Below are positions 1-34,327 of a stretch of 34,327 nt of DNA, piece by piece. Origin of the DNA: Caryophanon sp. (GTDB lineage Bacteria; Bacillota; Bacilli; Bacillales_A; Planococcaceae); NCBI GenBank assembly GCA_018384745.1, contig JAHAYH010000127.1:1-34327 (forward strand), read 5' to 3'. The notes beneath the pieces were generated by a model. That model searched no databases, was not told the origin of the DNA, and saw only the letters and a program-made list of their open reading frames with translations. The position numbers and the translations under genes were made by a program. Numbering within the stretch: position 1 is the stretch's first letter; each line of letters begins with the position of its first letter.

Positions 1-214
1 GGTGTCCTGCATACGCTTGTGCAATTTGTGACGCCCCTTCTGGCATATCATTGCCCGCAAAATAATCGGCGTTTGTTTGCCAAGAAGTTGGCAGTTGCAG
101 CTCGCGTGCAAGTCGTTCGTTCCATAACACTATGTGCGGCGCGGCTACTTTATTGAGCGCCACTTCCGCATAAAAGATCGGTGGTAGTTGTTTATATGTT
201 TGTACTAACTTCAT
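1..214 (-). CDS. selO: SelO/YdiU family protein (UPF0061), N-terminal fragment cut by window edge
   Basis: The 71 codons in view start at an ATG and run off the left edge. The protein begins MKLVQTYKQLPPIFYAEV and later has the stretch MPEGASQIAQAYAGH, which matches the conserved entry to the SelO fold (E. coli YdiU has a comparable PGMSPLAQVYSGHQFG stretch). SelO proteins are pseudokinases that transfer AMP to protein side chains (AMPylation). The catalytic residues lie beyond the edge and cannot be judged. A weak purine-rich ribosome site (AAGAAAGTAGG) precedes the ATG. The gene is divergent from the HNH gene, with 125 bp between them. Family call is confident from the N-terminus; activity is inferred from the family only. 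Confidence 0.82.
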   Translation of the reverse strand, partial: MKLVQTYKQLPPIFYAEVALNKVAAPHIVLWNERLARELQLPTSWQTNADYFAGNDMPEGASQIAQAYAGH

Positions 215-285
215 TCAATCGCCTACTTTCTTATCGTTAACTATAGCGGTTTAATAACTTTTCAGCGAGAAATTTGTTTTTTTAG

Positions 286-315
286 TTGAGCGTCGCAAAA
301 TAAAAATAGTAAAAT
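286..315 (+). promoter_or_regulatory. Candidate sigma-A promoter for the HNH gene
   Basis: TTGAGC (286-291) and TAAAAT (310-315) are spaced 18 bp, followed by an AAGGAAGG ribosome site before the ATG at 340. The region is very A/T-rich, so a chance match is possible. Confidence 0.4.
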
Positions 316-339
316 ATTAACACAAAGGAAGGTGTTCAC

Positions 340-1173
340 ATGCTCTTTGAAAAAATCCCTACTACACATGAACAATTTAAAATAACTAAAAAAGAATATA
401 TGAAGGTATATGAGGACTTTAAACACTTTGCAGAACAGCTTACAAACTCAGCAGGCAACGTGAAAACTTCTAGCAATAAACCGCGTTCATACGCCAACCA
501 TTTAATACGTTTATTTATTTTTTTAAAGCGGCAACACATTTCTACAATTGGCGGCAATTTCGAAACGGTCATTCACCTAGAAAATTTAATGAAACACCCT
601 TCTTTTTCTTCATATAATCAGCAGGAGGTACGCTTTCCAAGTGCTACTATTACATGCTTTCGCGCTTATGTAACTGAACGTGCAATGGTTATTGAAGATG
701 CCATTGACAATGAAGCAAATGCAGCTTATTTAACGGCGAAACAACTCCCTATTATTAAAGAAGAGCAGCTGATTTACGTACCAACAAAGCGCAAAGAAAA
801 AGTGATCTCAAAATTTGGTCATACATATGTGCGGAGTCAGGCGGAAAGTTTCATCGCAAAACAACGAAGCAATTACACATGTGAAATGAGTGATTCACAT
901 ATTACGTTTTTAACGGAGCATCATCAAAAGCCATATGTAGAATCCCATCACTTAATTCCAATGGCAGCGCAAGATTATTTTGACTATACGATCGATTTTG
1001 CCCACAACATTGTAACGCTCTGCCCGACTTGTCATCGCAAAATTCATTACGCACAGCCCGAGCAAAAAAAGGAAATGTTGCAATTTTTGTTTGAGAAACG
1101 AAAAAATCATTATGCAACATATGGTATTTCTATTACGGAAGATGTATTGTTTAGCTTTTATAAAATTATGTAA
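340..1173 (+). CDS. HNH endonuclease domain protein
   Basis: A 277-residue protein whose C-terminal third carries an HNH nuclease motif. It has Y-T-C-E near residue 180, E-S-H-H-L-I-P near residue 205, and H-N-I-V-T-L-C-P-T-C-H-R-K-I-H near residues 225-240. The Cys pairs suggest a zinc-stabilised beta-beta-alpha-metal fold and the HH/N/H residues are the usual catalytic set. The N-terminal ~170 residues are unrecognised; they could be a DNA-recognition or specificity region. The start is the ATG with AAGGAAGG seven bases upstream. A small acidic gene follows 29 bp downstream, so the two are probably co-transcribed. Similar HNH C-termini occur in restriction-type and phage-defence nucleases; which role applies here cannot be told. 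No methyltransferase is adjacent. Confidence 0.8.
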   Translation: MLFEKIPTTHEQFKITKKEYMKVYEDFKHFAEQLTNSAGNVKTSSNKPRSYANHLIRLFIFLKRQHISTIGGNFETVIHLENLMKHPSFSSYNQQEVRFPSATITCFRAYVTERAMVIEDAIDNEANAAYLTAKQLPIIKEEQLIYVPTKRKEKVISKFGHTYVRSQAESFIAKQRSNYTCEMSDSHITFLTEHHQKPYVESHHLIPMAAQDYFDYTIDFAHNIVTLCPTCHRKIHYAQPEQKKEMLQFLFEKRKNHYATYGISITEDVLFSFYKIM

Positions 1174-1202
1174 CAACATTTTTTTAGAAAGGACGATCCA
1201 AC

Positions 1203-1454
1203 ATGAGCCGATATCTCTTTTTTGCCTATAGTATTCACGAGCCTAAAGGTGGCATTAACGATTTGAAGGGCATGTTTGATAGCATCGAAGACTTACACAC
1301 GTACTTACATGAACATTCTTCGGAGCTGCGTGGAGACTATGATTTTTTTCAACTATTTGATATGAAACTTCATAAGCCACAACCGATTGATTGGTTAGAT
1401 TTTTCCCGTCGTAAACATCACCCGTCTGATGAGGAAGAAGAAGAAGAACAATAA
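1203..1454 (+). CDS. Small acidic hypothetical protein
   Basis: An 83-residue protein that I do not recognise. It starts MSRYLFFAYSIHEPKGG, is rich in aromatic residues and Asp/Glu, and ends in a run of glutamates (DEEEEEEQ). There is no signal peptide or membrane segment. The start is supported by an AGAAAGGA ribosome site. It lies 29 bp after the HNH nuclease gene and directly before a strong terminator, so it looks like the second gene of a two-gene transcript. The acidic tail could bind a basic partner such as the nuclease, but this is only inference. Confidence 0.6.
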   Translation: MSRYLFFAYSIHEPKGGINDLKGMFDSIEDLHTYLHEHSSELRGDYDFFQLFDMKLHKPQPIDWLDFSRRKHHPSDEEEEEEQ

Positions 1455-1461
1455 CAAGCAG

Positions 1462-1495
1462 CCTTCTACGCACTACGTGTAGAAGGTTATTTTTT
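1462..1495 (+). terminator. Rho-independent terminator of the HNH/acidic-protein pair
   Basis: CCTTCTAC (1462-1469) pairs with GTAGAAGG (1479-1486), followed by TTATTTTTT. It sits 8 bp after the stop codon of the small acidic gene. Confidence 0.8.
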
Positions 1496-1581
1496 CCGCA
1501 ATAAATATGACATCGTCTGCTGCTCTACTTAACCGTTTTCATACATTTCTCGTCAAGTTACTGATTATTGCAAGAAAATTT

Positions 1582-1685
1582 TCAAATGTGACTAGATGTG
1601 AACTACAACATGTGCCATAATGATGAAATAGTAAAAATTATTAGAAAACATAGATTATTCTATATTTTTGTTGGAGGGATTTTTT
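1582..1685 (+). promoter_or_regulatory. Upstream region of the monooxygenase cassette with ATGTG repeats
   Basis: ATGTGA occurs at 1586-1591 and 1596-1601, exactly one helical turn apart, and ATGTG again at 1610-1614 just before a possible -10 element CATAAT (1616-1621). No convincing -35 is seen. The repeats could be an activator site for the downstream cassette. Otherwise the 1496-1685 gap holds nothing recognisable. Confidence 0.25.
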
Positions 1686-2933
1686 GTGTCACATATTAAA
1701 ACAGCGCTTGTAGTCGGTGGCGGCATTGGCGGGCTCGTTACGGCGTTAAAGCTGCACGAACAAGGCGTCAACGTTACCGTATTTGAAAGTGTAGAAACGA
1801 TTCGTGAGCTTGGCGTTGGGATCAACTTACTTCCGCACTCTGTTCGCGTTTTAACGCAGCTTGGCTTAGCAGAGGAGCTGCATAAAATAGGGATTCCTAC
1901 AGCGGAGCTTATGTATGTTAATAAATTCGGGAAAAAGATTTGGCAAGAAAACCGCGGCATTAACGCTGGCTACAAATGGCCGCAATATTCAATTCATCGC
2001 GGACGCTTACAAATGCTGTTATTAACAGCCGTTAAGGAACGTCTTGGTGACGCGGCAGTGTTAACAGGCCACCATTTAACATCGTTTGACAATGAAGCAG
2101 ATGGCGTTGTCGCTCGTTTTGCGAATAAAAAAACAGGCGAAGCACTTGGTGAATACCGCGCGGATGTGCTCATTGCAGTAGATGGCATTCATTCGGTTGT
2201 GCGCAAGCATTTTTATCCGAACGAAGGGCTACCGAAGTATAGCGGGCGCATTTTATGGCGCGGTATTACAGAAGCAGATCCGTATTTAACAGGGCGTTCG
2301 ATGATCATGGCAGGACATCAAGATCAAAAGTTCGTCGCCTACCCGATTTCACCAGATTCGGCAGCTGAAGGGCGTTCACTCGTTAACTGGATTGCGGAGC
2401 TAAACGTCGAAACGATGCCGGACCGTACAGATTGGAATAAAGAAATCGATAAAGAAAAGTTTGCTCCAGCATTTAAAGATTGGAATTTTGGCTGGTTAAA
2501 CGTACCAAAACTCATTGCAGAAGCTTCTGCTGTATATGAATTCCCAATGGTCGATCGTGACCCGCTTCCACAATGGACGTTCGGTCGCATTACATTACTA
2601 GGTGACGCGGCTCACCCAATGTATCCAATCGGCTCAAACGGTGCATCGCAAGCTATTTTAGATGCGGACGCGCTCGGTGACGTTCTCGCAAAGCAACTAA
2701 GCGCTGAAGAAACGCTACAAGCATACGAAGCATTGCGTCGCGAACCAACGGCGAACATCGTTTTAACGAATCGTCAAAACGGTCCTGAAGTGGTGATGCA
2801 AATCGTTGAAGACCGCGCACCAAATGGTTTTGAACGTTTAGAGGATGTTATTTCATATGAAGAATTAGAAGAAATCGCAAACCGCTACAAAAAAATCGCT
2901 GGGTTTGACCGCGAATCATTAAATGCGAAATAG
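1686..2933 (+). CDS. FAD-dependent aromatic-ring monooxygenase (salicylate hydroxylase / PhzS-like)
   Basis: A 415-residue flavoprotein of the class A (FAD_binding_3) monooxygenases, which use NAD(P)H and O2 to hydroxylate aromatic substrates. The N-terminus has the Rossmann signature VVGGGIGGL. The second FAD motif GDAAHPMYPIGSNGASQAILDA-type segment lies near residue 310, and an internal DG segment (AVDGIHSVVRKHF) near residue 165 is the usual DG motif. The start is the GTG at 1686, seven bases after GGAGGG; the upstream in-frame TTG at 1668 would overlap that ribosome site. The Dabb gene follows, with its ribosome site overlapping this stop codon, and then an AAHS-type transporter. Hydroxylation of an aromatic or heteroaromatic acid is a reasonable inference; the substrate cannot be read from sequence. 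Confidence 0.83.
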   Translation: MSHIKTALVVGGGIGGLVTALKLHEQGVNVTVFESVETIRELGVGINLLPHSVRVLTQLGLAEELHKIGIPTAELMYVNKFGKKIWQENRGINAGYKWPQYSIHRGRLQMLLLTAVKERLGDAAVLTGHHLTSFDNEADGVVARFANKKTGEALGEYRADVLIAVDGIHSVVRKHFYPNEGLPKYSGRILWRGITEADPYLTGRSMIMAGHQDQKFVAYPISPDSAAEGRSLVNWIAELNVETMPDRTDWNKEIDKEKFAPAFKDWNFGWLNVPKLIAEASAVYEFPMVDRDPLPQWTFGRITLLGDAAHPMYPIGSNGASQAILDADALGDVLAKQLSAEETLQAYEALRREPTANIVLTNRQNGPEVVMQIVEDRAPNGFERLEDVISYEELEEIANRYKKIAGFDRESLNAK

Positions 2934-2942
2934 GAGATCACT

Positions 2943-3239
2943 ATGGTTGAACATATTGTACTCATTAAGTGTGCCGAAACGACGACCGCTGCACAAAAGC
3001 AACAGCTCATCGACCGGACGCTGCGCCTAAAAGAGACGATTCCAGGCATCGTCGACATTCAGCAAGGACTCAACTTCTCTACACGCAACAAAGGCTATGA
3101 CATCGGCTTAACCGTGCGCTTTGAAAATCGCGAGGCGTTGCAAAACTATTTACCACATCCAGATCATCAAGCAACGATTGCGTACTTACAACAAATTGGT
3201 GTAGAAGATACGATCATCGTCGATTTTGACATCGACTAA
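2943..3239 (+). CDS. Dabb (stress-responsive A/B barrel) domain protein
   Basis: A 98-residue protein starting MVEHIVLIKCAETTTAAQ, with the ferredoxin-like Dabb pattern: an opening strand V-E-H-I-V-L-I-K, a helix leading into I-P-G-I-V-D-I-Q-Q-G, a central Y-D-I-G-L-T-V-R-F strand, and Y-L-P-H-P-D-H-Q-A before a closing strand. Dabb proteins are small dimeric alpha/beta barrels; some are cyclases or decarboxylase-like enzymes on polyketide or aromatic intermediates, others are only known as stress-induced. It starts 9 bp after the monooxygenase stop with AGGAGAT overlapping that stop, so translation is likely coupled. Acting on the monooxygenase product is plausible but unproven. Confidence 0.8.
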   Translation: MVEHIVLIKCAETTTAAQKQQLIDRTLRLKETIPGIVDIQQGLNFSTRNKGYDIGLTVRFENREALQNYLPHPDHQATIAYLQQIGVEDTIIVDFDID

Positions 3240-3257
3240 AATTTTTTACCGTTTTCA

Positions 3258-3297
3258 CTTTAGCACATAAACGCGTTAAAGCGCCTATGTGCTAAAG
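3258..3297 (+). terminator. Long perfect hairpin between the Dabb and transporter genes
   Basis: A 12-bp perfect stem (CTTTAGCACATA, 3258-3269, with TATGTGCTAAAG, 3286-3297) encloses a nested GCG/CGC stem (3273-3275 with 3282-3284). Only CATTTTGTAT follows, a poor U-tract. It may be an intrinsic terminator, an attenuator lowering transporter expression, or an RNA-processing site. Confidence 0.55.
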
Positions 3298-3324
3298 CAT
3301 TTTGTATACAAAGGAGTGTTATTT

Positions 3325-4683
3325 GTGCGTGTGCAACTAAACGACATCATTGATCAAAGTCGGCTAAACGGCTTTCATTTCTCGCTCATTGGCTGGTGTT
3401 TATTTATTATTTTAATGGATGGCTATGACGTCGTGATTTACGGCTCCGTTATTCCATCACTCATTGAGGAATGGGGGATTTCAACGGTGACTGCTGGTGC
3501 TATTGGTAGCTATACCGCTGCTGGCACAGCGCTTGGTGCTATTATTTTCGGGTTACTCGCTGATAAAATCGGGCGTAAAAAAGTCATCATTCTTTGTACG
3601 ACGATGTTTAGCTTATTTACAGCGCTTGCGCCATTTGCGGGTGGTCCTGAGCTGTTTGCGGTATTCCGCGTTATTGCAGGGCTCGGTCTTGGTGGCGTCA
3701 TGCCAAATGTCATTGCGTTATCAACAGAGTATGCCCCGAAAAAAATCCGCGGTGCGGTTGTATCGTTCATTTTCTGTGGCTACTCAATTGGGGCCATTGC
3801 CGCCGCACTGTTTAGTAAATCATTATTACCAACATTCGGCTGGAAACCGATCTTTTGGATTGCGGCACTTCCATTGCTGTTTTTACCGTTTTTAATTAAG
3901 CAATTACCGGAGTCTGCAAACTTCCTATTAGCAAAAGGCAAAGATGCCGAGGTGAAAAAGATTTTAGCAAAGCTTGACCCTGCGACTGCTTCACAAAGTT
4001 TCGAACTTGAAAAACCGTCTACGAAAGCAGCTGGCTCACCGCTTGTGAAACTATTTGAAAACAAGTTAGCACTTAGCACGATTATGTTTTGGATTTCATG
4101 CTTCTCCTGCTTCGTATTAATTTATGCGATGAACGTTTGGTTGCCAAAGTTAATGGTTGAAGCTGGTTATAGCTTAAGCAACAGCTTATTATTCGTTGTC
4201 GCACTGAACATGGGCGCAATCGCAGGTACTGTTGTATTTGGTCGTCTAACGGATCAATGGGGCTTCAAAAAAGTGATGGTACCACTTTACTTCGGTGGCG
4301 CACTTGCGTTAGCGGCTGTTGGCTTAACGAACAATACGATTTTAGCGTATGCGTTAATTGCGATCATCGGCGCTGCATCAATTGGTGTTCAAAATATTAG
4401 TAACGCGTTTGTTTCACAGTTTTATCGACCAGAAGTCCGTTCAACAGGTGTCGGTGCTGCGATGGCATTTGGGCGCGTTGGTGGTATTTTCGCCCCAACG
4501 TTTGTCGGTGTGCTACTGACGATGAACTTCTCTGCACAAATGAACTTTACGTTAATTGGCATCGCTGCTGTCGTTGGTGGTATTGCGATCTTATTCGTAC
4601 AAGAAAAGCATGCACATTACCGTCAAGGAGAAGAAACAGAGGGTGAAGCGGTTGTCATGACCGAGGCGAATCATTCAGCGTAA
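3325..4683 (+). CDS. MFS transporter, aromatic acid:H+ symporter (AAHS) type
   Basis: A 452-residue integral membrane protein with about 12 hydrophobic segments. The first segment contains the D-G-Y-D signature typical of aromatic-acid symporters of the PcaK/BenK type. The loop between segments 2 and 3 has the MFS motif G-L-L-A-D-K-I-G-R-K-K, and a related G-R-L-T-D-Q-W-G-F-K-K occurs in the second half. The start is the GTG at 3325 (MRVQLNDIIDQ), eight bases after AAGGAG; a longer reading from 3289 would place the ribosome site inside the gene and overlap the hairpin. It follows the monooxygenase and Dabb genes, so uptake of the aromatic substrate by proton symport is the likely role. It could also be an exporter; the DGYD motif favours import. 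Confidence 0.83.
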   Translation: MRVQLNDIIDQSRLNGFHFSLIGWCLFIILMDGYDVVIYGSVIPSLIEEWGISTVTAGAIGSYTAAGTALGAIIFGLLADKIGRKKVIILCTTMFSLFTALAPFAGGPELFAVFRVIAGLGLGGVMPNVIALSTEYAPKKIRGAVVSFIFCGYSIGAIAAALFSKSLLPTFGWKPIFWIAALPLLFLPFLIKQLPESANFLLAKGKDAEVKKILAKLDPATASQSFELEKPSTKAAGSPLVKLFENKLALSTIMFWISCFSCFVLIYAMNVWLPKLMVEAGYSLSNSLLFVVALNMGAIAGTVVFGRLTDQWGFKKVMVPLYFGGALALAAVGLTNNTILAYALIAIIGAASIGVQNISNAFVSQFYRPEVRSTGVGAAMAFGRVGGIFAPTFVGVLLTMNFSAQMNFTLIGIAAVVGGIAILFVQEKHAHYRQGEETEGEAVVMTEANHSA

Positions 4684-4690
4684 CAACAAG

Positions 4691-4722
4691 AAGCGGTAGA
4701 AGGGACAGTCCCCTCTACCGCT
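4691..4722. terminator. Bidirectional terminator between the converging transporter and nuclease genes
   Basis: AAGCGGTAG (4691-4699) pairs with CTACCGCTT (4714-4722), with further inner GGGAC/GTCCC pairing. It lies just after the transporter stop and directly next to the stop codon of the minus-strand gene, with CTTTTAC on one side and CTTCTTGTTG on the other. Confidence 0.75.
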
Positions 4723-4723
4723 T

Positions 4724-6226
4724 TTACATGTACGTAGCTGCTTGTTCATAAATTTCGTAACGGTGCTGAAATGTGACATATTTCATCGTTGTTCGATCTA
4801 GCCGTTGTGGCAATGTTTGGTCATACCGCTCATTAAACTGTTCAATATAATATGCTTGTTTCGTTCGCATCGTTTGTTCACACTTTTCCTGATTATACGC
4901 AACATCACATGCTACCGTAAAATTTTGCGCTTGTACGTACTGCCAAATATGTTCAACCGCATGTTTCATGATCGCCTTTGTGACATCAACGGTCCCAAAA
5001 TTAAAATCGTATTCATTCACTAAAAACACGAGGTTGCCCGCCGCACGATTGGCTTTGAACTTCTCGATGTCTTTATGCGTCGTACGCCCATCCATCTCCA
5101 TCAGCTTTCGGTCTGTATAGTGCCAGTAGCTCCCTTGCATTTCAAATACTAGCGTGTGGCCATTTGCTAGTTCAACGACACAATCGTTACGATACATTGC
5201 CCCTGGTACCATCGCTTCTACTTTAACACGATGTTGTGGGAACAACTCACGTATCGCCTCTTTCATCAGCTTACCGGCAAACGATTCTCGCTCGTTTAAA
5301 AAACAACGTAAACAGCGCGCCTTGCTAATCGTACGTTTATCAATCCATGTTTTCCAACTATGTCCGTTGGCGCATTTCCACCAATATTGTTGATGTGAAC
5401 CGAAGCTAATATTTTGCGTGAGCGGACCATTTTTCTCCTCATCCCATTCCGCTGCAATATGCGGAAACTTCACGAGCAATGAATTACATCGACTGCATGT
5501 AAAGTTTGAAGAAAAGCGACCATTTCGCTTTTTCGTCGTATATTTATTCGGCGTTGTCGCATCTTGTACTGTTTGTACATATTGGCATTGTGTGCACGTC
5601 AGGAAAATTTTCTCCTTACTACCTTTTCGAATTTTTGTAAACGGTATGTGCCCGTTATGCTCTGGCTTATAATACACTTCTAAGTCAGGTCTTACTTCAT
5701 GCAGCCACTTCGTTTTATTCATTTTACGTTCATGTGCTCTAAAAATTTCAATACAAACTTTACATAAAGGTAACGCATAATCAGTCATAAATTCTTTATA
5801 CGCTCGTTCGCAGTGATCTTCACAATCTACTTGGCAACATTTTACTGTAACACGTGTTGCGGTCCCTTTTAATTCACCTATATGCACTACATCAAATCCA
5901 ACGTCGACTAAATTTTGTTTCAACGTTTCTTTTGAATGTTTTCGAACGTTATTTTCTTCTTTTTTCGTTTCCATATGTGGTATTTCAAATTTATAAGTCT
6001 TTTTACTTTCATACCAAAATGTATATCCTTGTACAGACTTTATATTTTCTTTTAAGATCTCATTAACTTTCCCAACACTTTTAATATGCAAAGCTTTTGC
6101 TGCTTCAGCCGGTGTCATAAATGGACCATATTGCTCTCCTATTTTCTTAAATTCCGCGCCTCTTTTTTCTATTTTTTGCCCCATAACTAAATAATGTTCG
6201 ATGTTATATGTTGTATACAATTTCAT
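4724..6226 (-). CDS. Zinc-ribbon protein with C-terminal Vsr-like / PD-(D/E)XK nuclease domain
   Basis: A 500-residue protein of mosaic build. The first ~60 residues include a helix-turn-helix-like stretch (TPAEAAKALHIKSVGKV). Residues ~125-260 hold several CxxC pairs (CCQVDCEDHC, CKVC, CTQC, CSRC). Residues ~265-325 contain a DUF4379-like repeat: IAAEWDEEKN, then W-W-K-C-A-N-G-H-S-W and CLRC, a zinc-ribbon type common in Gram-positive nuclease-like proteins. After that comes a nuclease-like region: YRNDCVVEL, LVFEMQGSYWH and THKDIEKF, fitting the D-E-H-D pattern of the Vsr/EDxHD fold. CoiA-like nucleases are an alternative. The start ATG has GAGG four bases upstream, and a TATAAT at 6253-6258 (minus strand) is the likely -10. 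It is 143 bp downstream of the intron-bearing tRNA-Arg and separated from it by a terminator. A homing-type or defence nuclease role is inference. Confidence 0.65.
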   Translation of the reverse strand: MKLYTTYNIEHYLVMGQKIEKRGAEFKKIGEQYGPFMTPAEAAKALHIKSVGKVNEILKENIKSVQGYTFWYESKKTYKFEIPHMETKKEENNVRKHSKETLKQNLVDVGFDVVHIGELKGTATRVTVKCCQVDCEDHCERAYKEFMTDYALPLCKVCIEIFRAHERKMNKTKWLHEVRPDLEVYYKPEHNGHIPFTKIRKGSKEKIFLTCTQCQYVQTVQDATTPNKYTTKKRNGRFSSNFTCSRCNSLLVKFPHIAAEWDEEKNGPLTQNISFGSHQQYWWKCANGHSWKTWIDKRTISKARCLRCFLNERESFAGKLMKEAIRELFPQHRVKVEAMVPGAMYRNDCVVELANGHTLVFEMQGSYWHYTDRKLMEMDGRTTHKDIEKFKANRAAGNLVFLVNEYDFNFGTVDVTKAIMKHAVEHIWQYVQAQNFTVACDVAYNQEKCEQTMRTKQAYYIEQFNERYDQTLPQRLDRTTMKYVTFQHRYEIYEQAATYM

Positions 6227-6294
6227 TTCACCTCAAAACATACGTTCGTTTTATTATATATTTCCTTAAAATGAAAAATATAAACAATCGTAAT

Positions 6295-6338
6295 AAAAAA
6301 GCACCACATTCTCATTTAAAAGAATGCGGTGCTTTTTT
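6295..6338 (-). terminator. Terminator of the tRNA-Arg transcript
   Basis: AAAAAAGCACC-CATTCT (6295-6312) pairs with AGAATG-GGTGCTTTTTT (6321-6338), with one mismatch in a long stem. On the minus strand the hairpin is followed by six U residues. It lies 31 bp after the tRNA 3' end. Confidence 0.88.
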
Positions 6339-6369
6339 CGTTCTAAATTACTAAAATAAAACTCAAATA

Positions 6370-6736
6370 CGTCCCAGACAGGACTCGAACCTGTGACCAA
6401 CGGCTTAGCTTACTACTACAATTTTCATTGCTTATGATTTTTTATAGTTCTATTTACCTATAAACAAACATAATTTGATAGTCTGGACTATAACTTCACC
6501 ATTTCAGGTGCGACACGTTTAGTCTCTACGGAACCTCTCGTAGTAAAAAATACTACTGCAACTACTCTACCTGCAAAATGCCATTCGAATAATCTCGTTT
6601 CCTCGGTATTGCCATCAGCATGATCTGTTAAGGGTTTACCGATATGGTGTCGTCCACTTTATACGTTACTTTTCCGTATAAAGGCTCCTATTTATAACTT
6701 AAAGGCCGTTGCTCTATCCAACTGAGCTACTGGGAC
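6370..6736 (-). tRNA. tRNA-Arg(UCU), interrupted by a group I intron
   Basis: The 5' exon is 6736-6702 (35 nt) and the 3' exon 6408-6370 (39 nt). Joined, they give a perfect 74-nt cloverleaf: acceptor GTCCCAG/CTGGGAC with discriminator G, D stem GCTC/GAGC, anticodon stem ACGGC/GCCGT, loop CTTCTAA (anticodon UCU), and T stem ACAGG/CCTGT with TTCGAGT. CCA is not encoded. The body resembles the Bacillus AGA-reading tRNA-Arg. The interruption lies between anticodon bases 34 and 35. A strong promoter and a terminator flank the gene, so it is a single-gene transcription unit and probably functional. If it is the only tRNA-Arg(UCU), intron removal is essential for reading AGA codons. Confidence 0.93.
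6409..6701 (-). ncRNA. Group I self-splicing intron inside tRNA-Arg(UCU)
   Basis: A 293-nt ORF-less intron. All paired regions are visible (minus-strand RNA, plus coordinates). P1: exon CUU (6704-6702) with guide GAG (6687-6685), giving the splice-site U-G wobble. P2: 6683-6675 with 6665-6657, 9 bp. P3: CGACAC 6652-6647 with GUGUCG 6516-6511. P4: UCGGUA 6642-6637 with UACCGA 6608-6603, J4/5 rich in A. P6: GGAA 6602-6599 with UUCC 6533-6530. P7 (guanosine site): GACUA 6524-6520 with UAGUC 6490-6486. P8: CACC 6510-6507 with GGUG 6500-6497. P9: UUAUG/CAUAA (6473-6469, 6436-6432) and UUAUAG/CUAUAA (6463-6458, 6447-6442). A GAAA-capped CAAU/AUUG hairpin is at 6430-6419. The last base is G (omega-G, 6409). 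P3 and P7 form the diagnostic pseudoknot. Several blocks recall the cyanobacterial tRNA-Leu(UAA) intron. Confidence 0.92.
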
Positions 6737-6766
6737 AATGACTTTCTTTAACGAAAGACAAGATTT

Positions 6767-6795
6767 ATTATATGCGATAAATTTTTATAAGTCAA
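6767..6795 (-). promoter_or_regulatory. Strong sigma-A promoter of tRNA-Arg
   Basis: On the minus strand TTGACT (6795-6790), a 17-bp spacer and a perfect TATAAT (6772-6767). Transcription would start near 6760, about 24 nt before the tRNA 5' end. Confidence 0.88.
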
Positions 6796-6853
6796 CCACT
6801 TTTCACAAAAATTTAGTAAAACTGTATACAAAAATCCTTTTTGTACAATAACA

Positions 6854-6896
6854 AAAGCAACAAGCGTCGAACCATTGCCCGCCCACTTGTTGCTTT
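6854..6896 (-). terminator. Terminator after ysnB
   Basis: An 11-bp perfect stem (AAAGCAACAAG 6854-6864 with CTTGTTGCTTT 6886-6896) lies just after the ysnB stop. On the minus strand it is followed by TTGTTATTG, a moderate U-tract. The loop is long (21 nt). Confidence 0.75.
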
Positions 6897-6902
6897 GTTT
6901 CA

Positions 6903-7424
6903 TCACGATTGTGACACATCTTTCTTCATCGAAAAAAGATGGCTTGAAATAATATCGCTATGCTCATTAATGAAGTGTACTTTATAGTCTGTTGCCGATT
7001 CAATTTCAATGCCTGCATACGTCTTAGGATTGCCGCCACGTGGTGCTGTTAAGCTGCCTGGATTCACAAATAAAATGTTATCGATCAGCTCAGCTCCATA
7101 TAAATGTGAATGCCCAAACAGTACGATGTGTGCCCCTAGCTCCTGTGCGCGGTAGCTCAGCGACATAAGCGATGATTTTACGTTGTGTAAATGGCCATGG
7201 ACCATCAACACACGCTTGTCGCCACAATCAACGACCACTTCCTCTAAAAAACGATCATCGCGGTCGCAGTTGCCGCGAACGCGCTCAAATGACTGCAGCA
7301 CTTCATGGTCAAATGGCAATTCACTATCGCCACAATGAAATTGAACATCTACTTTATGCATTCGTTTAACTTGTGCAATAATATGTGCATCACCATGTGT
7401 ATCACTTAATACGAGTAAACGCAT
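6903..7424 (-). CDS. ysnB: YsnB/YfcE-type metallophosphodiesterase
   Basis: A 173-residue protein of the small calcineurin-like phosphoesterase family (MJ0936/YfcE). Metal-binding motifs are all present: L-S-D-T-H-G-D near the N-terminus, H-C-G-D-S near residue 30, R-G-N-C-D near 50, M-V-H-G-H near 75 and F-G-H-S-H near 102. These bind two divalent metals and hydrolyse phosphodiesters in vitro; the physiological substrate of YsnB is not established. The gene starts 15 bp after the rdgB stop and is the last gene of the rph-rdgB-ysnB run, the same order as in B. subtilis. A terminator follows. Confidence 0.93.
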   Translation of the reverse strand: MRLLVLSDTHGDAHIIAQVKRMHKVDVQFHCGDSELPFDHEVLQSFERVRGNCDRDDRFLEEVVVDCGDKRVLMVHGHLHNVKSSLMSLSYRAQELGAHIVLFGHSHLYGAELIDNILFVNPGSLTAPRGGNPKTYAGIEIESATDYKVHFINEHSDIISSHLFSMKKDVSQS

Positions 7425-7439
7425 ACAAATCAGCCCCTT

Positions 7440-8036
7440 TTAGTTCGATAAAAGCGTCGGTAATAGCTCCGCTAACTTGCGAATCGCATTGCCTCGGTGT
7501 GAGATCGCTGCTTTTTCGCTCGGTGTTAGCTCTGCCATTGCGCGGTCAAGCTGTGGCACGAAGAAAATCGGATCATAGCCAAAGCCGTTTGTACCACGCT
7601 TCTCCTCTAATATTACCCCTTCACACGTTCCAAAAACCGTTTGTGTCGCAACTTCTGGTCCTGCAATTGCCAGCGCGCACATAAAGCGTGCTGTACGCTC
7701 CTCCGCTCCAACACCTTGTAGCTTTTCAAGCACTTTAACGATGTTTGCTTCATCATCGTGGTCACCTGCATAGCGCGCTGAATACACGCCTGGTTCGCCG
7801 CCTAGCGCATCAACCATTAAGCCGCTATCGTCGGCAATGACAAGTGTATTTAGCTCCTTTGCTAGCGTCTCCGCTTTTAAAATCGCATTTTGTTCAAACG
7901 TTGTACCTGTTTCTTCAATGTCCATGTCTGGTGCTACGTCAAACATTGTCACCACTTCAATACCAAATGGATGAAATAATGCTTCAAAATCTTTTGCTTT
8001 CCCTTTGTTTTTCGTCGCAATCACTACTTGTTTCAT
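7440..8036 (-). CDS. rdgB: XTP/dITP diphosphatase (non-canonical purine NTP pyrophosphatase)
   Basis: A 198-residue Ham1/RdgB-family enzyme (YsnA in B. subtilis). It hydrolyses dITP, XTP and similar deaminated purine nucleotides to monophosphates and so keeps them out of DNA and RNA. Visible family motifs are the N-terminal [33 protein letters not shown] (substrate and Mg site) and the C-terminal [10 protein letters not shown] and S-H-R-G-N-A. Length is normal for the family. The start ATG has AAGGAGG upstream. It sits 12 bp after rph and 15 bp before ysnB, clearly co-transcribed. Confidence 0.96.
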
Positions 8037-8048
8037 GAAAAAACCTCC

Positions 8049-8792
8049 TTATTGACCTACGCGTACAGCGATGTCGCCTAGCGCTTCTTTTTGCATCGCA
8101 ATCAGTGACGCAATGCCTTGCTCACCTAGTGCTAATAAGTCGTTTAACTCCGCGCGTGAGAACGTAGCTTCCTCACCTGTCCCTTGTAGCTCCACGAAGC
8201 GACCTGCGCCTGTCATCACGATGTTCATGTCAACAGCTGCATCGACGTCTTCCACATAGTTTAAATCAAGCACAGCGCCAATTTCTTCGATCATGCCTAC
8301 GCTTGTTGCAGCTAAGAAATCTGTCACAGGGAACTTTGGTAACGCTTTTTCATCGGCAAATTTTGCAATTGCTTGTGTCATGGCAACGAATGCGCCTGTA
8401 ATTGATGCTGTGCGTGTACCGCCATCTGCTTGAATAACGTCACAGTCGATCCATACTGTGCGCTCACCTAACGCTTCTAAGTCGACTACTGCGCGCAGTG
8501 CACGGCCGATTAAACGTTGAATTTCCATCGTACGTCCGCTCACTTTGCCAGCTGATGATTCACGACGTGTACGTGTTTGTGTTGCACGTGGTAACATTGA
8601 GTATTCCGCTGTAATCCAGCCTTTTCCTTGACCGCGTAAGAAGCCTGGTACTTTATCTTCAATTGTCGCTGTACAAATCACTTTTGTATTCCCAACTGTA
8701 ATTAATACTGAGCCTTCCGGGTGCATTAAATAATTTGTATCCATTTGAACTGGGCGTAATGCCGCTACAGCTCGTCCATCATGTCTTGTCAA
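8049..8792 (-). CDS. rph: Ribonuclease PH
   Basis: A 247-residue phosphorolytic 3'-5' exoribonuclease that trims tRNA 3' ends using phosphate. It begins M-T-R-H-D-G-R and contains [27 protein letters not shown] and [20 protein letters not shown], nearly identical to the B. subtilis enzyme. The start is a TTG at 8792 placed seven bases after GGAGG, matching the N-terminus of homologues; a longer reading from 8810 would run through the ribosome site. A terminator after racE lies upstream, so rph-rdgB-ysnB should have its own promoter between about 8810 and 8867, where a possible -10 (TATGAT) is visible but no clear -35. In B. subtilis gerM precedes rph; it is missing here. Confidence 0.96.
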
Positions 8793-8873
8793 AATGTTTC
8801 CTCCTAACATTGTTTCGCGCTAATCATCTTATCATATTTACGCATGTGTTGCTATGACGCAACATGGAAAAAA

Positions 8874-8902
8874 GGGTAAAACAGCTTCGTGCTATTTCAC
8901 CC
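8874..8902 (-). terminator. Terminator after racE
   Basis: On the minus strand GGGTGAAATAGC and GCTGTTTTACCC form a 12-bp stem that includes two G-U pairs, followed by TTTTTT. It separates the marR-racE transcript from rph. Confidence 0.82.
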
Positions 8903-8911
8903 TCATTTTTG

Positions 8912-9715
8912 TTATTTTTTATATGGCAGCTGAATTTTTTCAATATGTAGCTCACCTAGCTCCAACCAATCCTCTGCAATCGAGCGGAAAATCGGCACCG
9001 AGCCTGTTGCGAAAAATTTGTGCTGCGGCGCTTGATTCGTCGCAAGCTCGTGGTTGTACGTTAAGTAATGATCGACGTCGTACGCTGTTTCCTCGGCAGA
9101 AGATAACACCGTCACGTTCGGTCCGACCGCTTGTTCAATATGCTTTTGCAAAATTGGATAGTGTGTACAGCCTAAGATCACCGTATCAAAACGCTCCTCT
9201 TGTAGTGGCTCCAGTCCTTCTGCAATGAGCTTTGTCGCAAATTCACTGCGATACTCACCAGACTCTACAAGAGGCACGAACGTTGGGCACGCAAGCGGAA
9301 TGATATGTGAAGAGGTGCTTAATGATAAAATCGCTTCTTCATACGCACCACTTTTCACCGTACCTTCTGTTGCAAGCACGACAATTTCATGCGTTTTTGT
9401 TTTTTTAATTGCTGCACGCGCACCTGCATTAATTACACCAAGCACAGGGAATGGCATATGCTTTTGCAGTGAGTGTAGCGCGACCGCTGTTGCTGTATTA
9501 CAGGCAATGACCAGCATTTTCACACCCATATCGCGCAGTGCCTCTGCCATTTGCCATGTAAATTCGCGTACTTCTTTTCTTGAGCGAGGCCCATAAGGAC
9601 ATCTCGCTGTATCACCAATATAGTAAATCGTTTCTTCTGGTAGGAGCTTCATAATTTGCTTTGCAACTGTTAGGCCACCTACGCCTGAGTCAATAACACC
9701 AATCGGGGCATTCAC
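8912..9715 (-). CDS. racE: Glutamate racemase
   Basis: A 267-residue enzyme converting L- to D-glutamate for peptidoglycan (and for poly-gamma-glutamate in some Bacillales). The N-terminus reads APIGVIDSGVGGLTVAK. The two catalytic cysteines sit in A-C-N-T-A-T (near residue 75) and G-C-T-H-Y-P (near 185), and the Y-I-G-D-T-A-R-C-P-Y-G-P-R segment is intact. The start is taken as GTG at 9715, six bases after GAGGCGG; this gives M-N-A-P-I-G, close to the RacE N-terminus. The TTG at 9730 would lie upstream of that ribosome site. It is coupled to the marR-type gene whose stop codon overlaps this ribosome site. Confidence 0.95.
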   Translation of the reverse strand: MNAPIGVIDSGVGGLTVAKQIMKLLPEETIYYIGDTARCPYGPRSRKEVREFTWQMAEALRDMGVKMLVIACNTATAVALHSLQKHMPFPVLGVINAGARAAIKKTKTHEIVVLATEGTVKSGAYEEAILSLSTSSHIIPLACPTFVPLVESGEYRSEFATKLIAEGLEPLQEERFDTVILGCTHYPILQKHIEQAVGPNVTVLSSAEETAYDVDHYLTYNHELATNQAPQHKFFATGSVPIFRSIAEDWLELGELHIEKIQLPYKK

Positions 9716-9726
9716 GTTTAACCGCC

Positions 9727-10182
9727 TCAATCCTTTTTCATTTCTAAATGCAAACGTTGAAGAAGATTTGAAAACACAACGGTTTCTTCTTCATCAAATT
9801 GCGTAAATACATCGCGTAAATAATCTTGTCGCTTTTTAATTACTTCTTGAATGACGCGTGCGCCTTCTTCAAGTAAATGAATGCGCACAACACGACGGTC
9901 ATGCTCGTCACGTACACGTTGTACGAGCTCATTTTTTTCCATACGATCCACTAAATCCGTCGTTGTCGAAAACGCTAAATACATTTTCGTCGACAGCTCA
10001 CCAATCGTCATATCGCCTAGCTCATGTAACCATTGTAAGGCGATGAATTGCGGCGGAGTAATTGTATAGTTGCTTAAAATTTCTCGCCCTTTTTGTTTAA
10101 TGAGTGCTGAAATGTAGCGCAGCTCTTTTTCAAGTAGCGCAACGGTTTCGTCATCATGTATAAATCCAAGTTGTTCTGACAT
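9727..10182 (-). CDS. ysmB: MarR-family transcriptional regulator (YsmB)
   Basis: A 151-residue winged-helix regulator. It has the helical dimerisation N-terminus, then T-P-P-Q-F-I-A-L-Q-W-L, the recognition helix region TIGELSTKMYLAFSTTTDLVDRMEKNELV, and the wing R-D-E-H-D-R-R-V-V-R-I-H. The start is the ATG at 10182 with GAGGAG eight bases upstream; a GTG three codons earlier overlaps the ribosome site. It is just upstream of racE, as in B. subtilis, with the stop codon inside the racE ribosome site. Targets are unknown. Inverted repeats upstream (10236-10309) could be its own operator. Confidence 0.88.
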   Translation of the reverse strand: MSEQLGFIHDDETVALLEKELRYISALIKQKGREILSNYTITPPQFIALQWLHELGDMTIGELSTKMYLAFSTTTDLVDRMEKNELVQRVRDEHDRRVVRIHLLEEGARVIQEVIKKRQDYLRDVFTQFDEEETVVFSNLLQRLHLEMKKD

Positions 10183-10235
10183 TGATAACACTCCTCTTAT
10201 ATAAGCAATTCCATACTTTCTATTTTGTCGCTTTT

Positions 10236-10309
10236 TGGCGTAAATATCAAGAGTCTAGCGCTACATGTTCACTATAGGACAAAAACATTTCAACGTTTAC
10301 GCCATGTAG
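10236..10309. repeat. Nested inverted repeats upstream of the marR gene
   Basis: TGGCGTAAA (10236-10244) is the reverse complement of TTTACGCCA (10296-10304), and CTACATG (10261-10267) of CATGTAG (10303-10309). Both left arms can pair with overlapping parts of one right arm. They lie 54-127 bp upstream of the marR start. They could be regulator sites or a leftover repeat. Confidence 0.4.
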
Positions 10310-10342
10310 GACGTCACAAATAAAAAAAAGATGCAGAAAAAA

Positions 10343-10369
10343 ACGACCTCGCACAATGTGCAAGGTCGC
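10343..10369 (-). terminator. Terminator of the sdh operon
   Basis: On the minus strand GCGACCT-GCAC-ATT-GTGC-AGGTCGT folds into a long stem with one mismatch and a tight loop, followed by TTTTTTT. It begins 12 bp after the sdhB stop. Confidence 0.9.
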
Positions 10370-10381
10370 TTATTTGTAAAA

Positions 10382-11161
10382 TTAGTCAACCATGTGGTCA
10401 GAACCGAAGAAGTTCTTGAACATTTGAACTGTTGCAGCACGGTTAAGTGATGCGATAGAAGTTGTTAAAGGAATACCTTTTGGACAAGCAGCTACACAGT
10501 TTTGTGAGTTACCACAGTTCGCTAATCCACCGTCGCCCATGATTTCAGCTAAACGCTCGTCTTTGTTCATCGCACCTGTTGGGTGAGTGTTGAATAAACG
10601 AACTTGTGAAAGTGGAGCTGGACCGATGAAGTCCGCTTTTTCTGATACGTTTGGACATGCTTCCATACATACACCGCAAGTCATACATTTAGCTAATTCA
10701 TAAGCCCATTGACGTTTACGCTCAGGCATACGTGGACCTTCACCTAAGTTGTAAGTACCATCGATTGGTACCCACGCTTTTACTTTCTTAAGTGCGTCGA
10801 ACATACGGCTACGGTCAACTTGTAAGTCACGAATAACTGGGAAAGTTGACATAGGCTCTAAGCGAATTGGTGTTTCTAACTTATCAACTAAAGACGAACA
10901 AGATTGACGTGGACGTCCGTTGATGATCATAGAACATGCACCACATACTTCCTCAAGACAGTTCATGTCCCAAGTGATTGGCGCTGTTTTTTTGCCGTCA
11001 GCTGTTACAGGATTACGTTGAATTTCCATTAATAGAGAAATTACATTCATCCCGTGGCGGTATGGTACTTTGAATTTTTCCCAACGAGTAGGTCCATTCT
11101 CAGTGTCTTGACGTAGAATTTCTACATCAATAATACGGCCAGTGTTTGCTTCTACTGCCAT
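10382..11161 (-). CDS. sdhB: Succinate dehydrogenase iron-sulfur subunit
   Basis: A 259-residue Fe-S subunit carrying electrons from the SdhA flavin to SdhC haem/menaquinone. The 2Fe-2S cluster ligands are in C-L-E-E-V-C-G-A-C and R-Q-S-C (residues ~70-90). The 4Fe-4S and 3Fe-4S ligands are in C-M-T-C-G-V-C-M-E-A-C-P (~155) and C-G-N-S-Q-N-C / C-P-K-G-I (~215-230). The ribosome site is GGGGGGAAATTA before ATG. It is the last gene of the sdhC-sdhA-sdhB operon (17 bp after sdhA), followed by a strong terminator. Confidence 0.97.
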   Translation of the reverse strand: MAVEANTGRIIDVEILRQDTENGPTRWEKFKVPYRHGMNVISLLMEIQRNPVTADGKKTAPITWDMNCLEEVCGACSMIINGRPRQSCSSLVDKLETPIRLEPMSTFPVIRDLQVDRSRMFDALKKVKAWVPIDGTYNLGEGPRMPERKRQWAYELAKCMTCGVCMEACPNVSEKADFIGPAPLSQVRLFNTHPTGAMNKDERLAEIMGDGGLANCGNSQNCVAACPKGIPLTTSIASLNRAATVQMFKNFFGSDHMVD

Positions 11162-11178
11162 GATTAATTTCCCCCCTC

Positions 11179-12924
11179 TTATGATGAGTAGTCGCGTTTA
11201 CGTGGTGGAATTAACGAAACGTCTACTTCACGATAAGTAATGATTGGTTCACCAGTAGCTGGGTCGAATTTCGCCATTGTAGTCTTTAAGAATCGCTCAT
11301 CGTCACGCTCTGGGAAGTCCGGTTTATAGTGTGCGCCACGAGATTCGTCACGTAATAAAGCACCTTTTGTCATAACTTTTGCAAGGTATAACATGTTCTT
11401 TAATTGACGTGTGAAGTGAGCACCTTGGTTAGACCATTTCTGAGTATCATTAATGTTGATGTTTTCCCAACGTTGTTGTAACTCAGTTAATTTTGCATAT
11501 GTTTTTTCAAGGCGGTCGTTGAAGCGTACTACTGTCATGTTGTCAGTCATCCACTCGCCAAGCTCCTTGTGTAATAAGTAAGCATTCTCAGTGCCGTCCA
11601 TCTTAAGAATTGCTTCCCATTTCGCAGCTTCTTCTTTTACGCGCGCATCATAGATTGATTGCGGTAAATCTTCAGCATGCTTTTTAAGACCTTTAACATA
11701 TTTTACTGCGTTTGGACCAGCAACAGAACCACCGAAGATCGCAGATAATAATGAGTTAGCACCTAAACGGTTAGCACCGTGTTGAGAGTAATCACATTCA
11801 CCAGCTGCGAATAAGCCTGGGATTTCAGTCATTTGGTCATAATCTACGAATAAACCACCCATTGAGTAGTGTACCGCAGGGAAGATTTTCATTGGTAATT
11901 TACGTGGGTCGTCCCCTACGAACTTTTCGTAAATCTCAATGATACCACCAAGTTTGATATCTAATTCATGTGGATCTTTGTGTGATAAGTCTAGGTATAC
12001 CATGTTTTCACCGTTGATACCTAATTTTTGGTTAACACATACGTCAAAGATTTCACGAGTTGCGATATCACGTGGTACTAAGTTACCGTAAGCTGGATAT
12101 TTTTCTTCTAAGAAGTACCATGGCTTACCGTCTTTGTATGTCCATACACGGCCACCTTCACCACGAGCAGATTCTGACATTAGACGGTTTTTGTCGTCGC
12201 CAGGGATCGCTGTTGGGTGGATTTGGATGAACTCACCGTTTGCATAAGATGCACCTTGTTGGTACACGATTGATGCAGCAGAACCAGTGTTGATGATTGA
12301 GTTCGTTGTTTTACCGAAGATGATACCAGGACCACCAGTACACATAATTACTGCATCGGCACGGAATGCACGAATTTCTTCAGTACGCATATCTTGTGCT
12401 ACGATACCACGGCAAACACCGTCGTCATCTTTAACAACACCAAGGAATTCCCAGTGTTCATATTTTGTAACTAAACCAGCTACTTCGTGTGCACGAACTT
12501 GCTCGTCTAGTGCGTATAAAAGTTGTTGACCAGTCGTTGCACCCGAGAATGCTGTACGGTGGTGAAGTGTACCACCGAAACGACGGAAATCGATTAAACC
12601 TTCTGGTGTACGGTTGAACATTACACCCATACGGTCAAATAAGTGGATGATACCAGGTGCGGCATCACACATTGCTTTTACAGGTGGTTGGTCTGCTAAG
12701 AAGTCGCCACCGTAAACTGTATCGTCAAAGTGGATCCATGGAGAATCCCCTTCACCTTTTGTATTTACTGCTCCATTAATTCCGCCCTGTGCACATACAG
12801 AGTGTGAACGTTTTACCGGAACTAATGAGAATAATTCAACTTCAGTGCCCAATTCAGCTGCTTTAACTGTTGACATTAAGCCGGCTAAGCCGCCACCGAC
12901 AACAATTACTTTGCTTTTTGCCAT
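11179..12924 (-). CDS. sdhA: Succinate dehydrogenase flavoprotein subunit
   Basis: A 581-residue flavoprotein that oxidises succinate to fumarate. It has the FAD motif VVGGGLAGLMS, the flavinylation site region R-S-H-S-V-C-A-Q-G-G-I-N-G, the H-P-T-A-I-P / R-G-E-G-G active-site segments and H-G-A-N-R-L-G-A-N-S-L-L. It is nearly colinear with the B. subtilis protein. The start is taken as ATG at 12924 (MAKSKVIVVGGG), which matches homologues; a GTG at 12936 overlaps the GAGGAG ribosome site. It lies between sdhC and sdhB. Confidence 0.97.
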   Translation of the reverse strand: MAKSKVIVVGGGLAGLMSTVKAAELGTEVELFSLVPVKRSHSVCAQGGINGAVNTKGEGDSPWIHFDDTVYGGDFLADQPPVKAMCDAAPGIIHLFDRMGVMFNRTPEGLIDFRRFGGTLHHRTAFSGATTGQQLLYALDEQVRAHEVAGLVTKYEHWEFLGVVKDDDGVCRGIVAQDMRTEEIRAFRADAVIMCTGGPGIIFGKTTNSIINTGSAASIVYQQGASYANGEFIQIHPTAIPGDDKNRLMSESARGEGGRVWTYKDGKPWYFLEEKYPAYGNLVPRDIATREIFDVCVNQKLGINGENMVYLDLSHKDPHELDIKLGGIIEIYEKFVGDDPRKLPMKIFPAVHYSMGGLFVDYDQMTEIPGLFAAGECDYSQHGANRLGANSLLSAIFGGSVAGPNAVKYVKGLKKHAEDLPQSIYDARVKEEAAKWEAILKMDGTENAYLLHKELGEWMTDNMTVVRFNDRLEKTYAKLTELQQRWENININDTQKWSNQGAHFTRQLKNMLYLAKVMTKGALLRDESRGAHYKPDFPERDDERFLKTTMAKFDPATGEPIITYREVDVSLIPPRKRDYSS

Positions 12925-12969
12925 GTTAATTCTCACTCCTCAAAGATATTGCCTAACTGTGTTACGTTA

Positions 12970-13584
12970 TTAAACGAACGCTAAAATTGCCATTACACCA
13001 ACAACACTGATTACTACGAAGAATGCCATTGAAATGTAAGTAACGATTTTTTGTGATTTTGGAGATTGAGTAATACCCCAGCTCACTAAGAATGACCATA
13101 AACCGTTTGATAAGTGGAATGTTGCAGATAAAATACCTACGATGTAGAATGCTAACATCGCTGGGTTTGCTACGATATCCGCCATCATATCAAAGTTTAC
13201 TTCATCACCTAATGCTTTTTGGATACGAGTTTGCCAGATGTGCCAAGCAACGAATACAACAAGGAAAATACCTGTCATACGTTGGATACGGAACATCCAG
13301 TTACGGAACGTACCAAAGCGCTTCGTATTATGCGTCGCAGTGAAAGCAATATATACTCCGTAGAACGCATGGAACATTAATGGGATGTAGATTACTACCC
13401 ATTCAACTACTAATAACAACCAGTGTGGAATTAATTCCATCATGCCAGTTGCATCGTTGTAAGCCTCTGAACCACCTGTAGCAGTAAAGTTCAGAGATAA
13501 GTGGAACACCAAGAACAGACCTACTGGAATTACACCAAGTAAAGAATGTAGTCGGCGCCATAAAAACTCACGATTTTTCGACAA
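12970..13584 (-). CDS. sdhC: Succinate dehydrogenase cytochrome b558 subunit
   Basis: A 204-residue membrane anchor with five predicted membrane helices that carries two b haems and reduces menaquinone. Candidate haem-ligand histidines are at R-R-L-H-S-L (~13), F-H-L-S-L-N (~28), M-F-H-A-F-Y-G (~72), A-W-H-I-W-Q (~117) and F-H-L-S-N-G (~157), the pattern of the Bacillus-type di-haem SdhC. The start is a TTG (MSKNREFLWRRLHSLL) preceded by AGGGGGG at eight bases, which also matches homologues. It is the first gene of sdhCAB; promoter and cre site are in the 296-bp gap to yslB. Confidence 0.95.
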   Translation of the reverse strand: MSKNREFLWRRLHSLLGVIPVGLFLVFHLSLNFTATGGSEAYNDATGMMELIPHWLLLVVEWVVIYIPLMFHAFYGVYIAFTATHNTKRFGTFRNWMFRIQRMTGIFLVVFVAWHIWQTRIQKALGDEVNFDMMADIVANPAMLAFYIVGILSATFHLSNGLWSFLVSWGITQSPKSQKIVTYISMAFFVVISVVGVMAILAFV

Positions 13585-13644
13585 GACTGTTACCCCCCTT
13601 AGTACTTAAAACAGTTAGCTATAATTGTTCATAGATTCTCCTAA

Positions 13645-13659
13645 TTGAAAACGTTCTCA
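13645..13659. promoter_or_regulatory. Candidate cre (CcpA) site in the sdhC-yslB divergent region
   Basis: The 15 bases TTGAAAACGTTCTCA fit the published cre consensus WTGNAANCGNWNNCW at every position. The site lies about 25-40 bp downstream of the proposed sdhC start point, a roadblock position, and just upstream of the -35 of the rightward promoter. CcpA control of sdh is consistent with carbon catabolite repression; binding is inferred. Confidence 0.6.
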
Positions 13660-13663
13660 ATTA

Positions 13664-13691
13664 TTGACTACCCGTTTCATCATGGTACAAT
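13664..13691 (+). promoter_or_regulatory. yslB: Sigma-A promoter reading towards yslB
   Basis: TTGACT (13664-13669), 16-bp spacer, TACAAT (13686-13691). It would give a leader of about 180 nt before yslB. No known riboswitch is recognised in that leader. Confidence 0.6.
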
Positions 13692-13718
13692 ATTATGACA
13701 TGTTTATTGTACTCTCAA
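13690..13718 (-). promoter_or_regulatory. sdhC: Candidate sigma-A promoter of sdhCAB
   Basis: On the minus strand TTGAGA (13718-13713), 17-bp spacer, TAATAT (13695-13690). It overlaps the opposite-facing promoter at the -10 elements. The resulting leader is ~100 nt with the cre-like site in it. Confidence 0.5.
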
Positions 13719-13880
13719 CATGTAGGTGCGTCAAGGTTGCTTTTAGATTTACTCCAATCTGAATATAGTAAATAAAAACTACTTTACGACATGTTTTCCC
13801 TACATAAAGAGTTGTTTTCTTTTTAAAACGATTTTTATAAGAATTTTCAATACAAAAAATGACGGGAGAAGCGAAAAACG

Positions 13881-14300
13881 ATGCAAAGTGAACAAACAAA
13901 AACAGTGCCAAGTTTCGGCTATGATCTTTTACGCGAAGATGTACTGCGTTCGATTCTTGGAAAACACGAGGAAGACATTTTATATTGGGCAGGCAAAGAC
14001 TTAGCGCGCAAGTACATATTAGACAATGAAATGGCGATTGCAGAGTTCTTCATTAAAGCAGGTTGGGGCTTACTGACATTAGAAAAAGAAAAAAAAGACG
14101 AGCGGTTATATAAAATTTCAGGCAACGCGGAGCTACTGCGCACAGAAACGCGCTGCTTCCGTTTAGAAGCGGGTTTTCTTGCTGAGCAATACGAGCATAT
14201 GCGCGGCTTCTTAACGGAGTGCTACTGTGAAGTGAACACGAAAGAACATGCTGTTTACTTAACGCTGCGCACCGACTTTAAAGAACCTGTTGTAAAATAG
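13881..14300 (+). CDS. yslB: YslB family protein (DUF2507)
   Basis: A 139-residue protein of the YslB family, found next to sdh and lysC in Bacillales. The fold is a variant of the V4R/ligand-binding type: F-G-Y-D-L-L-R-E-D, L-Y-W-A-G-K-D-L-A-R-K-Y, F-F-I-K-A-G-W-G, and F-R-L-E-A-G-F-L-A-E-Q-Y are conserved-looking blocks. Function is unknown. A ribosome site (GGGAG) is 12 bases before the ATG, which is long. It stands alone between the divergent sdh promoter and a bidirectional terminator. Confidence 0.88.
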   Translation: MQSEQTKTVPSFGYDLLREDVLRSILGKHEEDILYWAGKDLARKYILDNEMAIAEFFIKAGWGLLTLEKEKKDERLYKISGNAELLRTETRCFRLEAGFLAEQYEHMRGFLTECYCEVNTKEHAVYLTLRTDFKEPVVK

Positions 14301-14302
14301 CG

Positions 14303-14340
14303 AAAAAGAAGATGACGCGCGTCCACGTCATCTTCTTTTT
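14303..14340. terminator. Bidirectional terminator between yslB and lysC
   Basis: A 15-bp perfect inverted repeat (14303-14317 with 14326-14340, core GAAGATGACG/CGTCATCTTC) with A and T runs on both flanks. It serves the two converging genes. Confidence 0.92.
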
Positions 14341-14341
14341 A

Positions 14342-15562
14342 TTATGCAATCGTTTGTAAGTTAAACTCGTCATGCAGCGCGTTCGCAGCACGTACCATAT
14401 CATCTTGTGGAATGATGACCGACACTTTAATTTCTGACGTCGATACCATCTTCACTTCAATGTCCTCTTTGCGCAGACGATCAAAAATACGCGCTGCCAC
14501 ACCAGGGTTGAGCATCATGCCAGAACCTGCCACTGAAATTTTCGCTAAGCCGACTTCAAAATCAGCAAACGTAAAGCCAAGCGATGCTTTACTATGCTCA
14601 AGCACCTCTAAACATTCCGCAAACTGTTCTTTGGCAATCGAGAAGGAAACAGTTGGATTCACACCATTTAACAATGACTGCACAATTAAATCGACGTTAA
14701 TGCGATGTTCCGCTAACACCGTAAAGATTGTTGCGAGTGATGTATATGAACTTTCCTCATACCCTACCGTTAAACGAATAACGTCTGATTCATAGGCAAT
14801 GCCTTGTACTAATAATGCTTGTTCCAAATTTTTCTCCTCCTTTAGTAGCGTACCTGTTGCGTGTTGTTGTAATGAACGAACAATAATCGGCATTTTGTAG
14901 AGCTTCGCTAGTTCCACTGCGCGTGGGTGAATAATGCGAGCCCCTAGCTGCGCAAGCTCAAGCATCGCATCATACGATAGTTCATCGAGCTTTTTCGCAT
15001 GTGGCACGATGAGTGGGTCGGCTGAATACACACCGTCTACTTGTGAATATAATTCAACGCGCGTAGCTTGTAACGCAACGGCAAGCGCCACCGCAACCGT
15101 CTCAGTTCCCCCGTCGCCAAGCGTCGTAATATTGCCTTGTTCATCAACCCCTTGATACCCTGCAACAACGACGACTTTACCATCTGCTAAATGCTCACTT
15201 ACTTTCGCTGGTTCCACGTTTGCAATGCGCGCTAAGCGATGTGTCGCATCCGTTTGAATGCCTGCTTGCCAGCCTGTTAACTGAATGGCATCGATGCCTG
15301 CATGTTGCAGCGCAATCGACATAAGCGCACTAGAGATCGAGGTCGCAGAGGCATAAATGACATCGAGCTCACGCTTTGCTGGCGTATTTGTAATGGCATT
15401 TGCCGCATGAACGATGTCATCGCGCATCGACTTGATTGACGATGGCACGATGACAAGCTGATGCCCCGCTTCCTTCATTTGCTTTATATGCGCGACAACT
15501 TCCTTTAATTGTTGTGGCGTTGTTAATGTCGAACCACCAAACTTCATAACGATTGTATCCAT
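14342..15562 (-). CDS. lysC: Aspartokinase homologue (LysC) with altered catalytic motifs
   Basis: A 406-residue protein aligned end to end with B. subtilis LysC (AK II): kinase domain ~1-245 and two ACT domains ~260-400 (core S-V-A-G-S-G-M-M-L-N-P-G-V and VSTSEIKVSVI). Aspartokinase makes aspartyl phosphate, the first step to lysine, threonine and methionine. Several kinase motifs deviate from the family: KFGGTS reads KFGGST; VSAMGK-T reads PSSIKSM; the TGEQ segment reads SATSI, losing Glu; GRGGSDT reads GDGGTET, losing Arg and Asp; YTDV reads YSQV. The nucleotide-side residues and the ACT domains look intact. A ribosome site (AAAGGGAG) precedes the ATG. A lysine riboswitch controls it. It may be a divergent enzyme or a regulatory pseudo-kinase. 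Confidence 0.88.
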   Translation of the reverse strand: MDTIVMKFGGSTLTTPQQLKEVVAHIKQMKEAGHQLVIVPSSIKSMRDDIVHAANAITNTPAKRELDVIYASATSISSALMSIALQHAGIDAIQLTGWQAGIQTDATHRLARIANVEPAKVSEHLADGKVVVVAGYQGVDEQGNITTLGDGGTETVAVALAVALQATRVELYSQVDGVYSADPLIVPHAKKLDELSYDAMLELAQLGARIIHPRAVELAKLYKMPIIVRSLQQHATGTLLKEEKNLEQALLVQGIAYESDVIRLTVGYEESSYTSLATIFTVLAEHRINVDLIVQSLLNGVNPTVSFSIAKEQFAECLEVLEHSKASLGFTFADFEVGLAKISVAGSGMMLNPGVAARIFDRLRKEDIEVKMVSTSEIKVSVIIPQDDMVRAANALHDEFNLQTIA

Positions 15563-15603
15563 TCGTCATTCTCCCTTTCTGTCATTTGTCAGAAAAGCGT
15601 ATC

Positions 15604-15850
15604 AACAAAAAAAGAGACAGCAAAAACGTATGCTGTCTCTTTTACATGACGACTTAAAAAATCGTGCATGTGAGATAGCCCTCCAGAAATCGCTTCTGAC
15701 AGTCGTACATCTCTTAAATGCACAACCAGCAACACGTACGAACAACTTACGCATCACTTCGGCAAATGTTCCTTTCGAGTTGGCTCCAAACGAGGTTGTT
15801 CACCTCTTACCACACTGTACTGTTAACCTTTGCACCTCTATCATCACTGT
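15604..15850 (-). promoter_or_regulatory. Lysine riboswitch (L box) with terminator, upstream of lysC
   Basis: On the minus strand the leader has the conserved L-box blocks in order: GATAGAGGTGC (15842-15832), an AGTA loop, GCCGAAG (15764-15758), the CTGG-TTGTGCAT block (~15728-15717), ACTGTCA (15703-15697) and GGAGGGCTATCTC (~15684-15671). These match the B. subtilis lysC leader as I remember it. A terminator follows: AAAGAGACAGCA and TGCTGTCTCTTT (15642-15631 with 15622-15611) then TTTTTTT. Lysine binding should favour the terminator and lower lysC expression. Confidence 0.93.
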
Positions 15851-15869
15851 ATATAGTAGATGTATTCAC

Positions 15870-15898
15870 ACTATAGCACACTTACTACCGCGCTTCAA
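15870..15898 (-). promoter_or_regulatory. Promoter of the lysine-riboswitch leader
   Basis: On the minus strand TTGAAG (15898-15893), 17-bp spacer, TATAGT (15875-15870). The -35 lies within the last codons of uvrC. The start point would be near 15863, just before the aptamer. Confidence 0.6.
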
Positions 15899-17672
15899 CG
15901 TCACGCGCAAAATAGTTGACGATTTGCTCGGCTACTTTCGCCGGCACGTTCGCCTCCACAAGTTCAAGCTCAGTCGCTTCTTTGATCTTTTTAATCGAAC
16001 CGAACGCCTTCATTAACTGCTGCTTACGCTTCGGTCCAACACCTGGAATGTCATCAAGCACCGACTTGATCGCACCTTGATCGTGCGTTTGACGTAAAAA
16101 GGTAATGGCAAAGCGGTGCACTTCATCTTGCACGCGCTGCAATAAGTAAAAGCCATCACTCGTGCGCTTCATCGGCACCACTTCAGCTGGGTCTCCAAAT
16201 AAAAGCTGCGCCGTTTTATGCTTGTCGTCTTTTGCAAGCCCAGCAATCGGAATCGATAACCCAAGCTCATGCTCGATGACGTCGCGTGCAACGGCCATTT
16301 GCCCTTTCCCACCGTCGATGACAATTAAGTTTGGCAGCGGCAAGTTTTCCTTTAGGACGCGACGATAGCGGCGACGAATGACTTCTGCCATCGCGCCGTA
16401 ATCATCATGCGCTGCGACGTGCTGATGCTTATATTTACGATATAGCTTGCGCGCAGGCTTCCCATCAATAAACGTCACCATCGCAGACACGCCATCTGCA
16501 CCGTGCATATGAGAGTTATCAAACGCTTCAATACGCAGTGGCGTTGGAATGCCAAGCGCTTGTCCAATTTCTTCACAAGCGCCAATTGTTCGTTCCTCTT
16601 GTCGTTCAATGAGCTGGAATTTTTCACGAATGGCGATGTCTGCATTTTTCATCGCCATGTCAACAAGCTCTTTTTTATGCCCGCGCTTTGGTTGCAACAC
16701 ATGAACGTGCAGCAATTGCTGAAGAAGCGTCGCATCAACATTGCTTGGCACGAGCACTTCCTTTGGTTTTAAATGCTCGGGCTTTTCATAAAAGCGCCCA
16801 ATAAACGTCAGCAGCTCCTCTTCCACATCTTGATACAACGGGAAAATTGACACATCACGCTCAATCACTTTCCCTTGGCGAACGAAAAACACTTGCACAC
16901 ACATCCAGCCTTTTTCGACCGCATAGCCAAAAACATCGCGGTTTGTCACATCCCCTGACGTAATTTTTTGCTTTTCCATAATTGTATCAATGTGTGCAAT
17001 TTGGTCACGCAGTTCTTTTGCGCGCTCAAACTCGAGCTTTTCAGCAGCCGCAAACATTTTCGCCGACAGCTCCTGCTTAATGTCCTCATGCCCGCCGTTT
17101 AAAAACTTTGTCATTTTGCCGATCATGTCGTCATATTGCGCCTTTTGTATTTCGTTGACACATGGTGCTAAACATTGCCCTATATGATAATACAAGCACA
17201 CTTGCGCCGGCATCGTTGCACATTTACGCAATGGAAACATGCGGTCTAATAGCTTTTTCGTCTCCGCTGCCGCATAGCCATTTGGATACGGACCAAAATA
17301 TTTTGCCTTATCCTTTTTCACTTTGCGCACAACGAGTAAGCGTGGATGCTTTTCATTTGTAATTTTTAAATACGGATACGTTTTATCATCTGTTAACAAC
17401 ACGTTGTATTTCGGGTCGTGCAATTTAATTAAGTTCAGCTCTAAAATAAGCGCTTCTAAGTTTGAGCTCGTTACAATATATTCAAAGTCGACAATTTCGC
17501 TCACTAAGCGCTGCGTTTTCCCTTCGTGCGAGCCGGTGAAATACGAGCGCACGCGGTTTTTCAGCACTTTCGCCTTGCCGACATAAATGATCGTGCCTTG
17601 TACGTCTTTCATTAAATAGCAGCCTGGCTCATCTGGTAAAATGGCAAGCTTTGCTTTTAACAAATCATTCAT
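15885..17672 (-). CDS. uvrC: Excinuclease ABC subunit C
   Basis: A 595-residue dual-incision nuclease of nucleotide excision repair, which cuts 3' and 5' of lesions handed over by UvrB. The N-terminal GIY-YIG domain shows P-G-C-Y-L-M-K-D and [15 protein letters not shown]. The UVR motif lies near residue 200 ([18 protein letters not shown]). The RNase H-like C-nuclease has [15 protein letters not shown], and the C-terminal (HhH)2 has [10 protein letters not shown]. The four cysteines near 150-170 are present. Start ATG is preceded by GAGGTGA. Order trxA-uvrC-lysC matches B. subtilis. Confidence 0.97.
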
Positions 17673-17757
17673 GCTGTCACCTCATGTTTTGGATTTCCTT
17701 TTAGTATACGCCATTGCGATTTTGAAAAACACTAATTGAAACGCAGACATGAAAGAA

Positions 17758-17782
17758 GCGATGCCTCTGTAAGACATCGCTC
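17758..17782 (-). repeat. Short hairpin between trxA and uvrC
   Basis: AGCGATG and CATCGCT form a 7-bp stem with an 11-nt loop, downstream of the trxA terminator and ~85 bp before uvrC. On the minus strand only CTTCTTTC follows, so it could be a weak second terminator or a uvrC leader hairpin. Confidence 0.4.
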
Positions 17783-17816
17783 ATAAAACACTTTATATAA
17801 TAGTAGAAACTCTAAC

Positions 17817-17857
17817 AAAAAAAATGTAGAAAAGACGAAATATCGCCTTTTCTACAT
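17817..17857 (-). terminator. Terminator of trxA
   Basis: ATGTAGAAAAG and CTTTTCTACAT (17824-17834 with 17847-17857) form an 11-bp perfect stem with extra inner CG pairs; eight T residues follow on the minus strand. Confidence 0.92.
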
Positions 17858-17866
17858 GAACGTGTA

Positions 17867-18181
17867 TTATTTGTTGCTTTCGATGAAGTCGATTAATGCT
17901 TCTTTTGGTTGGAAACCAGCTGTTTTTGCTTTTAATTCGCCATCAACGAATAATAATAATGATGGAATTGACATAATGCCATATTCTCCAGCAGTTGCTT
18001 GGTTTTCATCTACATCTACTTTCACGATTTTTACATCGTTACCGATTTCTGCGTCTAATTCTTCTAATACTGGCGCAATCATTTTACATGGTCCGCACCA
18101 AGCAGCCCAGAAGTCTACTAATACTGTACCTTGTGAAATTTCTTGTCCGAAGTTTTGATCTGTACCTTTTACGATTGCCAT
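17867..18181 (-). CDS. trxA: Thioredoxin
   Basis: A 104-residue thioredoxin with the W-C-G-P-C-K active site near residue 30, cis-proline region I-M-S-I-P-S near 74 and the usual length. It reduces protein disulfides in the cytosol and supplies electrons to ribonucleotide reductase and others. The ribosome site AAGGAGG precedes the ATG. It is monocistronic: terminators lie on both sides (end of etfA upstream, its own downstream). A TATACT (18227-18222, minus) is a possible -10 without a clear -35. Confidence 0.97.
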   Translation of the reverse strand: MAIVKGTDQNFGQEISQGTVLVDFWAAWCGPCKMIAPVLEELDAEIGNDVKIVKVDVDENQATAGEYGIMSIPSLLLFVDGELKAKTAGFQPKEALIDFIESNK

Positions 18182-18328
18182 TTTAAAATAGCCTCCTTAT
18201 ATCTCTGTAACGTCTGCATGTAGTATAACATGCGAAAATAAGTAGGCGCGAACAATTTGCTCGCTTCCACTTTATGTAACGACTAAAGTTTACCACGGTT
18301 TTTCGCTTTTTAATAGTGACTTGCTCAA

Positions 18329-18367
18329 CAAAAAAACACCGCTTGCCGACGAGCGACAAGCGGTGTC
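18329..18367 (-). terminator. Terminator of the etf operon
   Basis: ACACCGCTTG (18336-18345) pairs with CAAGCGGTGT (18357-18366), 10 bp, 11-nt loop; TTTTTTG follows on the minus strand, directly after the etfA stop. Confidence 0.93.
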
Positions 18368-18373
18368 CATTCA

Positions 18374-19342
18374 TTACGCGTTGACTTTTAACGCTTTGAA
18401 TTCTTCAATTAATAACGGCACAACTTCGAATAAGTCGCCTACGATGCCGTAGTCCGCTACTTTGAAAATGTTCGCTTCTGGGTCTTTATTAATTGCCACG
18501 ATTACTTTCGAGTTCGACATACCAGCTAAATGCTGGATCGCACCTGAAATACCTGCTGCAATATATAGGTCAGGTGTTACAACCTTACCTGTTTGACCGA
18601 TTTGTAATGAGTAGTCACAGTATTCTGCATCACATGCACCACGTGAAGCACCAACTGCACCGCCTAAAACGTTCGCTAATTCTTTTAATGGCTCGAAACC
18701 TTCTTCAGATTTCACGCCACGTCCACCAGCGACAACAACTTTTGCCTCTGATAAATCAACGCCGTCTGTTGATTTACGCACAACTTCTTTAATGATTGAG
18801 CGTAAGTTTTGTACGTCTACTGATACGCTTGATACGTCACCTGAACGACCCGCATCTTTTGCAAGTGGTGCGATGTTGTTTGGACGAATCGATACGAATA
18901 CCGTACCTTCTGAAATTTTCACTTTTTCAAACGCTTTACCAGAATAGATCGGGCGGATGAATACAGCATCGTCACCTTCTCCTTCGATCGCTGTTACGTC
19001 TGATACTAAACCAATTTGTAAACGACTTGCTACTTTTGGTGATAAATCTTTACCAACCGCTGTATGTCCGAAGACAATTGCATCTGGAGATTCTTGTTCT
19101 ACGACTGCTAATACAGCTTGAGAATAACCATCAGATGTGTAGTGTGCTAAGTTCGGGTGCTCCACTGTAATGACACGGTCTGCACCGTATGCGATTAACT
19201 CGTTCGCTAAACTAGCGACTGCATCACCGACTAATAAACCAACGACCTCATCCCCTAATTTTTTACCTGCTGCAATTGCTTCAAATGATACGTTACGTAA
19301 AGCCCCTTCACGAGCTTCTCCTAGTACTAACACTTTTGACAT
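18374..19342 (-). CDS. etfA: Electron transfer flavoprotein alpha subunit
   Basis: A 322-residue subunit that binds FAD and forms a heterodimer with EtfB. It takes electrons from acyl-CoA dehydrogenases and passes them to the quinone pool. The C-terminal FAD domain has VVAGGRGVKSEEGF, G-A-S-R-G-A-C-D-A, Q-I-G-Q-T-G-K-V-V-T-P-D-L-Y-I-A-A-G-I-S-G-A-I-Q (read as two adjacent blocks) and INKDPEANIF, the classic EtfA signature. It lies 41 bp after etfB and ends the lcfA-fadR-fadB-etfB-etfA cluster. Confidence 0.97.
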   Translation of the reverse strand: MSKVLVLGEAREGALRNVSFEAIAAGKKLGDEVVGLLVGDAVASLANELIAYGADRVITVEHPNLAHYTSDGYSQAVLAVVEQESPDAIVFGHTAVGKDLSPKVASRLQIGLVSDVTAIEGEGDDAVFIRPIYSGKAFEKVKISEGTVFVSIRPNNIAPLAKDAGRSGDVSSVSVDVQNLRSIIKEVVRKSTDGVDLSEAKVVVAGGRGVKSEEGFEPLKELANVLGGAVGASRGACDAEYCDYSLQIGQTGKVVTPDLYIAAGISGAIQHLAGMSNSKVIVAINKDPEANIFKVADYGIVGDLFEVVPLLIEEFKALKVNA

Positions 19343-19383
19343 GCGAATTTACCCCTTTCGTACTTACGTTTAAATGGATTCGA

Positions 19384-20154
19384 TTAGATTACTTTTGCTT
19401 CTGAGTGTAATAACTGTACAAGCTCTTTTACTTGATCTTGTAATTCACCTTGTAATACACGACCTGCTGCTTTTTGTGGTGGTAAGTAGATTTCAACTGT
19501 TTCCACTTTTACTTCCACATCATCTTCATCGATGTCTAAATCGTCTAACTCAAGCTCCTCTAAAGGCTTTTTCTTCGCCTTCATGATCCCTGGTAAAGAT
19601 GGGTAACGTGGCTCGTTTAAGCCTTGTTGAGCTGTCACAAGTAACGGTAAAGACGTCGTTAATGTTTCAGAATCCCCTTCAACGTCACGCACGATTGTTA
19701 CATCAGAGCCGTTAATGTCTAAGTTTGTAATTGTTGTTACGTAATTGATGCCTAATAAGTCTGCAACGCGTGGACCAACTTGACCTGAGCCGCCGTCGAT
19801 TGCCACGTTCCCTGCTAAAATTAAGTCCGCATCTTTATCTTTAAGGTATTCTGCTAAAATATGAGCAGCACCGAACTGATCTAAGTCATCTAAGTCTTCA
19901 GAGTTAATTAATACGGCGCTATCTGCACCCATTGCTAACGCTGTACGTAATTGTTTTTCTGCTTCTTCGTCACCGATTGTCACGACTGTTACAGAACCAC
20001 CTTGTGCATCGCGCACTTGGATTGCTTCTTCAATTGCGTACTCATCGTACGGGTTGATGATGAATTCAGCACCGCCCTCGTCGATTTGTCCACCGTTTAC
20101 AACGATTTTTTCCTCTGTGTCGAATGTACGTTTTACTAATACGAAAATGTTCAT
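19384..20154 (-). CDS. etfB: Electron transfer flavoprotein beta subunit
   Basis: A 256-residue partner of EtfA that binds AMP structurally. It begins MNIFVLVKRTFDTEEKI and has INPYDEYAIEEA, the D-A-D-L-I-L-A-G-N-V-A-I-D-G-G-S-G-Q-V-G-P block and the E-P-R-Y-P-S-L-P-G-I-M-K-A-K-K-K-P segment typical of the family. An AGGAGG lies 10 bases before the ATG. It is 26 bp after fadB and 41 bp before etfA. Confidence 0.97.
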   Translation of the reverse strand: MNIFVLVKRTFDTEEKIVVNGGQIDEGGAEFIINPYDEYAIEEAIQVRDAQGGSVTVVTIGDEEAEKQLRTALAMGADSAVLINSEDLDDLDQFGAAHILAEYLKDKDADLILAGNVAIDGGSGQVGPRVADLLGINYVTTITNLDINGSDVTIVRDVEGDSETLTTSLPLLVTAQQGLNEPRYPSLPGIMKAKKKPLEELELDDLDIDEDDVEVKVETVEIYLPPQKAAGRVLQGELQDQVKELVQLLHSEAKVI

Positions 20155-20179
20155 AATTTACAGACCTCCTGAAGCGATT

Positions 20180-20953
20180 TTATTTGCCGCTAAACTGCGG
20201 TTTTCGTTTTTCAATAAATGCTTGAATGCCTTCTGCTGCATCCTCTGAAATGAATACGTTTCCAAAGCTTTCTGCCTCCGCTTGTAAACCCGCATCAAAC
20301 GTGCTCGTTTTGCTATACTGAAGCGTTTTAATCGCTGCAGCTAATGCAATCGGGCTCTTTTGTGCGATTTTTTTCGCAATGGCCAGTACTTCTGGTAATA
20401 GTGCTTCATCATCAAAGGCGCGAGTCGCAAGTCCAAATTGAACTGCTTCCTCACCTGAAATTGGATCACTTGTAAACATCATTTCTGCCGCTTTAGCAGC
20501 ACCTACAAAACGAGGTAAACGTTGCGTTCCACCAAACCCTGGAATTAAGCCTAAGTTTAACTCCGGTAAGCCAAGCTTAGCTGACTTCGTTACGTAGCGA
20601 ATATGACAACCCATTGCTAGCTCTAAACCGCCGCCAAGTGCTGCGCCATGAATAGCTGCAATGATTGGTTTTTCAAATGATTCCATGCGATCGAAGACAA
20701 TTTGCCCGTTACGAGCTAATTTAGTGAACTCTTCGCCGGATGAAACTTCTGTAAATTCTTTAATATCTGCTCCTGCCGAGAAGAAGCGACCTTCACCGTG
20801 AAGCACAACAACGCGTACTTCTTGCTCTTTTGCTAACACATCAAGCAGTTCATCAACCTCTTGAATAATGGCACGCGCAAGAGCATTCGCTGGCGGACGG
20901 TTAATCGTTACAATTGCAACGCCGTCTTCTACAGACCAACGTAAAAATTCCAT
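20180..20953 (-). CDS. fadB: Enoyl-CoA hydratase/isomerase family protein (FadB/YsiB)
   Basis: A 257-residue crotonase-fold enzyme that hydrates trans-2-enoyl-CoA in beta-oxidation. The oxyanion-hole segments are F-F-S-A-G-A-D-I-K-E-F (~60) and I-H-G-A-A-L-G-G-G-L-E-L-A (~105), and the catalytic Glu region is L-P-E-L-N-L-G-L-I-P-G-F-G-G-T-Q-R-L. It ends I-E-K-R-K-P-Q-F-S-G-K as in B. subtilis YsiB. The start is taken as ATG at 20953; a GTG at 20962 is in frame but too close to its upstream AAGGG. It follows fadR by 16 bp. Confidence 0.93.
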   Translation of the reverse strand: MEFLRWSVEDGVAIVTINRPPANALARAIIQEVDELLDVLAKEQEVRVVVLHGEGRFFSAGADIKEFTEVSSGEEFTKLARNGQIVFDRMESFEKPIIAAIHGAALGGGLELAMGCHIRYVTKSAKLGLPELNLGLIPGFGGTQRLPRFVGAAKAAEMMFTSDPISGEEAVQFGLATRAFDDEALLPEVLAIAKKIAQKSPIALAAAIKTLQYSKTSTFDAGLQAEAESFGNVFISEDAAEGIQAFIEKRKPQFSGK

Positions 20954-20969
20954 TTCTCCCACACCCTTT

Positions 20970-21554
20970 TTATGTAGCTTGTAAACCTCGTAAAAGTAAG
21001 TCTTTTACTTTTGGCGCTAATGCAAGCAAATCATAACGTTGGTCGTTCATGACCCATGTTGTAATAATCTCATCAATCGTTCCAAATACCATTGAACGTG
21101 CAAGTCGCACATCCATCACCGGATTAAACTCCCCATTGACCATTCCTTCGATTAAAATTTCATCGAGTAGTTTTAAATAGTCTTTTAAAATTTCGTTAAT
21201 CTTTTGGCGCAGTATTTTGTTTGATTGACGTAGTTCCAACTGCGTTACGACCGCTAAATGCGCATCGCTTGCTAGCACATTAAAATGGTTTTCGATCATG
21301 CGGCCAAGCTTAGCCTCTGAGCTACTTTCCGTTTTAATAATATATTGTAGCGATTCCGTAAATACGGACATTTTATCGCTAAATACCGAAATTAAAATGT
21401 CTTCCTTGTTTTTAAAGTATAAATAGATTGTGCCATCCGCTACCCCTGCTTGTTTCGCGATTTTCGAAACTTGCGCTTGATGGTATCCATTTTGTGCGAT
21501 TACGATAATTGCCGCATCGATAATCTGCCTATACTTCGGTTTGTCGTTTTTCAA
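20970..21554 (-). CDS. fadR: TetR-family fatty-acid degradation regulator FadR
   Basis: A 194-residue repressor. The N-terminal helix-turn-helix reads AQNGYHQAQVSKIAKQAG followed by VADGTIYLYFKNKEDIL, very like B. subtilis FadR (YsiA), which represses beta-oxidation genes and is released by long-chain acyl-CoA. The start codon is TTG. A consensus FadR box overlaps the start point of the promoter immediately upstream, so it autoregulates along with fadB-etfB-etfA. In B. subtilis the box lies upstream of lcfA; here it is between lcfA and fadR. Confidence 0.95.
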   Translation of the reverse strand: MKNDKPKYRQIIDAAIIVIAQNGYHQAQVSKIAKQAGVADGTIYLYFKNKEDILISVFSDKMSVFTESLQYIIKTESSSEAKLGRMIENHFNVLASDAHLAVVTQLELRQSNKILRQKINEILKDYLKLLDEILIEGMVNGEFNPVMDVRLARSMVFGTIDEIITTWVMNDQRYDLLALAPKVKDLLLRGLQAT

Positions 21555-21609
21555 ACCTGTTCACCACCACTACAATCTAAAACGTGAATGAATGATCTTG
21601 ATCAAAAAA

Positions 21610-21627
21610 TGAATGACCATTCATTCA
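21610..21627. promoter_or_regulatory. FadR operator at the internal fadR promoter
   Basis: TGAATGACCATTCATTCA is an 18-bp near-palindrome fitting the FadR consensus (TGAATGA-NTAN-TCATTCA) with one central mismatch. It begins at about +1 of the promoter at 21635-21663. A lone half site TGAATGA at 21585-21591 lies further downstream. Confidence 0.85.
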
Positions 21628-21634
21628 TGTTTTA

Positions 21635-21663
21635 ATAATATTATTCCAGCACAATTATGTCAA
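21635..21663 (-). promoter_or_regulatory. Sigma-A promoter of fadR-fadB-etfB-etfA
   Basis: On the minus strand a perfect TTGACA (21663-21658), 17-bp spacer and TATTAT (21640-21635). It starts transcription near 21628, inside the FadR box. The -35 lies about 20 bp past the lcfA stop. Confidence 0.85.
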
Positions 21664-21682
21664 CTATTTCTACAAAACTATT

Positions 21683-23368
21683 TTAGTTTGCTTGAAGTTG
21701 CTGTTTTTCCTTTTCTTCATCGATTAGTTGACGGCGTAAAATTTTGCCGACTGCCGTTTTTGGCAGCTCTGTGCGGAACTCATATGAGCGTGGCACTTTA
21801 TACGCCGCTAAGTTTTCACGGCTATATTTGTTTAATTCGTCATCCGTTACGGAATATCCTTCTTTAAGCACAACATATGCTTTCACTGTTTCACCGCGAT
21901 ACGGATCTGGAATGCCGACAACGACACATTCTTGTATTGCAGGGTGTTCGTATAGCACCTCTTCCACTTCACGCGGATAAATATTAAAGCCACCTGCAAT
22001 GATCATATCTTTTTTACGGTCCACGACATAGAAGAAACCGTCTTCGTCCATATAACCTAAATCACCGGTTAAAAACCAGCCATCTTTAAACGACATTTCC
22101 GTTTCATCTGGACGATTCCAATACCCTTTCATTACCTGTGGGCCTTTTACAGCAATTTCTCCAATCTCGCCAACTGGTGATGGCTCTGTACTACCTGCTG
22201 CAAAAATTGTCGCGTCCGTGCTCGGCCAAGGCAAGCCAATCGAACCGTTAATGCGCTTATCCCAAATTAAATTTGCATGCGTCACCGGCGATGTTTCCGT
22301 TAAACCATAGCCTTCAACGAGCTTTCCACCTGTTAATTGTTCAAACGTTTCCTGCACTTCAAGTGGCAGTGCTGCCGAACCGCTTAAACATGCTTTAATC
22401 GATGATAAATCATACTTTTTAATGAGCGGATGTGAAATTAAGCCGATGTACATCGTCGGAGCTCCTGGGAATAGCGTTGGCTTTTGACGATCAATCGTTT
22501 TGAGCGCTGTGTCGATATCAAACTTCGGCAGTAAAATCATTTTGCTGCCCATCTTCACCGCTAAAATTAATACAGTCGTCATGCCGTATACGTGGAAAAA
22601 TGGTAAAATGCCAAGCACGCTCTCTTTGCCGTATTCCGTTTTATAAATCCACGCTGCACACATTTCTGTATTCGCAATTAAATTGCGGTGCGTCAGCATA
22701 ACTCCTTTCGGATAACCCGTTGTGCCTCCTGTATATTGCAGCAACGCTAAATCATCTGTTGACACATCTACCGTGACCGGCGTGGCATCCGCTGTTTTCA
22801 TAATTTCCGTAAATAAATGGTTCGTTCCGCGATGCTCGACGTTTACTGCAAAGCCGTATTGTTTCTTTTGCATCATCGGATATACAAGATTTTTCGGGAA
22901 CGGTAAATAGTCTTTGATTGCCGCAACGATGACATGCTCAATTGCTGTTTGTGCAAGCACCTTCGTAATGCGCGGATATAAAATATCCATTCCTACAATA
23001 AATTTCGCCCCTGAATCTTTCATTTGATACGCTAATTCGCGCTCTGTGTACAGTGGATTTGTTTGCACGACCACCCCACCTGCATACATCGTACCGTAAT
23101 ACGCAATGACAGCCTGTGGACAGTTTGGCAACATAATCGCAACGCGGTCTCCTTTTTCAAGCCCGAGTGTTCCTAAATAGTTCGCAAATTTTTGTGCACA
23201 ATGATACAGTTCCGTATACGTTATTTCTTTTCCCATAAAATGAATTGCTACGTTGTTCGGTACGTTTGTATACGCCTCTGTTAAATAGTGATGCAGCGGC
23301 GCATCCGGAATCGTAATGTCTGCTGGAATAGTTTCTGGGTACCATTGAAGCCACGGTTTTACTGTCAT
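21683..23368 (-). CDS. lcfA: Long-chain fatty-acid--CoA ligase
   Basis: A 561-residue AMP-forming ligase that activates long-chain fatty acids with ATP and CoA. Motifs: the P-loop L-Q-Y-T-G-G-T-T-G-Y-P-K-G (~210), E-G-Y-G-L-T-E-T-S-P (~350), the W-F-L-T-G-D-L-G-Y (~440) and V-D-R-K-K-D-M-I-I-A-G-G-F-N-I-Y-P (fatty-acyl-CoA synthetase signature), and the catalytic Lys region P-K-T-A-V-G-K-I-L-R-R near the C-terminus. A ribosome site (GAGGGGATGG) precedes the ATG. Its promoter has a cre-like spacer but no visible FadR box. Confidence 0.96.
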   Translation of the reverse strand: MTVKPWLQWYPETIPADITIPDAPLHHYLTEAYTNVPNNVAIHFMGKEITYTELYHCAQKFANYLGTLGLEKGDRVAIMLPNCPQAVIAYYGTMYAGGVVVQTNPLYTERELAYQMKDSGAKFIVGMDILYPRITKVLAQTAIEHVIVAAIKDYLPFPKNLVYPMMQKKQYGFAVNVEHRGTNHLFTEIMKTADATPVTVDVSTDDLALLQYTGGTTGYPKGVMLTHRNLIANTEMCAAWIYKTEYGKESVLGILPFFHVYGMTTVLILAVKMGSKMILLPKFDIDTALKTIDRQKPTLFPGAPTMYIGLISHPLIKKYDLSSIKACLSGSAALPLEVQETFEQLTGGKLVEGYGLTETSPVTHANLIWDKRINGSIGLPWPSTDATIFAAGSTEPSPVGEIGEIAVKGPQVMKGYWNRPDETEMSFKDGWFLTGDLGYMDEDGFFYVVDRKKDMIIAGGFNIYPREVEEVLYEHPAIQECVVVGIPDPYRGETVKAYVVLKEGYSVTDDELNKYSRENLAAYKVPRSYEFRTELPKTAVGKILRRQLIDEEKEKQQLQAN

Positions 23369-23415
23369 ATACTTGCCATCCCCTCTCGCGTTCCTATTTT
23401 TTATTACTTACTATA

Positions 23416-23444
23416 AGTATAATGAAAACATTTACATTTTCCAA
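23416..23444 (-). promoter_or_regulatory. lcfA: lcfA promoter with a cre-like sequence in its spacer
   Basis: On the minus strand TTGGAA (23444-23439), 17-bp spacer, TATACT (23421-23416). The spacer on the plus strand (23422-23436) reads ATGAAAACATTTACA, fitting the cre consensus except G to A at the central CG. CcpA binding here would block RNA polymerase. Confidence 0.55.
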
Positions 23445-23514
23445 CATAAAAGAGAAATATATTGTATTTTTTAGCGATATTTCGTTTTATCAAAATAAAG
23501 TATTCGTGATCATC

Positions 23515-23560
23515 ATAAAAAAGCGCCTGTAAAAACAAATCGTTTTTACAGACGCTTTTT
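23515..23560 (-). terminator. Terminator after the DUF350/small-peptide genes
   Basis: AAAAAGCG-CTGTAAAAAC (23517-23535) pairs with GTTTTTACAG-CGCTTTTT (23542-23560), one mismatch in an 18-bp stem, with six T residues on the minus-strand exit. Confidence 0.93.
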
Positions 23561-23561
23561 G

Positions 23562-23642
23562 CTATGCAGTGAACACGTAATATACACCGATTAAAAGAAA
23601 GATTGCGGCGACAATGCCAAGTACAATGGCTAACTGTTTCAT
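23562..23642 (-). CDS. 26-residue hydrophobic membrane peptide
   Basis: A very short gene reading MKQLAIVLGIVAAIFLLIGV then YYVFTA and stop. It is a single membrane-spanning helix with one N-terminal lysine, so probably N-in. AGGTGACATC gives a proper ribosome site before the ATG. It begins 9 bp after the stop of the DUF350 gene and ends two bases before the terminator stem, so it fills the space between gene and terminator exactly. I do not recognise it. It could assist the DUF350 membrane protein. Confidence 0.65.
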   Translation of the reverse strand: MKQLAIVLGIVAAIFLLIGVYYVFTA

Positions 23643-23651
23643 GATGTCACC

Positions 23652-24062
23652 TCACGCTCCAATGCTTGCGCCAATAACAAATGACAGCCCAAGCGAAATC
23701 GTAAAGGAAATGAAACCGACCGAGCGATTATCATTCGCAATTTCTTCATCGACATTAAACTTCGGTGTGAAAAATTCAAATAAAATATAAGCAAAAATTA
23801 ATAGTGTGAAACCAAATAAGCCCCATCCTAGCATTTCAAGCAATGATGAATGCTCGGAAATCGAATAACGGAATATATTGCACACGCCTAAAATTTTGCC
23901 GCCGGTTGCTAATGCGACCGCGACGTTGCCATTTTTAATTTCTTGCCAATTTTTATATTTCGTCACGATTTCAAAAACGGCCATTGATACGACTAAACAT
24001 AATACAACGACGCTAAAGTAACCTGCTGTTTCGACCATTGGATGTGTCCAAAACTCCTTCAC
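23652..24062 (-). CDS. yshE: DUF350 family membrane protein (YshE)
   Basis: A 136-residue protein with four predicted membrane helices (about 13-33, 45-65, 75-98, 115-135) and the DUF350 features N-G-N-V-A-V-A-L-A-T-G-G after the first loop and DNRSVGFISFTISLGLS in the last part. Function is unknown in the family. The start is GTG with GGGGGAG upstream. It follows mutS2 by 23 bp, as in B. subtilis. A 26-residue membrane peptide follows. Confidence 0.88.
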   Translation of the reverse strand: MKEFWTHPMVETAGYFSVVVLCLVVSMAVFEIVTKYKNWQEIKNGNVAVALATGGKILGVCNIFRYSISEHSSLLEMLGWGLFGFTLLIFAYILFEFFTPKFNVDEEIANDNRSVGFISFTISLGLSFVIGASIGA

Positions 24063-24085
24063 GTGCGCTCCCCCTGTTCACAAGC

Positions 24086-26452
24086 TTATTTTAGTTCAAC
24101 GACTGTGACACCGTAGCCACCTTCACCCGCTTCCCCAAAGCGGAAGCCTTTTACGCGGCTATGCCCTTTTAAATACGTTTGAATGCCTTGACGAAGTGCA
24201 CCTGTGCCTTTACCGTGAATGATCGACACTTGGTGATAGTTCGCTAGCAGCGCATCATCAATATATTTTTCGGTACGTAAAATGGCATCTTCATAACGTT
24301 CACCACGTAAATCAAGTTCCATCTTCACATGCGACGAGCGATTTTTCACATTCGTCATCGCGCGCACGGGTTGCTCTTTTTCTGGCTTCACATATTGCAG
24401 ATCGTCGCGCTCAAGTTTCATTTTTAAAATACCAATTTGCACGACGTATTCATTGTCTGATTTTTTCTCTAAAATCATCCCTTTTTGTCCGTAGCTTAAC
24501 ACGCGCACTTCATCGCCAACTTGTAAGTTTTCTTGACGTGCCTGCACTTGTGCCTGCTTTTTCAGCACGCGATTTTCTTTCGGTCCAATGCCTTCTAAAC
24601 GTTTTTTCGCATCGATTAACTCATGCTCCTTCACCGATTTCGCAGCGTTTTTGCTCATTTCACGCAGCTCCGCAATAATTTTTTCAGATTCAGCTTTTGC
24701 TTCCTCTACGATGCGGCGCGCTTTTTCCTTCGCTTTTTTCTCGAGCGCTTCTTTACGGTCTTCATACGCTTGTACTTTTTGTTCAAGCGATGCGCGTAAC
24801 GTCGCTGCTTCTTCTAGCAATGCATGCGCCTCGTCCGCTTCACGCTCTGAACGTAAACGACTTTCTTCAAGCGATGCAATCATCGATTCTACTTCGTGAC
24901 GATCTGTGCCTGTAAAGCCTTTTGCACGGTCAATAATATGCGTTGATAATCCTAAGCGGTTCGAAATTTCAAAGGCGTTCGAGCGTCCCGGTACACCGAT
25001 TAATAAACGATACGTTGGGCTTAACGTTTCCACATCAAACTCCACCGAAGCATTTACGACGTTTTTACGGTTGTAACCATACGCCTTTAATTCCGGATAG
25101 TGCGTCGTGGCCATCACGCGCGCACCGCGGTCTACTACTTCATCTAAAATCGAAATGGCAAGCGCTGCCCCTTCTTGTGGATCTGTACCGGCGCCAAGCT
25201 CGTCAAACAGCACAAGTGAGCGGTCGTCAAATTTCGATAAAATGTCCACGATGTTCACCATATGAGAGGAGAACGTTGATAAGCTTTGTTCAATTGACTG
25301 TTCATCACCGATATCGGCAAATAGCTGATCAAATACCGCAAGCTCTGAACCATCGAGCGCTGGCACAGGAATTCCCGCTTGTGCCATTAATGTACATAGT
25401 CCGACTGTTTTTAATGTTACCGTCTTACCACCGGTGTTCGGTCCTGTGATCACGATGGCTGTATAGTCTTTGCCAAACTCAATCGTATTTGGCACGGCAA
25501 TGTCGCGGTCTAATAGTGGATGACGCGCTCGAATTAGGCGAATGTAGCCGTCTTCATTCATCGTTGGCATCGTACATTTATGCGCTTGTCCGTATTTCCC
25601 TTTTGCTAAAATGACATCGATATCACCTAAAATTTGTACAAGGACGAATAAATCATGCGCAATTTCACTCACCATGCCAGATAGCACCGTTAAAATGCGC
25701 TCAATTTCCGCTTTTTCCTTTAGCTTTAAACGGTTTACTTCGTTATTTGCCTGCACGACAGCATCCGGTTCGATAAATAACGTTTGCCCTGATGATGATT
25801 GGTCATGCACAATGCCGCCGTAATGATGACGATATTCTTGCTTCACCGGAATTACGTAGCGATCATTACGAATCGTCACGATTGCATCCGATAACATTTT
25901 CGCTGCTCCTGCACCACGCACTAAGTTTTCAAGCTTAGATTTTACTTTCGCTTCCTCTGCACGCAGCGATTGGCGAAGCTGACGAAGCTGCTGGCTCGCT
26001 GCATCCATCACTTGTGCGTTTTCATCGATACATGAGTTAATTTCGTGCTGAATACCTGTTAGTACTGGCAACGCTTCTTTTCGTTCAATGAAATGTGGGA
26101 TCGATAATTCGCCTTCATCCTCAATTCCTTGAATAAACTCACGGAAAATGCGGCTTGCGCGAATGGTGCTTGCAATTTCCATCAGCTCTGTCGCCGACAG
26201 CATCCCGCCAATTTGCGCACGTCGCGCATGTGGACGCACATCAAAAATGCCGCCCATCGGTACGTTTGCTTTGACGCGTAAAATCGATAATCCTTCATCC
26301 ATTTCTTGTAGCAATTCTACTACGCGGTTATATTCAGTTTCTGGTACGAGTTCTTCAATAGCGGTACGACCGATTGAAGATGTACAAAATGTCGCGACTT
26401 GTGCGCGTACTTTATCGTATTCAAGTGTTTTCAATGCGCGTTCTGCGATCAT
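24086..26452 (-). CDS. mutS2: MutS2 endonuclease/ATPase with Smr domain
   Basis: A 788-residue protein. The ABC ATPase core has Walker A G-P-N-T-G-G-K-T (~335), the ABC signature S-T-F-S-S-H-M, and Walker B L-V-L-F-D-E-L-G-A-G-T-D-P. A long coiled coil spans ~520-635 and the C-terminal Smr domain has L-D-L-R-G-E-R, I-I-H-G-K-G-T-G-A-L-R and G-E-G-G-Y-G-V-T-V. MutS2 suppresses homeologous recombination and, in B. subtilis, also acts on stalled ribosomes. The start is ATG at 26452 (MIAERALKTLEYDKV), five bases after GGGAGGCG, matching homologues; an upstream reading adds 24 unlikely residues. Confidence 0.96.
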   Translation of the reverse strand: MIAERALKTLEYDKVRAQVATFCTSSIGRTAIEELVPETEYNRVVELLQEMDEGLSILRVKANVPMGGIFDVRPHARRAQIGGMLSATELMEIASTIRASRIFREFIQGIEDEGELSIPHFIERKEALPVLTGIQHEINSCIDENAQVMDAASQQLRQLRQSLRAEEAKVKSKLENLVRGAGAAKMLSDAIVTIRNDRYVIPVKQEYRHHYGGIVHDQSSSGQTLFIEPDAVVQANNEVNRLKLKEKAEIERILTVLSGMVSEIAHDLFVLVQILGDIDVILAKGKYGQAHKCTMPTMNEDGYIRLIRARHPLLDRDIAVPNTIEFGKDYTAIVITGPNTGGKTVTLKTVGLCTLMAQAGIPVPALDGSELAVFDQLFADIGDEQSIEQSLSTFSSHMVNIVDILSKFDDRSLVLFDELGAGTDPQEGAALAISILDEVVDRGARVMATTHYPELKAYGYNRKNVVNASVEFDVETLSPTYRLLIGVPGRSNAFEISNRLGLSTHIIDRAKGFTGTDRHEVESMIASLEESRLRSEREADEAHALLEEAATLRASLEQKVQAYEDRKEALEKKAKEKARRIVEEAKAESEKIIAELREMSKNAAKSVKEHELIDAKKRLEGIGPKENRVLKKQAQVQARQENLQVGDEVRVLSYGQKGMILEKKSDNEYVVQIGILKMKLERDDLQYVKPEKEQPVRAMTNVKNRSSHVKMELDLRGERYEDAILRTEKYIDDALLANYHQVSIIHGKGTGALRQGIQTYLKGHSRVKGFRFGEAGEGGYGVTVVELK

Positions 26453-26550
26453 GAAAACGCCTCCCTTATTAGTAAATGTAGTTATAGTATAGATGAGCGA
26501 AGCGATGGTAGTATGACCTTTCATACGCTCAGCACAACGAATGTTTGCAC

Positions 26551-28260
26551 CTATTTATGTTTACGGATGAACGCCTCAAATTGTTCCGGCGTCCACGTGT
26601 TGACGATCAATTCTTTTTTCACCCATGCTTTTTGACTGTATCGTACACCTAAATCCATAAAGCGGAGTTGGTCAATCGCATGCGCATCTGTATTGATCGC
26701 AATTTTCACGCCAAGCTCCATCGCATATTGTAAATGTTCCGTCGCTAAATCTAAGCGGTACGGGTTCGCATTTAACTCTAAAATTTTATCGTATGCCTTT
26801 GCCCATTCAATTAATGTTTTCACATCTGGGTCATACCCTGGGCGTTCGCCGACGATGCGTCCGGTTGGGTGCGCAATCATATGGACATATGGATTACGCA
26901 TCGCATTTTCTAATCGCGCCATAATTTGTGCTTGCGGCTGTGAGAAGCTTGAGTGAATCGAAGCAATGACAAAGTCTAAGCTTTTTAACACATCGTCGTC
27001 AAAATCGAGCGAGCCGTCTGGTAAAATATCCATCTCCGTTCCAGCATATAAGCGGAAGTTTGGATTTGCTCTATTAAACGCATCAATTTCAATACGCTGA
27101 TTTGCGAGTCGTTCTGGCGTTAAGCCATTTGCCACTTTTAAATATTGCGAATGATCGGTAATGACTGCATACGTATAGCCTTTATTCATGAGCGCATCGC
27201 CCATTTCTGCAACTGAATGCGCACCGTCTGACCACGTTGTATGCATGTGTAAGTCTGCTTGTATATCGGATAGCTGTGCGAGCTGTTGAAGCTCATCTGA
27301 CCGATCAAGCTCTGCGCCTGACTCACGAACCGTCGGCGGAATGAACGGCAAGTTAAAATGGGCGAAAAATGCCTCTTCGCTCTCGAATGTTACGACTGAG
27401 CCGTCCTCTTGCTCCACGCCGTATTCACTAATCTTTTTGTTCATCGACTTCGCGAGCTGACGCATGCGCACGTTATGATCTTTCGAGCCGGTGAAATGAT
27501 GCAGTGCCGATGCGTATTCCTCGTTCGTCACTAAGCGAAAATCAACGCTTATTGGCTCTTCACGGTCAAGCACAACCGAAATTTTCGTATCGCCCGCTGC
27601 GACAACTTCGAGCGTTTGAAGCGATGCCAACAATTGTTCACGCACAGCTTGTGGTTCGCTCGTTGCAACGATAAAATCGATATCTTTACTCGTTTCTTTG
27701 ACGCGGCGGAATGAACCTGCAACAGACGAAGCCTCCACTTGTGGCATGTTCGCTAGCAATGCTTCAATGTCAGCAACAACCGGTTCAAGCTGCCAAATTG
27801 GTAAGCGTTCTGCACGTTTGCCGAAATTCGCAAGCTCCTTTAAAATCTTTTCCTCCGTTTTTGCACCAAAGCCTGCTAGCTTTTGCACGTCACCAGCTTC
27901 ACATGCTGCTTGTAACGCCTCCGCACTGTCAATCCCAAGCTCTTGATATAACTTCGCAAGCTTTTTACCACCAAGACCTGGCAACTTCATGAGCGGCACA
28001 AGTCCTTTTGGTGTTTGTTGTTCCAAATCGCGCAGCACGCTCGATTCTCCAGTTTCCACAAGCTCCGTAATAACAGCGGCTGTTCCTTTCCCGATGCCTT
28101 TTAACGTTGTCACGTCATCCATTTCTGCAAGCGAACGCTCATCTGCTTCTAATGCAGCGGCGGCTTTTCGAAATGCCGATACTTTAAATGGATTTTCACC
28201 TTGTAACTCTAAATACAACGCAATTTTTTCAAGCGTACGAATAATTGTTTTTTTATTCAT
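26551..28260 (-). CDS. polX: DNA polymerase X family protein (polymerase beta-like with PHP domain)
   Basis: A 569-residue repair polymerase. The N-terminal 8-kDa and HhH regions show K-G-I-G-K-G-T-A-A-V (~55) and L-P-G-L-G-G-K-K-L (~93). The nucleotidyltransferase palm has V-A-G-S-F-R-R-V-K-E-T-S-K-D-I-D-F-I-V (~180) and I-S-V-D-F-R. The C-terminal PHP domain has A-D-L-H-M-H-T-T-W-S-D-G (~335), D-H-S-Q-Y-L, G-T-E-M-D-I, I-H-S-S-F, I-A-H-P-T-G-R and N-T-D-A-H, giving 3'-5' exonuclease and AP-site activities in the family. AAAGGAGG lies before the ATG. A terminator hairpin sits just upstream. Confidence 0.96.
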   Translation of the reverse strand: MNKKTIIRTLEKIALYLELQGENPFKVSAFRKAAAALEADERSLAEMDDVTTLKGIGKGTAAVITELVETGESSVLRDLEQQTPKGLVPLMKLPGLGGKKLAKLYQELGIDSAEALQAACEAGDVQKLAGFGAKTEEKILKELANFGKRAERLPIWQLEPVVADIEALLANMPQVEASSVAGSFRRVKETSKDIDFIVATSEPQAVREQLLASLQTLEVVAAGDTKISVVLDREEPISVDFRLVTNEEYASALHHFTGSKDHNVRMRQLAKSMNKKISEYGVEQEDGSVVTFESEEAFFAHFNLPFIPPTVRESGAELDRSDELQQLAQLSDIQADLHMHTTWSDGAHSVAEMGDALMNKGYTYAVITDHSQYLKVANGLTPERLANQRIEIDAFNRANPNFRLYAGTEMDILPDGSLDFDDDVLKSLDFVIASIHSSFSQPQAQIMARLENAMRNPYVHMIAHPTGRIVGERPGYDPDVKTLIEWAKAYDKILELNANPYRLDLATEHLQYAMELGVKIAINTDAHAIDQLRFMDLGVRYSQKAWVKKELIVNTWTPEQFEAFIRKHK

Positions 28261-28289
28261 CGTGCTGTACCTCCTTTGTTATGTATGAA

Positions 28290-28331
28290 GAAAAAAAGGA
28301 GTTCATCCAAGCGCGTTGGACAACTCCTTTT
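28290..28331 (-). terminator. Terminator between cvpA and polX
   Basis: AAAAGGAGTT (28294-28303) pairs with AACTCCTTTT (28322-28331), with inner CCAA/TTGG pairs; TTTTTTT follows on the minus strand. It leaves only ~30 bases before polX. Confidence 0.88.
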
Positions 28332-28347
28332 GACAGCTTGTGCCGTA

Positions 28348-28884
28348 TTAAATGTATAAATACCAAATGTTTTTAAAAATCATTGATAAAATGGGCGAAT
28401 AGTTGACGATGAAGCTTGCAAATAATGAGCCATCTAAACGGCTTGTCACCATTTCAAGCGGCAGCATCGCTAATAAGCTTAGTAGCATGTATAACACTAT
28501 GTACACTTCCACAATCCCTAACAGCGCACCGACAATGCGATTCCATTGTGGGAACACGTCGACATACGCATATTTTTGGAAAGCAGATGCGACAACTTGT
28601 AACAATACTTTTGCAACAATAAAAATGAGAACGTACGCAAAAAGACGATAAAACGTACGATCAACATCGATGTCGTCTGTTGGAATAATCAAATTGGTGT
28701 TCGCTGTAATTCCTGGGTATGGAATAAGCATTTCAAAGCGATCTGCAAGCGGCTTGTAAAAAATCCATGCAACGATTAATGATACAATAACACCCACTAA
28801 ATGAATGCTTTGTAACACTAACCCTCGACGAATACCGATAATAGCCCCCGCAACGATCGCGATTAATATTAGTAAATCAATCAT
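28348..28884 (-). CDS. cvpA: CvpA family membrane protein (YshB)
   Basis: A 178-residue protein with four hydrophobic segments (about 2-18, 22-42, 82-104, 118-145). It begins MIDLLILIAIVAGAIIGIRRG, the typical CvpA start, with R-G followed by a second helix. The E. coli relative is needed for colicin V production; the Bacillales role is unknown. It follows zapA by 4 bp, with the ribosome site inside the zapA end, so the pair is coupled. The order zapA-cvpA-polX-mutS2 matches B. subtilis. Confidence 0.92.
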   Translation of the reverse strand: MIDLLILIAIVAGAIIGIRRGLVLQSIHLVGVIVSLIVAWIFYKPLADRFEMLIPYPGITANTNLIIPTDDIDVDRTFYRLFAYVLIFIVAKVLLQVVASAFQKYAYVDVFPQWNRIVGALLGIVEVYIVLYMLLSLLAMLPLEMVTSRLDGSLFASFIVNYSPILSMIFKNIWYLYI

Positions 28885-28888
28885 AATC

Positions 28889-29149
28889 TCAGCCTTTCAG
28901 TTTTTTCAATTGTTGTTCCAATTGCTCAACGTGCTTTTGAAGCTCTACATATTCATTGACCGCATTGACCGCCGTTAAAACCGCTAATCGTGTCGTATCC
29001 AAATGAGGATTGTAATCGCTAATTTCTTGCATTTTTTCATCTACAAGCGATGCCACTAAACGAATATGTTCAGGTGACTCTGTTCCAACAATCACATAGG
29101 ATGTGCCATGAATTGTAACATCAATTCGGTTTTTCGCATGATTTCCCAT
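28889..29149 (-). CDS. zapA: Cell division protein ZapA
   Basis: An 86-residue FtsZ-associated protein that bundles protofilaments at the division site. It has N-R-I-D-V-T-I-H-G-T-S-Y-V-I-V-G at the N-terminus, Y-N-P-H-L-D-T-T-R-L-A-V-L-T-A-V-N in the middle and a C-terminal coiled coil (VELQKHVEQLEQQLKKLKG). The start is ATG at 29149, seven bases after GGGGG, giving the expected length (B. subtilis ZapA is 85); longer in-frame readings add an unrelated N-terminus. It faces away from rnhC. Confidence 0.93.
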   Translation of the reverse strand: MGNHAKNRIDVTIHGTSYVIVGTESPEHIRLVASLVDEKMQEISDYNPHLDTTRLAVLTAVNAVNEYVELQKHVEQLEQQLKKLKG

Positions 29150-29319
29150 CGCCATGCCCCCTCTTTTGCATTCCACGTTCAACGTATCGTCAAAACGTCT
29201 CATAACGTATACAATTAAACATACATACGCTTCATAAAAATCTACTGTTTATGATACCATGAATACCGCTAGCTTGTGAATTGCAAACAAGTGTAGGCAT
29301 TCGAAAAAAGGAGATAAAA

Positions 29320-30240
29320 ATGGCAAATATTGTTTTAACACTTTCAACAGCTGTGCAACAAACACTTGAATCAACTTACGCCGCCCATCGTGTCGAGCGA
29401 CAAGCACCTGGTGTGCAGTTTGCTGCGAAGTTACCGGATACAGCGATTACGAGCTATCGCTCAGGCAAAGTGATGTTTCAAGGTGCTGGCGCGGAACGAG
29501 AAGCACACAAATGGGGCACGCCGACTGCAAAAGCGGTTACAGCAACAAAAGGAGATGTCCTCCCGCAAGGCTTTGCATCATTGTCTGTTGCTGGCTCTGA
29601 TGAAACAGGCACAGGCGACTATTTCGGACCAATTACCGTTGCTGCTGTCTATGTCCCTGCTGAAAAAATCGAGCTAGTACGTGAGCTTGGTGTGAAGGAT
29701 TCGAAGCAATTAACGGACGATTACATGCGCCAAATTGCACCTGACCTTATGCACTCTCTCCATTATAGCTTACTTGTTTTGCGAAATGAAAAGTACAATG
29801 ACCTACAACAAAAAGGATATTCGCAAGGAAAAATGAAGGGGTTATTGCACAATCAAGCGCTTAATAAGCTGCTCCAAAAAATATCACCAACAACACCAGA
29901 TTATTTATTAATTGACCAGTTTGCCGAACGTGGCGTCTACTATAACTATTTAAAAGGCCAGCGCAACATCGTTGAACAAAATGTGTTGTTTTCGACAAAA
30001 GCTGAAAACTTACATGTGTCTGTTGCCGCCGCTTCCATCATTGCACGCTATGCATTTTTAAACGAAATGGATGCGCTATCTGCACAAGTTGGCGTCACGT
30101 TACCAAAAGGAGCCGGTGCAAAAGTCGATGCAGTCGCTGCACGCATTTTACAGCAACAAGGTGAGGATGCGTTAAAACGCGTCACAAAATGGCACTTTGC
30201 AAACACCGACAAAGCAAAGAAACTAGCAGCGCGCCGTTAA
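29320..30240 (+). CDS. rnhC: Ribonuclease HIII
   Basis: A 306-residue type 2 RNase H that cleaves RNA in RNA/DNA hybrids. The N-terminal ~85 residues are a TBP-like substrate-binding domain. The catalytic domain starts A-G-S-D-E-T-G-T-G-D-Y-F-G-P (~87) with the D-E pair, then V-K-D-S-K-Q-L-T-D (~130), and L-L-I-D-Q-F (~205) and S-I-I-A-R-Y-A (~245), giving the DEDD set. The start ATG has AAGGAG six bases upstream. Divergent from zapA, as in B. subtilis. Confidence 0.95.
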   Translation: MANIVLTLSTAVQQTLESTYAAHRVERQAPGVQFAAKLPDTAITSYRSGKVMFQGAGAEREAHKWGTPTAKAVTATKGDVLPQGFASLSVAGSDETGTGDYFGPITVAAVYVPAEKIELVRELGVKDSKQLTDDYMRQIAPDLMHSLHYSLLVLRNEKYNDLQQKGYSQGKMKGLLHNQALNKLLQKISPTTPDYLLIDQFAERGVYYNYLKGQRNIVEQNVLFSTKAENLHVSVAAASIIARYAFLNEMDALSAQVGVTLPKGAGAKVDAVAARILQQQGEDALKRVTKWHFANTDKAKKLAARR

Positions 30241-30325
30241 CACAATCGCACAATAATGTTGTCAAGTGCTCGGGGCAACCGTACAATAAAACTAGCAAGT
30301 ATTATTTTTAAAAGGAGGCCTACGT

Positions 30326-30520
30326 ATGCAAGCACTTTTGAAAAATACTTTTATCGTGTTATTTGTTGCGATTGGTGCCGTCATCGGTTTATTAGTCGGC
30401 ATTTTTTGGACAGATTTGATTCCGGCAAGCTTGGCACTCGGTGCGTTTTTCGGTGGTGTCCTCGGCGTTATTGCCGATGCCTTTACCGGACGAGATCATC
30501 GTCATTGGAAGAAAGCATAA
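30326..30520 (+). CDS. Small two-helix membrane protein
   Basis: A 64-residue protein with two glycine-rich hydrophobic helices (about 7-29 and 33-53) and a basic tail D-H-R-H-W-K-K-A. Translation is supported by AAAAGGAGG eight bases before the ATG, and a strong terminator follows. Small GxxxG-rich proteins of this kind are common in Bacillales and uncharacterised. There is no obvious partner; the gene lies between rnhC and the chemoreceptor. Confidence 0.7.
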   Translation: MQALLKNTFIVLFVAIGAVIGLLVGIFWTDLIPASLALGAFFGGVLGVIADAFTGRDHRHWKKA

Positions 30521-30524
30521 ATGG

Positions 30525-30559
30525 CAAAACGATCAAATCCGCGCGATTTGATCGTTTTG
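30525..30559. terminator. Bidirectional terminator between the small membrane protein and the chemoreceptor
   Basis: A 15-bp perfect inverted repeat (30525-30539 with 30545-30559, core GATCAAATC/GATTTGATC) with a 5-base loop and A/T flanks on both sides, between two converging genes. Confidence 0.92.
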
Positions 30560-30564
30560 TTATG

Positions 30565-32277
30565 TTACAGCTTAAATTTACGCATTTCGTCTTCTAACGT
30601 CACTGCGACGCGTGATAATTCTTCTGAACTTGCGCTTAACTCCTCGACCGTTGTATGCTGCTCTTCAGTCGTTGCTGCCACTTGCTGCGTTGCCGCTACC
30701 GCATTTTCAATTAGCTGCGTAATAGCATGCAATGCATGTTGTACATTTTCGGAATTGCCGTGCACAATTTCAAACGCAGACTTCATTTGCCCAACGCTTT
30801 CTTCCGTTTCCGATACGCGCTCAACAATTTTCTCTAGCGCTTCTCCACCTTTATTAATGATCATCACTTGTTCTTCGACCGCATTTAAGTTACTTTCCAT
30901 CGTACGAACGGTTACCGATGTTTCCGCTTGGATATCGCTAATGAGCTCGGTAATTTGACCGGATGCTGCACGAGATTGCTCCGCTAGTTGACGCACTTCT
31001 GATGCAACAACTGTAAATCCTTTCCCATGATCACCAGCGCGCGCTGCTTCAATCGCTGCGTTTAAAGCTAGTAAGTTCGTTTGGTCTGCAATGCTTGTAA
31101 TGACCGTAATAATGCCGCCAATTTCTTCTGAACGTTTCCCTAACTTTTGAATGGAATCGGTCGCATACGACACCGTTTGCGTAACGGTTCCTAAATGACG
31201 AATTGCTTCGCTAATTGCCGCTTCCCCTTGCTTGGCGATTTCGGTAGACTCTGTTGCGTTTGAAAGTGTCGCCTCCGCTGTTTGTAAACATGCTGTTACT
31301 TCTCGAATTGTGTTGTTCACTTCTTTTAATAGATGGTCAATTTGGTCTGATTGCTCCGTCGTCCCATCCGCTAAATCATTCATCGAAATAGCAATTTGGC
31401 TAGATGCTTCGCTCGTTTGTGATGAAGATTCCGCTAAAAACTTCGAGGAATTGGCCACTTGCTCCGCGCTTTCCGAAACGAGTGAAATCGTATCTTTCAG
31501 CTGTAGCTGCACTTGCTTAAATGATTTAGCCAACGTCGCAAGCTCATCATTACCATCCATTTCTAAAATGCGACCATCAAGCTTTAAGCTTGCTAAATCT
31601 TCGGCATTGGCTGATAGCTTACGAATCGGTCGTGATAACGCATATTCTACATATAAGCTTAAAATGATCAGCGCCCCAATGGCCATTAACGTGTTAATAA
31701 TAATTTTTGACCAAAAACCTTCTGCTAAAATGGCTAAATACGGTGCTTGTGGTACTGCGATCGCTTTAATCCCGATCACTTCACCGTCTTTATCAAAAAT
31801 TGGATCGTACAACGCAACCGTCTCTTGTCCAAGCACGTTCGATGTACCCACATAGCTTTTTTTCTCCCCAAATACAACCGCTTCCACTTCTTCAGCTACC
31901 TTTGTACCAAGTGCACGTTCGCCGTTTTCATCGACAACATTCGTACTGACACGTTCATTGCCTTGGAAGATCGATGCTAAGTCACCGTTCGTAAACTCGC
32001 CGACTTGGTCTACAAGCTTCGTATCGCCTACAACGTTGACAAGCCCTTTATGTAGCTCCCCGTTGACGATTTGCCATTGCCCTGGGAATTTTGCTTCCAC
32101 ATACGCATCGCTCAGCTTAATATCCGATAAAAGCTTCGTTTCAATGCTTGCTAATAAATTCGTACGCTCTGCAAAATAGCTATAGATTGATAAACTAATC
32201 ATCATCACCGCAATAACATTAAATAAAATAAAGTTAATTTTCGTCCGAATTTTCTTCGCCTTTTTTAAAATGTTCAT
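30565..32277 (-). CDS. Methyl-accepting chemotaxis protein with extracellular Cache-type sensor
   Basis: A 570-residue transmembrane chemoreceptor. Helix TM1 is at ~14-34. The external sensor (~35-185) has F-P-G-Q-W, a G-N-E-R-V-S-T-N-V strand, G-T-K-V and [14 protein letters not shown], the pattern of single-Cache (sCache_3-like) domains that bind small molecules. TM2 is at ~190-210, then HAMP (starting SRPIRKL) and a long coiled coil with the hairpin tip [15 protein letters not shown] that contacts CheA/CheW. The start ATG has GGAGG seven bases upstream. It follows the STAS gene by 37 bp on the same strand, so it may share its transcript with the partner-switching module. Confidence 0.95.
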
Positions 32278-32314
32278 ATCATGTCCTCCGCGTTATTACG
32301 CCATTAATATTCAC

Positions 32315-32563
32315 TTAATGAAATTTCTGACTGCCACGCATCGACACTTTTTTGGCGAAGTTGACAATCATACCAAAGCCCGTACTATCCACATTCGTCA
32401 CCTTCTGCATATCAATGATGTAATCCGATTCACTGTTGCTTGCTTTCTCTTGAATTTTCTTTTTCAGCTCTTCAATTTTGCCGTATTCTAAATGCCCGCT
32501 AAATTCAATGACTGTATAACTTTCCTTTTCGTGTACTGCTACATTTGCTTCTACGTATTTCAT
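32315..32563 (-). CDS. STAS-domain anti-sigma-factor-antagonist-like protein, short at the C-terminus
   Basis: An 82-residue protein with the STAS pattern: Y-T-V-I-E-F-S-G-H-L-E-Y-G, then the Y-I-I-D-M strand and the phosphorylation motif V-D-S-T-G-F-G-M-I-V-N-F. The serine in D-S-T-G is the site the partner kinase would phosphorylate. Full STAS proteins (RsbV, SpoIIAA) are ~105-115 residues; this one stops after A-K-K-V-S-M-R-G-S-Q-K-F-H, so the last strand and helix are missing. No continuation is found in either other frame before the chemoreceptor gene. GGAGG precedes the ATG. It follows the HATPase gene by 20 bp. Confidence 0.85.
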   Translation of the reverse strand: MKYVEANVAVHEKESYTVIEFSGHLEYGKIEELKKKIQEKASNSESDYIIDMQKVTNVDSTGFGMIVNFAKKVSMRGSQKFH

Positions 32564-32583
32564 GTTCGTTTCCTCCTTTTACG

Positions 32584-33000
32584 TTACAAACTTTTTGTAA
32601 CGCCTACTAAAAACTGTTTCGGCGCTACGTATTCAAACCAAATTTTATCAACCATATGCTGCACGAAAAATAAACCGCGACCGCGATCAAAGTTGTCGCC
32701 CATCGCATCCATTTCATACGTTAACACTTCCTGCCACTGCTCTTCTGGAATTCCATCTGCAAAATCAATGACATACATATTAATCGTGACGTTTGTCTTT
32801 TCAATTTTCACTTGAATGCAGTCGCGGTCACCCGCAGCCACTTTTTCCATAGCTTCAACCGCATTAATAACAAGTTCATGAAGCACAAAACAGAGCTCTC
32901 GTTCATATGGTAGCTCATGAATGTCAATATAACTTTTCATCATTTCATCGACTAAACGAATACCTTCTTGCGTCGGTGGTATTTCGACAACGACTTTCAT
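32584..33000 (-). CDS. RsbW-like HATPase serine kinase / anti-sigma-type protein
   Basis: A 138-residue GHKL-ATPase protein. The N box is H-E-L-V-I-N-A-V-E-A-M (~42-52), the G1 box I-D-F-A-D-G-I-P (~78-86) and the G2 box R-G-R-G-L-F-F-V (~105-112). Such proteins phosphorylate STAS antagonists and hold a target protein when the antagonist is phosphorylated. No sigma factor gene is adjacent, so the bound target may be something else. Its ATG overlaps the stop of the PP2C gene (ATGA), with GGAGGGGG inside that gene. The phosphatase-kinase-STAS order suits a complete partner-switching module. Confidence 0.9.
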   Translation of the reverse strand: MKVVVEIPPTQEGIRLVDEMMKSYIDIHELPYERELCFVLHELVINAVEAMEKVAAGDRDCIQVKIEKTNVTINMYVIDFADGIPEEQWQEVLTYEMDAMGDNFDRGRGLFFVQHMVDKIWFEYVAPKQFLVGVTKSL

Positions 33001-34100
33001 GAAACCCCCTCCTTCTTTGAAACCGTAATAAAAACAAGTGAAATATCGTCAAGCTGCTGCACGTTTTCCAACTGCTTTTTGGCGACAAACTGCTGCAAAT
33101 CCTCGGCATTTCCACCTGCACTATATGGTATAAACTGGTGTGGCTCAATCGATTCATCCTCTTGTTGCAAACCGTCTGTATACAAAATAATGCACTGATG
33201 TTCCTGTAAAGATAGCTCCGTTTTCGAAAACTTTAACGATGGCAGCAATCCTAAAATCGGCGCATTCGCATGCAGTATAACGACCGTGCCGTCGCGTTGA
33301 AATAAATAGCCTTCTGGATGTCCGGCATTGACGTATTGCAGCGTATTTTTTTCGGTGTCGATCAACAAGTAAATCGCAGTCACTAAGTAGCTATCCATAT
33401 ATTCATCTTTGTACAGTTCATTAATGTGGCGATTTAATTCTTGAACGACTAAATTTGGGTCAGCTAAGCGCGTCATCATACCGCGCAGCAATGAGCGAAT
33501 CGACATCGTCACAAGCGAAGAAGCGACGCCGTGCCCCATTACAACGTATAAAATAATCGCTGTTTGATGCGGCGATACTTCAAACCAGCAATACATATCT
33601 CCACCAAGGACATTTGATGTCACATAAAAACCATCTAGCTGAATGTTGCGCTTATGTAATGATGGTGTTAATGCGCTTTTTTGCACATTTTTGGCTACTA
33701 ATAAATCTTTTTCTAAAAAGCGTGCTTGCTGCTCAAGCTGCTGAATATTTTCATAATATCGCTCAGCGCTTTTTATTTTTGCTACTATGTATGGATCCTT
33801 ATATGGTTCGATAAAAAAGTCAAACACATATGGAAGTAATGGTTGAATTGCCGGCTGAAACTGTGATGTAAAATATAAAATTGGCACTTGCAGTTGGTGA
33901 ATTTGTTTGCATTGCTCATACGCATCGTCGGTCATTGTTTTTTCATGCCATATAATTAATTGTAGGTCTAATGGTGACATCCCATCAATTTCTATGACAT
34001 CCGCTACATTGCGCTGATACATGACATGTTGTGGCAGCAATGTGCGCATCCACGTAAGAAATTGTTCATCGTCGCTAATGACTAAATAACCAATTGTCAT
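32997..34100 (-). CDS. PP2C (SpoIIE/RsbU-like) phosphatase with degenerate receiver domain
   Basis: A 367-residue protein. Residues ~1-115 look like a response-regulator fold but the phosphoacceptor position reads I-I-W-H-E and the conserved Lys region reads I-E-P-Y, so it is probably not phosphorylated. A short helix links to the PP2C domain (~140-367). Motifs: G-G-D-M-Y-C (family GGDYYD), V-V-M-G-H-G (family DVMGHG; the metal-binding Asp is Val), Y-T-D-G-L and D-D-I-S-L-V-F-I. The Asp-to-Val change is a single GAT/GTT base. The SpoIIE family dephosphorylates STAS antagonists. The ATG has AAAGGGGG almost directly adjacent, an unusually tight ribosome site. It is the first gene of the module. 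Confidence 0.88.
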   Translation of the reverse strand: MTIGYLVISDDEQFLTWMRTLLPQHVMYQRNVADVIEIDGMSPLDLQLIIWHEKTMTDDAYEQCKQIHQLQVPILYFTSQFQPAIQPLLPYVFDFFIEPYKDPYIVAKIKSAERYYENIQQLEQQARFLEKDLLVAKNVQKSALTPSLHKRNIQLDGFYVTSNVLGGDMYCWFEVSPHQTAIILYVVMGHGVASSLVTMSIRSLLRGMMTRLADPNLVVQELNRHINELYKDEYMDSYLVTAIYLLIDTEKNTLQYVNAGHPEGYLFQRDGTVVILHANAPILGLLPSLKFSKTELSLQEHQCIILYTDGLQQEDESIEPHQFIPYSAGGNAEDLQQFVAKKQLENVQQLDDISLVFITVSKKEGVS

Positions 34101-34194
34101 CCCCCTTTCTTACTTTTTCGTTTATCGCCTGTGCTTTTACATAGTGTTTCTACCCTATTTTGACTATTTAAAAAACATTTTTTCCATCTTTATT

Positions 34195-34232
34195 AGGTTC
34201 ATCACCGAAAGCTGGGGTTGACACCTGAACCT
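34195..34232 (+). repeat. Inverted repeat beside the terminal structured sequence
   Basis: AGGTTCA (34195-34201) pairs with TGAACCT (34226-34232), 7 bp, enclosing 24 bases. It lies upstream of the module's first gene and just before the repeat-like sequence at the edge. Confidence 0.4.
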
Positions 34233-34250
34233 ACATGTTGCTTGGAACAA

Positions 34251-34327
34251 GAGGCGGACTCCAGCGGGAAAAGCGTGAGCTTGAGACTACAGACTCAAGT
34301 AAGGCGGTAAACGCCACGTCCTATGGC
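34251..34327. repeat. Edge copy of a G-rich structured repeat, truncated by window end
   Basis: The last ~77 bases are richer in G and C than their flank and nest complementary blocks: GGAC 34256-34259 with GTCC 34318-34321, GCGT 34273-34276 with ACGC 34311-34314, and CTTGAG 34280-34285 with CTCAAG 34294-34299. The phrase GCGGAC-AGCGGGAA-GCGTGAGCT-GAGAC resembles a repeat widespread in Bacillaceae genomes, as I remember it. Only one copy is in the window, so repetition cannot be shown here. Confidence 0.45.

Follow-up and report, generated by a model that had tools for sequence, protein, structure and literature searches.

Group I introns are excised in two steps. The 5' splice site, marked by a U.G pair, is first attacked by a guanosine held in P7, and the exon so freed then attacks the site that follows the intron's terminal G. 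In tRNA genes, the tRNA-Leu(UAA) intron of cyanobacteria and plastids was reportedly described by Kuhsel and Xu in 1990 and by Paquin in 1997, and Reinhold-Hurek and Shub are said to have reported in 1992 small group I introns in the anticodon loops of Azoarcus tRNA-Ile(CAU) and alphaproteobacterial tRNA-Arg(CCU). In the literature, bacterial tRNA introns are listed from Cyanobacteria, alphaproteobacteria, and betaproteobacteria (PMC4033280); a 2014 review knows phage introns only from protein genes (PMC3984707). Group I introns of tRNA-Arg(UCU) have been reported in Beggiatoaceae (PMC4853749, citing MacGregor et al. 2013).

Here, we analyzed a 34,327-nt stretch of a Caryophanon sp. draft genome (the window), which very probably contains a splicing group I intron in the apparent sole AGA-reading tRNA gene, an immobile remnant of a family most likely spread by an endonuclease, with phages as probable carriers. 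Like the cyanobacterial and plastid tRNA-Leu(UAA) intron, it has position 34/35, a CUU/GAG P1, a similar size, and a similar core, but it resides in another tRNA and falls in a separate clade. The Azoarcus tRNA-Ile(CAU) and alphaproteobacterial tRNA-Arg(CCU) introns, taken from their descriptions rather than from reference sequences, differ in both tRNA and position. The Synechocystis tRNA-fMet intron with I-Ssp6803I (whose structure we take to be 2OST) is also a group I intron of a tRNA gene and bears a PD-(D/E)XK endonuclease in a peripheral region, although the tRNA is different and the intron belongs to another clade. The Beggiatoaceae introns are putative group I introns in the same host tRNA with the same anticodon, and the gammaproteobacterial members found here, which do not include the exact Beggiatoaceae sequences, share the clade of the window intron; they come, however, from Gammaproteobacteria and not Bacilli, and the accessible part of PMC4853749 describes neither endonuclease nor phage links. 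Finally, the cyanophage S-PM2 psbA intron and F-CphI (PMC3984707, PMC6083498) likewise combine a free-standing endonuclease beside an intron-bearing target with relatives in which the target is intact. In the present case, the target is a tRNA, the endonuclease is of another family, there is a bacterial intron-encoded stage, and cleavage by the endonuclease is presumed.

The earlier note on this DNA knew of no such intron in a Firmicutes tRNA-Arg(UCU). This holds for Firmicutes in the open-access papers, where we found no report from Bacilli or from phage tRNA genes (many subscription papers lie outside this literature), but not for the host tRNA, given the Beggiatoaceae. Introns of tRNA-Arg(UCU) are not new as such; the window copy is a new member, and what is new is the family as a whole, including its phage stages and an endonuclease associated with the tRNA. 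It extends tRNA introns to Bacilli and shows group I introns in phage tRNA genes.

Structure of the split tRNA gene

We confirmed that, on the minus strand, positions 6370 to 6736 of the window hold a tRNA-Arg(UCU) gene into which a group I intron of 293 nt is inserted between U34 and C35 (Table 1). Without its intron mode, ARAGORN found no tRNA in the window; with it, the program returned tRNA-Arg(tct) with a 293-nt intron at 6409 to 6701, the coordinates and splice sites given in the earlier note. The exons had also been said to rejoin into a perfect tRNA, and only that one of 13 joins (shifts of -6 to +6) yielded Arg(UCU). All four arms of this normal tRNA (acceptor, D, anticodon, and T) are fully paired, and the intron bounded in this way has a U.G at its 5' splice site and ends in G. 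Of 64 tRNA-Arg(UCU) introns examined, 59 could be joined to Arg(UCU); each of these has CCUU at its 5' site and ends in G, and the remaining five were missed by the text pattern used for joining.

A strong promoter and terminator had been claimed as well. The promoter matches the consensus at 11 of 12 positions, but shuffles give about two promoter-like sites in the stretch by chance; the strength of the terminator was borne out by its folding energy, even if a simple terminator scan missed the hairpin. The flanking genes are ordinary chromosomal ones, encoding a metallophosphoesterase, Ham1/RdgB, and RNase PH upstream and a DUF4379 protein downstream. The only family above the Rfam cut-off in the window is a lysine riboswitch (15668 to 15848, minus strand, 98.1 bits). 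AGA is rare in the ORFs of the window (8 of 8,242 codons and 8 of 362 Arg codons), so that slow splicing of its tRNA may be tolerable.

Table 1. Features of the split tRNA-Arg(UCU) gene, in window coordinates
Feature	Position	Strand	Basis
Promoter TTGACT (6790-6795), 17-nt spacer, TATAAT (6767-6772)	6767..6795	-	Consensus scan
5' exon of tRNA-Arg(UCU), ending C32-U33-U34	6702..6736	-	ARAGORN intron mode and joined-exon test
ORF-less group I intron, 293 nt; 5' U paired in P1, last base G (omega G)	6409..6701	-	Joining, pairing counts, covariance model R1, intron-bearing relatives, empty sites
P1: exon CUU + intron U1 (6701-6704) / GGAG (6685-6688); splice-site wobble U6702.G6687	6685..6704	-	Pairing counts
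P10 candidate: UAG 6688-6690 / exon CUA 6406-6408		-	By inspection; could pair
P2 hairpin (6675-6683 / 6657-6665)	6657..6683	-	6/9 pairs changed on both sides
P3: CGACAC 6647-6652 / GUGUCG 6511-6516, pseudoknotted with P7	6511..6652	-	4/6 pairs changed on both sides, 100% paired
P4 (6638-6642 / 6603-6607)	within 6603..6642	-	100% paired, invariant
P5 (6632-6633 / 6612-6613; 6625-6627 / 6616-6618)	within 6603..6642	-	100% paired, invariant
P6 (6597-6602 / 6530-6535) and extension, here two hairpins only	6530..6602	-	P6 97.6% paired; extension by fold, P6a helix
P7: GACUA 6520-6524 / UAGUC 6486-6490, guanosine-binding helix	within 6486..6524	-	Invariant
P8 (6507-6510 / 6497-6500)	within 6486..6524	-	2 pairs changed on both sides
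P9-like hairpin CUAU 6478-6481 / AUAG 6458-6461	6458..6481	-	Sequence inspection only
3' exon of tRNA-Arg(UCU), starting C35-U36-A37; CCA not encoded	6370..6408	-	Sequence and joined-exon test
Intrinsic terminator hairpin, then U run	6295..6338	-	-27.5 kcal/mol, z = -8.7

Fold of the intron

To assess the fold, we aligned 17 introns of relatives over their conserved 5' and 3' halves, excluding the variable P6 extension. Standard pairs made up 99.4% of the cells over the 43 pairs from P1 through P8, the P3/P7 pseudoknot counted in. Sliding the partners by 1 to 3 columns lowered pairing to 33 to 40%, and none of 500 shuffles reached the observed value, a count that is not a probability because the rows are related. 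Twelve of the 43 pairs had changed on both sides (six in P2, four in P3, and two in P8); P4, P5, and P7 are invariant, so the covariation support comes from P2, P3, and P8. These compensatory changes across relatives bear out the group I core. As for its description as complete from P1 to P9, P1 to P8 follow from the pairing counts, while P9 is a P9-like hairpin seen by inspection of the sequence.

The window intron has the P3-P8 and P4-P6 domains with the P3/P7 pseudoknot that the structural definition of group I asks for, and all helices are present. The C-G, U-A, and U.G pairs of P1 are invariant in 17 of 17 introns, the window included by way of U6702.G6687, and the fourth pair is U.G or C-G; the omega G, at 6409 in the window, was found in 59 of 59 introns. 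As regards subgroup IC3, the intron appears to resemble tRNA introns. Within the P6 extension, an 8-bp helix (P6a) around an AAGG/GGUA internal loop recurs across introns, with 286 of 296 pairs against 205 ± 6 after shuffling, a count biased upward by choosing the best register for each sequence.

All the parts for group I splicing are present in the window gene. In the transcript, the intron would fold and the guanosine bound in P7 would attack after U34, at the U.G of P1; the freed U34 would then attack after the terminal G, joining the exons into an AGA-reading tRNA.

Detection by covariance models

A search with the Rfam model Intron_gpI, suggested beforehand as a check, failed: RF00028 scored the window at 16.7 bits (E 0.082), below its gathering threshold of 50 bits. 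The same model missed 15 of 15 relatives tested (best score, 32.1 bits), whereas it scores the cyanobacterial tRNA-Leu(UAA) introns well. We read the failure as probable insensitivity of a general model and did not file the intron under RF00028; scores below the cut-off also explain why such split tRNA genes are missed. Since the family is invisible to RF00028 and to ARAGORN in default mode, carrier genomes can appear to be without tRNA-Arg(UCU).

Because RF00028 failed as a detector, we built a covariance model of the intron 5' half from 16 introns (R1), with which the window intron, one of these 16 training rows, scored 124.9 bits (E 9.5e-25). The ARAGORN labels tRNA-Ser(gct), Glu, and SeC at L002 and L166-L176 proved to be register errors, as the forced CCTT|CTAAG join gives Arg(UCU). 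Weak R1 matches in Bacilli (G120, G134, and G094:C10) and outside Bacilli (L278-L282) had no tRNA, several being IStron-like, and those in G122 (in a phage-like gene) and G146 (outside any tRNA) were left uncounted. IStron-like group I introns of Bacillota (L178-L180, L278, and L280-L282) also match R1 weakly. A loose sequence-pattern search of the genome contigs returned at least 116 stretches, mostly chance matches in protein genes, and is not a census. The plasmids searched yielded a single 39-nt exon match and no endonuclease.

Distribution and phylogeny

R1 matched 35 of the 399 sampled Bacilli genomes, four of them with non-tRNA matches only, leaving about 31 genomes from 13 genera. In the 30 of these that were examined (the remaining one is G140), the intron was always in tRNA-Arg(UCU), and 12 further relatives also had an intron-bearing tRNA-Arg(UCU). 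Carriers include a genome of the same genus as the window genome (G002) and, among named organisms, Caryophanon latum, Lysinibacillus odysseyi, L. sphaericus OT4b.31, Domibacillus iocasae, several Exiguobacterium, Pallidibacillus, Paenibacillus sp. BSR1-1, and two Lactobacillales MAGs. In a sample of 398 genomes from across the phylum Bacillota, the intron was found in a tRNA in two only, both Bacilli. R1 also matched 23 of 229 Gammaproteobacteria; 11 loci (L216-L226) were in tRNA-Arg(UCU) and other matches in tRNA-Leu(UAA) and tRNAs called Gln, Met, or Leu. Loci L227-L235 and L251-L255 represent gammaproteobacterial group I introns of tRNAs other than tRNA-Arg(UCU) (Leu(UAA), or called Gln, Met, Leu, or Thr); some of those in tRNA-Leu, of about 690 nt, may have coding capacity.

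All 42 tRNA-Arg(UCU) introns, from Bacilli and Gammaproteobacteria alike, formed one clade (100/98) in a tree of 75 introns, and this clade persisted when phage introns were added (97/83). The window intron is not a lone event. Within the clade it grouped with two Lysinibacillus introns, L060 and L009 (100/98). The tree has about 125 usable columns, so both the branching inside the clade and the identity of its nearest sister are unsure; several cyanobacterial and gammaproteobacterial introns whose core was not extracted by text patterns were left out, and the cores of L218 and L221 are possibly partly misaligned. Cyanobacterial tRNA-Arg(CCU) introns were also found, and one entered the tree.

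The earlier note had suggested common descent with the tRNA-Leu(UAA) intron and a move to a new tRNA. The common position, the CUU/GAG P1, the similar GAGCC and AGAGACT blocks, and the membership of all these introns in one broad group of tRNA introns would fit a direct jump of a cyanobacterial-type intron into tRNA-Arg(UCU) in this lineage. We regard such a jump as very unlikely, since the cyanobacterial introns of tRNA-Leu are set apart in a clade of their own (99/100), the nearest sampled outsiders come from tRNA-Leu(UAA) of Gammaproteobacteria, and the joint clade of 42 introns implies that the change of host predates this lineage. A move from tRNA-Leu to tRNA-Arg(UCU) as such is possible but weakly supported: the position, P1, and blocks are alike, but the nearest outsiders are gammaproteobacterial, on a long branch, and the columns are few.

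Sole copy and empty sites

A second, intact tRNA-Arg(UCU) with the split copy silent had been named as a finding that would speak against the intron. None was present among the listed matches of a joined-exon search of the window genome, a 2.15-Mb draft, and the candidates for a second copy were tRNA-Asn genes. As the draft is 90% complete in 170 contigs, a second copy could be missing; however, other intron-bearing genomes that we checked, some of them more complete, likewise had no intact tRNA-Arg(UCU). A group I intron at 34/35 of a Bacillales tRNA-Arg(UCU), with a CUU/GAG P1 and in the only copy found, is supported.

These results bear on whether the gene could be a dead relic, whose intron no longer splices while another tRNA or an unassembled copy reads AGA. 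The rarity of AGA codons and the incompleteness of the draft would agree with this, as would a relative (G190, locus L149) that has, downstream of its intact intron-bearing tRNA-Arg(UCU), a decayed second copy comprising an endonuclease gene broken by an insert, the 3' half of the intron, and exon 2. In the window, however, the arms of the joined tRNA are completely paired, promoter and terminator are intact, and P3, P7, and P8 are complete, which together with the lack of an intact copy in the more complete relatives makes a dead relic extremely improbable.

The joined exons gave a continuous match of 61 to 74 nt in intronless relatives and two halves in intron-bearing ones. In one genus of the same family, we could align about 1.5 kb on each side of an intron-bearing locus (L258) with two intronless ones (L256 and L257), which are continuous exactly at the position of the 281-nt intron of L258. 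The same break was seen between L007 and L261/L262 and between L004 and L263/L264, aligned from the tRNA through one flank. Presence of the intron is thus patchy at an orthologous site, even within genera.

Homing endonuclease in related introns

Introns of more than 600 nt carry in the P6 extension a full-length frame of ca. 137 amino acids, whose last codons make up the 3' strand of P6 and whose stop codon immediately precedes P7. They come from Lysinibacillus (L060), Exiguobacterium (L038 and L148), another Bacilli family (L170), and Gammaproteobacteria (L221), while broken pieces are kept in L009, L168, L169, and others; only three full or nearly full endonuclease genes were found among the sampled Bacilli genomes. 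The two intron frames scanned matched Pfam PDDEXK_5 (PF11645; E 1.6e-36 and 5.6e-35), FDLV...QVKY with its conserved D...QxK site was invariant in six of six, and one intron endonuclease matched chain 2OST weakly (E 0.15). Judged by PF11645 and the active-site motif, the intron endonucleases of the relatives are of the I-Ssp6803I-type PD-(D/E)XK family. The intron-encoded forms of the two phyla are 57 to 59% identical, and identity to the enzyme of a cyanobacterial tRNA-fMet intron (L212) is about 22 to 26%. In intact copies, the P6a helix would consist of endonuclease codons.

The window intron itself has no intact homing endonuclease gene. As it nevertheless groups with L060, which has the full gene, and L009, which has a broken one, endonuclease loss is its likely history, and the window copy is likely an immobile remnant. 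A different arrangement was found in Paenibacillus sp. BSR1-1 (L084), where an ORF-less intron is followed just downstream by an intact free-standing endonuclease gene.

Phage tRNA genes and spread of the family

Free-standing members of the same endonuclease subfamily directly adjoin an intact tRNA-Arg(UCU) in cyanophage Sf-FR1 (53% identity) and Acinetobacter phage Herod (42%). We found the endonuclease in 42 viral contigs, and the nearest tRNA was tRNA-Arg(UCU) in 28 of the 41 that have a tRNA; after dereplication, the two genes were at most 120 nt apart in 14 of 21 loci. When tRNA identities were permuted within loci, adjacency was 4.4 ± 1.3 loci compared to the observed 9 of 11 (P = 0.0004), a test limited to 11 loci with at least two tRNAs including tRNA-Arg(UCU). 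A neighboring tRNA gene does not by itself establish what the endonuclease cuts.

Phages also carry the intron. A phage contig with a terminase large subunit (L318/L334) has it in tRNA-Arg(UCU) (2117 to 2420 of L318; R1, 73.7 bits), with a free-standing endonuclease gene ca. 80 nt downstream, while a related phage (L317) with nearly the same endonuclease and homologous flanks has a different, intact tRNA-Arg(UCU). In five more related phage contigs (L335, L336, L337, L339, and L340), tRNA-Arg(UCU) likewise contains the intron, and the stretches covered showed no endonuclease; introns of this type measure 229 to 231 nt. The 484-kb phage LR756508 (L342; LR756508.1, 11019 to 13542) has a group I intron in tRNA-Lys(UUU), verified by joining the exons, and, according to ARAGORN, a second one of 175 nt in tRNA-Arg(UCU). 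In the endonuclease tree, the intron-encoded forms of Bacilli (99/95) are placed among free-standing phage forms, a placement that, with the relevant fork open, would fit transfer in either direction.

Most likely, the endonuclease, with its presumed specificity, would cut intronless tRNA-Arg(UCU) genes, to be repaired from an intron-bearing copy, and phages are the likely carriers of the family, both homing and direction of transfer being presumptive. The intron could instead have spread by reverse splicing, or have been inherited vertically with losses, the endonuclease and phage links being side issues. Most Bacilli copies have indeed no endonuclease gene, and the CUU|N rule for insertion is compatible with tRNA-Lys(UUU) and tRNA-Leu(UAA) as well, which reverse splicing would permit. 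Patchy presence at the same locus within genera argues the other way, as do intact intron endonuclease genes in two phyla and beside phage tRNA-Arg(UCU), and we consider these routes unlikely.

The free-standing endonuclease gene beside an intron-bearing target, the arrangement of collaborative homing, occurs in both L318/L334 and L084. An intron and an endonuclease converging on one site and later fusing matches the collaborative homing described for psbA (PMC3984707, PMC6083498), and its stages seem to be visible here in one gene. On balance, we lean towards endonuclease-driven spread in the following form: a PD-(D/E)XK lineage specialized on tRNA-Arg(UCU) would travel in phages, and would have first teamed up with and then entered a group I intron, from which the mobile tRNA introns of Bacilli and Gammaproteobacteria would have arisen. 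All the stages would still exist, with the endonuclease beside an intact tRNA, beside an intron-bearing tRNA, inside the intron, decayed, or, as in the window, lost, and parts of the coding sequence would double as P6a. With this family, simple assays in harmless bacteria could show, in one gene, whether a mobile intron arose by collaborative homing.

Other phage loci involve other tRNAs. In Microcoleus phage My-WqHQDG (L341, 1013 to 1298), the deposited annotation spans a 286-nt tRNA-Arg, for which ARAGORN gives tRNA-Arg(CCU) with a 213-nt intron that groups with a cyanobacterial tRNA-Arg(CCU) intron. More distant phage PDDEXK genes (L276, L274, and L277, from Kuttervirus PM10, Streptomyces phage Forrest, and HATV-2) were found among or beside other tRNA genes, and different PDDEXK members may have different tRNA targets.
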